64,000 nt of DNA from Fibrobacter sp. UWH4 (lineage in GTDB: Bacteria; Fibrobacterota; Fibrobacteria; Fibrobacterales; Fibrobacteraceae): assembly GCF_900142475.1 (NCBI RefSeq), contig NZ_FRAY01000004.1:124001-188000 (forward strand), read 5' to 3'. The notes beneath the pieces are model-generated. The model made no database searches. It was not told the origin of the DNA and saw only the letters and a list, made by a program, of their open reading frames with translations. Shown here piece after piece: positions 1 to 64,000 of the stretch. The position numbers and the translations under genes are program-made. Position 1 is the stretch's first letter. Every line of letters begins with the position of its first letter.

Positions 1-163
1 GCAGGGAATTATCAACAAGGGTCTGCAAAGCCGATGTCGTAATGGGTTTACTGTAGGCCTCATCACGTTTCTTTTCTTTGCAGGCAGCAAGGCAAGCATT
101 AGCGGATGTGGCAGAAAGAAGTGCGACCATGGTCGCGGCAATGAGTGTTTTTGTCCTATTCAT
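1..163 (-). CDS. Secreted protein of unknown function (3' end outside window)
   Basis: Only the first 54 codons are inside the window, and the rest lies beyond base 1. The start reads MNRTKTLIAATMVALLSATS, a basic start followed by a hydrophobic stretch, so it is exported. Cysteines follow in NACLAAC; the spacing could allow lipidation, but ordinary cleavage after the Ala-rich stretch is equally possible. The mature part begins KEKKRDEAYSKPITTSALQTL and matches no family I recognise. A TTGGAGTAGA promoter-like element lies about 30 bases upstream. Confidence 0.6.
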   Translation of the reverse strand, partial: MNRTKTLIAATMVALLSATSANACLAACKEKKRDEAYSKPITTSALQTLVDNSL

Positions 164-194
164 GCCAATACGATAAAAAATCGTACAAGTTAAC

Positions 195-206
195 TCTACT
201 CCAATT
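195..206 (-). promoter_or_regulatory. TTGGAGTAGA promoter-like element, copy 1
   Basis: On the minus strand this reads AATTGGAGTAGA and sits about 32 bases before the start of the secreted protein gene at 163. TAGAGT resembles a -10 hexamer, and a T-rich stretch lies about 16 bases further upstream. It is one of six copies in the window. Confidence 0.45.
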
Positions 207-223
207 AGGCCAAACAAAATCCG

Positions 224-1696
224 CTATGCATTCAGCATAGCATCAATCAACTTTTCCTGATTGCCTTGCAGCAGATACTGTTCCGCGATTTTTCCGTGCT
301 CCATGCGTATAACATTGTCGCAACAGTTTAGAATGAATTCGGGGTCGTGAGTAATCACGAGTAGCGTTTTTCCAGTGGCTGCCAAATTCTGGAGAGTCGC
401 CGATACGGCCAGCATTTGTTTGTAATCCAGGCCGCTGGTAGGTTCGTCGAACACGACAATTTCGCGACCGCTAGAAACGCCACTGCCTATAGCCACGCGT
501 TGCTTTTGACCGCCCGAAAGCGCCATCGGGTGGCAGCTAGCATAATCTTTCAGGTTAAGCCTTTCAAGGATTTCTTGGGCGGCGTTTTCATCTTGCGGAT
601 TCATGCCCAGCAAGATTTCGTCAAGGACGCTTTCCGTAAACAGCTGGTGGTTCACATCCTGCATAATCAGGTATGCGCCGTATTTACGCGCCCTGCGCTT
701 TTGTTGCCAAGTTCCGCGGAGTCCACACAGCACCTGGGCCAGCGTCGATTTTCCGGCACCATTATGGCCGATGATGGCTGTGATTTGATTGCGCGGGAGT
801 GAAAGCACCGGAATGTCTAGAACCGGGAATTTGCGGTTGTAGGCGAAATGGAGGTTGTTGAAGAGCAATGACTCTTTAAGAGATTGCTTCGCAGGCTCCT
901 TCGAACTTTCCGGCCCTTCGGCAAGCTCAGGGACCTTATTTTTAAGTTGTTCCAAATTCATGCAGCGCAGTCCGAGGCTTGCCGCATATTCCGGGCCTTT
1001 CGCTTCGAGTTCGGCGGGAGTCCATTCGTGCGCAATGCAGCCGTCTTTTACATAGCAAATCCGGTCTGCAATGTCTCGCAGGTAATGGATGCGGTGCTCC
1101 ACGATAACAACGGTCTTGCCGCGAGATTTCCAGAACTTGATGATTCCGGCGAGGTCTGCGACGGTTTTCAAGTCAAGATTAGCCGAGGGCTCGTCGAGAA
1201 CGAAAATTTCCGGATCGGTCGCAGAGACCGAGGCGCAGGCGATTTTTTGCTTTTCTCCGCCAGAAAGGTGGAAGATATTTCGGCCCGCCAAATGTTCTAT
1301 GTGGAATTCCTTCACGACGCGATCCACGCGTTCCCGGATTTCTTCCGGATTCATTCCCAAGTTTTCACAGCCGAAGGCAATTTCACTGTCGGTATCGATG
1401 TTGAAAAACTGCGAACGCGGATTCTGGAAAACGGAACCCACATGTCTTGAAATTTCGGCAAGCGTCATGTCGGCGGTATTCTTGTCGCCGAGCAATACAT
1501 CGCCTGCCATCGTTCCCGATTGATAAAGCGGAATAAGCCCGTTGATCAGCTTAGAAATAGTCGTCTTTCCGCAACCCGACTCCCCCACAAGTACAACGCA
1601 TTCGCCAGACTTGATTTCAAAATTCAATTTCTTGATGACGGCGTTGTCCAAGGAATCGGTGTAAGAAAACGAGACGTTTTTGAGGGTAATGTTCAT
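224..1696 (-). CDS. ECF-type transporter ATPase, two fused ABC domains
   Basis: This cytoplasmic ATPase powers an energy-coupling-factor importer; it is a fusion of two ATP-binding cassettes, like EcfA1-EcfA2 in one chain. Domain 1 has Walker A GESGCGKTT and signature LSGGEKQK. Domain 2 has GHNGAGKST and LSGGQKQR, with VFDEPTSGLD as Walker B and D-loop. I start it at MNITLKNVSF (1696), because the 20 codons further upstream fall in a dispersed intergenic repeat. The linker between domains, around residues 250-275, is encoded by another dispersed repeat (VPELAEGP). It forms an operon with the T and S subunit genes upstream. The substrate cannot be read from the ATPase. Confidence 0.88.
   Translation of the reverse strand: MNITLKNVSFSYTDSLDNAVIKKLNFEIKSGECVVLVGESGCGKTTISKLINGLIPLYQSGTMAGDVLLGDKNTADMTLAEISRHVGSVFQNPRSQFFNIDTDSEIAFGCENLGMNPEEIRERVDRVVKEFHIEHLAGRNIFHLSGGEKQKIACASVSATDPEIFVLDEPSANLDLKTVADLAGIIKFWKSRGKTVVIVEHRIHYLRDIADRICYVKDGCIAHEWTPAELEAKGPEYAASLGLRCMNLEQLKNKVPELAEGPESSKEPAKQSLKESLLFNNLHFAYNRKFPVLDIPVLSLPRNQITAIIGHNGAGKSTLAQVLCGLRGTWQQKRRARKYGAYLIMQDVNHQLFTESVLDEILLGMNPQDENAAQEILERLNLKDYASCHPMALSGGQKQRVAIGSGVSSGREIVVFDEPTSGLDYKQMLAVSATLQNLAATGKTLLVITHDPEFILNCCDNVIRMEHGKIAEQYLLQGNQEKLIDAMLNA
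913..939. repeat. Dispersed repeat (GACAAGCTCAGGG type) inside the ABC ATPase gene
   Basis: The stretch is almost identical to intergenic copies at 38521-38549 and partly to 54907-54923. Here it is translated as the linker VPELAEGP between the two ABC domains. Confidence 0.75.
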
Positions 1697-1720
1697 AAAT
1701 TGGGATAGACAATTAAGATA

Positions 1721-1747
1721 GATTGCTTCGCTACGCTCGCAATGACG
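1721..1747. repeat. Dispersed repeat between EcfT-like and ATPase genes
   Basis: The repeat contains GATTGCTTCGCTACGCTCGC, whose two halves can form a hairpin (TTCG/CGCTACG type). Translated on the minus strand it gives the HCERSEAI string often seen as a false N-terminal extension. It fills most of the 59-base gap between the T-subunit and ATPase genes. Confidence 0.6.
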
Positions 1748-1755
1748 TAACAGCA

Positions 1756-2436
1756 CTAATTACGAAGTAAAAATATTACAATTACCGCAATACAATAAAC
1801 AAACACGACAACATCTTGAACGTGGAACCCGATTTTGACCATGCAACTACGTCTCGTTTCAGGCGAAAGGCCTCGCGTCGTCGCCGCCACCGAAAGTTCG
1901 TCACCGATTTTCGTGAGCGACACCAGCAGCGGAATGAGCCTGTATTCGAGGAACAGGAAAGGATTTTTCAAGGTCCGCAGACTGAACAGGCGTATGCCGC
2001 GCATGCGCATTGCGTTTCCGATATCGCGGGCTTCATCGAATACTGTGGGGAAAAAGCGAATCATCACCGCCAGCGGAATCGTTACCTTGTTCGGCGAGTG
2101 CATTCGCGACATTCCCGCCATGAACTCGTTCACCTTGGTGGTCGTCATGACATAGTAAAAAATAACGCTTATCGGCATCACATGCGAAACAAGCATCATC
2201 GTCGAGACAAACAGCGTGCCCGCGAGCCCGACATCCATTGTTTTTAAATAATCAAAACTGAATGCAGATATTGCGTACAAGAAAGAAAAGAGCAGGGAAA
2301 ACCGCCATCTTTTTTCAAGCACCAATAAAACCGCCGGCAAAACAACAATCATGGCGCCATAAATCACTGGCGCGGAAAGAATGATGCTGTTTCCCGCAAT
2401 CGTTAAGAACAGTTTTGCCCGAGGATCCAATTTCAC
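1756..2436 (-). CDS. ECF transporter T component (EcfT/CbiQ-like)
   Basis: This is the transmembrane coupling subunit of an ECF importer, which joins the ATPases to the substrate-binding S subunit. Its 226 residues contain several hydrophobic segments, starting with LFLTIAGNSIILSAPVIYGAMIVV. The conserved coupling region carries AMRMRGIRLF and AATTRGLSPETRRS, matching the family's two Ala-Arg-Gly style motifs. The start overlaps the S-component stop by four bases (ATGA), so translation is probably coupled. The family call is firm from these motifs and from the ATPase and S neighbours. Confidence 0.85.
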   Translation of the reverse strand: MKLDPRAKLFLTIAGNSIILSAPVIYGAMIVVLPAVLLVLEKRWRFSLLFSFLYAISAFSFDYLKTMDVGLAGTLFVSTMMLVSHVMPISVIFYYVMTTTKVNEFMAGMSRMHSPNKVTIPLAVMIRFFPTVFDEARDIGNAMRMRGIRLFSLRTLKNPFLFLEYRLIPLLVSLTKIGDELSVAATTRGLSPETRRSCMVKIGFHVQDVVVFVYCIAVIVIFLLRN

Positions 2437-3047
2437 CGGGCAAGCCCAATTCGTTCGAAGTGTCTTTTCATGATGCGGCGGGCCACAAGTCCACCGATAA
2501 CGGCACCCAAGATGCCGAAGGTGTAGATTCCGACCAGGGGCCAGATGCTGTTAGAAAGTTCCGCCAGCTTCGCAACGTAACCTTCGTCGCACATGCCACG
2601 GGTATATTCCAGATATTCCTCGGTATCAAGCCAAAGCGGAAGCATCATTGAAGAACTCATTAGGCTCAAGACAATGTTTGCCATGTACAAGCCAGCAAAA
2701 TTTTTCCCTATGATTTTCAGAATTGTTCCCGACAGTAGCCCAACTGCAAGGCTTATCGCAAACATGATAATGCTCTGACCCATCACTAACATTGCGCCCC
2801 CGAAAATGCCGCAAAAAAGCAGGCAGCAGAGTATCGGCCTTTCTATTTTCGAATAGAATAGGAACATGGGAATGCTTGTCACTATCGCAACAGAAGCTGT
2901 CGCAATGACAATGAATGCGGGAATATAACCGATGCTTGAAGACATAAATCCAAGCACGATATAAAGCGCCGAAAAAATGCCTACATTCACCAGGTCGCGG
3001 ACCAACGTATTCGATGATTTTTTGCCGGTCGATCTTACATTACTCAT
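2433..3047 (-). CDS. ECF transporter S component, Trep_Strep/MptD-like
   Basis: This is the substrate-specific membrane subunit of the ECF importer, 204 residues with about six hydrophobic segments. The pattern (DLVNVGIFSALYIVLGF near the N terminus, then GLLSGTILKIIGKNFAGLYMANIV, and a late Pro-Leu-rich TM) resembles the Trep_Strep (MptD-type) family of putative ECF S components. The start at 3047 is chosen because GGAGG lies at 3053-3057; an upstream in-frame start at 3140 has no such site. The substrate is unknown. A TTTGGAGTAGA-like element lies about 60 bases upstream. Confidence 0.75.
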   Translation of the reverse strand: MSNVRSTGKKSSNTLVRDLVNVGIFSALYIVLGFMSSSIGYIPAFIVIATASVAIVTSIPMFLFYSKIERPILCCLLFCGIFGGAMLVMGQSIIMFAISLAVGLLSGTILKIIGKNFAGLYMANIVLSLMSSSMMLPLWLDTEEYLEYTRGMCDEGYVAKLAELSNSIWPLVGIYTFGILGAVIGGLVARRIMKRHFERIGLAR

Positions 3048-3105
3048 AAAAGCCTCCAATAGCAAACAAATGCACGCCAAATAGAGTTTTTTTGATGCAC
3101 TTTTT

Positions 3106-3117
3106 TCTACTCCATTT
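3106..3117 (-). promoter_or_regulatory. TGGAGTAGA promoter-like element, copy 2
   Basis: On the minus strand this reads AAATGGAGTAGA, about 60 bases before the ECF S-component gene. It follows immediately after the porin terminator, so it plausibly begins the ECF transcription unit. Confidence 0.45.
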
Positions 3118-3122
3118 AGACA

Positions 3123-3154
3123 GAAAAAGGACCGTGACAAAACGCCACAGTCCC
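3123..3154 (-). terminator. Terminator of the porin-like gene
   Basis: GGACTGTG and CACGGTCC pair with one mismatch around a nine-base loop, followed on the minus strand by TTTTT. It lies 25 bases after the stop codon at 3179. Confidence 0.75.
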
Positions 3155-3178
3155 CTTTTTGCGCATTATGCGAGGTAA

Positions 3179-4582
3179 TTAGAAGCTGTACACCGTTTCA
3201 AGACCGAAACGCAGAGCGTCATCGTCTTCGTTATCCTGCACGGCGACATCCACCATGCCGAAAGCGGTAATTTCCAGGTTTTCGACCGGAGTGATGTAGA
3301 TGCGGCCACCGACATCGAACGTTGCAGCCGTTTCGTCGTCATCATCCAAGGTGTGCGTGTGGTATTCCACAGGGATACCGAACTTGATGAATTCAGCAAG
3401 CTTGAAGGCCGGTTCGGCATACACGAAGAAGTATTCCGGAATTTCGCCGTTGTCAAGGTCGCTTGCATCTTCGGCGGCATCACCCCTGTCAACAATGGCA
3501 TAGAAGGCAGTCGTCTTGATATCGAACATACCCACTTCGAAGGTCGGCTCAACCAAGAAGGCATGGGCAGTAGAAGTCCAATCCTGACCTTCCACGACAT
3601 CGCCATCGTCACCCAGGTAGTCGGCATGGAAACCATACACAGCCCTGAAGCCGAAACCACCGAGAGAGAGACCCGCTTCGACACCGGCATGGAGTTCGTT
3701 ATGCTGAGTGGTCTGGAAGCTCTTGTAGTCTACATACGGACGCAAGTGCTGACCGGCATAATCGAATTCGTAGGCAGCGTGCACATCGTAAACCTTGGCA
3801 CCTTCTTCGTCAGCCCAGTCGTTATCGCCACGACCAAAGCCAACACCGAGAATGAAGCCAGCCAGGTCAATTTCAAGACCGCGGATATCGTGTTCCTTCA
3901 TACCGGCAGCGTTATCGGCAGGATCGTCGTAGTCATAGTAGGCAACGAATGCACCTTCCGAGAAGGTCAGGTCGCCCAGCTTAACCGCGAAGAAATCAGC
4001 CGGCTGGTACTGAACATAGGCACCATTGTAAATGGCGGCCGGGTCAGTCGTTTCGTCGTCGGCTTCGAGGCCAACGAATGCAGACCACTTTTCGTTGAAC
4101 TTGACTTCAAAATTCAGGTCGAAGGTAGAAGCATAGCTGTGGTTCAGGTCATCTTCTGCCCAGACATTGCCTGTGTAAGCATCGAATTCCACTTCGCCAT
4201 TGTACTTGACTTCCATCTGGGCTTCCGAAGTGCCTTCGTTCATGCTAGCCTTGAGCATGCCGAGAGCGTTACCGGCGGCGTCAGCGACTTCGCCCGGGTT
4301 AGTGTTTTCGGCAGGAGCGGATTCAGCGGCTTTTTCTTCGGCAGGAGCGGCAGCGACAGGAGTTTCCTGAGCCGGAGCAGCGGCAGGGGCTTCCTGGGCA
4401 GGAGCCGCAGCGGCCTGAGTTTCAGCAGGGGCAGCAGCGGGAGCTGCAGCAGGAGCTTCCGCAACAGGCGCTGCAGCGGGGGCTTCGGCGGCAGGAGCGG
4501 CATCCTGGGCAAATGCAGACGCAGCAAAGAAGGATGCGGCTGCAAGACCGAACAAAAGATTAGACGTCAAACGGTTTTTCAT
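3179..4582 (-). CDS. Porin-like outer membrane protein with Ala/Pro/Glu-rich N-terminal segment
   Basis: This 467-residue protein is predicted to sit in the outer membrane. A signal peptide (MKNRLTSNLLFGLAAASFFAASAFA) is followed by about 80 residues made of APAAEAP/AAAPAQE-type repeats, then by alternating beta-strand sequence ending in LRFGLETVYSF, with the terminal aromatic typical of beta-barrels. The acidic/aromatic barrel part resembles generic porins; I recognise no named family. The low-complexity segment could span the periplasm or bind peptidoglycan, which is inference. The start at 4582 has a GGGAGAG site. A DtxR-type box lies about 150 bases upstream, so metal control is possible. 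Confidence 0.72.
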   Translation of the reverse strand: MKNRLTSNLLFGLAAASFFAASAFAQDAAPAAEAPAAAPVAEAPAAAPAAAPAETQAAAAPAQEAPAAAPAQETPVAAAPAEEKAAESAPAENTNPGEVADAAGNALGMLKASMNEGTSEAQMEVKYNGEVEFDAYTGNVWAEDDLNHSYASTFDLNFEVKFNEKWSAFVGLEADDETTDPAAIYNGAYVQYQPADFFAVKLGDLTFSEGAFVAYYDYDDPADNAAGMKEHDIRGLEIDLAGFILGVGFGRGDNDWADEEGAKVYDVHAAYEFDYAGQHLRPYVDYKSFQTTQHNELHAGVEAGLSLGGFGFRAVYGFHADYLGDDGDVVEGQDWTSTAHAFLVEPTFEVGMFDIKTTAFYAIVDRGDAAEDASDLDNGEIPEYFFVYAEPAFKLAEFIKFGIPVEYHTHTLDDDDETAATFDVGGRIYITPVENLEITAFGMVDVAVQDNEDDDALRFGLETVYSF

Positions 4583-4730
4583 TTTTCTCTCCCTTGACGG
4601 ATTAATTTTCTGTTTTTGTAACACTCCGTCAGGTTTTTTACAAATAGTGCTACAAAAACGCTTGGCTATCGCCTTCTGTATGCTATTGCTGCAAAATGCG
4701 TGCCAAGATGTTTCAGTTTAGTTCCAGAAA

Positions 4731-4744
4731 TTAGACTAATCTAA
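4731..4744. promoter_or_regulatory. DtxR-type box upstream of the porin-like gene
   Basis: TTAGACTAATCTAA matches the inverted repeat seen in front of dtxR-feoAB. It lies between the feoB terminator and the porin gene and could control the latter. Confidence 0.55.
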
Positions 4745-4761
4745 TTCAAGAATTTTAATGA

Positions 4762-4792
4762 AGGGCTGGCAGGATTTGGGCCTACCAGCCCT
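4762..4792 (-). terminator. Terminator after feoB
   Basis: AGGGCTGG and CCAGCCCT form a perfect 8-bp stem with a 15-base loop, 18 bases past the feoB stop. The following minus-strand sequence is only moderately U-rich. Confidence 0.6.
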
Positions 4793-4809
4793 GTTCTTGA
4801 TTCCAAAGG

Positions 4810-7767
4810 TTAGTCTTCGAAACGTTTTTCTTTATTCGCCTTCATGCCGAAGAGCTTGAGGAAGATTCCCGTACCCACGAGCACCACGATGGCAGCGACA
4901 ATCCATGTCACGTTTCCACCAACAGGCACCTGGTAAAGGAGTACCGCCACAGCCCAGGCAAGGAGCGTCTGCACCGTCGCCATGAGGACGGCGAGACCGA
5001 GGCCGATTTCACGGGCAACCACGCCCATGGCAGCAAGGCACGGCACATAGAGCAGGATGAAGATGAGGAATGCGAACACCTGCCAGTTAAAGCCATCCAC
5101 CGGGTTACCGTTCTTATCCGGATTGTGGAAGTAAGAGCGGAGGTTCGCGTAGATGTCGGCGGTTTCGGAAAGGTCGCCTTCTTCGAGAGCGCCCATTTCG
5201 TCTTCGGAGAGTTCGAGGCCAGCGGCAGCGAGCTTGGCAAACACAGCTTCGCGGGTCTTTTCATCCTCTTCTTCTTCGCCGAAGGTTTCGATGGCTGCAT
5301 ATTCTTCGCAGGTCAGCACCTTGGCGTCGGTAATCTTGTCCAGAGTTTCTTTCTTGAGTTCGGCGGCTTCCTGGCCTTCCAATTCGCCGGTGGTTCCCAG
5401 CGGGTCGGTAAGCGAACCGAAGACTTCGGCGAGGTTAGCAGGAATCGAGCCGAGGGCTTCGAGCACAGCGCCCTTGATGTCGGGAGCGCCACCTTCTTCC
5501 TCTTCTTCGGCAGGGCATTCGTCGACGCCTGCGATAAGCGGCTTTTCTTCTGCGGGAGCCTCGGCAGGAGCGGCTTCGGCAACCACAGCACTATCAGTTG
5601 CAGCGGAGTCAGCAACAGCGGCGACTGTCGAATCCGCCTTCACGCTATCCGCGGCGGCAGAATCAGCGACTGCAACTTGTTCCGATTCGGGACGTTGCGG
5701 GGTGTCCCCGCTAGAAGGGGTAGCGGATGCCGCGTTAGCGGCAGGAGCGAGGGGAAGGCTTTCCCCTTCCGGTTCCGCGGCCTTGCCATCTGCAGGAGCA
5801 TCGGCATTTTCCCCCACCATGGAATAGAGCGAGTTCATGGTACCGATAACGGCTTCCTTGGCCAGAAGGCCCGTGAACAGGGACACGGATGCGGGCCAGT
5901 TTTCTTTCTCGACGCCGAAGGGCTCGAATACCGGCGTAATGGCCTTACCGATAACAGAAAGCAGGCTGTTTTCGGAGTCTCCGTTACCGGCGGTGAACTC
6001 GTTTGACTTCACCACCTTGGATTCGTCAACAACGAAACCTTCGGGGAGCGCCACGTTTTCAGCCTCGCCTGCTTCGTTTTCTTGAACCATCTGGTAGCCT
6101 TCATCGGCCTGGACGATTTCGGTCGTCTTGCCGTCAACATCGACATACATTTTCTCGACAATGCCGAAGCTGTTGAGGAACCCGAGCACGGCAACGGCAA
6201 GCGTAATCACCTTACCGGCGCGCCAGATGTAGTCGCGCAGGCGCTGCCAGCAGTGAATCATCAGGGACTTGAACTTGGGCAAATGATACGGCGGAAGTTC
6301 CATCACAAAGTTAGGGGCCTGGCCCTGGAAAAGCGACTTCTTCAGGAACAAACCGTAAGCGATAGCGAACAGCACACCGGCGAGGTAAAGCAGGAACACC
6401 ACCGTGCCCGCCATCTTGCCGAAGAATGCCGCCGCAAACAGCGCGTACACCGGGAGGCGCGCGCCGCAGCTCATGAACGGCACCAGGAAAATGGTGAGGA
6501 AACGTTCACGCTTGGATTCCAGCACGCGGGAGCCCATAATGCCCGGCACGCCGCAACCGAAGCCCGCCATCATGGGCACGAAGGCACGACCCGGGAGCCC
6601 GAGGAATCTCATGAAACGGTCTGCAACGAAAGCCGCGCGGGCCATGTAACCCGAGTCTTCCAAGAACGAAAGGCACAGGAACATGAAGAAGATGACCGGG
6701 ATGAAGGTGGAAACCGTCTGGATACCGGTACCGATACCGTCGGCGAGAATGGCCGTGACAAAGGAGGGGCAGCCGAGTACATCGCCCAGCAGGTAGCCGA
6801 GGCCATCCACGAAAATCGCACCGAACAGCACGTCAAAGAAATCAATGAATGCAGAACCGATGGTGACCGCAATCCAGAACACCAGATACATGATGACCAG
6901 GAATATGGGGAGAGCTGCCCAGCGGTTCAAGAGAACGGCATCCAGTTTGTCGGAGAATGTCTTTTTCGTGCGGACAGAAACAGTCGCCTTGCCCGCCACG
7001 CTATGCGAAATGGAATAGCGGTTTTCAGCCATCGCAAATTCCGGCTCTTCGCCCAGAATCTTCGCGACTTCGGCCTTGTCGAGCTTTACGCCCGCTTCGG
7101 CGAATTTGTCTGCATAGCTCTTCTGGTTGCCCAAGTACATGAGCGAAACCCAGCGAGCATCCGCATCCAAAAGCTTTGCGACCGGTGCCACCTTCGGTTC
7201 CAAAACCTTCACGGCCTCTTCGACCTTGTCGCCGTAAACCATCTGCTTCGGGAGCGGCATCGGGCTAGCAAGCACGTGGCCCATCTGGCTAATAAAATTA
7301 GTGACGCTCTTTTCGCTCACGGCAGAAAGCGGAATGCACGGCACGCCGTAGAAATCAGAAAGTTCGTCGAGATCCAGCTGGATTCCGCGATTTTCGGCAA
7401 TGTCCATCATGTTGACGGCAATCACCATCGGAATCTTCATGTCGGCAAGTTGGCTCGTAAGGAACAGGTTGCGTTCCAGGTTCGTCGCATCGACGATGTT
7501 GATAATCAAGCTCGCTTCGCGGCTGAGCAAGTAATCGACAGCAGCGCGTTCGTCTTCGGCATTTGCGAACAAAGCGTAAGTACCCGGAAGGTCCACCAGG
7601 CGAATCTGGCGGTCGCCCAGTTCAAAGTAACCTTCCTTCTTTTCGACCGTCACGCCGGGCCAGTTACCCACATGCTGGCGTGCACCCGTAAGGGCGTTAA
7701 AGAGAGCCGTCTTACCGCAGTTCGGGTTACCGGCAATTGCAATCGTCAAAAGTTTTCTGGCAGCCAT
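4810..7767 (-). CDS. feoB: Ferrous iron transporter FeoB with large low-complexity insert
   Basis: FeoB is the inner-membrane permease for Fe(II). The N-terminal G-protein domain shows G1 GNPNCGKTALFN, G3 DLPGTYAL and NMMD; the membrane part has the Gate regions with LEDSGYMARAAFVADRFM, GCGVPGIM and CGARLPVYA. At 985 residues it is about 200 longer than usual. The extra length lies between the Gate regions, residues about 650-850: first an Ala/Asp/Pro-rich tract (ADSAAADSVKADS), then an acidic helical stretch. Part of the tract (residues 666-688) is encoded by intergenic-type repeats. feoA overlaps the start (TAATG). DtxR-type boxes precede the operon, so iron repression is likely. Confidence 0.93.
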   Translation of the reverse strand: MAARKLLTIAIAGNPNCGKTALFNALTGARQHVGNWPGVTVEKKEGYFELGDRQIRLVDLPGTYALFANAEDERAAVDYLLSREASLIINIVDATNLERNLFLTSQLADMKIPMVIAVNMMDIAENRGIQLDLDELSDFYGVPCIPLSAVSEKSVTNFISQMGHVLASPMPLPKQMVYGDKVEEAVKVLEPKVAPVAKLLDADARWVSLMYLGNQKSYADKFAEAGVKLDKAEVAKILGEEPEFAMAENRYSISHSVAGKATVSVRTKKTFSDKLDAVLLNRWAALPIFLVIMYLVFWIAVTIGSAFIDFFDVLFGAIFVDGLGYLLGDVLGCPSFVTAILADGIGTGIQTVSTFIPVIFFMFLCLSFLEDSGYMARAAFVADRFMRFLGLPGRAFVPMMAGFGCGVPGIMGSRVLESKRERFLTIFLVPFMSCGARLPVYALFAAAFFGKMAGTVVFLLYLAGVLFAIAYGLFLKKSLFQGQAPNFVMELPPYHLPKFKSLMIHCWQRLRDYIWRAGKVITLAVAVLGFLNSFGIVEKMYVDVDGKTTEIVQADEGYQMVQENEAGEAENVALPEGFVVDESKVVKSNEFTAGNGDSENSLLSVIGKAITPVFEPFGVEKENWPASVSLFTGLLAKEAVIGTMNSLYSMVGENADAPADGKAAEPEGESLPLAPAANAASATPSSGDTPQRPESEQVAVADSAAADSVKADSTVAAVADSAATDSAVVAEAAPAEAPAEEKPLIAGVDECPAEEEEEGGAPDIKGAVLEALGSIPANLAEVFGSLTDPLGTTGELEGQEAAELKKETLDKITDAKVLTCEEYAAIETFGEEEEDEKTREAVFAKLAAAGLELSEDEMGALEEGDLSETADIYANLRSYFHNPDKNGNPVDGFNWQVFAFLIFILLYVPCLAAMGVVAREIGLGLAVLMATVQTLLAWAVAVLLYQVPVGGNVTWIVAAIVVLVGTGIFLKLFGMKANKEKRFED
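5705..5770. repeat. REP-like hairpin repeats inside feoB
   Basis: Three adjacent inverted repeats: CCGCTA/TAGCGG, GCCGC/GCGGC and AGGGGAA/TTTCCCCT. The first and third nearly match intergenic repeats at 34667-34686, 34564-34585 and 55083-55105. They lie in frame within the feoB insert. Confidence 0.75.
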
Positions 7768-8051
7768 TATACCCTCCTCAGCTTGAGAACATTGGCTTCT
7801 TCTTTACGGAGCGAGAGCCTGTAAGACAGTACGCTTACTTCAATCGGATCGCCGAGGGGGGCCACCTGCAAGACTTCCATTTGAACGCCACGCACAAGGC
7901 CCATCGAAAGCAACTTGGACTTGTAAGCAGAATCGCCCTCGTTATAACCGACGATCTCTACCTTGTCGCCCTTCTTGAGTTCCGAGAACTTGGGCTCGGT
8001 ACTCCACTTTTTCGTTTGCGACTTTCCGCCGCAACCACAATTACAGCTCAT
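7767..8051 (-). CDS. feoA: FeoA, accessory protein of ferrous iron uptake
   Basis: FeoA is a small SH3-like cytoplasmic partner of FeoB. The 94 residues contain the family pattern LKKGDKVEIVGYNEGDSAYKSKLLSMGLVRGVQMEVL and the closing RLSLRKEEANVL. The N terminus begins MSCNCGCGGK, a Cys-rich extension not present in all FeoA proteins, which could bind metal or an Fe-S cluster (inference). Its stop codon shares a base with the feoB start, so the two are translationally coupled. It is the middle gene of dtxR-feoA-feoB. Confidence 0.92.
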   Translation of the reverse strand: MSCNCGCGGKSQTKKWSTEPKFSELKKGDKVEIVGYNEGDSAYKSKLLSMGLVRGVQMEVLQVAPLGDPIEVSVLSYRLSLRKEEANVLKLRRV

Positions 8052-8099
8052 ATCATCCTCATATAAAAACGGGAAAACCCTTGAGCGGAGCCTTCCTGT

Positions 8100-8537
8100 T
8101 TACTTTGTGTTTTTGACAACCCTTAGTTTTTTTACCGAAGAAACTTTTGCCGAGGCAATCGCATTCGACGGTTTCACAAAATCTTCAATCTTACCGAGCG
8201 TTTCTGCCGAAAGGATATGTTCCATACTGCAAGCATCCTTGTCGGCAATCGCCTCGGACACGCCCAGCTTAATCAGGAATCCCTTCAGAAGAATATGACG
8301 GTTCAAAATCATGGCAGCAACGCGCTCTCCCTCTTCGGTGAGTTCTACACCGCTGTAGGGTTCCTGCCTCACAAGGCCCATTTTCTTGAGTTCCACCATG
8401 GCCTTTGCAACCGACGGCATTTTCACGCCGAGAGCCGCGGCAATATCCTTGACGCGGGCAAGCCCGTTCGCCAGGCGCAGCATGTGCACCATTTCCAAGT
8501 AGTCTTCTAAGCTTTGAGTCAGTTTTGTATGGTCCAT
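8100..8537 (-). CDS. DtxR/MntR-family metal-dependent repressor
   Basis: This 145-residue regulator has the winged-helix start typical of the family (LTQSLEDYLEMVHML, then VKDIAAALGVKMPSVAKAMVELKKMGLV) followed by the metal-binding/dimer region (HILLKGFLIKLGVSEAIADKDACSMEHILS). It lacks the C-terminal SH3-like domain, so it is MntR-sized. It is the first gene of the feo operon and lies behind three box-like sequences, so it very likely regulates itself and feoAB. Iron is favoured as ligand because of the feo linkage, though MntR-like proteins can sense manganese. Confidence 0.88.
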   Translation of the reverse strand: MDHTKLTQSLEDYLEMVHMLRLANGLARVKDIAAALGVKMPSVAKAMVELKKMGLVRQEPYSGVELTEEGERVAAMILNRHILLKGFLIKLGVSEAIADKDACSMEHILSAETLGKIEDFVKPSNAIASAKVSSVKKLRVVKNTK

Positions 8538-8552
8538 ATCAACTAGCCTTAT

Positions 8553-8637
8553 TTAGACGAGGCTAATATAGTTTAATAAAACTAATTAGGCAAGGCTAAA
8601 AATATTACCGATTTCGTATTTATTTAGATTAGACTAA
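8553..8637 (-). promoter_or_regulatory. dtxR-feoAB promoter with three DtxR-type boxes
   Basis: On the minus strand, TTGCCT (8588-8593) and TATATT (8565-8570) are 17 bases apart, a good sigma-70 promoter. Boxes at 8553-8566 (TTAGACGAGGCTAA), 8586-8599 (TTAGGCAAGGCTAA) and 8624-8637 (TTAGATTAGACTAA) overlap or flank both hexamers, as expected for an autoregulated repressor. Confidence 0.75.
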
Positions 8638-8711
8638 TTTTATAAGAAAAAATTTACATTATTTTCGCCATTTTACCCTTGTTTTTACAGTTAGTTTTAT
8701 CCAACTTTTAG

Positions 8712-8725
8712 TTAGACAAGTCTAA
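8712..8725. promoter_or_regulatory. Perfect DtxR-type palindrome
   Basis: TTAGACAAGTCTAA is a perfect 6-2-6 inverted repeat, the best box in the window. It lies away from dtxR and faces the region that ends in the 8816-8853 terminator, so it may control a separate plus-strand transcript. Confidence 0.65.
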
Positions 8726-8729
8726 TTCT

Positions 8730-8853
8730 GAATGTCGCCATAGCTTTCGGATTCAGGCTTGTTAGGTTGAATCAAAAAATCAATTCCCTCTTTTGTGTCT
8801 CTTTGGGAATAAAGGTGCCCCCGCTCAAGTAGCTCTGAGCAGGGGCATTTTTG
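8730..8853 (+). ncRNA. Candidate metal-regulated small RNA
   Basis: Between the perfect box at 8712-8725 and a strong terminator there are about 120 bases with no convincing reading frame. They contain a CTGAAT/ATTCAG hairpin near the start and end in the terminator, the layout of a RyhB-like regulated small RNA. No sequence match to a known RNA is claimed, and the promoter is weak by eye (TTTACA at 8684-8689). Confidence 0.35.
8816..8853 (+). terminator. Strong intrinsic terminator
   Basis: TGCCCC and GGGGCA, then GCTCA and TGAGC, pair around a short loop, followed by TTTTTG. No gene ends just upstream on the plus strand, which is why a small RNA is proposed. Confidence 0.75.
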
Positions 8854-8909
8854 TTTAGACTTCCGCAATTATACAGCTTTACATGAAAAAAATGAAGCAA
8901 ATAGGGATA

Positions 8910-8933
8910 CGACAACATTATTTGTCGCAGTAA
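8910..8933. promoter_or_regulatory. Operator-like palindrome before the WYL regulator
   Basis: CGACAA-N6-TTGTCG, followed by CAGTAA. The 19-base block ACATTATTTGTCGCAGTAA is repeated exactly at 10091-10109 in front of the next operon. Confidence 0.65.
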
Positions 8934-8962
8934 TAATGTATATTAGGTTTTAGAGGTATATT

Positions 8963-9991
8963 ATGGCAGATATTACCCGCGCAGACCGTGTATTACAATT
9001 ATTCGCACTCCTGATTTCAAATCCAGGCAGGAGCTATTCTATCAGCGACCTGATGGCGGCTCTGGAAATCCCCGAAAACGAGCGCCGCAACGTGCAGCGA
9101 GACATGCAGTCACTAACTTCCGCCAACGGGGGTACCTACATTCGTGTGAGCGGTGGCCAGCGGGCTTTCCGCTACCAGTCCGCAATTAAATCGGCGGACA
9201 ACCTGTTGTTTCCGAATTTTGAAAACACCATGCTGCATTTCGTGTTTCTGCAGCGCATTGCGAACATGTACCCCGCCGCAAGCGAGACTGTCACGGATCT
9301 GCTTGAAAAAATCCAGAAAAGCCTGCCTTCGAACGAAAAAAAGGCCGTGGAACAGCTCGCTCAAGACCTGAATTCGCGAATTCTTTTTGCGGGAACCCCT
9401 CCCATGTTCGAGGAAGATTCCAGCGAAAAACTCAAGGTAATTCTGCGGGCAATTCACGAACGCCGCAAAATCCTCGTCACCTATATCAGCGAAACTGGCA
9501 ACATCCCTCGCATGCGAATTCCGCTGATGGTCATCTTGTACCAGGGCGAAATCTACATCGGTTGCGAGTCGCAGTCGCACCCCGGCGAAACCTACACACT
9601 CAAGTTCCGCCGAATCCAGAAGGTCGAACTCACCAAGGAAACCTTTCAGGACAACCCAAAGACACTTGAAATGTTGCGCAAGCGTGTGCAGCTCGGTTCT
9701 GCCATTTTTGGGCCGCAAGACCCGAAAGCCGAAGATGTTGAAATTGTGTTCAGCAGCCATGCGCAGCATTACCTCGAAGAAAAGCCGTTCCAACGCTCCA
9801 TGAAGATGGAAAAACTCCGCGACGGCCGTCTGTTGGTCACGATGAAGGCCCTAAACGACGAGCTCCTTTTCCGCTGGGTACTTTCGTACGCCGACAGCGC
9901 CGAAGTCATCAAACCTGTCGCCCTCCGCAAAAAACTCCGCGACTTTTCGTATTTCCTCGACAGCACCTACCGCCATAATCCCTGGCATTAA
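8963..9991 (+). CDS. WYL-domain transcriptional regulator
   Basis: A 342-residue helix-turn-helix regulator. The N terminus (about residues 5-75) is a DeoR/HTH-11-like winged helix (RVLQLFALLISNPGRSYSISDLMAALEI). The middle (about 155-235) fits a WYL domain, with RKILVTYISETG, IPLMVILYQGEIYIGC and TLKFRRIQKVEL, and a WCX-like C-terminal part follows. WYL domains sense ligands, often nucleotides or nucleic acid, and such regulators commonly control defence loci (BrxR, CapW). An AGAGG site precedes the start. It shares an operator-like palindrome with the downstream operon, so it probably controls both. Confidence 0.85.
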   Translation: MADITRADRVLQLFALLISNPGRSYSISDLMAALEIPENERRNVQRDMQSLTSANGGTYIRVSGGQRAFRYQSAIKSADNLLFPNFENTMLHFVFLQRIANMYPAASETVTDLLEKIQKSLPSNEKKAVEQLAQDLNSRILFAGTPPMFEEDSSEKLKVILRAIHERRKILVTYISETGNIPRMRIPLMVILYQGEIYIGCESQSHPGETYTLKFRRIQKVELTKETFQDNPKTLEMLRKRVQLGSAIFGPQDPKAEDVEIVFSSHAQHYLEEKPFQRSMKMEKLRDGRLLVTMKALNDELLFRWVLSYADSAEVIKPVALRKKLRDFSYFLDSTYRHNPWH

Positions 9992-10061
9992 AATGCCAAA
10001 CGTCATTCTATAGCTTCGCTAAGGCGATGGAATCTATTTATCAAGCCCGCCTAGAGCGGGC
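9984..10061 (+). terminator. Terminators after the WYL gene
   Basis: TGGCATTAAAATGCCA lies over the stop codon region. GCCCGC-N5-GCGGGC at 10045-10061 is followed by ATTTTTC. A dispersed repeat lies between them, so the five-gene operon needs its own promoter. Confidence 0.7.
10001..10038. repeat. Dispersed repeat (GTCATTCT...GCGATGGAATCTAT type)
   Basis: This is the same family as 48504-48541, where GTCATTCT and a GCGATAGAATCCAT-like end also flank a short variable loop. Confidence 0.55.
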
Positions 10062-10088
10062 ATTTTTCGTAAAAAAATATTTTTTACA

Positions 10089-10109
10089 CGACATTATTTG
10101 TCGCAGTAA
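10089..10109. promoter_or_regulatory. Operator-like palindrome before the five-gene operon
   Basis: CGACA-N5-TGTCG is a perfect inverted repeat followed by CAGTAA. It shares 19 identical bases with the site before the WYL gene and lies about 40 bases before the first gene. Confidence 0.65.
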
Positions 10110-10148
10110 AAACCTATTTTGATGATAAATCAAAACTGGAGCACAAAT

Positions 10149-10325
10149 ATGAAAAAAAAGAAAGATTACGTGGAGACGCTGGGACCTAACGGGACCAGTC
10201 ACATATTTACGCCAAAAGAGTACAAAACTTTTATGAAGGGACTAGACGCTTATCCCGACCAACACAAGGCAGACTTATTAAAACGCATGCTTAATCCGGT
10301 ATATCACAAGCCCGAAAAAGGCTAG
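10149..10325 (+). CDS. Small basic protein of unknown function, first gene of WYL-linked operon
   Basis: 58 residues, MKKKKDYVETLGPNGTSHIFTP, rich in Lys and without membrane segments. I start it at the ATG preceded by GGAG at 10138-10141, because the longer frame begins at a TTG with no binding site. It belongs to no family I recognise. It lies just behind the operator-like palindrome and 16 bases before the next gene, so it is co-transcribed with the rest of the operon. A small antitoxin-, regulator- or adaptor-like role is possible but unsupported. Confidence 0.6.
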   Translation: MKKKKDYVETLGPNGTSHIFTPKEYKTFMKGLDAYPDQHKADLLKRMLNPVYHKPEKG

Positions 10326-10341
10326 CAACAAAGGAGGAATT

Positions 10342-11463
10342 ATGAGCAACAAGAAAAGCCACAAAAAAGGGAGCAAGGTTTACGAAAGCTTCTCCCTAAT
10401 GGACCTGATGCATAATTTTTGGGAAGCCGGGAACGGGGAACGCCTGGTAGCGTTACCATCGTTTAATGACAACGTTCCAGGACTTTTTGACAATTATAGG
10501 CCGTTCATCGAAGACGAAGATGACGACGACCCGGACGATCCTGATTCGCTAGAGATGAGCCGAATTCAGGAGGGTACCAAAATCCGTATTTTGACAGATG
10601 TCCTCAACAAACCGGATTGGCGCACGCTTTGGGACTTTTTGCAGTATTATGATATCGAAATCAGACATATCCAAAACCTGGATATGCTTCTGTTCGTTAA
10701 TCTTGGAGAAAAAAGGGCCTTCAGTATCGTGAGCCCAATGCATTGCGACGGTTCTTACGATGATTTCGAAGATAATTCCATTGCAACGGAAACCAAGGAT
10801 TACAAGCCATTTCAAAGATTATTCGATAATCTTTGGGAAGATGCCGAACCGATTACATGTGAAAAAATCGAGCATTTCAACAAGCTGTGGAGCGACGATA
10901 GAAAAGATTCCGACAAGGAACTCCTGCAACACACCTATTTCCTTTTCCCGAAGGGGAAAAAGGATGACTATGAATTATGGGAGGATAGGGAGGTATGCTC
11001 ATTATGCCGAAGCGCCTTCAGTGGCGAAATAGAGCGAGGTGACGTCGGCATCTATAGACTTGCCTACATCGTGGGAATCAAGATTCCCAAAGATGCGGAA
11101 CAAATCGTCATTTGCCATATAGACGAAAAGACAAAGTGCATCAAGCATGACCAGACCTTCCGTGTTTTCGGAAACGATCCCATCCGCGAAATAGACGAGA
11201 CTCTTGAATTCTATTACCCAGAGCACGGTTTTTCCATCATTCAGGGATGGAACGATGATTCATCGGTTGCGAATACTTACCCACGCCCCAAACGCTACTA
11301 CAGCAAGAATATCTACATGGCAATGCAAGTGTATGACTTTGTTCTTGACAAATACACAAAGAAAATCGAGAAAACGCTAAACAAAAAATTTCAAACGAAT
11401 GCCACATTTGCCGATTCACTCAAGAAAACATGTTTCATAAAATGGAGCGAGATCATGCAATGA
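10342..11463 (+). CDS. Unknown 373-residue acidic protein of WYL-linked operon
   Basis: A large soluble protein with no signal peptide or membrane segment. It starts Lys-rich (MSNKKSHKKGSKVYES), has an acidic run DEDDDDPDDPD at about residues 58-68, a single Cys pair REVCSLCRSAF near the middle, and a basic C-terminal helix (YTKKIEKTLNKKF). I see no catalytic motif or known fold. AAAGGAGG lies before the start. It is the largest and presumably central component of the operon, and the family should be sought by structure prediction. Confidence 0.7.
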   Translation: MSNKKSHKKGSKVYESFSLMDLMHNFWEAGNGERLVALPSFNDNVPGLFDNYRPFIEDEDDDDPDDPDSLEMSRIQEGTKIRILTDVLNKPDWRTLWDFLQYYDIEIRHIQNLDMLLFVNLGEKRAFSIVSPMHCDGSYDDFEDNSIATETKDYKPFQRLFDNLWEDAEPITCEKIEHFNKLWSDDRKDSDKELLQHTYFLFPKGKKDDYELWEDREVCSLCRSAFSGEIERGDVGIYRLAYIVGIKIPKDAEQIVICHIDEKTKCIKHDQTFRVFGNDPIREIDETLEFYYPEHGFSIIQGWNDDSSVANTYPRPKRYYSKNIYMAMQVYDFVLDKYTKKIEKTLNKKFQTNATFADSLKKTCFIKWSEIMQ

Positions 11464-11501
11464 GAAACAATTCATAACATCCCTATAAATAGGACTTTAT
11501 T

Positions 11502-12122
11502 ATGGGTACAGAAACTTTCGATTTAATTAAACCTTTCGGCAATGGAGAAAATCACGTTGATTACGGTTTCGTCTTTGGCGGTGACCGTCAAAAGGTTTTG
11601 CTGATAAAGGCGGGACAAGGCGGTTCCATTTATGGGTATCGCAACAAGTACCTGAAACTTGCCTGCGAAATGCGCGAGCTGTGCGGATTCTCGGTGGTTT
11701 GCGCGTCCACTCCATCATCTGACATCAGCCAGATGGCGCAATTCGCCGAAGTGGTAAAATCGGAATTTGAAATCGGTGGCCATACCCAAATCTATTTTAT
11801 GGGAATGTCAATGGGCGCCTCCATCGGGTGCATTGGTCGATCTCTATTTCCGGAAATCAGCCGATTCCTGTTGGTGAATCCCCCGCTCATGATTAACACG
11901 ACTCGGATATGCCGCAGCGCCAAGGCATTTGACGGAGACATGATGACATTCGTTTTCGGGAGTCTTGATCCTTCAGCACATTTAGCAGGGCTTCTCAAGC
12001 TCCACGAATGTGAAAACATGCACGTTGTGGTTGTGCCAGGGCAAGACCATCATTTTTCAAGAAATGAATTTCGACTAATAGAGTTGATGAAGCTGCTAAA
12101 TTCTGAAGATAAATTAAAATAA
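11502..12122 (+). CDS. Alpha/beta-hydrolase-like protein of WYL-linked operon
   Basis: 206 residues with an alpha/beta hydrolase pattern: nucleophile elbow GMSMG (Ser103), acid in FVFGSLDPS (Asp156) and base in PGQDHHF (His183 or His184), in the right order and spacing. There is no signal peptide, so it acts in the cytoplasm. It could be an esterase, thioesterase or lipase-like effector; the substrate is not readable. AGGA precedes the start. It lies 38 bases after the 373-residue gene and 11 before the next, clearly inside one operon. Confidence 0.75.
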   Translation: MGTETFDLIKPFGNGENHVDYGFVFGGDRQKVLLIKAGQGGSIYGYRNKYLKLACEMRELCGFSVVCASTPSSDISQMAQFAEVVKSEFEIGGHTQIYFMGMSMGASIGCIGRSLFPEISRFLLVNPPLMINTTRICRSAKAFDGDMMTFVFGSLDPSAHLAGLLKLHECENMHVVVVPGQDHHFSRNEFRLIELMKLLNSEDKLK

Positions 12123-12133
12123 GGAGTGCGAAT

Positions 12134-12511
12134 ATGAACACCGTTCAAACATCAACACAAAAGTACAATGACTTAAAAGCCCTGGTAAAGCGTTCATACG
12201 CAGATGAGAATATGCGAAATGAAATATGGGAATATATCACGGGCTACATTCTTACGGATGACAAAAAACAAATTCAAGAGGACCGTCTAGAACAATTTAC
12301 GACATTTCTCAGCCACGAAGAATGCCTAACCCACAATGACATCGTTCTCAACGCGACCGATTTCGACAAATACTCTGCCGAAAGGGATAAGGCATTTGTC
12401 AATGCCATTGAGAAAGTGTGGCCGAGTCCATGGGTTTCCATCTGCTATGGAGAATCAATCGGAACTGACCACGAACTGAACCGATTCTTCTATATGAAAA
12501 AGGAGGGGTGA
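12134..12511 (+). CDS. Unknown 125-residue protein of WYL-linked operon
   Basis: A soluble, charged protein (NDLKALVKRSYADENMRNEIWEYITGYIL, ending FYMKKEG) with no motif I can name. A strong AGGAG site lies before its start. The stop codon overlaps the next start as TGATG, so its product is probably made in step with the SLOG-like protein. Such coupling suggests a physical complex, which is inference. Confidence 0.65.
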   Translation: MNTVQTSTQKYNDLKALVKRSYADENMRNEIWEYITGYILTDDKKQIQEDRLEQFTTFLSHEECLTHNDIVLNATDFDKYSAERDKAFVNAIEKVWPSPWVSICYGESIGTDHELNRFFYMKKEG

Positions 12512-12921
12512 TGAAACTTTTTATCTCCGGTTCAAAGTCAATTTCGGCATTGCCCGAAGAAGTAAAATCTTTACTTGACGAGCATATTGCCCTGGGTACA
12601 GAATTTCTTGTAGGAGATTGTTACGGCGTTGACGCTGCGGTACAAAAATACCTGGAATCCAAAGGATACAGCAACGTAATCGTTTACTGCAGCGGTGAAA
12701 CACCAAGGAATAATTTTGTTACGGGAGCAAAAGCATGTTCTTGCGCAGAAGCCGCCAAAGGCCTTACAGGCAGCGCATTCCAGTATGTGAAAGACATCCA
12801 AATGGCGCAAGACTGCGATACGGCTCTCATGATTTGGGACGGAAAAAGCAAAGGCACTGGCGAAAACATCCGCCGGATGAAAGAAATGGGGAAACCGTAC
12901 AGAATTATAAACGAGAATTGA
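12511..12921 (+). CDS. SLOG/YpsA-like nucleotide-binding protein of WYL-linked operon
   Basis: 136 residues with a Rossmann-like pattern close to the SLOG superfamily (YpsA, DprA/LOG-like): LFISGSKSI at the start, FLVGDCYGVDAAVQKYL with the Gly-Asp/Gly-Val-Asp loop, and ALMIWDGKSKGTGENIRRMKEMGKP toward the end. SLOG domains bind nucleotides or NAD derivatives and occur as sensors in antiviral systems such as Thoeris ThsA. The start at the ATG after GGAGGGG is preferred over a GTG one codon upstream. It is the last gene of the operon. Confidence 0.72.
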   Translation: MKLFISGSKSISALPEEVKSLLDEHIALGTEFLVGDCYGVDAAVQKYLESKGYSNVIVYCSGETPRNNFVTGAKACSCAEAAKGLTGSAFQYVKDIQMAQDCDTALMIWDGKSKGTGENIRRMKEMGKPYRIINEN

Positions 12922-12945
12922 CCAATCCACTAAAAATAGCCAATG

Positions 12946-12966
12946 ACTGCGACAAATAGCGTCGCA
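12946..12966. promoter_or_regulatory. Third operator-like palindrome, after the SLOG gene
   Basis: TGCGAC-N7-GTCGCA. On the minus strand it contains TATTTGTCGCAGT, 13 bases shared with the two operator-like sites upstream. It lies between convergent genes, so it may mark the island border rather than a promoter. Confidence 0.5.
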
Positions 12967-13059
12967 TAAGAATGCATCCGTAAAAACACGAAAAAAGTGG
13001 CATTACACCACCTTTTAAAGAGATTTTATAGCTTTTGTGGCGATACGGCCCAAAATTTT

Positions 13060-14340
13060 TTACACCGCATAAAGCGGAACATTCGTCAAAGACGCTTGTT
13101 CCTTATAGGGGCGCATGGAGTAGCGAATTGCCTGGAGTCCTGGCGTGTTTTGCAGCAGCGTCGAAAGGGAGTTGGAGCGCACTGATTCTCCGGACTTGAC
13201 TTCGATGGGCAAGAGGCGGCCTTCCGACTGTATCAGGAAATCTAATTCTAGCCTTGAATCGTCCGTCGAGTGGTAGTAAATCGGGTCAATCCGTTTACTT
13301 TTCATTTGTTGCAAAATAAACTGTTCTGCAAGTCCGCCATTGAATTCTGCAATCAGGTCGCTCTTGATTAGAATCTGCGAAGAATCTGTATTTGCCATCG
13401 CACCCAACAGACCGACATCCAATGCATATAACTTGAAAATGTTCATTTCTTCATAAATGCTTAATGGCAAAGCGGGTTTAGAAACGCGAGACACCTTGTA
13501 AAGCAAGCCGGAATCCACAAGCCATTCGATAGCTTCTTCGTATTGCGTTGCACGGGCGCCCTTGCGGAGTGCCCCGTAAATAAACTTCTTGTTTTCCTTG
13601 AACAGTTGCGAGGGAACGCTTTTCCAAACAAGCTTTATCTTTGCAACCTGGTCTTTGGGCGCATGTTTTGAAAAATCCTGCTCATATCCACGCAAGATGC
13701 TTTTCTGTATTTCGCGCACGCTCTGCAGAGCCCCGGTTTCAGCATACTGTTTAACTGCTTCGGGCATGCCGCCCACATAGTAGTATTGCCTGAGCAAATC
13801 GACGCACTTTTCGTGCAACGGAGCAATGCTAGCAAAATCTCTTTTTGCAATGAGATCCGCAGTGTTCTGTTCGCCGATGGCGTCAAGGAATTCCATAAAA
13901 TTCATCGGGAAAATGTCAAGCTCGTCCACCTTTCCGACAGGGAACGACACTCCCTGATGGAGCGAAATTCCAAGCAACGATCCCGCAACGGCAATATGAT
14001 ATTCGGGCGCTTGCTCGTAAAAATATTTAAGCGCCTCGATGGCTTCGGGAACATCTTGAACTTCGTCCAAAATAATCAACGTGTCACCGGGGGTGATGTC
14101 AACCTTGCTTAAGGCCCTTAAATCGCGCAAGATTCGTTTAATGTCAAAATCGCGGGCGAACACCTGTTTCACTAGTTCGTTTTTGCGACATACGATATAG
14201 GCTTCTTTCTGATATGCCGTCTTGGCAAATTCCCGCAAAAGCCAGGTCTTGCCGACTTGACGCGCCCCGTTAAGAATCAAGGGCTTTCGGTTTGCACTTT
14301 CTTTCCATTTAAGCAGATTTTCTAGGGCGATTCGCTTCAT
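13060..14340 (-). CDS. AAA ATPase with C-terminal DUF4143 domain
   Basis: A 426-residue ATPase of the AAA_14-DUF4143 family. Residues about 20-140 carry Walker A GARQVGKTWLL and Walker B LIILDEVQDV. The C-terminal DUF4143 part includes RLELDFLIQ...LLPIEVKSG, the D...ExK pattern of PD-(D/E)XK nucleases. The family is common and often multi-copy in anaerobes, and its function is not settled. The start at MKRIALENLL avoids an upstream frame that runs through three direct repeats. It converges with the WYL-linked operon and has its own upstream repeats, so it is probably independent. Confidence 0.85.
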   Translation of the reverse strand: MKRIALENLLKWKESANRKPLILNGARQVGKTWLLREFAKTAYQKEAYIVCRKNELVKQVFARDFDIKRILRDLRALSKVDITPGDTLIILDEVQDVPEAIEALKYFYEQAPEYHIAVAGSLLGISLHQGVSFPVGKVDELDIFPMNFMEFLDAIGEQNTADLIAKRDFASIAPLHEKCVDLLRQYYYVGGMPEAVKQYAETGALQSVREIQKSILRGYEQDFSKHAPKDQVAKIKLVWKSVPSQLFKENKKFIYGALRKGARATQYEEAIEWLVDSGLLYKVSRVSKPALPLSIYEEMNIFKLYALDVGLLGAMANTDSSQILIKSDLIAEFNGGLAEQFILQQMKSKRIDPIYYHSTDDSRLELDFLIQSEGRLLPIEVKSGESVRSNSLSTLLQNTPGLQAIRYSMRPYKEQASLTNVPLYAV

Positions 14341-14342
14341 TT

Positions 14343-14422
14343 TACATTTTTCCGCATATATTTCACCCTGTAAAATACATTTTTCCGCACATAAAATCAA
14401 GTCACTAATACATTTTTCCGCA
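14343..14422 (-). repeat. Three direct repeats, 33-bp period, upstream of the DUF4143 gene
   Basis: TACATTTTTCCGCA occurs exactly at 14343-14356, 14376-14389 and 14409-14422. On the coding strand this is TGCGGAAAAATGTA. The spacing is 33 bases both times, about three helical turns, which suits cooperative protein binding on one face. The last copy ends three bases before the start codon. Confidence 0.85.
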
Positions 14423-14537
14423 CTTTAAGCAGTGAACAAATGTATAGAATTCCATCAAAAACTAAGCAAAAAGGCAGTCCATAGACTACCTTTTTGGCGA
14501 TTTTGGCGTAATTTAGACGATTTTGGGTGTTGCAGCC

Positions 14538-16619
14538 CTACGTGCGCTTCAGCGGCGTCATGCTCTTGGCGCAAATCGCCATGGTCGAGAGGTTATGCAG
14601 CAGGGCCGAGGTCGAGGGGGCAAGTATTCCGAAGAATCCTGCGGCCAGGAGCGACGTGTTGAAGGCGACGATAAAGCGGTAATTCGCCTGGATGCGTTCC
14701 ATAAGTTGCGTGCTCAACGTACGGAGTTCCGCGAGGTCGCGCAGGTCTTCGCTGCGAAGCGTCACGTCGGCGGTTTCGCGGGCAATGTCGCTGGCATCGC
14801 TCATGGCGACCGACACGTTCGCGGCGGCCAATGCGGGCGCATCGTTGATTCCATCGCCCACCATAATCACGCGGCGGCCTTCGGCCTTCATTTTTTCCAC
14901 ATAGCGGTGCTTGTCTTCGGGCAGCACCTGCGCAAAGAAGGTATCAATGCCCAAAAGTTGCGCCGTACGTTCGGCGGCCTTTTGGCTGTCGCCGGTAATC
15001 ATCGCAACATGCTTGATTCCGCGTTCACGGAGCATGCGGATGGCCTCGGCCGCCTCGTCACGCGGAGGGTCGCTAATGCAAAGCACTCCCGCGAGGTTCC
15101 CGCCAATGGCAAGGTAGATCACGGATGCGGCTCCGGCGAGTTCGTCGATTTTTTTCTGCTCCGCCTCGCCCACTGCAATTTTTTCGTCTTCGACAACGAA
15201 ATGCTTGCTACCGATAACGGCGCGTTCACCGTCAAGAGTCGTTGCGATTCCATGTGCCACGATGTACTTCACGTCAGCATGTTCTTCTTCGTGGTCGATT
15301 CCCCGTTCGGCGGCACCGCGCACAATGGCGCGCGCCATGCTATGCGGGAAATGCTCTTCGATGCAGGCCGCGATGCGGAGGATTTCTTCTTCGCTGCGGT
15401 TACCGAACGGAATCACGCGTTCGAGTTTCGGTTCCGCCTTGGTGAGCGTTCCCGTCTTGTCGAAAACGATGGTGTCGGCAAGCGCAAATTCTTCCAGGTA
15501 CTTGCCGCCCTTTACGGTCATATTGCGGTCAGCCGCTTCGCGCAGCGCCGAAATCACCGAAATCGGGGTGGAAAGCTTGATGGCGCAAGAATAGTCCACC
15601 ATCAGAATCGAGACTGCCTTGGTGATGTTGCGCGTAAACAGGAGCGTGAGCCCGAATCCGATAAAGCTGAACGGCACGATACCATCGGCAAGGCGTTCGG
15701 CGCGGCTTTGGATAGAAGCCTTCAGGTCTTCGGAGCGATCGATGAGTTCAATGATTTTTTGAATTTTAGTGTTGCCACTCACGGCTCGGACAGATACTAC
15801 GATGGAACCTTCGTCCACGACGGTACCTGCAAAAACGGACTTTCCGACCGTCTTGTGCACCGCCTGCGATTCGCCCGTCATGGTCGCTTCGTTCACGAAC
15901 GCATCGCCTTCGGCAACGGTTCCGTCCACCGGAATCATGCTGCCGGAACGCACACGCACGAGGTCGCCCACCTGAACATCCTGCATACGCACCTGGACAT
16001 CGACACCGTCCTTGACAACCCACACCTTGTCCACCTTAACGGCAAGGCTTGCGGTAAGGGCGGTGCGGGTACGCGCCTTGGTGTAATCTTCCAGAAGGCT
16101 GCTCACGTTCAGCAGGAACATGATGGTCCCAGCCGATTCGTAATTGCGTTGCAAGATGCTCGCCCCGATGGCGGCACCGTCCAACACCTCGACAGAAAGT
16201 TTCCCTTCACCTAGGCAATTCAGGCCCTTCGCCACAAACTTGAGGCCCCTATAAATCAGGTGTGCCGTACGAATGGGGGCAGGAATCAGCAATTTGGCCA
16301 GGTAACGCCGCACAATCATGAACGCGAGCTTATTCTTGAAATCAGAATCAAGAGCCTGCAGTTGATATTCAGTATCGGGCTCGCTCTCAGGAAGGTTCGC
16401 GACGTCCAGATTCCGGACGAAATCAATCACCTGTTCACGATAGCCGTTTTCGTATTCCAGCAGAATGCCGCCGTTTTCCGAATGGACTACCGCTTTCTGG
16501 ACATAAGGTTCACTCACGCATGCCTTATGGATGCGCGGTTCATGCATTTTTTCAAACGCGTAGGCCCCCGCCCGAAAGCGGATACGCCCCGGCTGATCGT
16601 AAACGATTCTAGACTTCAT
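14538..16619 (-). CDS. P1B-type heavy-metal-transporting ATPase
   Basis: A 693-residue inner-membrane metal pump. It has the phosphorylation motif DKTGTLTK, the actuator TGES, and the hinge GDGINDAPALAAANVSVAM. The N terminus (MKSRIVYDQPGRIRFRAGAYAF) resembles the HMA_2-like domain rather than a CxxC metal-binding domain. The usual CPC of transmembrane helix 6 is replaced by SCAIKLSTP, so only one Cys remains, and the metal (Mn, Zn, Fe or other) is uncertain. The small membrane gene just upstream is a likely partner, as for CtpC-type pumps. Confidence 0.88.
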   Translation of the reverse strand: MKSRIVYDQPGRIRFRAGAYAFEKMHEPRIHKACVSEPYVQKAVVHSENGGILLEYENGYREQVIDFVRNLDVANLPESEPDTEYQLQALDSDFKNKLAFMIVRRYLAKLLIPAPIRTAHLIYRGLKFVAKGLNCLGEGKLSVEVLDGAAIGASILQRNYESAGTIMFLLNVSSLLEDYTKARTRTALTASLAVKVDKVWVVKDGVDVQVRMQDVQVGDLVRVRSGSMIPVDGTVAEGDAFVNEATMTGESQAVHKTVGKSVFAGTVVDEGSIVVSVRAVSGNTKIQKIIELIDRSEDLKASIQSRAERLADGIVPFSFIGFGLTLLFTRNITKAVSILMVDYSCAIKLSTPISVISALREAADRNMTVKGGKYLEEFALADTIVFDKTGTLTKAEPKLERVIPFGNRSEEEILRIAACIEEHFPHSMARAIVRGAAERGIDHEEEHADVKYIVAHGIATTLDGERAVIGSKHFVVEDEKIAVGEAEQKKIDELAGAASVIYLAIGGNLAGVLCISDPPRDEAAEAIRMLRERGIKHVAMITGDSQKAAERTAQLLGIDTFFAQVLPEDKHRYVEKMKAEGRRVIMVGDGINDAPALAAANVSVAMSDASDIARETADVTLRSEDLRDLAELRTLSTQLMERIQANYRFIVAFNTSLLAAGFFGILAPSTSALLHNLSTMAICAKSMTPLKRT

Positions 16620-16621
16620 AA

Positions 16622-16708
16622 CTCAAGTGGTTGGTGGTTGGTGATTAGTGGTTAGGATTACTATTAGAATGTTCTTTCTTCATTCCTGTTTACTAACCAC
16701 TAGCCACT
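16622..16708. repeat. AGTGGTTAGTGGTT-type repeat pair
   Basis: The AGTGGTTGGTGGTT-like block at 16625-16653 and its inverted AACCACTAGCCACT at 16693-16708 could form a long hairpin. The same family occurs at 42297-42336, 57313-57386 and 59995-60120. It lies between the P-ATPase and its small upstream partner. Confidence 0.65.
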
Positions 16709-16710
16709 AT

Positions 16711-16932
16711 TTACTTACCCGCTTCTTTCTTCGCGTCGTTGCAGATGTCTGCAGCCTGGTCCTTCATATCTTGGAAAGTGGCCTTGGCGTCGGCAGTAAT
16801 CTTCATGCCTTCGGCAAGTCCCTTGACGGCATACTCGCGGGTCTTCGGAGCCTTGAGAATCTTCTTGATGATAGCCGGGCCAACGACACCAGCCACCACA
16901 CACCAGAACTTTTCATTTTTCCATACGGACAT
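16711..16932 (-). CDS. Small single-membrane-helix protein, probable partner of the P1B ATPase
   Basis: 73 residues: one hydrophobic segment (WCVVAGVVGPAIIKKIL) then an Ala/Lys-rich helix (VKGLAEGMKITADAKATFQDMKDQAADICNDAKKEAGK). The shape, and its position before a P1B ATPase gene, resemble DUF1490/DUF6110-type proteins such as mycobacterial PacL partners of CtpC; the resemblance is by layout and composition. It has no His-rich C-terminal metal motif like PacL1. AGGAGTAAG precedes the start. Confidence 0.65.
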   Translation of the reverse strand: MSVWKNEKFWCVVAGVVGPAIIKKILKAPKTREYAVKGLAEGMKITADAKATFQDMKDQAADICNDAKKEAGK

Positions 16933-16959
16933 AGCTTACTCCTTTTGTTTCGCCCTAAT

Positions 16960-16988
16960 GTCATCCCTGACTTGGTCGGGGATCTCCA
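16960..16988. repeat. Dispersed repeat (TCATCCCTGA...GGGGATCT type)
   Basis: An imperfect hairpin of ATCCC and GGGAT around CTGACTTGGTC. It resembles the TCATCCTGAGC family seen at 26346-26384 and 34603-34647, but differs in the loop. The remaining 210 bases to 17199 contain a TTGCAAATTTGCAA palindrome at 17113-17126 and several AACTTAG copies, with no gene. Confidence 0.5.
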
Positions 16989-17199
16989 TTAAAGCTTTGT
17001 TGTTCTTTGCTTAATAATCTATCTAAATTTTTATCAAAAAGCAACTTACATACAAATTAACAAACAGACTTCAAGTCCAAGTCCTGTATGGCTTCCGTGT
17101 GACTAACTTTGTTGCAAATTTGCAAATTAGTTCACGTTACACAACTTAGTTTCCATATAAATAACTTAGTTAGCGTAAACTATCCGAAGTTAGATATAT

Positions 17200-19455
17200 C
17201 TACCTGAAGCTGTAACGAATCTTTGTAGCGAAGGTGCGTCCCAGTTTAGATTCTCCGTACTTGTCGTAAACGGTTTCGTCCAAGAAGTTGTCAACCTCGA
17301 AACTCCAGGCGAGCTTATTATCCCACACGGAATATTCAATACCCAAATCCTGCGTGAACGAAGCGTCTATTTTCCGGCTCTGGCGAGAACTGATTTTCCA
17401 GCCATAGTAATATTCATCGGTATAGTTTGCGGCCCACCAGAACTTGACAAAATCGTTCTTATTGAATATATCGCCCATGTGGAATTCAGCGAGGTAGTTC
17501 ATGAAGAATCGTGGAATGTTTGGGATAATGGCATCTTCGGGAATCCCTTGCTTGGCATTGTAATCAATGTTGCGCAAATCCTGGAAAGTCCAGTTTGTGC
17601 CAAGCAGCACCCATTCATTCACATCCAGTTTCACATCGCCCTCGTAGCCCCAGCCGCGAATCGGATTCATATTAAAATACGGCACCGACATCTGAGAAGC
17701 GCCCATATAGTGAATACGGTTCTTGTAATAGGAATAGAAAACGTCGCCATCAAATCGGAATCGCGCCATTAACGGAATTTCTTGCAAATCCAAGGAGAGA
17801 CCTACGTTAAAATTGTCCGCTTCTTCGGGCTTGAGGTTTGTCGCAGCACTCACGCGGATTCCATCGCCAAAGAGTTCATCGGGCTTGGGCAGGCGTACTG
17901 CATGCTGGTAAGAGCCCTTGAGCGCAAGCGGTTTCACAATCCGGAACATCAAGCTTTCATCATAGCTAAAGTCCGTATAATCATTCGTTTCCAAAGACGC
18001 CTGCTGTATCATACTTGTGGACGTATTTGAAATTTCTGCCTTCAGGTAATGGAACTTGAAGCCCAGCAGGTTCTGGAGTCTTGAATCAAAGAAATTATCT
18101 TCAACCGAAAGCCCCGTCGTCACCGAAATCGTCTTTCCCGGATACCCCGCTGTATTGAATCCGACCATTTCGGAACCCAAGTCATCTTCAGGATCTTCCT
18201 TGTGATACCGGAAAAGCGTATTCCAGTAAACAAACTGATTTTTAATAAACTGATAATCCAGATTCAGCAAATTATTGAAATCGTACGCCTGCACAGTGCG
18301 GAATTTCGGAAGTCCCATCGAAGAAAGTTCGCCCACATTCTTTTTGGCGGTATCGCAACTATACCAGTTGCGGCAATGGACACGACTCGTGTCAATAATT
18401 TTATTTTCATTATAACCAAACGAAAAATGGTCACCGAAATTCAAGTCTTTTACAAACAAATTTTTCTTATCTAATCCGAAAGTCGCTCCTAAATTATACC
18501 CTTCGGCAGTTGCTTCAACAATGCGGTTCGTTTCGCCCTGAATTTCCTTATCAAAAGCGCCATAGCTGGCACCCAGCGAAATCTGGTCAAACCAAGTGTT
18601 CATTAGGTTTGCGAAAGCCTGCACATTGTAAGAGGTGTAACGGTCATGATCGCGAACGACACTCGTATCTTTACCAGTCGAACTTTTCATGTAAGGCGAA
18701 GTAAACTTGTAATCATTATCGGAATGATTAAAATAGCCCGAAACACCTACTTCTAGGCCAACACCACCCGCAATGCTATCGATTAAATGGCTCGCACTTA
18801 CCGACGCCTTGTGCGTATTGAAACTTGAAAGGCTGTAGGACGCATCCACCGAATTGGCGGGACGCTTCTTGGTAATGATATTGATGGCACCGCCCGCACC
18901 GTCCGTAGCAAAACGTGCCGGAACATAGCCCTTGTAAACTTCAATGTCTGCAATCTGGTCAATAGGGATATCGTCAAGACCCAAGTTGCCTTGCGTCTCT
19001 ACGGGGACGCCATTTACCAGCACCTTGATGTTCTTGCCTTCCATGCCGCGAATGTTGATTTTACCTTCGCTGCCCATGCCACCGGACTTGCGCACCTTAA
19101 CGCCCGAGGCTGAATTGACCGCCTTCGAAACGGTCTTACTCGTATTCTGCATCTCGGCTGCGTCAATCGTCGCAACCGATTCCGCCTTTTTGGCCTGCTT
19201 CGCCTGTTCCGCTTCTATTTCAGATTCCACCGAGAGTTCGTCCAACTGCGTGACGCCCGAAGCATTAGCGGCAGAAACATCTGATTGCCCCACACCATTT
19301 GCGTCATCAGTTGTCGCATTGTTTTCCGTAGCAGATTCTTCAAGAAAATCGTCTATCGAGGTAATTTCGTCATCTTGGGCACGGGCCGGAACAGCCCCCA
19401 CCATAGCAAATATAAGGGCAAGCGTTGCCGCCTTGTAAATAAACATCTTTTTCAT
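17200..19455 (-). CDS. TonB-dependent outer membrane receptor
   Basis: A 751-residue outer membrane receptor energised by TonB. After a signal peptide (MKKMFIYKAATLALIFAMVGAVPARA) comes a Ser/Asp/Asn-rich segment, then a plug domain (SVATIDAAEMQNTSKTVSKA, INIRGMEGKNIKVLVNGVPV, GAGGAINIITKK), then a 22-strand barrel-like region ending in ATKIRYSFR. No carboxypeptidase-like N-terminal domain is present. It follows the XusB-like lipoprotein gene on the same strand, which points to iron-siderophore uptake. No DtxR-type box was found directly before it; a TTTGGAGTAGA element lies 34 bases upstream. Confidence 0.9.
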   Translation of the reverse strand: MKKMFIYKAATLALIFAMVGAVPARAQDDEITSIDDFLEESATENNATTDDANGVGQSDVSAANASGVTQLDELSVESEIEAEQAKQAKKAESVATIDAAEMQNTSKTVSKAVNSASGVKVRKSGGMGSEGKINIRGMEGKNIKVLVNGVPVETQGNLGLDDIPIDQIADIEVYKGYVPARFATDGAGGAINIITKKRPANSVDASYSLSSFNTHKASVSASHLIDSIAGGVGLEVGVSGYFNHSDNDYKFTSPYMKSSTGKDTSVVRDHDRYTSYNVQAFANLMNTWFDQISLGASYGAFDKEIQGETNRIVEATAEGYNLGATFGLDKKNLFVKDLNFGDHFSFGYNENKIIDTSRVHCRNWYSCDTAKKNVGELSSMGLPKFRTVQAYDFNNLLNLDYQFIKNQFVYWNTLFRYHKEDPEDDLGSEMVGFNTAGYPGKTISVTTGLSVEDNFFDSRLQNLLGFKFHYLKAEISNTSTSMIQQASLETNDYTDFSYDESLMFRIVKPLALKGSYQHAVRLPKPDELFGDGIRVSAATNLKPEEADNFNVGLSLDLQEIPLMARFRFDGDVFYSYYKNRIHYMGASQMSVPYFNMNPIRGWGYEGDVKLDVNEWVLLGTNWTFQDLRNIDYNAKQGIPEDAIIPNIPRFFMNYLAEFHMGDIFNKNDFVKFWWAANYTDEYYYGWKISSRQSRKIDASFTQDLGIEYSVWDNKLAWSFEVDNFLDETVYDKYGESKLGRTFATKIRYSFR

Positions 19456-19488
19456 CGCAGCGCAATTGAGCAATTTTTAGGTCAAAAA

Positions 19489-19500
19489 TCTACTCCAAAC
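19489..19500 (-). promoter_or_regulatory. TTTGGAGTAGA promoter-like element, copy 3
   Basis: On the minus strand GTTTGGAGTAGATT, 34 bases before the TonB receptor start. It comes after the lipoprotein terminator, so it is well placed as the receptor's promoter. Confidence 0.5.
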
Positions 19501-19556
19501 GGTTTGCTGAAAACCCAAATAGCTTTTTGAATTTTGAATTTGCGAATCAAAAAAAT

Positions 19557-19585
19557 TCCGCCCTTGCTTGAGCAAGAACGGAAGT
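19557..19585 (-). terminator. Terminator after the lipoprotein gene
   Basis: TTCCG, TTGCT and their complements AGCAA and CGGAA form a bulged stem. On the minus strand it is followed by a run of seven T. It separates the lipoprotein from the TonB receptor. Confidence 0.75.
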
Positions 19586-19623
19586 TTGTGTTTATGAGGA
19601 TATTAGGGGTTTATGGAGAAATT

Positions 19624-20826
19624 TTACTTGAGCGGCACAAGCCACATCGGAATCTGCTTTACATCGGCGATCTTTTCCGCCTTTTCGGACTTAGGATCAT
19701 AGCGGAAGTAGGCGTTGCCGTCTTTTTTGGTAGAGACCGCAAAAATCACGGTGCCGTCGTCATCGACGTACTTGCCGTAGCTAGCCCAGCTAGAAGTATA
19801 ATCAATCGGGAGTGCCTTCATGGTTTTCTTGGCAAGATCGATTTCTACCGGCTTGCAGGTGTTGTTGTGGTAGCTATCCATATCGGTCCAAACCTGCTGC
19901 AGGTCCACCATCACGTTCAAGAAGGAATACACCTTGGTTCCATTGGCGTAGGTAGTGGGGCTCAGGTATTTGAAGTTGTCTTTCTTGGTGACGCCGTCGA
20001 TGGCGACATCCTTGGTCACGAACCACTGATAATCCTTGTCAAATTCGGTTTCGCCCACCTTGATGCGCAGGAACCCGTCGACCTGGCCCGGAGCGTAGCC
20101 CCAGGAGGCATTGCTGTAGCAGTAAATGTAACCGTCAGCAACGATAAACGACTGGTTCTGGGAATCATCCAGGGAGCCCACAGCCGCGACGCGGTCATCT
20201 TCAGCCACGGCAATCACGGAATCCTTTTTGATGTCAATGATGGCAACCTGAGCCGTATTGCCGGTAGCATAGTCGCTCACATTCTGCAACAGGCCAACAT
20301 AGAGCCGACCGTCCACGATTACGCCTGTACCCGGGCTCACCACGAGAGCGTCCTTGTTCTTGTATTTGGACAGGTCAATCGCGCCCGTGCGCTTCATGGT
20401 CTTCGGGTTGATGATGAGCAGCGAGTCAAGCATGCCGCCCAAGTAGGCTTTTTCTTCATTCACGAAGTAAAGGTGATTTGCCCATGCGCCAGCAAGCGAA
20501 AGTTCAGCCGTCTTGCTACCAATCTTGTTGTTTGCATCGAGGCTGTAGCGTGCAATGGTTCCCACATCAAGGTCGGCAATGAACAGGGAATTGTCGTAAT
20601 AGACAACGCCTGCGCGGGTTCCGACTTCGATATAATCCGTACCGATTTCATCAGTATGGTCCAGCGACATCGTGCCGATGAACATCGTTTCGCCGGTAGA
20701 GATCGATGTCGCAAAGTCGCGCTTGTAATCGCCATTTTCACCATTGGCAGAAGAAGAGGAATCGTCGCCGCAAGCAGCGAGCATGCCAAGCGAAATAGCA
20801 AGTGCCGCCATGAATCTTTTTTTCAT
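19624..20826 (-). CDS. Surface lipoprotein, beta-propeller-like (DUF4374/XusB-like)
   Basis: A 400-residue lipoprotein with lipobox LAAC (Cys19) after MKKRFMAALAISLGM, followed by a Ser/Asp linker. The body shows propeller-like repeats (SLFIADLDVGTIARYSLD, LLIINPKTMKRTGAIDLS, GVIVDGRLYVGLLQNV, AQVAIIDIKKDSVIAVAED). Length, pattern and position before a TonB receptor resemble DUF4374 lipoproteins such as Bacteroides XusB, which capture ferric siderophores outside the cell. The family is inferred by eye, not by search. AGGAG precedes the start at 20826. A YncE-like propeller of other function is the alternative. Confidence 0.7.
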   Translation of the reverse strand: MKKRFMAALAISLGMLAACGDDSSSSANGENGDYKRDFATSISTGETMFIGTMSLDHTDEIGTDYIEVGTRAGVVYYDNSLFIADLDVGTIARYSLDANNKIGSKTAELSLAGAWANHLYFVNEEKAYLGGMLDSLLIINPKTMKRTGAIDLSKYKNKDALVVSPGTGVIVDGRLYVGLLQNVSDYATGNTAQVAIIDIKKDSVIAVAEDDRVAAVGSLDDSQNQSFIVADGYIYCYSNASWGYAPGQVDGFLRIKVGETEFDKDYQWFVTKDVAIDGVTKKDNFKYLSPTTYANGTKVYSFLNVMVDLQQVWTDMDSYHNNTCKPVEIDLAKKTMKALPIDYTSSWASYGKYVDDDGTVIFAVSTKKDGNAYFRYDPKSEKAEKIADVKQIPMWLVPLK

Positions 20827-20904
20827 AAATACTCCTTGAAATTGATGCGGAAAAACCGCGTTTGTTAATTTTGCGGAGCATTTTAGAAATGATTTGAGGG
20901 GCGT

Positions 20905-20917
20905 TCTACTCCAAAAA
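20905..20917 (-). promoter_or_regulatory. TTTGGAGTAGA promoter-like element, copy 4
   Basis: On the minus strand TTTTTGGAGTAGAAC, about 80 bases before the lipoprotein start. The T-rich upstream partner ATTTTTTC lies about 17 bases further. Confidence 0.5.
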
Positions 20918-21060
20918 GGAATGAAAAAATCCAATTGGATTATAAAGCCAAAACTTCATTTTATCAATGTTAGGCCACCATTTAACCCCATTTAGTCATT
21001 TTTTAATCCATTTAGACAGAATCGTATTCAAAATATGATAAGCTCAAAACAAAATTAGCC

Positions 21061-21115
21061 TTGACGAAGTTTTATTTACTAATTAGATTTGGCTTACTTT
21101 TTAAGACTAGACTAA
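21061..21115 (+). promoter_or_regulatory. Promoter of the AraC/ABC operon with two DtxR-type boxes
   Basis: TTGACG (21061-21066) and TAGATT (21084-21089) are 17 bases apart. Box-like sequences TTAGATTTGGCTTA (21083-21096) and TAAGACTAGACTAA (21102-21115) cover the -10 and start region. Repression by the DtxR-type protein under metal excess is expected. Confidence 0.6.
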
Positions 21116-21148
21116 CAAAGCCAGTTTAAAGAGATTTTTGAGGGAAAT

Positions 21149-21985
21149 ATGTTGAATATTAACGGAATTGAATGGATGCACAAAGTCGGGTGCTACCATA
21201 CAACGCTTGAAAGGGATCCGCTCCTGGTTCTTGAATTTTGCCGAAAGGGGCAAATCAGCTGGGCCGGCGGAGCACTCCCCTGCAATCAGCTGAAGGCAGG
21301 AGAAATGCTGGTTTACGATGCGTGGACTTCGGGAGCGCTGACGCGTTCTGCCGATTACTGCGGCGACCGCATTTTGTTCTTTGAAGAATCGATAAGGTAC
21401 ATCCGCGAACATTTTGCAGGATTTCTGATTGACATCAAGATGCTCGCACAGAAAATGTGCCGGCCGGGCCGACCGTTCATCGTCCACACCAAGGAAGAAG
21501 TCGCTAGCGCCTTCGAAAAAGTCGACAACAAGTCAAAGAATTTGCAGGCGGAATACGGCAGACTCGCCATTTTGGAGCTTTTGCTCACCCTGAAAAACCT
21601 AGACACGCAGCGAGAATCCATTTGTCGCGAATGCAATTTATCTTCGATGCAAATTGAAAAAATCTACTGCATCCGTTCGTTTATCTGCGAAAACATGGAC
21701 AGTCATTTCACCATCGAAGAACTTTCCGACAAATTTGACATGCCGCCTACTGCAATGAAACTCTGCTTCAAGAACGTGTTCGGTTTGCCGGTATTCACTT
21801 ACGCTCGCCGCGAGCGCATGAAACTGGCTGCCAAGCAACTTCGCGAGTGCGACCGTGGAATTCTCGAGATTGCAGGCGAAGTCGGTTACAACAACGGGAG
21901 CAAGTTCGCCCACGCCTTCCAGGATGTGATGGGCATGACCCCGAAGGAATACAGGAAAAAATACAGACTCACGAATGTAGCATAA
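21149..21985 (+). CDS. AraC-family transcriptional activator
   Basis: 278 residues with an N-terminal ligand/dimer domain and a C-terminal AraC DNA-binding domain: FTIEELSDKFDMPPTAMKLCFKNVFG and the second helix-turn-helix ILEIAGEVGYNNGSKFAHAFQDVMGMTPKEYRKKYR. GAGGG precedes the start. It is followed by an ABC pair of the YbtP/YbtQ type, so it likely plays the role of YbtA/PchR, activating uptake genes when the ferric siderophore is present. DtxR-type boxes upstream suggest dual control by iron and siderophore. Confidence 0.9.
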   Translation: MLNINGIEWMHKVGCYHTTLERDPLLVLEFCRKGQISWAGGALPCNQLKAGEMLVYDAWTSGALTRSADYCGDRILFFEESIRYIREHFAGFLIDIKMLAQKMCRPGRPFIVHTKEEVASAFEKVDNKSKNLQAEYGRLAILELLLTLKNLDTQRESICRECNLSSMQIEKIYCIRSFICENMDSHFTIEELSDKFDMPPTAMKLCFKNVFGLPVFTYARRERMKLAAKQLRECDRGILEIAGEVGYNNGSKFAHAFQDVMGMTPKEYRKKYRLTNVA

Positions 21986-22002
21986 TAGGTATGAGCAATG
22001 AG

Positions 22003-22134
22003 GTCGTGCTTCGCACTCTGAGGTCGCCTTGCAAAGCAAGGCTTTGAGTAAAGTAAGACACCTTCGGCGCATTTATAAAACCTCACACCTCAAAGGGAGC
22101 GTTAGCGACCGAGCTCACACCTCACAACCTCTAG
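22003..22134. repeat. CACACCTCA-type repeat between AraC and ABC genes
   Basis: Blocks CTCACACCTCAAAG and CTCACACCTCACAACCTCT flank a short hairpin; GAGGTCG copies upstream can pair with them. The right part matches 61378-61430 (inverted), where it is translated as the N terminus of TrpB. Confidence 0.65.
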
Positions 22135-22141
22135 AATAATT

Positions 22142-23926
22142 ATGAAAAAGACTTTCTCTAAACTCTACGCTTACATGGGTTCGCGAAAACCGCTGTTCCC
22201 ACTAGCATTGATTCTCTCGGCATTGAGCGCCATCGCGGGGCTCGTGCCGTTTTTACTGATGTGGCTCATTGTCCGCGAGGTTATCTCTGGCGGTGACATG
22301 ACGAACATCAAGATTTTCGACTACTCCATCGGAGCGGTTCTCGCATCGGTCGCAAGCGTTCTGCTCTACTTTGCGGCCCTCGCCTGCTCGCACCTGGTAG
22401 CATTCAGGCTCGAAGGAGACCTGCGTCGGTTTGCCATGAAAAAACTGATGAGTGCGCCTCTCGGATTTTTCGACAAGAATCCGACCGGCAAACTCCGCAA
22501 GATTATTGACGACAACGCCGCGATTACGCACACCTTCATTGCGCACCAGATGCCCGACATTTCGGGCACCATCTTGATTCCCATCGTGGCGCTCGTGATG
22601 ATGTTCAGCTTTGACTGGCGACTTGGCCTCGCCTCTTTGGTGCCTATCGCCTACGCCATGTTCATTTTAGGCACCCTTGGCCGCAGGGGAACCAAGTTCA
22701 TGGAACGCTACATGCAGGCCCTCGAAGAGATGAACTCCGAAGCGGTGGAATACGTGCGCGGGATACCCGTAGTCAAGGTTTTCCAGCAGACCATTTTTTC
22801 ATTCAAGAGTTTCTACAACAGCATCGCGACCTACCACAAGATGGTGACTGCCTATTCCGACAATTGGAAAGTTCCTTACTGCATCTACACGACCCTCGTG
22901 AACGGTTTCGTACTGTTCCTGGTGCCGACGGCAGCGCTCATTATCGGTAACGACGGCGATGTAAAACTCACCATCGTGAACATGATGATTTACGTGTTGG
23001 TGACGCCGCTGTTTTCGCAGTGCGTCATGCGCAGCATGTACCTAAGCAACGCTACGAACCAGGCGGGGCTTGCCATTGACCGCATCAACGATATCGCACG
23101 CACCAAGGATTTGGAGGTTTGCGAAAATCCGGTACCGATGCAAAAGTTCGATGTAGAATTCCGGAACGTGAACTTTACCTACCCCGATACCGACAAACAG
23201 GTACTGAGCGACATCTCACTCACGGTACCGGCGGGCCATACGGTAGCACTTGTCGGACCTTCGGGCGGCGGCAAGAGTACGATTGCAAAACTCCTGCCAC
23301 GATTCTTCGATGTCGATAGCGGCGAGATTACCATTGGCGGTGTTCCCGTAAAGCAGATTGACCCGAAGGAACTGATGAAGAACGTTTCGTTCGTGTTCCA
23401 GAATACACGTCTTTTCAAGATGAGCATTTTGGACAACGTTCGCTACGGCATGCCCGATGCGACTCTCGAGCAGGTAAACAAGGCGCTCGATTTTGCGCAG
23501 TGCCGCGAAATCATTGATAAATTGCCTGCTGGCATTAATACCGTTATCGGAAGCAAGGGAACTTATCTTTCGGGTGGCGAGCAGCAGCGAGTGGTGCTTG
23601 CGCGCGCTATCTTGAAAAACGCTCCCATCGTGGTGCTAGACGAGGCGACCGCCTTTGCTGACCCTGAAAACGAACGCCTGATTCAAGAAGCTTTGCACAA
23701 ACTGGCCGCAGGCAAGACCGTGCTGATGATTGCCCACAGGCTTACAAGCGTGGTGAACGCCGACCAGATTATCGTTGTGGAAGATGGCGAAATCGCTGAA
23801 CGCGGAACGCACAACGAATTACTTGAAAAGAACGGCATTTACGCCAAGATGTGGGCCGAATACCAGCAGTCCGTCACATGGACCCTCGACAATTCCAAGA
23901 ATAATGAAGGAGGCGAAAATGTATAA
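22142..23926 (+). CDS. ABC transporter with fused membrane and ATPase domains, YbtP/IrtA-like
   Basis: 594 residues, six N-terminal membrane helices then an ABC domain with Walker A GPSGGGKST, signature LSGGEQQR and Walker B VVLDEATAFADPENE. The ATAFADPE form is typical of the YbtP/YbtQ and IrtA/IrtB group, which have exporter folds but import ferric siderophores. It pairs with the next gene (8-base overlap) to make a heterodimer in the inner membrane. An AraC regulator upstream and DtxR-type boxes support iron-siderophore import; drug or peptide export is the alternative. Confidence 0.88.
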   Translation: MKKTFSKLYAYMGSRKPLFPLALILSALSAIAGLVPFLLMWLIVREVISGGDMTNIKIFDYSIGAVLASVASVLLYFAALACSHLVAFRLEGDLRRFAMKKLMSAPLGFFDKNPTGKLRKIIDDNAAITHTFIAHQMPDISGTILIPIVALVMMFSFDWRLGLASLVPIAYAMFILGTLGRRGTKFMERYMQALEEMNSEAVEYVRGIPVVKVFQQTIFSFKSFYNSIATYHKMVTAYSDNWKVPYCIYTTLVNGFVLFLVPTAALIIGNDGDVKLTIVNMMIYVLVTPLFSQCVMRSMYLSNATNQAGLAIDRINDIARTKDLEVCENPVPMQKFDVEFRNVNFTYPDTDKQVLSDISLTVPAGHTVALVGPSGGGKSTIAKLLPRFFDVDSGEITIGGVPVKQIDPKELMKNVSFVFQNTRLFKMSILDNVRYGMPDATLEQVNKALDFAQCREIIDKLPAGINTVIGSKGTYLSGGEQQRVVLARAILKNAPIVVLDEATAFADPENERLIQEALHKLAAGKTVLMIAHRLTSVVNADQIIVVEDGEIAERGTHNELLEKNGIYAKMWAEYQQSVTWTLDNSKNNEGGENV

Positions 23927-25649
23927 GTGGGTTCAGAATACTTTTGCTCTTTCGGAAGAAGGCTCGCGCACGTTTGTCCGTGGCGTCATCTGGACATTCC
24001 TGCACTTTATTTCGCTCATGTTCCCGATGATGATGCTCTTTTACTTTTTGATGGAGCAGATGGGCGTCGGTGAATTTGCAGGCAAAACTCCGCACGGGAC
24101 CTTGTTCTATGTGGGAATTGCGGTAGTCCTGTTTGTCGTGATGCTTGTCATTTACAGGTTCTCGTACAGCGCCACCTACGATAGCGTGTACGACGAAAGC
24201 ATGCGCCGTCGCGTCTCGATTGCCGAAAAGCTCCGCAAGTTGCCGCTCTCGTTCTTCGGCAAAAAGAACCTTTCAGACTTGACATCGACCATCATGGACG
24301 ACTGCAATGCTCTCGAAATGATTTTCTCGCATGCGGTGCCGGAACTTTTCGCCGCCATCGGAAGCGTCACCATAATCGGAATCATGCTGTTCTGCTACAA
24401 TTGGAAAATGTCTATCGCGCTTTTCTGGGTGGTACCCGCAGCGGCATTGCTCATTGCGCTTTCCAAGAAAATTCAGGACCGTTGGTTCGAAAATTCATAT
24501 AACGCCCGCCGCGTGATTATGGAAGATATCCAGGAAGGTCTCGAAAACGTGCAGGAAATCCGCTCGTATTCGGGCGAAGCCGCCTACCTCAATCATTTTG
24601 ACAAGGATTGCATCAAATACGAAAAATCGCAGATGGACTCCGACGTGAAGGTGGGTTCGTTCTTGAATTCGGCGCAAGGCATTCTCAAGATGGGCCTTGC
24701 CACGGTGCTGATTACGGGCGCTCGCCTCTGGACCAAGGGCGAAATCGATGTATTCACCTATCTGGTGTTTATCGTGTGCGCGGCAACGGTCTACAATCCG
24801 GTTTTCCTAGTGTTCAACAACCTCGCCGAACTGTTCTTTGTGAATGTGCGCCTGCGCCGGTTCCGCGAAATGGACCAGATGAAACCTCAGGATGGCGTAA
24901 CTGTATTCACTCCGCAGAATTACGATATCGAATTCAAGGATGTCGACTTCAATTACAACGAGAACAAGCAAGTCCTGAAAAAAGTTTCGTTCACGGCAAA
25001 GCAGGGCGAAATCACCGCACTTGTTGGCCCGAGCGGCAGCGGAAAGACGACTGCTGCAAAACTTGCAGCACGCTTCTGGGATATTCAGGGCGGCAAGGTG
25101 ACCCTCGGCGGGCAGGACATCAGCAAGATTGACCCTGAAACGCTCCTCAAGAATTTCTCCATCGTCTTCCAGGACGTGGTGCTGTTCAACACGAGCATCA
25201 AGGACAACATCCGCATCGGCAAGCGCGATGCCAGCGACGAAGAAATCCTGAAGGTGGCAAAACTCGCGGGCTGCGACGAATTTGTGCAGAAAATGCCGCA
25301 GGGCTACGACACTGTCATCGGCGAAAACGGCGAAACGCTCTCGGGCGGTGAACGCCAGCGAATCTCGATTGCACGCGCCCTGCTAAAAGACGCGCCCATC
25401 ATCTTGCTCGACGAAGCGACCGCAAGCCTCGACGTAGAAAACGAATCCAAGATCCAGCGCGGCATTTCGCAGTTGGTGAAGGGCAAGACCGTCATCATCA
25501 TCGCGCACCGCATGCGCACTATCGCAAACGCCGACAAGGTCGTAGTGCTGCAAGACGGTCGCATCGCCGAAACAGGCTCCCCCGCCGAACTCAAGGCGAA
25601 AGGCGGCCTATTCAGCAAGATGCTCGAATTGCAAATGAACAAAAATTAA
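23919..25649 (+). CDS. ABC transporter with fused membrane and ATPase domains, YbtQ/IrtB-like
   Basis: 576 residues, second half of the heterodimer: six membrane segments, then Walker A GPSGSGKTT, signature LSGGERQR and LLDEATASLDVENE. The start at 23919 has GGAGGCG before it and overlaps the upstream gene by eight bases; a longer frame from 23775 would run inside the first transporter gene and is rejected. Canonical catalytic residues appear in both halves. It is followed by the promoter of DUF3793-flavodoxin. Confidence 0.88.
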   Translation: MYKWVQNTFALSEEGSRTFVRGVIWTFLHFISLMFPMMMLFYFLMEQMGVGEFAGKTPHGTLFYVGIAVVLFVVMLVIYRFSYSATYDSVYDESMRRRVSIAEKLRKLPLSFFGKKNLSDLTSTIMDDCNALEMIFSHAVPELFAAIGSVTIIGIMLFCYNWKMSIALFWVVPAAALLIALSKKIQDRWFENSYNARRVIMEDIQEGLENVQEIRSYSGEAAYLNHFDKDCIKYEKSQMDSDVKVGSFLNSAQGILKMGLATVLITGARLWTKGEIDVFTYLVFIVCAATVYNPVFLVFNNLAELFFVNVRLRRFREMDQMKPQDGVTVFTPQNYDIEFKDVDFNYNENKQVLKKVSFTAKQGEITALVGPSGSGKTTAAKLAARFWDIQGGKVTLGGQDISKIDPETLLKNFSIVFQDVVLFNTSIKDNIRIGKRDASDEEILKVAKLAGCDEFVQKMPQGYDTVIGENGETLSGGERQRISIARALLKDAPIILLDEATASLDVENESKIQRGISQLVKGKTVIIIAHRMRTIANADKVVVLQDGRIAETGSPAELKAKGGLFSKMLELQMNKN

Positions 25650-25658
25650 TACAAAATT

Positions 25659-25687
25659 AGCCTTGACAAACATCAAGGCTTTTTTTA
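25659..25687 (+). terminator. Terminator after the ABC pair, overlapping the next promoter
   Basis: AGCCTTGA-N6-TCAAGGCT followed by seven T. The same bases contain TTGACA, the -35 of the next promoter. Confidence 0.75.
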
Positions 25688-25709
25688 TATATTTGTTAGA
25701 GAAATCTAA
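25663..25709 (+). promoter_or_regulatory. Strong promoter with DtxR-type box before DUF3793-flavodoxin
   Basis: TTGACA (25663-25668) and TATATA (25686-25691) are 17 bases apart. TTAGAGAAATCTAA at 25696-25709 is a near-perfect box at the expected transcription start. Confidence 0.7.
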
Positions 25710-25740
25710 CTTTACAATTTATTTGTAGTTTGCAATAAAA

Positions 25741-26307
25741 ATGAATCGCCTTTTAGACCACCGTCTCGTTCGCCAATGCGCGCCAACACTCGCCGGACTC
25801 AAGGTCGGAAGTTTATTCTGCCTTGAATCTTCATCCAGCGAAACGCTGTGTAAACAACTCGCCCACTGGAACAAGGAACTCAACCCTCGCGGCGTGTGCG
25901 TGCGCGTTATCGCAGAACGCTGCGGTCGCAGTTTTATTTACGTCTATCGCGAAGACGCCCTGAAAAAGCTTATTGCCGAGCCGGAAATCCGCCATTTTCT
26001 CGCCGCCTACGGCTACACAGACTTTAGCACCGACTGTGCACTCGCATACATGACGGCGCGCATCCGCAAATGCCACTGTTTTCCGCACGAAGTCGGACTT
26101 TTCTTGGGCTACCCCCTCGAAGACGTGAAAGGATTCATTATCAACGGCGGCAGGAATAGCAAATATACGGGCTACTGGAAAGTTTACGGCGATGTAACCG
26201 AATGCGAAAAACGGTTCGCCTGCTTTCGCAAGTGCTTCGATGTTTTCAACAAACTATTTGAAAAAGGATATTCGCTGCCGATGCTGACCGTCCGAAACGC
26301 AGCATAG
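25741..26307 (+). CDS. DUF3793 family protein
   Basis: 188 residues resembling DUF3793: a Cys-containing protein with the conserved stretch ARIRKCHCFPHEVGLFLGYPLEDVKGFI and a later YWKVYGD. The function of the family is not known, but members often sit beside flavodoxins, as here. A DtxR-type box precedes it, so it probably responds to metal limitation. No strong ribosome site is visible; the start is the first ATG after the promoter. Confidence 0.75.
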   Translation: MNRLLDHRLVRQCAPTLAGLKVGSLFCLESSSSETLCKQLAHWNKELNPRGVCVRVIAERCGRSFIYVYREDALKKLIAEPEIRHFLAAYGYTDFSTDCALAYMTARIRKCHCFPHEVGLFLGYPLEDVKGFIINGGRNSKYTGYWKVYGDVTECEKRFACFRKCFDVFNKLFEKGYSLPMLTVRNAA

Positions 26308-26345
26308 TCAACACCAACGTCATATCGAAGCAATTCAACCTCTGT

Positions 26346-26384
26346 GTCATCCTGAGCGAAGCGCAGCGTAGCCGAAGGATCTAT
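26346..26384. repeat. Dispersed repeat (GTCATCCTGAGCG...GGATCTA type)
   Basis: GTCATCCTGAGCGAAG to GAAGGATCTA with a hairpin between. Related copies lie at 34603-34647 and 54934-55032. It separates DUF3793 and flavodoxin by a short leader. Confidence 0.6.
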
Positions 26385-26408
26385 AACTAAAATAATAGGA
26401 GAATCACA

Positions 26409-26837
26409 ATGGAAAAAATCGCAGTCATTTATTGGAGCGGAACCGGCAACACCGAACTGATGGCAAAATACGTCGCCGAAGGTGCAAAGGCCGCCGGCGC
26501 CGAAGCCGACGTGTTCAGCGTCTCGGACTTTTCGCAGGGCCAATTGGGCGAATACGCCCGCTACGCGCTGGGTTGCCCCGCCATGGGCGCCGAGGAACTC
26601 GAAGATTCCGAATTCCAGCCCTTCTATGAAGCAATCAAACCCGCACTCAACGGCAAGAAAGTCGCCCTGTTCGGCTCTTACGGCTGGGGTGGCGGCGAAT
26701 GGATGAACCCGTGGAAGGCCGACGCGGAAGCCGCCGGACTCGTGCTTGTGGCAGACCCGCTCGCCATCGAGAACGCACCCGATGACGCCGGCAAGGCCGC
26801 CTGCCAGGAACTCGGCAAGGCACTCGCCACCGCCTAA
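26409..26837 (+). CDS. Flavodoxin
   Basis: 142 residues, a short-chain flavodoxin carrying FMN. The phosphate loop is YWSGTGNTELMAKYVAEGA, and the isoalloxazine-binding loops are seen around ALGCPAMGAEELEDSEF and FGSYGWGGGEWM. It carries electrons in place of ferredoxin when iron is scarce, which fits its position behind DUF3793 and a DtxR-type box. AGGAG lies before the start. A dispersed repeat sits between it and DUF3793. Confidence 0.93.
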   Translation: MEKIAVIYWSGTGNTELMAKYVAEGAKAAGAEADVFSVSDFSQGQLGEYARYALGCPAMGAEELEDSEFQPFYEAIKPALNGKKVALFGSYGWGGGEWMNPWKADAEAAGLVLVADPLAIENAPDDAGKAACQELGKALATA

Positions 26838-26874
26838 AAAGACTTTTTCTTTCTTATAGTGTTTTGGATTGAAG

Positions 26875-26908
26875 TAGCCCTGACGGAATCACACTCCGTT
26901 GGGGCTTT
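26875..26908 (+). terminator. Terminator after flavodoxin
   Basis: AGCCC and ACGGA pair with TCCGT and GGGGCT around CACAC, followed by TTT. It lies about 40 bases after the flavodoxin stop. Confidence 0.7.
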
Positions 26909-26941
26909 GCCGTTCCCCATTTTTCTATCTTTTTGCTAGTT

Positions 26942-28063
26942 ATGTCCTATTTCGACTACACGGCAAATACCCCGGCATGCGAAGAAGCCTTGCAACGATT
27001 CTGCGAAGTTGAACGCGGGTTTATCGGCAACGCCAATTCGAATCACGAAGCAGGGCATGCAGCAAAAGCATTTCTCGCCCAGGTGACCGATTCCATCGCG
27101 AAACTTTTGGGCGTAAACCCCGACGAAATCATTTACACCTCGGCCGCCAGCGAAAGCAACAATACCGCCATCCGCGGCATCGTCCAGGCCAAGCGCCATG
27201 TGGGCAAGCACATCGTCACGAACCCGCTGGAACACTCTTCGGTAAGCGCAACGCTCACGGCCCTGCAAGAAGCGGGCTACGAAATCGAGATGGCAAAAAT
27301 CGGTACCGACGGGAAAATCGACCTGGAAGACTTGAAGAGCCTGCTCCGCAAAGATACGGTGCTCGTAACAGCGAATGCAGTCGATTGCGAACTCGGGACG
27401 GTACAACCGCTGGAAGCCATCAGCAAAATTGTCCGCGAGTTCCCGAACTGCAGCCTTCACGTGGATGCAACGCAGGCCATCGGCAAAACGCCTATAAACC
27501 TGAATTTGGCAGACACGGCAAGCATCGGCGCGCACAAGTTCTACGGGCTTTCGGGCAGCGGGCTTTTGTACAAGAAAAGCAGAATCGCCATGGAACCGCT
27601 CATTTACGGCGGAGCAAGCACCACCATTTACCGCAGCGGCACCCCGACACTCGCGTTGGACGAATCCCTCGAAACGGCACTGTCGCTTGCCGTGGAGCAT
27701 TTCGAAGAACGGTTTGCCCGCGTCAAGGAGCTGCGAAAGATTTTGCAAGAAAAACTCTGCGGCTATCCGAAAGTCCGCATCAATTCGCCCGCAGACGCTG
27801 TTCCGCACATTTTGAACCTGAGTGTCGCGGGAGTCCGCGGGAACATTTTCCAGAAAGCTCTTTCGGACAAAGGAATTTACGTGTCGGTCAAGTCCGCCTG
27901 CAGCGTAGATGCGCTCCCCTCCCGCGCCGTTTTTGCAGTCTGCCGCGACCGCAAAAATGCTTTGAACTCCTGGCGCATAAGCCTTTCGCACCTCACCACC
28001 GAAAAAGAAATCGACGAATTCATGTCCGCATTCGACAGCTGCTACAGGGAACTTTGCAAATAA
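26942..28063 (+). CDS. Cysteine desulfurase-like aminotransferase (NifS/IscS family)
   Basis: 373 residues of class V aminotransferase type. Visible features are the N-terminal FDYTANTPACEEAL (family usually YLDNAATT), NSNHEAGH, the PLP lysine in SIGAHKFYGLSGSGLLY, and the mobile Cys in VKSACSVDA. It moves sulfur from cysteine to acceptors. The next gene, 20 bases on, is a TtcA-like tRNA thiolase, so sulfur delivery for tRNA modification is the likely job. The unusual ANTP in place of AATT marks it as a divergent member. Confidence 0.85.
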   Translation: MSYFDYTANTPACEEALQRFCEVERGFIGNANSNHEAGHAAKAFLAQVTDSIAKLLGVNPDEIIYTSAASESNNTAIRGIVQAKRHVGKHIVTNPLEHSSVSATLTALQEAGYEIEMAKIGTDGKIDLEDLKSLLRKDTVLVTANAVDCELGTVQPLEAISKIVREFPNCSLHVDATQAIGKTPINLNLADTASIGAHKFYGLSGSGLLYKKSRIAMEPLIYGGASTTIYRSGTPTLALDESLETALSLAVEHFEERFARVKELRKILQEKLCGYPKVRINSPADAVPHILNLSVAGVRGNIFQKALSDKGIYVSVKSACSVDALPSRAVFAVCRDRKNALNSWRISLSHLTTEKEIDEFMSAFDSCYRELCK

Positions 28064-28083
28064 ACGCAAAAAAGGTAATGAAA

Positions 28084-28944
28084 ATGGCAAGAGAACTTTC
28101 ATTTGTCCAAAGTGTAGAACGGAGCATTTCGAAAACATACCGCGAAAGGCTCTGGACGCCATTCATTACCGCCATCAAGAACTACAAGCTCATCGAAGAA
28201 GGCGACAAAATCGCCGTCTGCATCTCTGGCGGCAAGGATTCCATGCTCATGGCGAAGCTCATCCAGATGCTTCACCGCCACAGCGACGTGAAATTCGACG
28301 TGGAATACCTGGTGATGGACCCCGGTTACAACGAAATCAACCGCCAGAAAATCGAAAGCAACGCGAAGCTCCTGGAAATTCCCATCACCGTTTTCGAGAC
28401 GAACATTTTCGACGTGGCAAACAACACCGAACGTTCCCCCTGCTACGTTTGCGCCAAGATGCGCCGCGGCCATCTCTACCACAAGGCAAAAGACCTAGGC
28501 TGCAACAAGATTGCGCTGGGTCACCACCTCTCCGACGTCATCGAGACCACCGTCATGGCGATGTTCTACGGCTCGCAACTGCAGGGCATGATGCCCAAAC
28601 TCCACAGCCTGAATTTCGGCGGCATGGAACTCATCCGCCCCATGTATTGCATCAACGAGCAGGATATCATCAACTGGAAAAATTACAACGGGATGCAGTT
28701 TATCCAGTGCGCCTGCCGCTTTACCGAAAGTTGCACCGTCTGTGACAACGGCGGTGGCGGTAGCAAGCGGCAAGAAATCAAGATGCTCATCAAGCGCCTC
28801 AAGCGCGAAAACCCGAACATCGAAAAGAGCATCTTCAACAGCCTGCACTCCGTCTGCATCGAGACGTTCCCCGGCTACAAGGCCGGCGGCGAACTGCATT
28901 CGTTCTTGGACGATTACGAGGAACGCCTACCGCAGAAAGGGTAA
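28084..28944 (+). CDS. TtcA-like tRNA thiolation enzyme
   Basis: 286 residues of the PP-loop ATPase family: CISGGKDSMLMAKL binds ATP, PCYVCAKMRRGHLY carries a CxxC, and CRFTESCTVC supplies further Cys, fitting the [4Fe-4S]-bound TtcA/TtuA group that installs 2-thio groups on tRNA. LGHHLSDVIETTVMAMFYGSQLQ is typical of TtcA. I start at the second ATG (28084) because AAAGG lies at the right distance. It pairs with the cysteine desulfurase just upstream. Confidence 0.85.
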   Translation: MARELSFVQSVERSISKTYRERLWTPFITAIKNYKLIEEGDKIAVCISGGKDSMLMAKLIQMLHRHSDVKFDVEYLVMDPGYNEINRQKIESNAKLLEIPITVFETNIFDVANNTERSPCYVCAKMRRGHLYHKAKDLGCNKIALGHHLSDVIETTVMAMFYGSQLQGMMPKLHSLNFGGMELIRPMYCINEQDIINWKNYNGMQFIQCACRFTESCTVCDNGGGGSKRQEIKMLIKRLKRENPNIEKSIFNSLHSVCIETFPGYKAGGELHSFLDDYEERLPQKG

Positions 28945-28970
28945 ATGAGTCGTATTTTTGAACCCGTCCG

Positions 28971-28982
28971 TTTGGAGTAGAA
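28971..28982 (+). promoter_or_regulatory. TTTGGAGTAGA promoter-like element, copy 5
   Basis: TTTGGAGTAGAA, 48 bases before the first RND exporter gene, with TTTTTG about 17 bases before TAGAAA. Confidence 0.5.
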
Positions 28983-29007
28983 AAAACGGCGCTATGGCTC
29001 TATTTTT

Positions 29008-29025
29008 CCCTCAAAAAATTGAGGG
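29008..29025 (+). promoter_or_regulatory. Hairpin over the ribosome site of RND exporter 1
   Basis: CCCTCAA-AAAA-TTGAGGG is a perfect 7-bp hairpin. Its right arm is the GAGGG ribosome site of the start at 29030, so translation could be limited by folding. Confidence 0.55.
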
Positions 29026-29029
29026 TTTT

Positions 29030-31378
29030 ATGCAAGTTTCTCGTGTCAACAAGGTTTTTGCCCGATTGGGGTGTTTTCAGGTCAAGTTTCGCTGGTTAAT
29101 TCTGCTAATAACGCTGGTCGTGACAGTTTTGGCGTGCCTCGGGCTCCCGCAACTGCAGATGAGCAGCAGCGAAGAAGAATGGTTCGATGACTGGGACCAG
29201 GTAAAAATCGACCAGGCGCATTTCAACGACATTTTCGGGAGCGAGGATACCTACATGGTGATGGTGCGCGCCGACGACGTTTTTGCGCCGGAGGTGTTGC
29301 AGGCAATCGACCGGCTTTCGCGCAGGCTCGAAAGCGAGGTGCCCTACGCCGACCGCGTGGTTTCGCTGACGCGCAATTTGTCGATTCCGGTCGCAAACGA
29401 CGAAGGCTTCGAGGTCATTGATCCGTTCGAGGGCGGCATTCCCGATAACCCGCAGGAGCTAGCCGAAAAACGCAAACTGATTATGACCCGCGAATCGCTG
29501 GTGAACAACATCGTCTCCGATGACGCGAAGGAGACCTGGGTGATTCTTTCGCTCAAGACTTACGAGGGCGGCATCGAATTCGGCAAGGACAGCATTGCGC
29601 CATTTGCCCGCGAAGTCATCTATTCCGACGAATTCAAGAGCGACAGATACACCTTGATGCCCACGGGCATGAGCTACACCGAGATGGAAGAAGACGAGGT
29701 GGTTTCGAGAGTGTGCGCAATGCGCATTGGAATCGGTTTTGCCGTAATGCTTTTGTGCCTTATCCTGTTCGTGCGTTCGCTGCGCGGCGTGGTGGTGCCC
29801 GCAATCGCTACCGCGGGGGGCATCGCCTCGGTGCTCGGGATTAACGGTTGGCTGGGCTTTGTCGGCGACAAGACCATGGTGGCGCTCCCGGTGCTTCTGG
29901 GAATGGCTCTTTCGGTGGGCTATTCCATCCACTACATCAATTCGTTCCGCATGCATTTTAGGCGCACGGGCAACCGTCGCGAATCCGTGATTTGCGCCGT
30001 CGAGGGGACGGGCTGGCCCATTCTCTTTACCGTCATTACTACGGTCGCATCGTTGATTTCGTTCCTGTTCGCGGGAATCCGCCCCATCCGCTGGATCGGC
30101 GGCATTTCGGCAGGCATCGTCACGATGGTTTATCTGTACGTCATCATCCTGATTCCGGTTCTCATGAGTTTCGAGAAAAATGCGAAGCCGGAACCCGAGA
30201 TGGTCAAGAGCGCGGGAGCCACCAAGGCGGACATCCTCTTTGAATTTTTCGGGCGCAAGGTGTGCAGGCACAGCATTGTTATCGCAGTGATTTCGGCGGC
30301 GGTAATGTTGCTGCAGATTCCGGGAATGATGCGCATCGACGTGAACATGGACTACACCGAAACCATGGGCGAAAAGATTCCCTTCGTGGTGCGGCTCAAG
30401 GACATGCTCAGCGGAAAGCTCGGAAGCCTTTACGACTTTAACGTGATGGTGGAATTCAATGACGCGGACGCGCTCAAGGACCCCGCCAACATGAAACGCA
30501 TCGAGCAACTTGAACAGAAACTCGGAACGCTCCAGCTCACGAAAATTTCGGGCGACAAGCCGCGCGTGCAATCGGTGACGCGTCTCGTGAAAGAGATGAA
30601 CCGCACGCTGAACGCCGACAGTATCGAGTATTACAAGATTCCTGACGCACAGGACATGCTCACGCAATTGCTTTTCCTGTACGAGATTTCGGACCCGGAA
30701 GCGCTTTTCGAATATATGGACGAAGATTACAAGACCTCATTCATCCATATAGAACTTTCGGGCTACAACGCCAACAAAATCGTCGAGGACCTGGATTCGG
30801 CCAAAAGCTACGGCGCACATATTTTCCCCGACGCAAAAGTTTCTGTCGTGGGCGAAGTCGTGAATTACGCCGAAATGAACGGCAAGCTGGTCGGCGGGCT
30901 ATTGCGCTCGTTCGGAGGGTCGTTCGTGATTATCGCCATCATGATGATTCTCGCATTCGGGAGCATCAAGGCGGGCCTTATCGGGATGATTCCAAACGTC
31001 GCGCCGGTACTCCTGATCGGCGGCATCATGGGCTATTCGGGTATGCCACTCGACATGATCACGATGATCGTAATGCCAATGATTTTGGGCATCGCCGTCG
31101 ACGACACCATCCACATGAACAACCACATCAAATACGGTTACGAGCGCACGGGCAGCTACAGGCACGCGCTACTGCTTTCTTACCGCGAAATCGGAAAGAC
31201 CATGGGCATGACCACCTTCATCCTTTGCGCAATGTTCTTCGTGTTCATCTTCAGCCCCATGGGCGCGCTCCACAACGTGGGCCTGCTCTCCATCGTGGGC
31301 CTAGGTGCCGCACTCCTTGCCGACTACACGCTCACCACGGCACTTGTTTACCTGTGCAAGCCATATGGGAAAGGTTAA
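29030..31378 (+). CDS. RND/MMPL-type exporter 1
   Basis: 782 residues, a predicted inner-membrane RND-superfamily transporter of the MMPL/SSD type (predicted exporters). Two repeats are visible: one membrane helix, a large periplasmic loop (SSSEEEWFDDWDQ and following), then five helices, each half ending in GGI-rich segments; IAVDDTIHMNNHIKYGYERTG is the conserved motif of the second half. It likely moves lipids or other hydrophobic molecules toward the outer membrane. Its paralogue at 39129 sits in an operon with LolA-like and barrel genes. Here the neighbour is ZIP, with no envelope partner. Confidence 0.85.
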   Translation: MQVSRVNKVFARLGCFQVKFRWLILLITLVVTVLACLGLPQLQMSSSEEEWFDDWDQVKIDQAHFNDIFGSEDTYMVMVRADDVFAPEVLQAIDRLSRRLESEVPYADRVVSLTRNLSIPVANDEGFEVIDPFEGGIPDNPQELAEKRKLIMTRESLVNNIVSDDAKETWVILSLKTYEGGIEFGKDSIAPFAREVIYSDEFKSDRYTLMPTGMSYTEMEEDEVVSRVCAMRIGIGFAVMLLCLILFVRSLRGVVVPAIATAGGIASVLGINGWLGFVGDKTMVALPVLLGMALSVGYSIHYINSFRMHFRRTGNRRESVICAVEGTGWPILFTVITTVASLISFLFAGIRPIRWIGGISAGIVTMVYLYVIILIPVLMSFEKNAKPEPEMVKSAGATKADILFEFFGRKVCRHSIVIAVISAAVMLLQIPGMMRIDVNMDYTETMGEKIPFVVRLKDMLSGKLGSLYDFNVMVEFNDADALKDPANMKRIEQLEQKLGTLQLTKISGDKPRVQSVTRLVKEMNRTLNADSIEYYKIPDAQDMLTQLLFLYEISDPEALFEYMDEDYKTSFIHIELSGYNANKIVEDLDSAKSYGAHIFPDAKVSVVGEVVNYAEMNGKLVGGLLRSFGGSFVIIAIMMILAFGSIKAGLIGMIPNVAPVLLIGGIMGYSGMPLDMITMIVMPMILGIAVDDTIHMNNHIKYGYERTGSYRHALLLSYREIGKTMGMTTFILCAMFFVFIFSPMGALHNVGLLSIVGLGAALLADYTLTTALVYLCKPYGKG

Positions 31379-31393
31379 TACTATCTTTATGGC

Positions 31394-32182
31394 ATGAACG
31401 AACCTGTCTTACAAATTGCCCAAGGTCTTGCCATTCCGTTTTTAGGGACGGTTCTCGGAGCCGCATGTGTTTTCTTTATGAAGAAGCAGATGGGGCAAAA
31501 TCTCAAGCGGGGTCTACTCTCGTTTGCGGCGGGAGTCATGGTGGCAGCTTCTGTATGGAGCCTGCTTTTGCCCGCAATCAGCGCGAGCGAATCGATGGGC
31601 AAACTGGCTTTCATCCCGGCGACGGTTGGATTCTGGGCCGGCATCCTGTTCCTGTACATTTTGGATAAAATAACGCCGCACTTGCATTTGGGTAGCGCCA
31701 CGCCAGAAGGCCCCAAGGCAAAACTCAAGCGCACGACCATGCTCACGCTAGCAGTAACTTTGCACAACTTGCCCGAGGGCATGGCAGTCGGTATCGTTTT
31801 CGCAGGCTGGCTTTCGGGGAATGTGGCCATCACGCTTTCGGGGGCGTTTGCGCTTGCCATAGGCATCGCCATCCAGAATTTCCCTGAAGGGGCGGTGGTT
31901 TCGCTCCCGCTCCGTGCCGAAGGGGCTTCCCGCAAAAAGGCTTTCGCCTTGGGAGCGCTCTCCGGAGCGGTAGAACCCGTAGGAGCCTTAATCACGCTGC
32001 TTGCGGCTGAGGCGCTCTCGCCGTTCATGCCCTACCTGCTCTCACTTGCGGCGGGCGCCATGATTTATGTCGTAATCGAAGAAATGCTCCCCGAAGTCAG
32101 CGAGGGAGAGCATTTTGATGCCGGCACCATCCTTTTTGCCGTGGGCTTCACGCTCATGATGGTGCTCGACAGCGCGCTATAA
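31394..32182 (+). CDS. ZIP-family metal transporter (ZupT-like)
   Basis: 262 residues with about eight membrane segments. The metal-binding helices show HNLPEGMAVGIVFAGWLS and NFPEGAVVSLPLRAEG, the family signature. It imports divalent metals such as zinc or iron into the cytoplasm. It lies 15 bases after the RND gene and converges with the second feoB, only eight bases apart. No good ribosome site precedes it, so it may depend on RND translation. Confidence 0.9.
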   Translation: MNEPVLQIAQGLAIPFLGTVLGAACVFFMKKQMGQNLKRGLLSFAAGVMVAASVWSLLLPAISASESMGKLAFIPATVGFWAGILFLYILDKITPHLHLGSATPEGPKAKLKRTTMLTLAVTLHNLPEGMAVGIVFAGWLSGNVAITLSGAFALAIGIAIQNFPEGAVVSLPLRAEGASRKKAFALGALSGAVEPVGALITLLAAEALSPFMPYLLSLAAGAMIYVVIEEMLPEVSEGEHFDAGTILFAVGFTLMMVLDSAL

Positions 32183-32190
32183 AATTTCAC

Positions 32191-34239
32191 TTAGAAAATC
32201 AGTAATCCGATGTGGTAGCCGATAAAGGCGAGCCCCAAAGAAAGCGCCAAATAATACCCCATGATGGTGGCTAGCCACTTGAACGAGCCGGCCTCACGGT
32301 AGGTCGTACCCATCGCCAGCACGCAGGGAACGTTGAACATCGACGCAAACAGGAATGCGAGCGCTTCGGGCTTGCTGATGGTACTTGCAAGCGCCTCGCC
32401 CAAGTTTTCACTTGCCGCCACGCGGGTCACAAGAGAGAACGCCTCGCCGGTGTGGTTGAAGAGCGTGCTCATGATGCCAAGCGATGCTTCCTTGCTGAAC
32501 ATGCCGCCCAGATAAGAGACGAACAGCTCCCAGCGCATTCCGAAGAACATCGTCACCGGCTCAATCGCATTGCCAATCTTGTACAGGAGCGTGTTTTCCA
32601 CATTGCCGTCGCCTGCGTAAGAGAGCGCCCAGAAAAGGGCCGCCACCATCAGGATCATCTTCAAGGCCTTCTTGAAAATACCCCAGGTGCTGCGCCCGAC
32701 CATCGCGGCAATCATCTTCCAATGCGGCTTGTGATACGGCGGCAGCTCCATAATCATACCCACTCGTTCATTCTGCGGGACAAGCTTTTTGCCGAACAGG
32801 CGCGAAGACAGGTAAAAGCTTGCAAAAATCAGTGCCACATAGCCGATGCCGAACAGCGGAGCCGCTGACCCGAAGAAAGTCGACGCCAGGAACAGCACCA
32901 CCGCCACCTTGCTCCCGCACGGAATCGCCCACAACAGGACGAGCGCAAGCAGGCGTTGTCCGCGGGTATCGAGTACGCGCGTACCGCAAACCGCACCCGC
33001 CGTGCAGCCAATTCCAGAGAAAAGCGGCATAATCGCCTTGCCCTGCAAACCGAGGCGCGAAAGCCAGTTGTCGAACGCATACGAGAAACGCGCCATGTAA
33101 CCGATTTCTTCGAGAATGCGGAATACGAAAATGATGGAGAAAATGAAACTCGTCATACAAATTGTAATACAAGTTCCACCAACAAGCACCAAGTTGATGA
33201 ACGAGATTACCACAGGCCAGACGCCAAGCGCATTGCCAGCGCGTTCTACGAGCGACTGCAATACAGGCTGCATTCCAAAACCGATTCCCATGCCCGGGAA
33301 AGCGAGAATCATGCACGCAATCAGCGAGACAACCATGATGCCGAACGCAAAGAACTTGCCCTTGATATGGTGCGTCGCGATGCGGTCCCACTTGCTAAAG
33401 ACCTTCTCGATGGACTTGGGCGTCGCCGATTCGCGTACGATTTTTGAGACCCAGCGGTACTTGGCCTCACCGGTGAGAATTCCGCCGTCGCGCCCTTCGT
33501 CGCTATCGAGGATCGCGTCAATCGCATTCTTCCTCGCAAACGGAAGCGATTCATTCACGATACCGCAAATGAGCTTGTCTTTTTCGAGGAGTTTTTCTGC
33601 AATCCAGATTCTTTCGCAAACGCCATATTCAAAATCACCGAGGGCGGCTTCAATGCGGCTAATGATATCATCCGTTTTTTCGCCAAGCTCTCCCCCGCTA
33701 ACGAGTTCCTCGCGCAGGCTCCCGCTATCGAGGCAAACAGGCGTCTTGATGGCCGAAACCATCTTCTTGAAAAATTCAGGATAACGTTCCGTTTCGGCCG
33801 CGCTGAAACCGAGCACCGGAACGCCGAGGCGCTTTTCAATCGCAGTCACGTCAATCTTCTTGCCCGCCGCTTCGGCCACATCCATCATGTTGAGCACCAG
33901 CATCACGGGCATGCGAATGCCCACAAAATCTGCCAACATGTAAAGGCTGCGTTCCAGCTGCGACGCATCTACCAGAATGCACACGAGGTCCGCCTTGCCG
34001 CTCTGAATGTAGTCACGCGTGACGACTTCTTCTTCGGAGTTCGCCGAAAGCCCGTAACTGCCCGGAAGGTCAATTACTTTATATGTCGTACCGTCAAAAA
34101 CAAATTCACCCTCGGCCTGCTCCACCGTTTTGCCGGGCCAGTTGCCCACTCGCTGGTGAAGCCCCGTTAAGTTGTTAAAAAGTGTCGATTTACCGGAATT
34201 GGGTTGCCCGAGCAAAGCAATAGTCTTGATTTCGCTCAT
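32191..34239 (-). CDS. feoB: Second ferrous iron transporter FeoB, normal length
   Basis: 682 residues of FeoB: G1 GQPNSGKSTLFNNL, G3 DLPGSYGLSANSEEE, LNMMDVAE, then Gate regions with LEEIGYMARFSYAFDNWL, GCTAGAVCGTRVL and CGSKVAVVLF, and FNVPCVLAMGTTYREAG at the end. Unlike the copy at 4810 it has no long insert. The longer frame starting at 34437 overlaps feoA and is rejected. It follows its own feoA by two bases. It may work under other conditions or prefer another metal. Confidence 0.93.
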   Translation of the reverse strand: MSEIKTIALLGQPNSGKSTLFNNLTGLHQRVGNWPGKTVEQAEGEFVFDGTTYKVIDLPGSYGLSANSEEEVVTRDYIQSGKADLVCILVDASQLERSLYMLADFVGIRMPVMLVLNMMDVAEAAGKKIDVTAIEKRLGVPVLGFSAAETERYPEFFKKMVSAIKTPVCLDSGSLREELVSGGELGEKTDDIISRIEAALGDFEYGVCERIWIAEKLLEKDKLICGIVNESLPFARKNAIDAILDSDEGRDGGILTGEAKYRWVSKIVRESATPKSIEKVFSKWDRIATHHIKGKFFAFGIMVVSLIACMILAFPGMGIGFGMQPVLQSLVERAGNALGVWPVVISFINLVLVGGTCITICMTSFIFSIIFVFRILEEIGYMARFSYAFDNWLSRLGLQGKAIMPLFSGIGCTAGAVCGTRVLDTRGQRLLALVLLWAIPCGSKVAVVLFLASTFFGSAAPLFGIGYVALIFASFYLSSRLFGKKLVPQNERVGMIMELPPYHKPHWKMIAAMVGRSTWGIFKKALKMILMVAALFWALSYAGDGNVENTLLYKIGNAIEPVTMFFGMRWELFVSYLGGMFSKEASLGIMSTLFNHTGEAFSLVTRVAASENLGEALASTISKPEALAFLFASMFNVPCVLAMGTTYREAGSFKWLATIMGYYLALSLGLAFIGYHIGLLIF

Positions 34240-34241
34240 CT

Positions 34242-34493
34242 TTACGATTCTACCTTGACAAAAATCTGTGAACTTTCCTTGTGGTTGACAGCGATAACCG
34301 TATCGCGGCAAAAAACGAGCACCGGCGAACGCTTGTCGTTCTTGAGGAGGGTAAAGTCGGAACCCGGCGTAAGCCCGATAGAAACAATTCTTGAAATAAA
34401 GCGGGAATCGCCCTCGATCTGGGCGATTGTCCCGCAACGATTCTCACACATTTCGGCGAGACTCAAACGGTCAATAAATTCAGCGTTTTTCAT
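34242..34493 (-). CDS. feoA: Second FeoA
   Basis: 83 residues with the FeoA pattern (CGTIAQIEGDSRFISRIVSIGLTPGSDFTLLKND, then DTVIAVNHKESSQIFVKV). It is shorter than the other copy and has no Cys-rich start. It ends two bases before feoB, so the two are coupled. No DtxR-type box is visible upstream, unlike the first feo operon. Confidence 0.88.
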   Translation of the reverse strand: MKNAEFIDRLSLAEMCENRCGTIAQIEGDSRFISRIVSIGLTPGSDFTLLKNDKRSPVLVFCRDTVIAVNHKESSQIFVKVES

Positions 34494-34559
34494 GCGCCAA
34501 AAGTAGCCGAAAAGCGCTCAAAAAACCGCTCCAAATAGGTTTTGAATACTCCGAGGAGA

Positions 34560-34735
34560 TTGAAGGGGAAAGTGTTCCCCTCGCTTCAGCCTTGCCTAGA
34601 GCGTCATCCTGAGCGTAGGCGCAAAGCGCCGAAGTCGAAGGATCTAGGGCAAGTCTTCCGCTACCCTTTCTAGCGGGCTTCAGTCGCCAGCCCGCAACGC
34701 CTGGCTTTGAAGCCAAAGGTTCATTCCAAGTTGGA
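34560..34735. repeat. Cluster of dispersed hairpin repeats
   Basis: Contains AGGGGAAAGTGTTCCCCTCG (as at 55083 and inside feoB), a TCATCCTGAGC...GAAGGATCTA copy (34603-34647), and CCGCTACCCTTTCTAGCGGG (34667-34686, also inside feoB with one difference). Confidence 0.7.
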
Positions 34736-34849
34736 CTATGCCATAAATGCCTTTTTATTGAAATTTGGCCGATTTGGGTGCTTTGCAGTGATTTTTTATA
34801 GTGGACAGTGTTCGTTTTTGTAAATATTTATGTATTTTTTAAGCAAAAT

Positions 34850-35092
34850 AGAGTTTAGCTCTTGTTCTCACCTTGAAATCTGCAAATTTCACTTTACCGA
34901 GAGCAAGGCGAACGCTCACGCAGGCATACCGTTTTAGCGGTGTGTTTCAGTTTGTCGCACCGACTTAATAGTCGGTCTTTGGTCATTTGGCCATTGGGCA
35001 ACAGCCCTTTTGGGGCGTGGGTCGTTTGCGTTTATCGGTAATAGGCTTTGCAGAGCCTCAAGGTGGTAAATGCAACGACTCGCGCCTTTTTT
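34850..35092 (+). ncRNA. Structured leader-like element before the FISUMP cassette
   Basis: Successive hairpins are visible: ACCG/CGGT (34928-34942), CCGACT/AGTCGG (34962-34977) and GGGC/GCCC. The closing stem runs from GGCGTGGGTCGTT (35014) to AACGACTCGCGCC (35074-35086) and is followed by TTTTTT. Blocks GAGTT-GCTCTT and GTGGGTCGTTTG recur at 62058-62156 before another surface lipoprotein gene. Confidence 0.4.
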
Positions 35093-35167
35093 GTATTCAG
35101 ACAAAATTTGGCAGGATTCTTTGCAACAGGGGAAGACTCCATAGGTTTTTAAACAAAGGAGTTCTAT

Positions 35168-35440
35168 ATGAGTAAGAATTTTGATTTCTTAGGCGATTTA
35201 GCAAACGCGCTGAAAAAGAATAATTGGAGCATTATGCACATATCTAGAGTTGCAGAATTGCTTAATCTGAATGGTATAAAAAATAAAAGAGGGAATGAAT
35301 ATAAAGAGACTGGGCGAGGAATATTCAAACTAGTATCATCTGCCTATGCCTATTTTACAAAAAAAGGTGACAAAGAAACAGCGACCAATGTTGCCAGCGC
35401 ATTCACTAATGATAAGAATCAACATGTTTGGAAAAAGTAA
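35168..35440 (+). CDS. Small unknown protein before the FISUMP gene
   Basis: 90 residues, Lys/Asn-rich and helical. The stretch ISRVAELLNLNGIKNKRGNEYKETGRGIFKLVSSAYAYF loosely resembles the small helical modules of site-specific recombinases, but no catalytic residues are present. AAGGAG precedes the start. It lies in an AT-rich cassette with the next two genes, 36 bases before the FISUMP gene, and may be a DNA-binding regulator of it (inference). Confidence 0.6.
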   Translation: MSKNFDFLGDLANALKKNNWSIMHISRVAELLNLNGIKNKRGNEYKETGRGIFKLVSSAYAYFTKKGDKETATNVASAFTNDKNQHVWKK

Positions 35441-35476
35441 GTCTTTTTTACACCATTTACCTAATAAAGGAAAAAA

Positions 35477-37396
35477 ATGAAACAATTTCTTTTTGCCGTG
35501 ATTGGCTTATTTTCATTAAGTTTTGCAGATGTTCATCCTGGATTAAAGAACGCCATTGACAATGGTGATGTAAAGACTGCCGAAAATCTTGTTAAGAAAT
35601 TCGGCGTTAAAGACATGTATTGTCCAGCAAACCTTTCTTTTGAAAATGCAATGACTATTTATGAGAATGCGTTTTCAACAAATCCTTTAATCATGTGGAA
35701 AAACTGCGCATCTGTTTTTATAAAAAATGCAGAAAATAATGTTTGTGGAGAATCACTTCCTTTATGCAAACATTATTTGGAAACACTCTTTCAAAAAGGG
35801 GATGTTGATAAGATTGATTCTGTCTTTGCGCAAATTATCCAATCAAAGCTATACATTCAAAAGGAAAAAAGAGAAGTTGAACAACTTGAAATTGTGAAAG
35901 CATCAAAGCAAGAATGTATGGACCAACTCGATTTACATCGAAAAGAAACTGTTGATTCTCTTATAAATTGGCACGATATTGATTGCAAAATATTGTTTGA
36001 TGCAACAATATGCTCAAAGTTATTTTCCACATATGGTATGGTCCATATTGATTCAATAAACAAAGTGTTTTCGTCAAAATCAAAAAATTGTAAGAAGAAG
36101 CCAACCATGACTGTAAAAAAACGTTTAGAACAAGAAGTTTTAGTTAATCCATTTCTATACGAAATCGAATATTATGGATTACTTTTATCAAACAAAATGA
36201 AGGATCCCTTTTACACAAATCCCAAGGCTGTAGAAATGTACAAAAAACTAAAAAGCATTAATATTGCAGCACAAAATTCAATAAAGAATATTAAAATATA
36301 TTCAGATGTTTTAAATACAAATACAGCGGCATATTGCTTATCGATTCCTGAAAGAGGATTCAACGAAAATGCCTGTAATAAAGTAATAAATTATGTTACC
36401 AAAAATTTTAATTTAACATCTAGCAAAAATTCTCTAATCAAAGAAATATCTAATCTGTACGCAATGAACGCCTCTGTGCCTGATTCGCTAATAGCATTTT
36501 CATGTAAACTTTATCCAGATATCGACAAGTATTTTTATAAAATTATGGATGTAAACATTTTTGACTGTAATACAATAAATGAATACATGTCACGCAATGA
36601 GGCTTGCAAAAATTCAAATGAAAATTACTTTTGGACAGCGCCTTCAGGAATCCGATACGTTTGTGAAAATAGAAAGATGAGAGAACCAAGATCAAAAGAA
36701 TTAGAAAATGGAATATGCGTAAATGACGCTGAAATAAAAAATGGTATGTACTGTTCAATAAAAAATGGATGGATTGAAAATACGGGGTACAAAAGATTTA
36801 CTGATAAGCGTGATAGTCAAATATATCGTGCAACAAAAATTGGTGATCAAATATGGATGGCTGAAAATTTAAATTATAACATTACCGACAGCTACTGCTA
36901 TGAAAATAACCCCGACAATTGTCTAAAACATGGTCGATTGTACACCTGGAATTCCATTATGTCAAAATCTGATAATGGATGTAAGAATAATTATGAGAAA
37001 TGCTTAGAGAAACAACCTATCAAAGGAATTTGTCCTGATGGATGGCATTTGCCATCTGTAGAAGATTTTAATCATTTATTAGAAAATGTGGGAACAAGCA
37101 GATCGTCATATGTAGTAAAATTAAAGGCTTCCGATGAATGGGATAATGGGAAGAAAGGAAGCAATACATATGGATTTAATGCCTATCCTGCCGGATCTAT
37201 GCTATTAACAGAGGAAAAACAAATATACTTCATTAATCAAAAAAAATCAACATCATTTTGGACTGTCGTAGGAGGAAGTGGCAACGCAGAAGCTTATGCC
37301 TTTTTTATCGAAAATGAATCCGATAAAAGTTCTGGTTTTTCTTATGATTGGAAAAAAAATGGTCATTCTGTTCGCTGCCTAAAAGATAAAAAATAA
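35477..37396 (+). CDS. Secreted protein with FISUMP domain
   Basis: 639 residues. A signal peptide (MKQFLFAVIGLFSLSFA) precedes about 440 residues of Lys/Asn-rich, Cys-containing helical sequence. The C-terminal 190 residues are a FISUMP domain: IYRATKIGDQIWMAENLNYN, SYCYENNPDNCLKHGRLYTW, ICPDGWHLPSVEDFNHLL and the final GHSVRCLKD. This domain is expanded in Fibrobacter and lies in exported or surface proteins. The gene is much more AT-rich than its neighbours, as are the genes on both sides. Confidence 0.85.
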   Translation: MKQFLFAVIGLFSLSFADVHPGLKNAIDNGDVKTAENLVKKFGVKDMYCPANLSFENAMTIYENAFSTNPLIMWKNCASVFIKNAENNVCGESLPLCKHYLETLFQKGDVDKIDSVFAQIIQSKLYIQKEKREVEQLEIVKASKQECMDQLDLHRKETVDSLINWHDIDCKILFDATICSKLFSTYGMVHIDSINKVFSSKSKNCKKKPTMTVKKRLEQEVLVNPFLYEIEYYGLLLSNKMKDPFYTNPKAVEMYKKLKSINIAAQNSIKNIKIYSDVLNTNTAAYCLSIPERGFNENACNKVINYVTKNFNLTSSKNSLIKEISNLYAMNASVPDSLIAFSCKLYPDIDKYFYKIMDVNIFDCNTINEYMSRNEACKNSNENYFWTAPSGIRYVCENRKMREPRSKELENGICVNDAEIKNGMYCSIKNGWIENTGYKRFTDKRDSQIYRATKIGDQIWMAENLNYNITDSYCYENNPDNCLKHGRLYTWNSIMSKSDNGCKNNYEKCLEKQPIKGICPDGWHLPSVEDFNHLLENVGTSRSSYVVKLKASDEWDNGKKGSNTYGFNAYPAGSMLLTEEKQIYFINQKKSTSFWTVVGGSGNAEAYAFFIENESDKSSGFSYDWKKNGHSVRCLKDKK

Positions 37397-37415
37397 CTTT
37401 ATTGTTCGCAAAAGC

Positions 37416-38432
37416 ATGCTGTTACAATCAACAAAAGGCCTTTTCATAATTCTTATAGCATCGTATTTCGCCATCGCAGAACAGGATGCCAGTTTGTCAA
37501 AAGAAAAAAGATGTGTTAAAACAATTATGCACTCCAATGATGGTTTTTCTGAAACAGGAAACAGATACGACGGATATTATTGTGGTGATACAACTTCAAA
37601 AGATCTTTTTGCTCGCGCATCATGTAAAGAGGGTGACTTATATTTTGCGGGAGATAAATTAGCAACATTGGAATGGGGTCAAGGTGTAGAACCGTCCGTA
37701 ATCTGCGTGCCATCAAATTTCAAATGTCCTAAAGGGCGCTTTTTAGCAGAGTACAAATATGGAAAACAAATATTTTACGCATGCGTTGAACCGCCTAACA
37801 ACGCCCATTTTGATTCGCAGTTAAAAAGAATTACTTGTGATAATAATTTTTCCAATCATGAATACCGTAATTGTGAAAGTGAATTTTGTGACGATAACAG
37901 CGATGACCTAATGCTAAAATGTATTCCTAAATGTTCAAAAGATAAATATCTTGATTTTATGGAAGAAAAATGCAAAGCTATACCAATGGGTGCGCGCAAA
38001 ATTGATGAATACACTTGGGAATGCGATAAGAAATTTTCTCGATACAACGATAAAGATGAATGCAGACCTTGGCCTAAGAACGCTGAGCCGTCAAAAGGTT
38101 GCTGGTATAGCTCCATAAAAATTTCAGATTTAGCAATAAAAGCTAAAGAGTGTCCAGAATCCATAATAATTGATGGTGAAGAGTATTATTGTTATGATCC
38201 AGTTGATGGAGAAAATGGCTGTACATTAATCAATTGTCTTGAAAAAATGGGAAATAGCTTGCGTGCTCCTTTGGGAACTGAAGTCATCTTCAATTTTTCC
38301 AATGAAAAAATTTCTGTGAGAATGAAGCAGATCTTTACTCAAAATGAGTTACTTGGCAGATGGTCCGGATGCTGGAAATGCCCTAAAGGAACCTCTTTCA
38401 ACATGAGTAAAAACGAATGTGTTCCAAAATAG
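37416..38432 (+). CDS. Cys-rich secreted protein of unknown function
   Basis: 338 residues with an N-terminal hydrophobic segment (GLFIILIASYFAIAEQ) and more than 25 Cys spread through the mature part, often as CxxG or KCxxCS. Recurring CPKG..F...KNEC units (CPKGRFLAEYKYG, CPKGTSFNMSKNECVPK) suggest small disulfide-bonded modules. No family is recognised. It begins 19 bases after the FISUMP gene, in the same AT-rich cassette. Confidence 0.65.
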   Translation: MLLQSTKGLFIILIASYFAIAEQDASLSKEKRCVKTIMHSNDGFSETGNRYDGYYCGDTTSKDLFARASCKEGDLYFAGDKLATLEWGQGVEPSVICVPSNFKCPKGRFLAEYKYGKQIFYACVEPPNNAHFDSQLKRITCDNNFSNHEYRNCESEFCDDNSDDLMLKCIPKCSKDKYLDFMEEKCKAIPMGARKIDEYTWECDKKFSRYNDKDECRPWPKNAEPSKGCWYSSIKISDLAIKAKECPESIIIDGEEYYCYDPVDGENGCTLINCLEKMGNSLRAPLGTEVIFNFSNEKISVRMKQIFTQNELLGRWSGCWKCPKGTSFNMSKNECVPK

Positions 38433-38520
38433 TAGCCCTTTTGCGTTAGGGGGCGTCGCACCTTTGTGGCGAGACGCGTAGCGGCTCGATGAGCCGAAGG
38501 CGAGCAGCACCCGACCCGGC

Positions 38521-38549
38521 GCCCTTCGACAAGCTCAGGGACCTTAGCC
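38521..38549. repeat. Dispersed repeat (GACAAGCTCAGGG type)
   Basis: Intergenic copy of the repeat translated inside the ECF ATPase (913-939). It lies within a 190-base gene-free stretch whose other hairpins are GC-rich and unlike the AT-rich genes before it. Confidence 0.7.
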
Positions 38550-38570
38550 GGGGAACGCCAAAAAAAAATA

Positions 38571-38603
38571 CCTACGGATTTTCTTTTCCGTAGGCGTTCT
38601 TTT
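38571..38603. terminator. Bidirectional terminator
   Basis: CCTACGGA and TCCGTAGG form a perfect 8-bp stem, with AACGCC/GGCGTT able to extend it. T-runs lie on both strands (38598-38603, and minus-strand 38560-38569). It serves the convergent genes ending at 38432 and 38621. Confidence 0.75.
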
Positions 38604-38620
38604 TTGAAAACTTCTCTAAG

Positions 38621-39007
38621 CTACTTTTTTAGAGCCTCGAGTTTGGCTTTGAACTCGGCGATTTTTTCAGGAGTCAAGCCCATGTCCTGCAACACGCTGA
38701 TTGCATCGGCACGCTCCTCGTCGCGGGCCTTTTCAGCCTTTTCTTCAGCTTTTTGGCGTTCTTCGGCGCGAGCATCGGCAATTCGCTGGCGGTAAACGTC
38801 GCCGGCGCTAACGAAACCGTATTTCTGTCCTACGCTAACGAAAGCCATATCCAACTCCTTTTGAATATCTTCAGTGAGATACTCTGATAAATATACACTC
38901 ATTTTCTGCAAAAGGCAAGTCGCCTCATTGTGGGGAATCGTTTTCAAGGCATCCTTAAACTTCGGCAGAATTTCAACCAGTTTTTCGGCATTATAGGCAT
39001 ATTTCAT
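38621..39007 (-). CDS. Unknown 128-residue charged protein
   Basis: A soluble protein with two parts: MKYAYNAEKLVEILPKFKDALKTIPHNEATCLLQKMSVYLSEYL, then a coiled-coil-like tail (ARAEERQKAEEKAEKARDEERADAISVL) ending ITPEKIAEFKAKLEALKK-like. Similar charged tails close Rpn/PD-(D/E)XK-type proteins, so it could be a remnant or a separate small family. No nuclease motif is left. It is flanked by a terminator and the RND operon. Confidence 0.5.
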   Translation of the reverse strand: MKYAYNAEKLVEILPKFKDALKTIPHNEATCLLQKMSVYLSEYLTEDIQKELDMAFVSVGQKYGFVSAGDVYRQRIADARAEERQKAEEKAEKARDEERADAISVLQDMGLTPEKIAEFKAKLEALKK

Positions 39008-39066
39008 AGCGACAATCCCGTAAGAACCATTCCGCTATTTCACCCATTCGGTTTTGCACAAAACCA

Positions 39067-39078
39067 TTTGGAGTAGAA
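39067..39078 (+). promoter_or_regulatory. TTTGGAGTAGA promoter-like element, copy 6
   Basis: TTTGGAGTAGAA, 51 bases before the second RND exporter gene, with GTTTTG about 17 bases before TAGAAA. Position and downstream layout copy those of RND exporter 1. Confidence 0.5.
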
Positions 39079-39093
39079 ATTTTAGGCTCATCT

Positions 39094-39122
39094 CTCTACT
39101 TTTTGCTCCGCAAAAAAAAGAG
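39094..39122 (+). promoter_or_regulatory. Hairpin over the ribosome site of RND exporter 2
   Basis: TTTTTGC-TCC-GCAAAAA, extended by CTCT/AGAG. The outer right arm overlaps the AGAGGA ribosome site, as in the paralogue. Confidence 0.45.
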
Positions 39123-39128
39123 GATACA

Positions 39129-41504
39129 ATGAGCCTTCCAAAGATTAACATTGAAAGAATCAACGAGCGGTTCGGCCGTTTTGGCGAATTCTTGCTCAAT
39201 CACCGCGCCATTTTGCTGGTGGCGTTTGTCGTTTTGCTTGCGGTTTCGATCGTGGGCATGAAAAAAATCTACGTCGAGGCGTCTTGGGACAGCTACTTTA
39301 TCGAGGGCGACCCGATGCTTGTCGAAACGGACAAGTTCAAGGAAACTTTCGGTAACGACTATTTCGTAGGCGTACTGGTCGAGAGCGACCATTCCATCTT
39401 GACGCCGGACAACCTGAAGCTTTTGCGCGAACTTTCGAACGAACTGCGCGACAGCCTCTCGTATTCCGACGGCAAGGCGACTTCAATTGTCGATTTGGAA
39501 TACATGCTCGGCACCGAAGAGGGCATGGAAATCACGCAGATTGTTCCCGAAGAAATTCCGACGGACGAGGCGGGACTTGCCGAAATCGAGAAGCGCCTGG
39601 CTGACAAGCCGGAACTGGCGAAGAAGTTGATTTCGAGCGACCGCAAGCAGGCCTTCATCAACATCAAGCTGCGCCCCTTCCCCGAAGATTCCGTGTGGAA
39701 GGCCGAAGGCGAAGCGAAGGGCGTGAAGGCTGAAGCGCCCGACATGCAAACGGGCCGCGAAACGGCTGAAATCATCGCGAAGGAAAAGTATGCGCCTTTG
39801 CACCCGCGTGCCACAGGCATGCCCTACCTGAGTTTCCAAAAGCTGAAATACATCGGCGAAGAAATGGGCCGCATTTTCATCATGACGATTCTCTGCGCCA
39901 TCATCGTGATGTTCCTCGTGACGCGTTCGCTCCGCGGAATTGTCTCTCCGCTGATTACGACTTTTGCGGGCGTCATCATGACCTTTGGCCTGGTGGGTTA
40001 TCTCGGACTTTACATGGATGCGACCAACATCATGGTGCCCGTGATTTTGGCCTTCGCCGTTTCGATTGCATACAACATTCACATCAACTCGTTCTTCCGC
40101 AAGAACATGATGCTTACGGGCAAGCGCAAGGAATCAGTACTTTACGCCATGCGTGAAACCGGCTGGTCGGTGCTGTTCTCGGGCCTTACCACGATTGTCG
40201 CGTTGCTCAGTTTCCTTTCGGTGATGCTCAAGCCGATTCGCTCCGTGGGCATTCTCTCGTCGATTGCGGTCGGATTCATTTTGCTTGTAGCGTTGACCAT
40301 TTCGCCGATTCTCCTGAGTTTCGGTAAAGACAAGAAGCCAAACGCCAAGGCACTTGAACGCGGCGACACGCGCATGGGAGTCATTCTCGATTCTATCGGC
40401 AAGTTCGTTCTCGGGCACGGAAAGCCCATCGCCATCGTATTCGCCGTCGTGACAGCGATTTCTGTTTTCGGGCTCACCAAGATAGAACCCGCCTTTGACG
40501 TGGAACGCACCATGGGCCGCAAGGTCGAATATGTGAACAAGATGCTCTATGTGGCCGAATCCGAAATCGGAAGCTTCTATTCGTACGACCTGGTGATTGA
40601 CTTTGGTACAAACGACAAGGCCAAGGAAGTCGAGAATCTGAAAAAGCTCGAACAGTTGCAGGATCATGCCGGCAAGCACCCGCTCACCAAGCGTTCCACA
40701 TCCATTCTTGACATCGTCAAGGATTTGGACCGCACGCTGAACGAAAACCGCCAGGACAAATACGCCATTCCCGAAACCGAAGAAGAAGTCGCGCAGTTGC
40801 TTTTGCTCTACGAAAACGCGGGCGGCAGCGAGGCAACTTACTGGATGGATTACGATTACAGGAAACTCCGCCTGATGATTGAAATTTCGAGCTACAACTC
40901 CAACGAACTCCAGAAGGAAATCGAGGACTTGCAGGATTTCGCACGCAAGCTTTACCCGAACGCGAAGGTGACTGCCGTGGGTAACTTGCCGCAATTCACC
41001 GCCATGCAACAGTACCTGGAAGTGGGCCAGATGACATCGTTCCTGATTTCCGTGGTCATCGTGGCAGTTCTTTTGATGATCGTTTTCGGCAGCATTCGCA
41101 CGGGCCTTATCGGCATGATTCCGAACATTGCGCCGGGTATTTTCGTGGGCGGTTACCTCGGGCTCACGGACATTCCGCTTGACATGATGACAGCGACGCT
41201 CATCCCGATGATCATTGGCCTTTCCGTTGACGACACGATTCACTTCATCAATCACGGGCATGTGGAATTTGACCGCACCCACGATTACCGCGAATCGATT
41301 CTCAATGTGTTCCGCACGGCGGGCCCGGCTCTCGTAATGACGACGATTATCATGGTGGCGACCTTTGCGGGCTTTACCACCTCGGCCGCAACGCAGATGT
41401 TCAACTTCGGTTTCGTGGTGTTCGTGGGCCTTGTCTCGGCACTGCTCGCCGACCTGTTCGTGACACCGCTTTTAATCAAGAAATTCAAAATTTTTGGAAA
41501 ATAG
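39129..41504 (+). CDS. RND/MMPL-type exporter 2
   Basis: 791 residues, paralogue of the exporter at 29030 with the same two-fold membrane/periplasmic layout; the second half has GLSVDDTIHFINHGHVEFDRTHDY. The chosen start (MSLPKINIERINERFG) has AGAGGA before it. It heads a run with a LolA-like protein, a DUF1302-like barrel and TonB-ExbBD, which suggests transport of lipid or another hydrophobic compound across the envelope. The exact substrate cannot be told. Confidence 0.87.
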   Translation: MSLPKINIERINERFGRFGEFLLNHRAILLVAFVVLLAVSIVGMKKIYVEASWDSYFIEGDPMLVETDKFKETFGNDYFVGVLVESDHSILTPDNLKLLRELSNELRDSLSYSDGKATSIVDLEYMLGTEEGMEITQIVPEEIPTDEAGLAEIEKRLADKPELAKKLISSDRKQAFINIKLRPFPEDSVWKAEGEAKGVKAEAPDMQTGRETAEIIAKEKYAPLHPRATGMPYLSFQKLKYIGEEMGRIFIMTILCAIIVMFLVTRSLRGIVSPLITTFAGVIMTFGLVGYLGLYMDATNIMVPVILAFAVSIAYNIHINSFFRKNMMLTGKRKESVLYAMRETGWSVLFSGLTTIVALLSFLSVMLKPIRSVGILSSIAVGFILLVALTISPILLSFGKDKKPNAKALERGDTRMGVILDSIGKFVLGHGKPIAIVFAVVTAISVFGLTKIEPAFDVERTMGRKVEYVNKMLYVAESEIGSFYSYDLVIDFGTNDKAKEVENLKKLEQLQDHAGKHPLTKRSTSILDIVKDLDRTLNENRQDKYAIPETEEEVAQLLLLYENAGGSEATYWMDYDYRKLRLMIEISSYNSNELQKEIEDLQDFARKLYPNAKVTAVGNLPQFTAMQQYLEVGQMTSFLISVVIVAVLLMIVFGSIRTGLIGMIPNIAPGIFVGGYLGLTDIPLDMMTATLIPMIIGLSVDDTIHFINHGHVEFDRTHDYRESILNVFRTAGPALVMTTIIMVATFAGFTTSAATQMFNFGFVVFVGLVSALLADLFVTPLLIKKFKIFGK

Positions 41505-41513
41505 GAGAAAAAT

Positions 41514-42296
41514 ATGAATATGAAATTCGCAAAAACAGCCGCGACAATTATTATCGCTTTAAGCGCCATGGTAAGCGCAGAAACATTGACCGGCCGCGAC
41601 ATTGTGCAAAAAGTGCATGACCGCCCCGATGGCGACACCCGCAGTTCCGAACTCTCGATGACACTCATCAACAAGAGCGGAGCCAAGCGCGAACGCAAGA
41701 TTACCTCGTTCGCGATGGATGTGGGCAAAGATACCAAGCAGATTATGTTCTTCCGCTACCCCAACGACGTGAAGGGCACGGGATTCCTGACAGTCGATTA
41801 CGACGACATCAACAAGGATGACGACAAGTGGCTTTATCTGCCCGCCATGAAAAAGACGCGCCGCATTAGCGGAAAGAGCTCCAAGACAGATTACTTCATG
41901 GGTTCCGACTTCACTTACGACGACGTGGGCCAGCGCAACATCGACGAAGACACCCACAAGCTCCTCCGCGAAGAAAAGGTCGACGGAATCGATTGCTGGG
42001 TAGTTGAATCCGTGCCGAAAAAGGGCGACGAAATTTTCTCGAAGAAAATTTCCTGGATTCGCAAGGACTGCCTGATTGCCGCCAAGGTGGAATACTACGA
42101 CAAGCTCGGCAAGTTGCACCGCTCGCTAAAAGTCGAAAACGTGGTTCAGGTTGACGGCTTCTGGTCTATCGCCAAGATGAGCATGGAAAACGTTCAGACC
42201 AACCACAAGACGCTCCTTGAATTCGGCGACATCAAGTTCAACATCCCGCTGGACGCAAAGACATTCACCGTGCCGAGATTGGAAAGAGGACTGTAA
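41514..42296 (+). CDS. LolA-like periplasmic lipid/lipoprotein carrier
   Basis: 260 residues with a signal peptide ([25 protein letters not shown]) and the pattern of the outer-membrane-lipoprotein-sorting family found beside MMPL exporters: [73 protein letters not shown]. Such proteins fold like LolA and carry lipids through the periplasm. AGGAG precedes the start, nine bases after the RND stop. It probably hands cargo between the RND pump and the barrel encoded next. Confidence 0.85.
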
Positions 42297-42336
42297 TAGT
42301 GGCTAGTGGTTGGTGGTTAGTGGTTGGGGCGGCCGC
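42297..42336. repeat. AGTGGTTAGTGGTT-type repeat forming a gene start
   Basis: About 36 of 40 bases agree with the intergenic copy at 59995-60034. Here it provides the GTG start codon and the first half of a signal peptide. Confidence 0.8.
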
Positions 42337-43510
42337 TGTCGCAGCCTTCGCCCAAGAAAACCCGTTTCAATTTAACGGGTTCGTGGATACGTATCATGCC
42401 GTTCAGACGCAGCATCCTCACGATTTTACCACGTCGCGGACGCGCCTGCGCGCTGAACTTCGCGTGGATTACGAGAACGCTTACCTGTTTGCAAGTCTGA
42501 ATGGCGTGCACAACAGCATTCTCGAAGACCGCACCGGCGTGCAGTTGCAAGAAGCGTATTTCAACTACCAGAACGACTTTCTTGAAATCCGTGCAGGCCG
42601 CCAGATTGTGGTATGGGGCGTCGCCGACGGGCTTCGCGTTACCGACTTGATTTCGCCTGTTGATTACACCGAATTCATGTCGAGCGATTACGACGACATG
42701 CGCATGGCCGTTGACGGTTTCCGCATCAAGTACCCCGGCGAGCGCGTGAACGCCGAAATCGTTTACGTGCCCGTGCCGCGATACTTCCAAATGCCCATGC
42801 AAGAAGAAAACCCCTGGCGTCCTGAATTGCCCGAAAAAGCGAGCATCGATTTCCCAGAAGGTCCCGATGCCAAATTCAAGAACGGAGATTTCGGAACGCG
42901 AGTTTCGTTCTTCCTCTCGAATCTGGATTTCTCCATTTCGGCGCTTCATACGCATAACCAGTCGCCCGTTACGGTCGCAGGCTACGACCCCGTCAAGGAT
43001 TCTATTGTCATCCACGGCATTCACGAAACCATGACCATGATCGGTGGCGACCTCTCGATGCCTGTCGGCGAATTCGTGCTGCGTGCCGAAATCGCAGAAT
43101 ACTTCGGTGAAGCGCTCGGTTACGCAAGCAACCTCGATTACGCTCGCAAGAACACCTTCAATGCGCTCGGTGGAATCGACTGGTACGCCGGCGACAATTG
43201 GACTTTCATGGTGCAGTACTTACACAAGTACATCGCCGACTATTCGCATAACTTGGCCGCCGAAAAGAATTCTTCTGAAATGACCTTCCGCATTTCAAAG
43301 GAACTGCTGAACAACACGCTCAAACTTTCGCTCTACGGAATGTTCGATATTGACAACCTCGCCTATTACGCACGCGTTTCGGGCGATTACTCCGTTACTG
43401 ACCAAGTCATGCTCTCGCTCGGTTACGACCACTTTGGCGGCAAGCGCGGACAACTCGCTGGCTACGACAAAAATCGCGAAATCTGGGCGAAAGCGAAATA
43501 CTACTTCTAA
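42299..43510 (+). CDS. DUF1302-like outer membrane beta-barrel protein
   Basis: 403 residues. The signal peptide is MASGWWLVVGAAAVAAFAQ, then the barrel starts ENPFQFNGFVDTYHAV and ends REIWAKAKYYF. The stretch IRAGRQIVVWGVADGLRVTDLISPVDYTEFMSSD is the hallmark of DUF1302-type proteins encoded with MMPL exporters. It probably acts as the outer-membrane end of the export or lipid route. The start is a GTG with GGAAAGAGGA before it inside the upstream gene. The first codons coincide with a dispersed repeat, so the export signal may be a captured repeat. Confidence 0.82.
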   Translation: MASGWWLVVGAAAVAAFAQENPFQFNGFVDTYHAVQTQHPHDFTTSRTRLRAELRVDYENAYLFASLNGVHNSILEDRTGVQLQEAYFNYQNDFLEIRAGRQIVVWGVADGLRVTDLISPVDYTEFMSSDYDDMRMAVDGFRIKYPGERVNAEIVYVPVPRYFQMPMQEENPWRPELPEKASIDFPEGPDAKFKNGDFGTRVSFFLSNLDFSISALHTHNQSPVTVAGYDPVKDSIVIHGIHETMTMIGGDLSMPVGEFVLRAEIAEYFGEALGYASNLDYARKNTFNALGGIDWYAGDNWTFMVQYLHKYIADYSHNLAAEKNSSEMTFRISKELLNNTLKLSLYGMFDIDNLAYYARVSGDYSVTDQVMLSLGYDHFGGKRGQLAGYDKNREIWAKAKYYF

Positions 43511-43519
43511 TAAGATCTA

Positions 43520-44236
43520 ATGAATTTTGAAATTGAACCGACATCGCGCCCGCGCAATCCCTATTCTGCATTCACGATGCGGCGCGTGTTTTGCGTCGGC
43601 ATTGTTGTTGCCGTCTTGCTGCATGCGGGCTTTTACGCCTGGGGATTTTTAAAGCGGACGCAGGTGGTTACCACCCGCGAAGATGCCGAGGTGATTCATG
43701 TGGAGCGTTTGCTCTTGCAGCCGCCTCCGCCACCGCCTGAAGTCAAGAAAATCGTGAAGAAGGTGGTTCGCGCGAAAATTATTCCGAACATCGTACAAGA
43801 TACCGTTCCGGAACCTGAACCCGAGCCAGAGCCGGAACCGATTGTGGTTACGGATGCCGAACCCGTTGTCGAAGCGCCTCCTGAACCTGTGGCACCGCCC
43901 CCGCCGCCACCTCCACCGCCGAAGCCCTCGAAGGATTCGCTGATGAAGGTGACGAAAGCCTACCTTATCGGGCTTTCCAAGGCGTTCGAAAAGCAGAAGG
44001 ACTACCCCGCTACGGCCCGCCGCTTAAAGCAGGAAGGCACTGTGCGCGTGCAGTTCACCGTTGCAAAAGACGGAAGCATCAGCGGAGCGGTTGTGGCAAA
44101 GCCCTGTCCGTATTCTTCACTGAACGAAAGCGCGCTTGCCGCCGTGCAAGCCGTGCCAAAGTTCGACCCGATTCCAGCTGTACTTGGTAAGGACACCTGG
44201 AAAATGGAGATTCCAATCAAGTATAACCTTCACTAA
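43520..44236 (+). CDS. tonB: TonB energy transducer
   Basis: 238 residues: one membrane anchor (VFCVGIVVAVLLHAGFYAWGFL), a Pro/Glu linker (PEPEPEPEPEP and APPPPPPPPPK), and a TonB C-terminal domain (DYPATARRLKQEGTVRVQFTVAKDGSISGAVVAKPCPYSSLNESALAAVQAVPKF). It carries the proton-motive energy of ExbB-ExbD to outer membrane receptors such as the one at 17200. It sits between the barrel gene and exbB in one run, nine bases after the barrel. Confidence 0.93.
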   Translation: MNFEIEPTSRPRNPYSAFTMRRVFCVGIVVAVLLHAGFYAWGFLKRTQVVTTREDAEVIHVERLLLQPPPPPPEVKKIVKKVVRAKIIPNIVQDTVPEPEPEPEPEPIVVTDAEPVVEAPPEPVAPPPPPPPPPKPSKDSLMKVTKAYLIGLSKAFEKQKDYPATARRLKQEGTVRVQFTVAKDGSISGAVVAKPCPYSSLNESALAAVQAVPKFDPIPAVLGKDTWKMEIPIKYNLH

Positions 44237-44240
44237 CAAA

Positions 44241-44270
44241 GGAGATTCCGGCTCGGAGGCCGGAATGACA
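44241..44270. repeat. Dispersed repeat (ATTCCGGCTCGGAGGCCGGAAT type)
   Basis: A short hairpin, ATTCCGGC and GCCGGAAT, with GGAG in front and ATGACA behind. It fills the gap between tonB and exbB and may stabilise or separate the messages. Confidence 0.6.
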
Positions 44271-44275
44271 TAAAC

Positions 44276-44842
44276 ATGAACTACATCTTAGACTTTATTC
44301 AACAGGGCGGCGTTATCGCCTACGTACTCGTGGCGATGAACTTCGTCGGTTATTCCATCATCGTATGGAAAATCATTTCGCTGATCCTCTTCAACAGGAG
44401 CATCCGCAAGCGCCTCCCCTCCAAAATTCTGCATCGCGTGGTGAGCCACAACACCGACCACCACATCATCATGGAAAGCATCCGCACCGAAATCGCGCTC
44501 GCCTTCTCGCCGTTACAGAAGGGCATGACCACGATTGAAAACATTGCCAGCATTTCTCCGCTGCTCGGCCTTTTGGGCACCGTGTTCGGCATCTTCAACG
44601 CCTTCAGTGTCATCGCCGTTTCAGGTCTTTCTGATGCAGGCGCATTCGCCACAGGCATCAAGCTAGCCCTCATTACGACGGTGATTGGCCTCGTGGTCGC
44701 CATTCCGCATGTAATCGCATTCAACTACCTGAACGCAAGCATGGAATCGGAACAGGACAACGTGGAAAACGATGTGCTTTTGCAGCTGGGCCGCATTCTC
44801 AAGGAAAAAGACCACCTTCGTTCCCAAAACGAGGATGCATAA
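44276..44842 (+). CDS. exbB: ExbB-type proton channel (MotA/TolQ/ExbB)
   Basis: 188 residues, three membrane helices, with the family signature in LGLLGTVFGIFNAFSVIAVSG and IKLALITTVIGLVVAIPHVIAFNYLNA. Together with ExbD it uses the proton gradient to energise TonB. Its stop touches the exbD start (TAAATG). TolQ is the alternative, but the tonB and exbD neighbours favour ExbB. Confidence 0.92.
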   Translation: MNYILDFIQQGGVIAYVLVAMNFVGYSIIVWKIISLILFNRSIRKRLPSKILHRVVSHNTDHHIIMESIRTEIALAFSPLQKGMTTIENIASISPLLGLLGTVFGIFNAFSVIAVSGLSDAGAFATGIKLALITTVIGLVVAIPHVIAFNYLNASMESEQDNVENDVLLQLGRILKEKDHLRSQNEDA

Positions 44843-45238
44843 ATGGCCAAGCGCACCCGCCGAATCCGCCCCGACATGACGCCGCTGATTGACTGCGTCT
44901 TCTTGCTGCTCGTATTCTTCTTGGTAACCTCCGTCTTTAAGCAAGACGAATCGGTGCTCAAGCTGATTCTGCCCGAAACTCAGACCGAAACCAAGCGCGA
45001 CACGCCCGAGGGCCTGTACATTGAACTTTCCGAGACGGAACTCGCATTTAACGGCCAGCGCGGAACCCCCGACGAACTCCGCGAAAAGGCGGCAACGGTG
45101 CAGAACAAGAAATCCCCTGTCGCCATCAAGATCGACAAGGGGACGACTTACGAACGCATCGCCGTTATCCTCGATATTTTACAGGTGCAAAAACTGTACA
45201 ATATCCAGCTGATTAACGAAATGGAAAGCGCGGAATAA
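44843..45238 (+). CDS. exbD: ExbD-type biopolymer transport protein
   Basis: 131 residues: a short cytoplasmic start (KRTRRIRPDMTPLIDCVFLLLVFFLVTS) containing the proton-carrying Asp in PLIDCVF, then a periplasmic domain ending LQVQKLYNIQLINEMESAE. It is the last gene of the RND-to-ExbD run and converges with the Ni/Co transporter gene 17 bases on. Confidence 0.92.
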   Translation: MAKRTRRIRPDMTPLIDCVFLLLVFFLVTSVFKQDESVLKLILPETQTETKRDTPEGLYIELSETELAFNGQRGTPDELREKAATVQNKKSPVAIKIDKGTTYERIAVILDILQVQKLYNIQLINEMESAE

Positions 45239-45255
45239 GGCCGCTTGCGGCGTCG

Positions 45256-46347
45256 CTACACGCGGCCCGCGAACTGGTTCGTAAACAACAACAGCCCCGA
45301 AATAAAGATTATAACACCGCCTGCGAGAGTCGCGACGGTGTATATTTTTGTCGCGATACGCGTGTGGGCACTCCCCTTGTCAATCCCCTTGCGGAAGGCA
45401 ACAGCAGCAATGCCAAAAGCCACATTCGTAATCGTCATGCCGATGCAAATGACAAGCGCCCCCAAGAGCGAAAGCGCCACCATGGAATTCAGCAGGCAGA
45501 AGAGCACAATCAACGCCACAGCCGGGCAAGGTACGATTCCCGTAACGGCGGCAACGCCCAAGATTTCACGCCAGCGGGCAATCGGCGGAAGCGCAATTCC
45601 AGAGCCAGATTCCACGCACGCACCATCTTGCGCGGCCTCTTCCGCGGAATCAATCCGAGCACAACATCCACAGCCCTTATGCGACTTAATCACATCGCGA
45701 ATCGCAAGCGCCACGAGCAGCACTCCCGTAAGCATAATCAGCGCATAACTCGCCCGTTCAATGCCGATACGGCCCGTCTCGAACGCGTTAAACACAGTCG
45801 CCTTGAAAATCGCGTACAAAATAAGCAGCAAGAGAACCGCACTCATGGTGTGCGTTACGGTAATGCCCGCACCAAGCGCCACACCCTGCCGCCAGCGACC
45901 CCGACGCGCTATAAAGTAACCTACCACAATCGACTTGCCATGTCCGGGGCCAAGCGCATGCAACATACCGTACACAAGGCAAATCGCGAGAAACTTCCAG
46001 ATGGCATCCCAATCACCGCTCTTCATCGCCGAAATCGCCGCCGTCAACTTTTCGCGAAGCACCTTCTGCTCGTCCGCAATCACCGTATACAAAGACCGCG
46101 AATTTGCCACTGTTTTTCCAGGCTCAGCCACTGATTTCGCAGCAGGTTTCGCGACAATCTCCGATGTAACAGGCATAGGCACAGCCGTCTCGACAGAGGC
46201 ACTTTCCGCAGGAGCAACCGATTCGACCGTCGTTTCCGCAGCAGTCGGAGTATCTCCCCCACCCATGTCAAAACGTTTCTTCTTGACAGCCGCCGAAGCC
46301 GCCACCGCAAGCAAAAATACAAGCAAAATTACAATAGACTTTTTCAT
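45256..46347 (-). CDS. Nickel/cobalt transporter of the NicO/RcnA family
   Basis: 363 residues. A signal-like N terminus and a Ser/Thr/Pro-rich periplasmic segment (to about residue 95) precede six membrane helices with the family signature MLHALGPGHGKSIVVGYF. A Cys cluster (GCGCCARIDSAEEA) lies in a central loop, where RcnA has a His-rich loop; it could bind metal. It is 15 bases after queE and thus likely in the que operon. Cobalt would serve cobalamin, the cofactor of QueG (inference). Confidence 0.85.
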   Translation of the reverse strand: MKKSIVILLVFLLAVAASAAVKKKRFDMGGGDTPTAAETTVESVAPAESASVETAVPMPVTSEIVAKPAAKSVAEPGKTVANSRSLYTVIADEQKVLREKLTAAISAMKSGDWDAIWKFLAICLVYGMLHALGPGHGKSIVVGYFIARRGRWRQGVALGAGITVTHTMSAVLLLLILYAIFKATVFNAFETGRIGIERASYALIMLTGVLLVALAIRDVIKSHKGCGCCARIDSAEEAAQDGACVESGSGIALPPIARWREILGVAAVTGIVPCPAVALIVLFCLLNSMVALSLLGALVICIGMTITNVAFGIAAVAFRKGIDKGSAHTRIATKIYTVATLAGGVIIFISGLLLFTNQFAGRV

Positions 46348-46362
46348 AGAATTCCCATACAA

Positions 46363-47064
46363 TTACACCCCGCGCATGTCGGGATCCCAAATGACCTTGT
46401 GTAGTTGCACCTGAAAGCGGGCGTTATTCTGAACCATCACCTTTTCAGAAAGCATCCACTCTACAATTTTTTCATATTCCAGTTTGCCAAAAACCGGTGA
46501 GACAAAAATGTACGGCATCGTATTCAACGTTTGTCCGACCACACAGCCATGGGTCTTGCGTTGGTGCAGTTCGCCCACCACCCTAGCGGTTTCGTCGAGG
46601 TCTTCTACGCAGCCGACAACAAACTTAAGCACATCTTCGGCTCCGAGCGTTTCAAGATTTTCCATGCGCATCTTAGCGGACATTCCGCTACTTTCGCATT
46701 TCCAGTCCATTGTGTAAAACAGCCCCGGAAAACGCCACTTGCACGGCACGGTTCCATTGGTTTCCACATTGACCAGGAACCCCTTTTCGCTCAAGGCTCG
46801 CAGCAAGTCATCGACTTCTGCGTGCAGCATCGGTTCGCCACCGGTGAGCGTCACGGCATCTACGCCACACTCGGCGCGATAGGATTCTACTGCTGCGACC
46901 ACCTCGTCTACACTCATTTGTCTATAATCATCACCTTCAACAGCATACATCGTGTCGCAATAACTGCAACGCAAATTGCAGCCGTGAAGCCTGACAAACA
47001 CAGCGGCAAGGCCCGTTCTCAGCCCTTCGCCTTCGATGCTCTTGAAAATTTCATTGACCTTCAT
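46363..47064 (-). CDS. queE: 7-carboxy-7-deazaguanine synthase QueE
   Basis: 233 residues of the radical-SAM enzyme that converts 6-carboxytetrahydropterin to 7-carboxy-7-deazaguanine. The [4Fe-4S] site is GCNLRCSYCDTMYAV, and the SAM/substrate motif TLTGGEPMLH follows. It is the third step enzyme of queuosine synthesis; queD and queC lie just upstream. Start at MKVNEIF, 24 bases after queD. Confidence 0.93.
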   Translation of the reverse strand: MKVNEIFKSIEGEGLRTGLAAVFVRLHGCNLRCSYCDTMYAVEGDDYRQMSVDEVVAAVESYRAECGVDAVTLTGGEPMLHAEVDDLLRALSEKGFLVNVETNGTVPCKWRFPGLFYTMDWKCESSGMSAKMRMENLETLGAEDVLKFVVGCVEDLDETARVVGELHQRKTHGCVVGQTLNTMPYIFVSPVFGKLEYEKIVEWMLSEKVMVQNNARFQVQLHKVIWDPDMRGV

Positions 47065-47088
47065 GTGCCGCAAAATTCCCGCTACGAG

Positions 47089-47418
47089 CTAAACTTCGTA
47101 TTCCACCAGGTTGCCTTCGCTTTCTTGAATCTGCACCTTGTAGCAGTGCGGGACCTGCTCGCAAATCCAGCGGGCCATGTTTTCGGCAGTCGGATTTGCA
47201 TCCATCACATCGTTCAGGAACTTGTGGTCAAGCTTGCCCTTCACGATTTCTTTGATGTGCGAGAAATCGACCACCATGCCGTTTTCGTCGAGAGTTTCAC
47301 TTTGGCAGTACACCGTGATAATCCAGTTGTGGCCATGAAGACCGCTACACTTACTTTCGTACGGGAGGTTCAGCCGGTGCGCACCCGAAATTTCCATTCG
47401 CTTGATGACTCTGTACAT
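47089..47418 (-). CDS. queD: 6-carboxytetrahydropterin synthase QueD
   Basis: 109 residues of the PTPS/QueD fold. The zinc histidines are in GAHRLNLP and GLHGHNW, and the catalytic Cys is in YESKCSGLHGHNW. It converts dihydroneopterin triphosphate to the tetrahydropterin precursor of queuosine. GAGGGG lies before the start, and only one base separates it from the queC stop. The longer frame that runs into queC is rejected. Confidence 0.92.
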   Translation of the reverse strand: MYRVIKRMEISGAHRLNLPYESKCSGLHGHNWIITVYCQSETLDENGMVVDFSHIKEIVKGKLDHKFLNDVMDANPTAENMARWICEQVPHCYKVQIQESEGNLVEYEV

Positions 47419-47419
47419 A

Positions 47420-48073
47420 TTACCCCTCGTATTCCGTCGTATCTTCGACACCCGCTTCAGCAAGAGCCGCCTTACGTTCTAGGCAGGTTGCACACTTTCC
47501 ACAATGGATTTTTCCACCCTTGTAGCAGGACCAGGTTTGAGCATAATCGATTCCGAGCATCTTACCCCTGCGGGCAATATCGGCCTTCGAAATATTCGTG
47601 TAGGGAGCATCAATCGTGATGCCCGCATAAGTTCCCGCCGCAATCGCCGCCGACATATTCTTGACAAACTCTTCGCGACAGTCAGGATAAATAGCGTGGT
47701 CACCAAAATGGTTCGCCATCATCACCTTGGTCAAGTCTCGGCTTTCGGCAAGACCCGCCGCCACAGAAAGCATAATCCCGTTACGGAAAGGAACCACGGT
47801 CGACTTCATATTTTCATCGGCATAAGTACCTTCGGGAATCGCATCCGCCCCCGACAGGAGCGACGACTTGAAATAATCGTGCATGAACTTGAGCGGAATA
47901 GTGATGTGCGGAATCCCAAGTTTTTCGCAATGAAGTTTAGCGAAGGGAATTTCACAGTCGTTATGATTGCTTCCGTAATCGAACGAGACAGCAAGGGCGA
48001 TTTCGTCAGCACGGTCATAGAGCAATGTCGTGCTATCCATACCGCCAGACAGAACCAGCAAGGCGTTTTTCAT
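47420..48073 (-). CDS. queC: 7-cyano-7-deazaguanine synthase QueC
   Basis: 217 residues, ATP-dependent enzyme making preQ0. It has the PP-loop VLSGGMDSTTLL and the zinc-binding Cys in SCYKGGKIHCGKCATCLERKAAL. It starts the queC-queD-queE operon. TAGGAGCC precedes the start and is part of a preQ1-I riboswitch-like tail, so expression should fall when preQ1 is plentiful. No queF or tgt is in the window. Confidence 0.94.
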   Translation of the reverse strand: MKNALLVLSGGMDSTTLLYDRADEIALAVSFDYGSNHNDCEIPFAKLHCEKLGIPHITIPLKFMHDYFKSSLLSGADAIPEGTYADENMKSTVVPFRNGIMLSVAAGLAESRDLTKVMMANHFGDHAIYPDCREEFVKNMSAAIAAGTYAGITIDAPYTNISKADIARRGKMLGIDYAQTWSCYKGGKIHCGKCATCLERKAALAEAGVEDTTEYEG

Positions 48074-48077
48074 ATAG

Positions 48078-48121
48078 GCTCCTAGTTTTGTTTATCGTCA
48101 GGATGGATTTCGAACTGACGT
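48078..48121 (-). promoter_or_regulatory. preQ1-I riboswitch candidate before queC
   Basis: Minus strand: CGTCAG and CTGACG form the stem around a 13-base loop. The tail ATAAACAAAACTAGGAG then runs into the ribosome site of queC. The tail closely follows the TAACAAAACAAGG tail of known preQ1-I riboswitches. The H-type pseudoknot (loop C's with the G of GGAG) is plausible. The location before queC fits the class. Confidence 0.7.
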
Positions 48122-48292
48122 ACTCTTATATAAGCAAATATAAATATAGTTATTTACGACAGGATTAGCGAACGCATTTGGACTCCACCACAGCGGTTTT
48201 ACATTTTTTGTATTTTTACGGCTATCGCGGCATCCTGTTTTACATAAAATGAAATAGTTAAAATTTTTTCTAAAAAATAAAAGCGAAACTGC

Positions 48293-48494
48293 TTGCGAGC
48301 GCACCTTCTTTTTACTACATTATGGTCCCGATGAAAGTATCGGAATCCATAGAGGCACATTTGAGCGCAGCCGTTGCAGGAATCTCGCAGCGGAATCAAG
48401 CGACTCTCCCCGGTTTCCACAAAATTTTTCTTATTTCCGTTTTTAATCGTCTTTATCATTTGGCAAAAGCTTTTGGCTTTTGCCTTTATTTTTT
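48293..48494 (+). promoter_or_regulatory. carA promoter and attenuator-like leader
   Basis: TTGCGA (48293-48298) and TACATT (48316-48321) are 17 bases apart. The leader has a U-rich stretch at 48424-48443, then the hairpin GGCAAAAGC/GCTTTTGCC (48462-48484) and a T-run. A frame from 48331 stays open through the hairpin and stops at 48621, overlapping the carA start (ATGA). This is the arrangement of UTP-sensitive pyrBI attenuation. Confidence 0.5.
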
Positions 48495-48503
48495 ACTGTC
48501 GTT

Positions 48504-48580
48504 GTCATTCTGGAGCCTCGCAGAGGCGATAGAATCCATAGCATTTGACCCTACCGCCCTTACAGGGCTCCGGGGTGACA
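48504..48580. repeat. Dispersed repeat before carA
   Basis: GTCATTCTGGAGCCTCG...GAGGCGATAGAATCCAT with a GCCCTTACAGGGC hairpin. It resembles 10001-10038 and lies between the attenuator and carA. Confidence 0.6.
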
Positions 48581-48617
48581 ATTCAACGAAGCATTTTCAT
48601 TACACAGCGAGCAATAT

Positions 48618-54689
<6,072 letters not shown>

Positions 54690-54906
54690 CGCGACAGTGA
54701 CTCGTCTGTAGCCTGCAGGAATAGCGTGCAAGGCGAGTAAGCCACAAGGCGAATGCAGTAATTATGCTTGCGTAATTATTGCTGAGCCGTAAACATGACG
54801 CGTTAGCGTCCATGCCGCGCCAGAGAACTTGTTCTCTGGCATGGCTGAGCCGAAGCCGCGGACGCCGTAGGCGTCAATACCACAGGCACGTGAAGAAGTG
54901 ACACCC

Positions 54907-55032
54907 ACTCGACAAGCTCAGGGCAGGCTCTGTGTCATCCTGAGCGGAGAGGCATAAGCCTCGAAGTCTCTTTGACCACTTGGCAACTTGTTGCCTTAAT
55001 GGGCATGATCCCCGAATGGGGAGAAGGATCTA
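54907..55032. repeat. Composite dispersed repeat
   Basis: It starts with CTCGACAAGCTCAGGGC (as at 38525 and inside the ECF ATPase), then GTCATCCTGAGCGG...GAAGGATCTAG as in other copies, with an unusually long hairpin arm between them. Confidence 0.6.
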
Positions 55033-55048
55033 GAGCATTATAAAAAAG

Positions 55049-55076
55049 AGAATTGCTTATTAGCAGTTCTTTTTTT
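55049..55076 (+). terminator. Terminator
   Basis: AGAATTGC and GCAGTTCT pair around six bases, followed by seven T. It is the first clear terminator after carB. Confidence 0.75.
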
Positions 55077-55080
55077 CATA

Positions 55081-55110
55081 TGGAGGGGAAAGCCTTCCCC
55101 TCGCTTGAAG
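55081..55110. repeat. AGGGGAAAGCCTTCCCCT hairpin repeat
   Basis: Its core shares 21 bases with the copy inside feoB and is closely related to 34564-34585. Confidence 0.75.
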
Positions 55111-55434
55111 TCCATCATAAAAATATGTTCTTCAAAAACGATTGTCAATAGAGCTGTGTTTCCAAAGAAGTCTGTTCGAAAAAAAAGCAAAAATCAAAGA
55201 TTCGTGAGGAAATTGTGATGTCACGCCGTTGCAGCCAAGATCAATCTTTACCGTTCTCTTTTCAAGGGGTCGGCAAGCAGGCGGGCATTCCGCAGCCTGT
55301 CGCCGAAAAGAAGGTGTTCACGATCTTTATCCGCTAAAATCAGTGTTTCCTGTCACGGCATTTTGCAAAATGCGGCGAGCCTCTTGGCGCTTGTCGCATT
55401 ATTATTTAATTTAAAGAAAAAAACGGAGGGAACC

Positions 55435-56739
55435 ATGTTTATCCGCAAATCCAAATTCTTTTTAATGGCAGGAATTGCCGCGTTGTGCATGTCCTGTAGC
55501 GACGACAGCAACAGCCTTAATGCCAGCGACGCGGGCAAGGATGACGGCAAAATCGCCGATACAATCATCCAAAAAAATCCGAACATCGAAACCGAAAATG
55601 GAGCCACCTTCGAAACCAAAGGCACGACCTCCTACAATGGAGACGTCATGGCGCCCACCTTGTCTGGTGCTATTTATGACGAAGCCGTAACCCCTACTAG
55701 AGAAGCCATCACCGATGAATACCTTGCGGTAGACGGAGCCCCCATCGAATATTATGACGGCGGAGTTTATGAAGGAGATTATAACGGCAAAACATACGGT
55801 CTGCTCACGGCTTCCGAATGGAACGATCTGGACAATTGGAAAGACTGGGGCGAAATCCTGACAGGCGAATTTTACGATAAGGCTAGCTACTGGGAATTCT
55901 ACCCGCACACACTCGTGGCCGTACAAGTCGTTGACGAAAGCGGCACCGGCCTCGCCAACGTTTCAGTAGAACTTCTTAAGAACGAGAATGTGGAATTCGC
56001 TACTAGAACCGACAACAAGGGATTCGCCTACTGTTGGGCAAATTTGTTCGACGGCTACACCGAAGAAGTTTTGAAGAGCGAAGATTTCTCCTTGAAGGTC
56101 AACGGCAAAGTATCCGAAGATCCCGTCAAGCTAACCACCAAGAACGACGAGTCGCTCAACGTAAACACTATCACCAGCGATGCCAAGCAAGCCGATGCCA
56201 AGGCAGATGTCGCCTTCATCGTCGACGCCACCGGTTCCATGGGCGACGAAATCCGCTTTCTGCAGTCGGACCTGAGCTACATTATTGACCACGCCTCTTC
56301 GGCAACCAACGTTGCGTTACGCACGGCAGTCGTGTTCTACCGCGACGACGGCGACGAATATCTCACCCGCGGCAAGGACTTTTCCACCAACGTCGCCAAC
56401 ACGCAGGCATTCATCAAGGAACAGGAAGCCAACGGCGGCGGCGACTATCCCGAAGCAGTGCATTCCGCGCTCGAAGCTACATTGCAGAACTTCTCCTGGA
56501 ACGAATCGGCTCGTGCACGCATCGCCTTCCTGATTCTTGACGCTCCCCCACACCATCAGGACAGCATCATCGAAAGCCTCAAGAGTTCCATCACCTTCTA
56601 CGCCAAGAACGGCATCAAGCTTATTCCCGTAGCCGCAAGCGGCATCGGTTATTCCCATATCGAAGCATCCGTAGGCGAATCCGATGTAGAAAAGCTCGCC
56701 GACCTGATGTTACGGCTGATCAAAAAGTACGTAGAATAG
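55435..56739 (+). CDS. VWA-domain surface lipoprotein
   Basis: 434 residues with lipobox CMSC (Cys21) after MFIRKSKFFLMAGIAAL, a Ser/Asp/Asn linker, a middle domain (WEFYPHTLVAVQVVDESGTGLANVSVELL, Ig/CnaB-like by pattern), and a C-terminal von Willebrand A domain with MIDAS motif DVAFIVDATGSMGDEIRFL and later Thr/Asp ligands. Such proteins bind ligands or matrix at the surface. GGAGGG precedes the start. A terminator follows. Confidence 0.85.
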   Translation: MFIRKSKFFLMAGIAALCMSCSDDSNSLNASDAGKDDGKIADTIIQKNPNIETENGATFETKGTTSYNGDVMAPTLSGAIYDEAVTPTREAITDEYLAVDGAPIEYYDGGVYEGDYNGKTYGLLTASEWNDLDNWKDWGEILTGEFYDKASYWEFYPHTLVAVQVVDESGTGLANVSVELLKNENVEFATRTDNKGFAYCWANLFDGYTEEVLKSEDFSLKVNGKVSEDPVKLTTKNDESLNVNTITSDAKQADAKADVAFIVDATGSMGDEIRFLQSDLSYIIDHASSATNVALRTAVVFYRDDGDEYLTRGKDFSTNVANTQAFIKEQEANGGGDYPEAVHSALEATLQNFSWNESARARIAFLILDAPPHHQDSIIESLKSSITFYAKNGIKLIPVAASGIGYSHIEASVGESDVEKLADLMLRLIKKYVE

Positions 56740-56802
56740 AAAGCGGCATCAGGTTTTACATTTCCTGACTTCACTCCCATTTTTGTAAAAGCAAAAAATG
56801 TA

Positions 56803-56832
56803 ATCGCAGCTTAACACGCTGCGATTTTTCTT
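56803..56832 (+). terminator. Terminator after the VWA lipoprotein
   Basis: ATCGCAGC-N7-GCTGCGAT followed by TTTTC, about 65 bases after the stop. Confidence 0.85.
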
Positions 56833-56906
56833 ATAAGCTTACCACTTTTTTGTTCTGAATTGTTGTTTTTGCCCCATTTTCACGGATTTGGGTACTTCAA
56901 ACCATT

Positions 56907-56923
56907 TTGGCACGCCTTTTGCA
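56907..56923 (+). promoter_or_regulatory. Sigma-54 promoter before glnK-amtB
   Basis: TTGGCAC-N5-TTGCA agrees with the -24/-12 consensus at every strongly conserved base. It is 46 bases before the glnK start, and glnK-amtB is a classic sigma-54/NtrC target. Confidence 0.85.
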
Positions 56924-56969
56924 ATAGGTTGGGCAAAACAAGAAACAAACCCTAACAAAGGATAGGAAC

Positions 56970-57311
56970 ATGAAGCTAATTACAGCTTATATCCAACCCG
57001 AACGATTAAACATCGTAAAGCAAGAACTTTACGAAAACAAGATCTACAAGATGTCTGTCACGAACGTGCTTGGCTGCGGGCAGCAGCGCGGTTACAACCA
57101 ACGTTTCCGCGGCGTGGTGACTGAGGTTAATTTGCTCAAAAAGATCTGCTTGAAGATTGCTGTGAACGACGAATTCGTACAGCCCTGCATCGACGCCATC
57201 ATCAAGGGCGCACGCACAGGCGCCATCGGCGACGGCAAGATTTTCGTTACCGAACTTGAACAGTGCATCCGCATTCGCACCGGAGAAACTGGCCCCGAGG
57301 CAATCGGCTAA
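56970..57311 (+). CDS. glnK: PII nitrogen regulatory protein GlnK
   Basis: 113 residues of PII type. The T-loop region is [22 protein letters not shown], with Tyr near the usual uridylylation position, and the C-terminal signature is [23 protein letters not shown] reads ATP/ADP and 2-oxoglutarate and blocks AmtB when nitrogen is plentiful. AAAGGATAGG precedes the start. amtB follows 85 bases later, separated by a repeat. Confidence 0.95.
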
Positions 57312-57312
57312 G

Positions 57313-57386
57313 TAAACAGTGATTAGTGGTTAGTGATTAGGAAGTTTCCTGTTTACTAACCACTGCATACTAACCACTACTAAAAG
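57313..57386. repeat. AGTGGTTAGTG-type repeat pair between glnK and amtB
   Basis: AGTGATTAGTGGTTAGTGAT and an inverted TACTAACCACTGCATACTAACCACT-like block can form a hairpin. It is the same family as 16622-16708 and 59995-60120. Confidence 0.65.
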
Positions 57387-57396
57387 GATTTAAACA

Positions 57397-58671
57397 ATGA
57401 ACGAAGCAGCAACTGTCGTACCTGTCAGCGACGCCATCTTTATGACAGAAAACATTTGGATCATGATTAGCGCCATGCTGGTGTTTATCATGGGCCTGGG
57501 CTTTGCCTGTGTCGAAGCGGGTCTTGTTCGCGCGAAGTGCGCGGCCAACGTCGCTTTCAAAAACATCGCGGTTCCCGCCATAGGTATCACGATGTACGCC
57601 GCCATCGGCTTTGCCCTCATGTACCCCGGAACGTTCAACGCGATTTCCGGCGTACTTGGATTTGCCGGATTCGGTATCGGTGACTGGGCAGACCCCTCCA
57701 AGTTCACCGCCGCCTACAACGGCCACTTCACCCTCTTCACCGACTGGCTGTTCCAGGCGATGTTCGCAGCAACCGCCGCAACGATCGTCTCGGGCGCCGT
57801 CGCCGAACGCGTGAAGCTGAACTCCTTCCTCGTCTTCACCATCATCTACGTGGCCTTCGTCTACCCCATCGTGGGTAGCTGGACATGGGGCGGTGGCTGG
57901 CTTTCGACCATCGGCAAGGCCGGTTTCCATGACCTCGCCGGTTCTACGCTCGTCCACTCCGTGGGCGGCTGGGCAGCTCTCGCCGGTGTCATGATCCTCG
58001 GACCGCGTATCGGTAAGTATGTCGGCGGCAAGGTGCACGCCATTCCGGCCCACAACATTCCGCTTGCTACCATCGGCGTGTTCATGCTGTGGTTCGGTTG
58101 GTGGGGATTCAACGCCGGTTCTGCTCTCTCCGGCGATGCAAAGGCTACTAGCTGGATTCTCGTGACCACGAACATCGCCGCTGTTGCCGGCATCATCACC
58201 GCAACGCTTACGAGCTGGATTGTTTCGAAGAAGCCGGACGCCACCATGGCTCTCAACGGCTGCCTTGCAGGTCTCGTCGCCATCACTGCCGGTGCAGACG
58301 TGGTTACCCCGCTTTCTTCCTGGATTATCGGTGCCATCGCCGGTGTGCTCGTAGTCGGCGCAGTCTTCATGTTCGACCGCCTGCACTTGGATGACCCGGT
58401 CGGTGCTCTCTCGGTTCACCTGGTGAACGGTGTGTGGGGTACGCTCGCTGTCGGTATCTTCGATATCACTGGCGACTACTCCCTCGGCACCCAGGCCATC
58501 GGCGTGATCGCTTACGCGGTTCCCTGCTTCGGTGCTGCTAGCCTCATCTTCTACGCTATCAAGAAGACCATGGGACTGCGCGTTACCGAGCGTCAAGAAC
58601 TCCGCGGCCTCGACCAAAGCGAACACGGACAAGAATCCTACAGCGGCTTCCAAATCTTCAGCAACATGTAA
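57397..58671 (+). CDS. amtB: Ammonium transporter AmtB
   Basis: 424 residues, 11 membrane helices, channel for ammonium. The pore histidines are in STLVHSVGGWAAL and SVHLVNGVWGTL, and FGWWGFNAGSAL is the family signature. No cleavable signal peptide is obvious. It is co-transcribed with glnK, whose product plugs it. Confidence 0.95.
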   Translation: MNEAATVVPVSDAIFMTENIWIMISAMLVFIMGLGFACVEAGLVRAKCAANVAFKNIAVPAIGITMYAAIGFALMYPGTFNAISGVLGFAGFGIGDWADPSKFTAAYNGHFTLFTDWLFQAMFAATAATIVSGAVAERVKLNSFLVFTIIYVAFVYPIVGSWTWGGGWLSTIGKAGFHDLAGSTLVHSVGGWAALAGVMILGPRIGKYVGGKVHAIPAHNIPLATIGVFMLWFGWWGFNAGSALSGDAKATSWILVTTNIAAVAGIITATLTSWIVSKKPDATMALNGCLAGLVAITAGADVVTPLSSWIIGAIAGVLVVGAVFMFDRLHLDDPVGALSVHLVNGVWGTLAVGIFDITGDYSLGTQAIGVIAYAVPCFGAASLIFYAIKKTMGLRVTERQELRGLDQSEHGQESYSGFQIFSNM

Positions 58672-58709
58672 TTTGGGCGCAAGCAAGAAACTTCATACTG
58701 TCACTCAAC

Positions 58710-58755
58710 AGATACACAAGAAGGGATGTCGCAAGACATCCCTTCTTGTGTATCT
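58710..58755. repeat. Perfect 21-bp inverted repeat with GCAA loop
   Basis: Arms at 58710-58730 and 58735-58755 pair without mismatch around the tetraloop GCAA. No T-run follows on either strand, so it does not look like a standard terminator, although it lies right after amtB. Confidence 0.85.
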
Positions 58756-58836
58756 ATAAAAAACATTCAAAGGCGACACCCTACAGACAACTTTGCCGCT
58801 CTCTGAACGACCGCTTTGGAACAAAGACCAATTTCA

Positions 58837-59137
58837 TTACATACTAAATGATCACAAGAGAGAACTTAGTATGTAATTTTCAAAAAATGCCAAACAGGCT
58901 TACATACTAAACACTCTAAAAAACATTTTAGTATGTAAAAAACAAAAAAAACAGCCTTAAAAACAAGATAAAAACGGCCTTAAAACGACTTTTTCCCTCA
59001 AATGAGCCCTAAAAACACTCTTTGACACATCATAATTACATACTAAACATCTTCAAAAAGAAAATAGTATGTAATGGCAACTGAACAACATCATAAATTA
59101 CATACTAAACCACATCAAAACAGAGGTTTGTATGTAA
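58837..59137. repeat. Array of four 40-bp palindromes (TTACATACTAAA...TTTAGTATGTAA)
   Basis: Pairs lie at 58837-58876, 58900-58938, 59036-59074 and 59098-59137. Each has TTACATACTAAA, then 15-17 variable bases, then the inverted motif. Left arms are 63, 136 and 62 bases apart. The gap of the third interval contains two GCCTTAAAA copies. No gene overlaps. Confidence 0.85.
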
Positions 59138-59190
59138 AGCCAGTATTTTACCCATCCGAGTGCAAACCGATTGTTGATATTAAACAAAGA

Positions 59191-59220
59191 AACCGATGGG
59201 TACACCCCCATCGGTTTTCT
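59191..59220. terminator. Bidirectional terminator between amtB side and trpA
   Basis: AACCGATGGG and CCCATCGGTT pair perfectly. TTTTCTTT follows on the plus strand and TTTCTTTG on the minus strand, ending the trp operon 20 bases after trpA. Confidence 0.8.
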
Positions 59221-59240
59221 TTGACGGGAAAAACAACAGT

Positions 59241-59993
59241 TTACTTTCCCGCAATTTCCTTGGCCTTCGCCTCGATTTCAGCGATGGCTTTTGCGCGGCC
59301 TTCGGCAGTGTCTTCGTTATTGAGCACGAGGTTCACGAACACGGAGCCCGCCACCACAGCGTACACATGCTTCGAAAGCACTTTGGACTGTTCGCCGTTA
59401 CGAATACCGAAACCGCCGAGCACCTTGGCGCCACCCTTACCGACCGTGTCGATAAAGTCGAGCGTTGCCTGGTCAATTGTGGTTTCGCTTCCAGTGGTAC
59501 CAGCGCGGAGTGCAGCGTAGATGTACTTGAAGCCCTTGGAGGCCATCGTTTCGAGGCGCTCCTTGGTCATGCTAGGAGCCGCCACGGGGATGTTTTCCAG
59601 GCCGTGCTTCTTGCAAGCTTCAGTCAGGCCTTCGTCGCCGTCGAACGGCAAGTCCGGAATGATGCAAGCGGATACGCCCGCGTCCTTGCACATCTTGACG
59701 AAATTTTCGACGCCAGGGGTAAAAGCGAGCGAGCCGTAAGTCATGATGTAGATTGGCGTTTCAGGGTGACGGTCGTGAATTTTCCTAACGATTTCAAGCC
59801 CCTGCTTGGTGGAGTAACCCTTATCGAGCGCAATGGTCGATGCCGTCTGGATGGCGGGACCGTCGGCGCTCGGATCGCTGAAGGCAAGCTGAATTTCAAG
59901 GATGTTGGCGCCACCCTTCACAAGAGCGTCGGCGATGGCGATAGAAGTTTCTGCGTCCGGAAACCCGGCAATGAGATGAGACATTAAGTTCAT
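59241..59993 (-). CDS. trpA: Tryptophan synthase alpha chain TrpA
   Basis: 250 residues, TIM barrel that cleaves indole-3-glycerol phosphate. Catalytic Glu is in GGANILEIQLAFSDPSADGP and the catalytic Asp in the same stretch; other motifs are PDLPFDGDEGL and GGFGIRNGEQ. It is the second gene of trpBA. The gap to trpB is filled by a repeat. No clear ribosome site is seen, and the start could be the second ATG (MSHLIAGFPD). Confidence 0.94.
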   Translation of the reverse strand: MNLMSHLIAGFPDAETSIAIADALVKGGANILEIQLAFSDPSADGPAIQTASTIALDKGYSTKQGLEIVRKIHDRHPETPIYIMTYGSLAFTPGVENFVKMCKDAGVSACIIPDLPFDGDEGLTEACKKHGLENIPVAAPSMTKERLETMASKGFKYIYAALRAGTTGSETTIDQATLDFIDTVGKGGAKVLGGFGIRNGEQSKVLSKHVYAVVAGSVFVNLVLNNEDTAEGRAKAIAEIEAKAKEIAGK

Positions 59994-59994
59994 A

Positions 59995-60120
59995 GTGGTT
60001 AGTGGTTAGTGATTAGTGGTTGGTGGGCCGTAAGGCCGTTAGCGGTTAGTGGTTGCTGGTTAGGAATTCTTGATACCCGCGTCCCAGTATACTAACCACT
60101 GTTTACTAATCACTGTTTAC
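59995..60120. repeat. AGTGGTTAGTGGTT-type repeat between trpA and trpB
   Basis: Left block AGTGGTTAGTGGTTAGTGAT with GGCCGTAAGGCC, right inverted block TAACCACTGTTTACTAATCA. It is the fullest intergenic copy of the family and overlaps the end of trpB by four bases. Confidence 0.7.
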
Positions 60121-61442
60121 TTATTCATTATCTCCGCGTCGTGGATGTCTTCGTTATTTTCGAGGCGCTTGAGTTCGGCCTTCAGGAATTCCTTCCACTT
60201 TTCGGGGCGGAACACGGGGCTCGTGATAAAGATGTCCTTGTCGCCGCGGCCACTCATGTTGATGACGAGCGCCTTGTCCTTCGGAAGTTCCTTCGCAATC
60301 TTCATAGCGGCAGCCCCTGCATGCGCACTTTCGAGCGCGAAGAGGATGCCTTCGTTACGGGCAAAGAACTTGACCGCTTCGAGAGCCTCCTTGTCGAGAA
60401 TCGCCGTGAATTCCACGCGGCCCGATTCGCCGAGGGCGGCAAGCTGCGGGCCAATGCCCATGTAGTCAAGCCCCGCCGAGATGGAACGAGTCGGCAGCGA
60501 CTGACCGTCTTCATCAATCAGGAAGCGGCTCTTGTAACCCTGCAGAATGCCTTCGCGACTTGCGTTACCCGTCATGCGGGCAGCGTTTTCTCCCTTGTTC
60601 GGGCCAACACCACCGGCTTCGGCACCGATCAGGCGCACGTTCGCATCGTTGATGAACGGAGTGAAAACGCCGATGGAATTGCTACCGCCTCCCACGCAAG
60701 CGACAACGGCCGCAATGTCGATGTTGCGCTCGGCAGCCTGGCGCTTGACTTCTTCACCGATAATCGACTGGAAGGTACGAACGATATCCGGGAACGGAGC
60801 CGGACCAAGAGCGGAACCTAGTACATAATGGGTGTTCTTGAAATTCGTGGCCCAGTCGCGCATGGCTTCGTTCACGGCATCCTTAAGGGTGCGGGCACCG
60901 CTCGTGACCGGCACGACCTTGGCACCGTACATTTCCATGGTCGCCACGTTCGGCTGCTGACGGCGCACGTCCACCTCACCCATGTACACCACACATTCGA
61001 GGCCAAGCTTAGCGCAAGCGGCAGCCGTCGCAAGGCCATGCTGACCGGCACCCGTTTCGGCAATGATACGAGTCTTGCCCATCTTCTTCGCCAAAAGGCA
61101 CTGACCGATGGCGTTGTTGATCTTGTGCGCACCCGTATTGGCAAGGCCTTCCAGCTTGATGTAAATCTGCGCACCACCCAGAAGTTCCGTTGCGGTCGGA
61201 GCGTAATACAGCGGGGTCTCGCGCCCAATGTAGTCGCGCTGAATAATGCGGAGCTCTTTGAGGAATTCCGGATCGTGAATGTACTTGTTGAATGCCGCTT
61301 CGAGGTCGTCGAGCGGGCGGCGGATGATTTCGGCAACATACTTGCCGCCGAACTTGTCAAAGAAACCGTTGTCAGAGGTTATGAGGTGTGAGGTCGCGCC
61401 TACGGCGCTTTGAGGTGTGGGGGTTATAGTTGCGTGAGTCAT
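60117..61442 (-). CDS. trpB: Tryptophan synthase beta chain TrpB
   Basis: 441 residues, the PLP enzyme joining indole to serine. The PLP lysine is in GLANTGAHKINNAIGQCLLAKKMG; the phosphate loop is VACVGGGSNSIG and the end motif INMSGRGDKDIF. It is longer than usual TrpB: the first 23 residues (MTHATITPTPQSAVGATSHL and next) come from a dispersed CACACCTCA repeat. No in-frame ATG follows before the conserved NGFFDKFGGKYVAE, so the repeat is probably translated. A Trp attenuator lies upstream. Confidence 0.94.
   Translation of the reverse strand: MTHATITPTPQSAVGATSHLITSDNGFFDKFGGKYVAEIIRRPLDDLEAAFNKYIHDPEFLKELRIIQRDYIGRETPLYYAPTATELLGGAQIYIKLEGLANTGAHKINNAIGQCLLAKKMGKTRIIAETGAGQHGLATAAACAKLGLECVVYMGEVDVRRQQPNVATMEMYGAKVVPVTSGARTLKDAVNEAMRDWATNFKNTHYVLGSALGPAPFPDIVRTFQSIIGEEVKRQAAERNIDIAAVVACVGGGSNSIGVFTPFINDANVRLIGAEAGGVGPNKGENAARMTGNASREGILQGYKSRFLIDEDGQSLPTRSISAGLDYMGIGPQLAALGESGRVEFTAILDKEALEAVKFFARNEGILFALESAHAGAAAMKIAKELPKDKALVINMSGRGDKDIFITSPVFRPEKWKEFLKAELKRLENNEDIHDAEIMNK
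61378..61430. repeat. CACACCTCA-type repeat at the 5' end of trpB
   Basis: On the minus strand CACACCTCAAAG-hairpin-CTCACACCTCATAACCTCT, matching the intergenic copy at 22085-22134. It is in frame with trpB. Confidence 0.8.
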
Positions 61443-61480
61443 TTTGAGCGGAGGGGTTGGGGTTAAAAGTTCTCAGGGTA

Positions 61481-61641
61481 AAAAATTAAAGGCCTTCGGG
61501 AGTCCGAAAGCCTTTTACAAACACTTGATGAAATCAGCAAAACGGACTCTATTTAGTAGAGCCCCACCACCAACGGTTGAAACGGATTGCTGAATTCATC
61601 TTCATGTGCGCTAATTTAGGAATGTCTCTTTAGTGTGGCAA
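61481..61641 (-). promoter_or_regulatory. trp operon promoter and attenuator
   Basis: Minus strand: TTGCCA (61636-61641) and TAAATT (61613-61618) are 17 bases apart. Region 1 GGGCTCT (61558-61564) pairs with region 2 AGAGTCC (61544-61550). Region 2 can instead pair with region 3 CGGACTC (61500-61506). Region 3 also forms the terminator with region 4 (61504-61512 with 61491-61499), followed by a T-run. The Trp codons of the leader sit beside region 1. Confidence 0.88.
61549..61605 (-). CDS. trpL: Trp leader peptide with three consecutive Trp codons
   Basis: 18 codons, MKMNSAIRFNRWWWGSTK, followed by TAG in the loop of the 1:2 hairpin. The three TGG codons (61564-61572) directly precede and overlap region 1 of the attenuator. 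A ribosome stalled there for lack of Trp-tRNA would free region 2 to pair with region 3 and prevent termination. The -10 lies only about 8 bases before the first ATG, so the message starts at or very near it and no ribosome site is present. A second start at 61599 is possible. Confidence 0.85.
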   Translation of the reverse strand: MKMNSAIRFNRWWWGSTK

Positions 61642-61710
61642 GGGGTTAATCGAATAAAAATAAAGAATTTTTTCAACTTTTCATAAAGTGTAATAACACA
61701 AACAAATGAA

Positions 61711-61879
61711 CAAAAAAAAAGAAAGACTCTCATTTTCCAGAGAGCCTTTCACTAAACACTTGATGAAAAGGGCAATTCCTAAATCCCGATTCGTGAGAAC
61801 TTCGCTGTAGAGAGCCGAAGCGGATTGCCTCATTTCATCTTTATGCTCCTAATATACATAATAACTCATTGACTGTCAA
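61711..61879 (-). ncRNA. Second attenuator-like unit, paralogous to the trp leader
   Basis: Minus strand: TTGACA (61874-61879) and TATATT (61851-61856) 17 bases apart, a leader of about 100 bases, then terminator GGCTCTC/GAGAGTC (61740-61746 with 61725-61731) and a T-run. It aligns with the trp leader through the start and the AAGTGTTT block. The long closing stem is kept: GATGAAA..GGCAA pairs with TTGCC..TTTCATC. There are no Trp codons, and the frame from the first ATG stops after two codons. Confidence 0.65.
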
Positions 61880-62081
61880 TAGGTTAACGATCATTTTTTG
61901 TAAAAAATTCTTCTACAATTTACTCAAAACAATCCAAAATCGACCATTTGGAGCGAATACCAGGCACAATCCCCCGTGATTCTAATCATATCATCGATTT
62001 CGAGTTCTCAAAAAATTTGGAAATAGATGCTCGTTTTATTATATTTACATTGACATAGTTTAGAGTTCGCTCTTATTCGGA
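61880..62081. other. AT-rich gene-free stretch
   Basis: No reading frame, terminator or clear repeat is visible until the structured element at 62082. A GAGTT-GCTCTT-like block at 62060-62075 recalls 34852-34870. Confidence 0.5.
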
Positions 62082-62199
62082 CAGCTGGAAAACGACCAAA
62101 ATTTCATCGTCTAGGAATAAGGCCGATTACTCGCACCCCGTGGTGTGGGTCGTTTGTGCCTATTAGACGATAAGGTTTACTTGGTCGTTACCTCAGCTG
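62082..62199. ncRNA. Long imperfect hairpin element before a surface lipoprotein
   Basis: Nested pairing: CAGCTG (62082) with CAGCTG (62194), AACGACCA (62091) with TGGTCGTT (62182), ATCGTCTA (62106) with TAGACGAT (62164), and CGCACC with GGTGTG at the tip. The block GTGGGTCGTTTG is shared with 35018-35029. It ends 95 bases before a lipoprotein gene. Strand is uncertain. Confidence 0.45.
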
Positions 62200-62294
62200 T
62201 TTAGGGCACCTGCGATTCCACACTTTTTTTTGTTTGGATTGCATCCTTGAACAAGACGAACTCCGCAGTAGAATTTTTCAAAAACGGAGATGAC

Positions 62295-63659
62295 ATGAAA
62301 TCGAACCAAATCTTGGGCATTGCAAGCCTCCTCACCCTAGGAGTTCTTCCTTTCCTCGCCGCCTGCAGTAGCGACGAGAGCAGCACATCTTCACCCCATA
62401 TTCCTGAATTCAGCGCAATAAGCAGTTCAAGCGCAAAAAAAACAAGCGTGAAAACAACCTTTGAGCTGGGTAGTTGCACATACGAAAATATGGACGAACG
62501 AATCTATGTTTCTAATGAAAACGACTACTACACCTGTACTTACAGTTACACAAGCTATGACTACACCTGGGTCGGAGAAAAAGTTAAAAGCTCCAGCAGC
62601 ATTACAGTTTCCTCGAGTAGCAGCGATATCTGCGATGTATTCTATTGCTGGGATGAAACGGAATCCAGCAGTTCCATCAAATCCAGTAGTTCTACCAAAT
62701 CCTCCAGTAGTGTCAGCACATTCACAAATGTTTCTGATGTATGGAACGGCAAAATGGTTAAGCCTTCGACCGATTATATCGACGGCAAGACCTACATGCT
62801 CATCTACACCGCCGAAGAACTCGCCTACTTCGCCGATCAGGTGACCAACAAGGGTGAAGAAAAACTCAACGCAAAGTTGATGAAGCACATCCGCCTCAAT
62901 CCCGACAACATGGTCGACGAAAAAGGCAACCTCCTGATTTCGCAAAGCAAGCTTAACGAATGGACTCCCATTGGCGGCGGTACAAACAACGTTATATTTA
63001 AGGGAATTTTTGACGGCAACGGCTATACCATTTCGGGCATCTATGTCAACAAACCCGCCTTCGAACGCGCAGGCTTCATCGGCACCCTCGGCGGCACGAG
63101 CACCAGCGACAGCGGACATGTCATGTTCCTTGGAATCGAAAACTCTTACATTGTCGGTGGCGAACAGGTCGGTGGCATTGTCGGCAGAATGAACTACTCG
63201 GAAGTCCAACAAGTATTCAATAGAAAGTCCTACGTGAAGGGCACCAAGTATGCCGGCGGCATTGTCGGTTACAAAAATAACGGATGGCTCTACTATTCCT
63301 ATAATTCAGGTATGGTCGTTTCCTCGGAAGACCGCGCCTCGGGTATCGCCGGCTACAACGCCAATGCGTCTACATCAGTTATCGTCTCTTACAATGTGGG
63401 ATTCCTCATTGCACCGAACAAGGGTACTACGGCAGGCATTTCTACAACGGCAAACAGCTCTAAGGACTGTTTCTACATCGACCAAGATGACCGCGAAATC
63501 GTTGCCAACGGCGCTGCTGAAAAAACGGAATATTTCTTGTCAAGCGAAGAATTCGTGAGCACCTTGAACGGACTTTCGTTCAGCAACATCTGGACTACCG
63601 ATGATGACGAAGTAAATGACGACTACCCCGTATTCAAATGGGAAAAGATCCGATACTAA
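62295..63659 (+). CDS. Surface lipoprotein with GLUG-like repeats
   Basis: 454 residues. Lipobox LAAC (Cys24) follows MKSNQILGIASLLTLGVLPF. Two Ser-rich linkers (SSSSITVSSSSS, SSSSIKSSSSTKSSSSVS), typical of Fibrobacter surface proteins, flank a short Cys/Tyr-rich part. The rest has repeats of the GLUG kind (FKGIFDGNGYTISGIYV, GGEQVGGIVGRMNYSEV, GTKYAGGIVGYKNNGWL, SGIAGYNANAS). It may be an adhesin or bind polysaccharide. GGAG precedes the chosen start. Confidence 0.82.
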   Translation: MKSNQILGIASLLTLGVLPFLAACSSDESSTSSPHIPEFSAISSSSAKKTSVKTTFELGSCTYENMDERIYVSNENDYYTCTYSYTSYDYTWVGEKVKSSSSITVSSSSSDICDVFYCWDETESSSSIKSSSSTKSSSSVSTFTNVSDVWNGKMVKPSTDYIDGKTYMLIYTAEELAYFADQVTNKGEEKLNAKLMKHIRLNPDNMVDEKGNLLISQSKLNEWTPIGGGTNNVIFKGIFDGNGYTISGIYVNKPAFERAGFIGTLGGTSTSDSGHVMFLGIENSYIVGGEQVGGIVGRMNYSEVQQVFNRKSYVKGTKYAGGIVGYKNNGWLYYSYNSGMVVSSEDRASGIAGYNANASTSVIVSYNVGFLIAPNKGTTAGISTTANSSKDCFYIDQDDREIVANGAAEKTEYFLSSEEFVSTLNGLSFSNIWTTDDDEVNDDYPVFKWEKIRY

Positions 63660-63674
63660 AACAAACCTTATTTC

Positions 63675-63704
63675 AAGGGCTTCTGAATTAACAAGAAGCC
63701 TTTT
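63675..63704 (+). terminator. Terminator after the GLUG-like lipoprotein
   Basis: GGCTTCT and AGAAGCC pair around nine bases, followed by TTTT, 16 bases after the stop. Confidence 0.75.
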
Positions 63705-63739
63705 GAATTTATATTTACATTTAATCCTAGAGAGTTTAT

Positions 63740-64000
63740 ATGATCAAACACGCATCCAATTTTGTCATGGGAGGTCTTTTCCTCCTCGGAATTTCACTAA
63801 CCGCTTGCTCTGGTGAAAATGGAGCCGACGGTCGCGACGCAGATCCGGTGAACATTGACTCCCTGGCAACGGCTATCCGCAACGAGATTTCGGACAACCT
63901 CCGCGACACCCTCACCTCCATCCGCGAAGACGCAACCGGAACACTCTGGGACTCCCTCTACGCAGAACCCTACGTAGACACCGTATACAAGATTCTTTTC
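63740..64000 (+). CDS. Surface lipoprotein, cut by window end
   Basis: The first 87 codons are present. The start MIKHASNFVMGGLFLLGISLTACSGENG has lipobox LTAC (Cys23). It continues with an acidic helical part (NIDSLATAIRNEISDNLRDTLTSIREDATGTLWDSLY). The GADGRDADP segment after the lipobox resembles a collagen-like or 'GxDGxD' linker. AGAG precedes the start. The remainder is outside the window, so no function can be given. Confidence 0.7.
   Translation, partial: MIKHASNFVMGGLFLLGISLTACSGENGADGRDADPVNIDSLATAIRNEISDNLRDTLTSIREDATGTLWDSLYAEPYVDTVYKILF

Follow-up and report, generated by a model that had tools for sequence, protein, structure and literature searches.

The stall-and-switch logic of attenuation in trp leaders is established. 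The leader RNA itself can have a second role: in Sinorhizobium meliloti the terminated trp leader, rnTrpL, acts in trans (PMC7298713). Two leader control units can also stand in series, as in the tandem attenuators of Salmonella mgtCBR, where both units lie in one long leader transcript (PMC3641672). A further described RNA of comparable layout is 6S RNA (RF00013), which is short, lies between a promoter and a terminator, and has a long closing stem.

The stretch of Fibrobacter sp. UWH4 DNA analysed here (contig NZ_FRAY01000004.1, 64,000 nt; hereafter the window) carries a trp attenuator before trpBA (U2) and a second, related unit (U1). A preliminary description had placed a promoter-leader-terminator unit at 61711–61879; these coordinates are right, and the unit lies on the minus strand (Table 1). 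The whole U1 transcript has a predicted fold of −43.2 kcal/mol with a folding z-score of −3.4, and this score, taken with homologues in 28 congeneric genomes with strong model E-values, indicates structure beyond chance. The only unpaired invariant segment, AGUGUUU, is common to U1 and U2. The U2 promoter begins about 70 nt beyond the U1 T run.

Table 1. Features of the U1 and U2 units and of the trpBA genes in the window
Feature	Position	Strand	Remarks
U1 unit, complete promoter, folded leader and terminator	61879–61712	−	directly upstream of the trpBA attenuator U2
U1 promoter, TTGACA (61879–61874), N17, TATATT (61856–61851)	61851–61879	−	11/12 consensus
U1 predicted transcript, ~130 nt	61712–61844	−	start inferred from −10, end from terminator T run
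U1 core, 94 nt, three-way junction P1/P2/P3 + AGTGTTT	61752–61845	−	match to covariance model R1
U1 P1 5′ arm, GATGAAATGAGGCAATCC, ATG inside	61822–61839	−	fold and fitted alignment
U1 P1 3′ arm, GGAATTGCCCTTTTCATC	61762–61779	−	TTTCATC invariant in all U1 compared
U1 P2 hairpin, CTTCGGCTCTCTACAGCGAAG	61800–61820	−	covarying in relatives
U1 P3 hairpin, TCTC...GGGA	61784–61798	−	fold and fitted alignment
U1 AGTGTTT, unpaired, invariant across U1 copies	61754–61760	−	alignment and divergence comparison
U1 vestigial mini-ORF, ATG AAA TGA (MK-stop), no Trp codon	61830–61838	−	neither length nor sequence conserved
U1 intrinsic terminator, hairpin 61750–61721, then T9	61712–61750	−	hairpin kept, sequence unrelated between species
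U2 (trpB leader) promoter, TTGCCA-N17-TAAATT	61613–61641	−	9/12 consensus
U2 leader peptide, MKMNSAIRFNRWWWGSTK, then stop	61549–61605	−	conserved in relatives; WWW run
U2 core, helices P1–P3 aligned with those of U1	61517–61606	−	fitted alignment, fold
U2 antiterminator strand, AGAGTCCG	61543–61550	−	pairs with CGGACTC 61506–61500
U2 terminator hairpin	61488–61515	−	terminator prediction from sequence
trpB, PALP family, tryptophan synthase beta	60117–61442	−	3′ of U2
trpA	59241–59993	−	3′ of trpB

As predicted from its sequence, U2 is a normal trp attenuator. Behind the Trp codons comes its P3 hairpin (GGGCTCT..AGAGTCC), whose 3′ strand, AGAGTCCG, pairs with the CGGACTC of the terminator; the antiterminator pairing averages −17.7 kcal/mol, against −11.0 kcal/mol when U1 terminators are swapped in. 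The start codon of the leader peptide (61605, minus strand) coincides roughly with +1/+2 of the predicted transcript, and the peptide may therefore be translated leaderless, as has been reported for peTrpL of S. meliloti. The same genome (G000) has a further trp attenuator before trpE (L200:6574–6440, minus strand), about 7 kb from U1, with the leader peptide MMNFVTCATLNRRWWRGL followed by a stop codon, and its own closing stem and terminator.

U1 corresponds to these ribosome-mediated attenuators (U2 and the trpE leader) in its promoter, closing stem, order of three helices, intrinsic terminator and ancestry, but it lacks the Trp codons, a conserved leader peptide and an antiterminator matched to the terminator, and usually has no gene directly behind it. 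It is like rnTrpL in being derived from a trp attenuator, in its predicted form of a terminated trp leader released as a free small RNA, and in the placement of a leader ORF at, or close to, the 5′ end. However, rnTrpL is released by a functional attenuator and retains the coding sequence of its peptide, whereas U1 is a separate, noncoding duplicate for which action in trans is only proposed. U1 and U2 recall the mgtCBR pair in forming a series, but U1 is bounded by a promoter and a terminator of its own, apart from the U2 promoter. The likeness to 6S RNA goes no further than the general layout: U1 is too short and has a demonstrable trp-leader ancestry, and a search of 19 Fibrobacter genomes with RF00013 gave no match, with positive controls.

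The relationship between the two units was examined with a covariance model (R1) made from seven U1 cores only and run on 81 genomes, several of which are incomplete MAGs; its E-values are rough, owing to a short calibration. Within Fibrobacter, the U1 matches of clade A have E-values of 1e-21 to 1e-26, those of clade B 1e-7 to 1e-10. The same model matches U2 at 1e-6 to 1e-12 (about 1e-10), and this recovery of U2 by a model built from U1 alone shows that the two are paralogous. No other convincing match was seen in any Fibrobacter genome beyond U1 and U2, and none outside the genus among the genomes run. In the model-fitted alignment P1, P2 and P3 are in register between the units. The closing stem GATGAAA..GGCAATtCC / GGaATTGCC..TTTCATC is found in both, as is the AAGTGTTT behind it, and TTTCATCAAGTGTTT lies at 61768–61754 in U1 and 61533–61519 in U2. 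The stems differ by compensatory changes (GGCAA/TTGCC versus CAGCA/TGCTG). The preliminary description had proposed a tandem paralogue of the trp leader that has lost its leader peptide, with a compensated closing stem, a shared block and the stronger promoter of the two, and each of these points is borne out. It had set conservation in related genomes as a test, and the model search found U1 in 28 of 49 Fibrobacter genomes (counted from the table of model matches).

In a trpB tree, the genomes with U1 are distributed across the F. succinogenes group. Outgroup Fibrobacter (L164, L166–L169) are without U1 and have a leader with WW or WWW, and since these carry the U2-type leader alone, the simplest reading is that U1 would have arisen by one tandem duplication inside the genus, early in the F. 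succinogenes group. Three near-complete ingroup genomes (G012, G029 and G034) have U2 and are missing U1, and in all three U2 has AAGAGATTT in place of AAGTGTTT. This change in genomes without U1 hints at a partner common to the two units, and may represent only one or two events. An unusual arrangement is seen in L115 (G006), where a single trp cluster has two U1 copies, followed by two DHH/DHHA2 lipoprotein genes, U2 and trpB.

One alternative is that U1 is a functionless, decaying relic of the duplicated attenuator. The loss of the leader peptide, a mini-ORF broken in differing ways and the loss of the unit from a few species are consistent with this. Divergence was compared across 14 species, using third codon positions of trpB as the yardstick (31% mean difference). 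Against this background the 14 positions of TTTCATC and AGTGTTT show 0% divergence and form the invariant motif TTTCATC-N-AGTGTTT, while across the genus the −35 element differs by 2.4%; the figures are 9% for the paired positions of P3 and 10% for the 5′ arm of P1. P2 diverges by 33% and its pairing is kept; its covariation among 18 distinct clade-A cores is higher than in every one of 500 shuffles and in all slid controls, a result that is not a probability because the shuffles ignore relatedness. Covariation in P1 comes mainly from the comparison of U1 with U2, as there is little variation in P1 among U1 copies. In clade B (L114–L116, L119 and L027) P1 is kept and the inner part folds differently by energy. 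The terminator sequence diverges by 58%, yet a good hairpin is always formed. A relic is therefore improbable, given the unchanged positions and a promoter, stems and terminator kept in 28 genomes; by these sequence comparisons U1 is under selection, which keeps the body of the three-way junction together with the unpaired AGUGUUU.

What has not been kept is the switch. The distinct U1 frames contain 0–1 Trp codons, with no Trp run in any copy. All U1 copies retain an ATG or GTG start codon where P1 begins to pair at its base, and the frame from it runs for 2, 9, 15, 18, 21, 27, 29 or >60 codons depending on the species, with frameshifts. The absence of Trp codons and the immediate stop reported at first thus describe the window correctly (a frame of two codons), but the immediate stop does not extend to relatives, with frames of 9 to >60 codons. 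The mini-ORF was rejected as coding, since it is not conserved. No consistent pairing competing with the U1 terminator was found, either by folding with a ribosome mask or by cross-species duplex permutation. The candidate antiterminator pairing of U1 has −12.4 kcal/mol with the unit's own terminator versus about −11.0 kcal/mol with swapped ones, and the permutation (P=0.03, nine representatives) draws its signal mainly from one sequence type, L107. The lack of a Trp run and of a consistent antiterminator, together with the unconserved mini-ORF, rules out U1 as a ribosome-mediated attenuator of the U2 type.

An attenuator for another amino acid, working through the mini-ORF, would explain the kept ATG/GTG and the uniform 15-codon frame of clade B (MKSVIHSDRLREGFP). 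It is highly unlikely, given the variable, frameshifted frames without a common codon run and the missing antiterminator. The same or nearly identical U1 cores are joined to unrelated terminators (L104 versus L107 types; the window versus G061) and, with no consistent antiterminator pairing, this disfavours the earlier suggestion of an attenuator for another signal, a role that may still apply where U1 is followed by a DHH/DHHA2 gene. GGCTCTC does occur twice (61816–61810 and 61746–61740), as was first noticed, but the idea that it gives the right arm of the terminator two possible partners fails in G061, which has the same core and a different terminator; the repeat is not conserved and was rejected as a switch.

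The neighbours of U1 are not fixed, as its distances to trpCF and U2 vary widely, and U1 remains linked to the trp cluster. Across genomes trpCF lies 52 to >1300 nt upstream, and in the window about 3.4 kb upstream with other genes between. U2 is about 180–240 nt downstream, or 1.3–3.5 kb where other genes intervene. Where enough upstream sequence is available, U1 follows trpCF by 50–120 nt in around half of the genomes, a position that would suit a boundary whose terminator and promoter mainly insulate trpBA from trpCF transcription. A boundary needs neither a conserved three-way junction nor AGTGTTT, and other genes separate trpCF from U1 in the window and elsewhere, leaving insulation as the main role of U1 very improbable.

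Also in this region, a very stable rod-like element (62070–62245, plus strand; MFE −67.3 kcal/mol, z −6.1) lies upstream of a lipoprotein ORF (62247–63659, plus strand) and ends in CCACACTTTTTTTT. It has no Rfam match and one copy in this genome; similar sequence is present at varying places in 15 of 25 Fibrobacter genomes. Its helix arms (ATCGTCTA/TAGACGAT in the window) appear to co-vary between species, and it looks like an undescribed structured RNA.

A further alternative is that U1 is a leader acting in cis, either a non-tryptophan attenuator or a constitutive leader, that ancestrally served a DHH/DHHA2 gene and would now serve trpBA by read-through. The best argument for it comes from L105, L106, L111 and G061, where a DHH/DHHA2 lipoprotein gene (family II pyrophosphatase-like) has its ATG about 20 nt or less from the U1 hairpin, leaving no room for a second promoter. 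In clade B, too, DHH/DHHA2 genes are found behind U1 (L114, L115), and the start codon always retained at the base of P1 would fit as well. However, in most species the interval from U1 to the U2 promoter is free of genes, the presence or absence of a DHH/DHHA2 gene makes no difference to the U1 core (L104/L024 versus L105), and there is no consistent pairing that competes with the terminator, the permutation signal being mainly that of L107. A cis leader is rather unlikely on this balance, although it deserves more weight than a relic, an insulator or an attenuator for another amino acid.

The reading that we favour, with modest confidence, is that U1 is probably a self-contained structured small RNA gene of about 130 nt, descended from a duplicated trpB attenuator. 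Among the options offered by the preliminary description, a stand-alone structured RNA fits best, and nothing specific speaks for a decoy. After the tandem duplication, early in the F. succinogenes group, the Trp codons of the leader peptide and the antiterminator fitting the terminator were lost, and with them the attenuation switch. The unit's own strong promoter and its terminator, the latter read as constitutive, would yield a free RNA of about 130 nt; both transcription of U1 and a free RNA as its product are inferred from sequence. Selection maintains the RNA body with its three-way junction, along with the AGUGUUU tail that lies unpaired beside P1.

More tentatively, U1 may be a dedicated trans-acting noncoding RNA, sharing a partner with terminated U2 RNA, the former made constitutively and the latter when tryptophan is plentiful; we regard this as possible rather than probable, with rnTrpL of S. 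meliloti as a supporting precedent. U1 would in that case provide, independently of Trp, what the attenuated trpL RNA provides under plentiful tryptophan. The most speculative step is that the action in trans on the partner of terminated U2 RNA would proceed through AGUGUUU and the 3′ strand of P1. A classical Hfq-dependent mode is unlikely, as no Hfq gene was detected in the genome of the window (TIGR02383 without a match, controls positive). The only perfect 12-nt complements of CATCAAGTGTTT (exact pattern) in this genome are those antisense to U1 and U2 themselves, so there is no obvious long-seed target, and in other genomes they are at chance level. Rfam searches at gathering and relaxed thresholds gave no real match for U1 (T-box, riboswitches and others), and no literature on small RNAs or transcription start sites of Fibrobacter was found in the library searched.

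The origin of new bacterial small RNAs has to date been mostly inferred. Here the parent, a working attenuator, and its putative noncoding offspring stand side by side in many species, and outgroups are without the copy. U1 would thus offer a case, placed on a phylogeny and open to testing, in which a leader-peptide attenuator gave rise to a small RNA gene, and for the phylum it raises the question of what binding partner of AGUGUUU may be common to U1 and U2.
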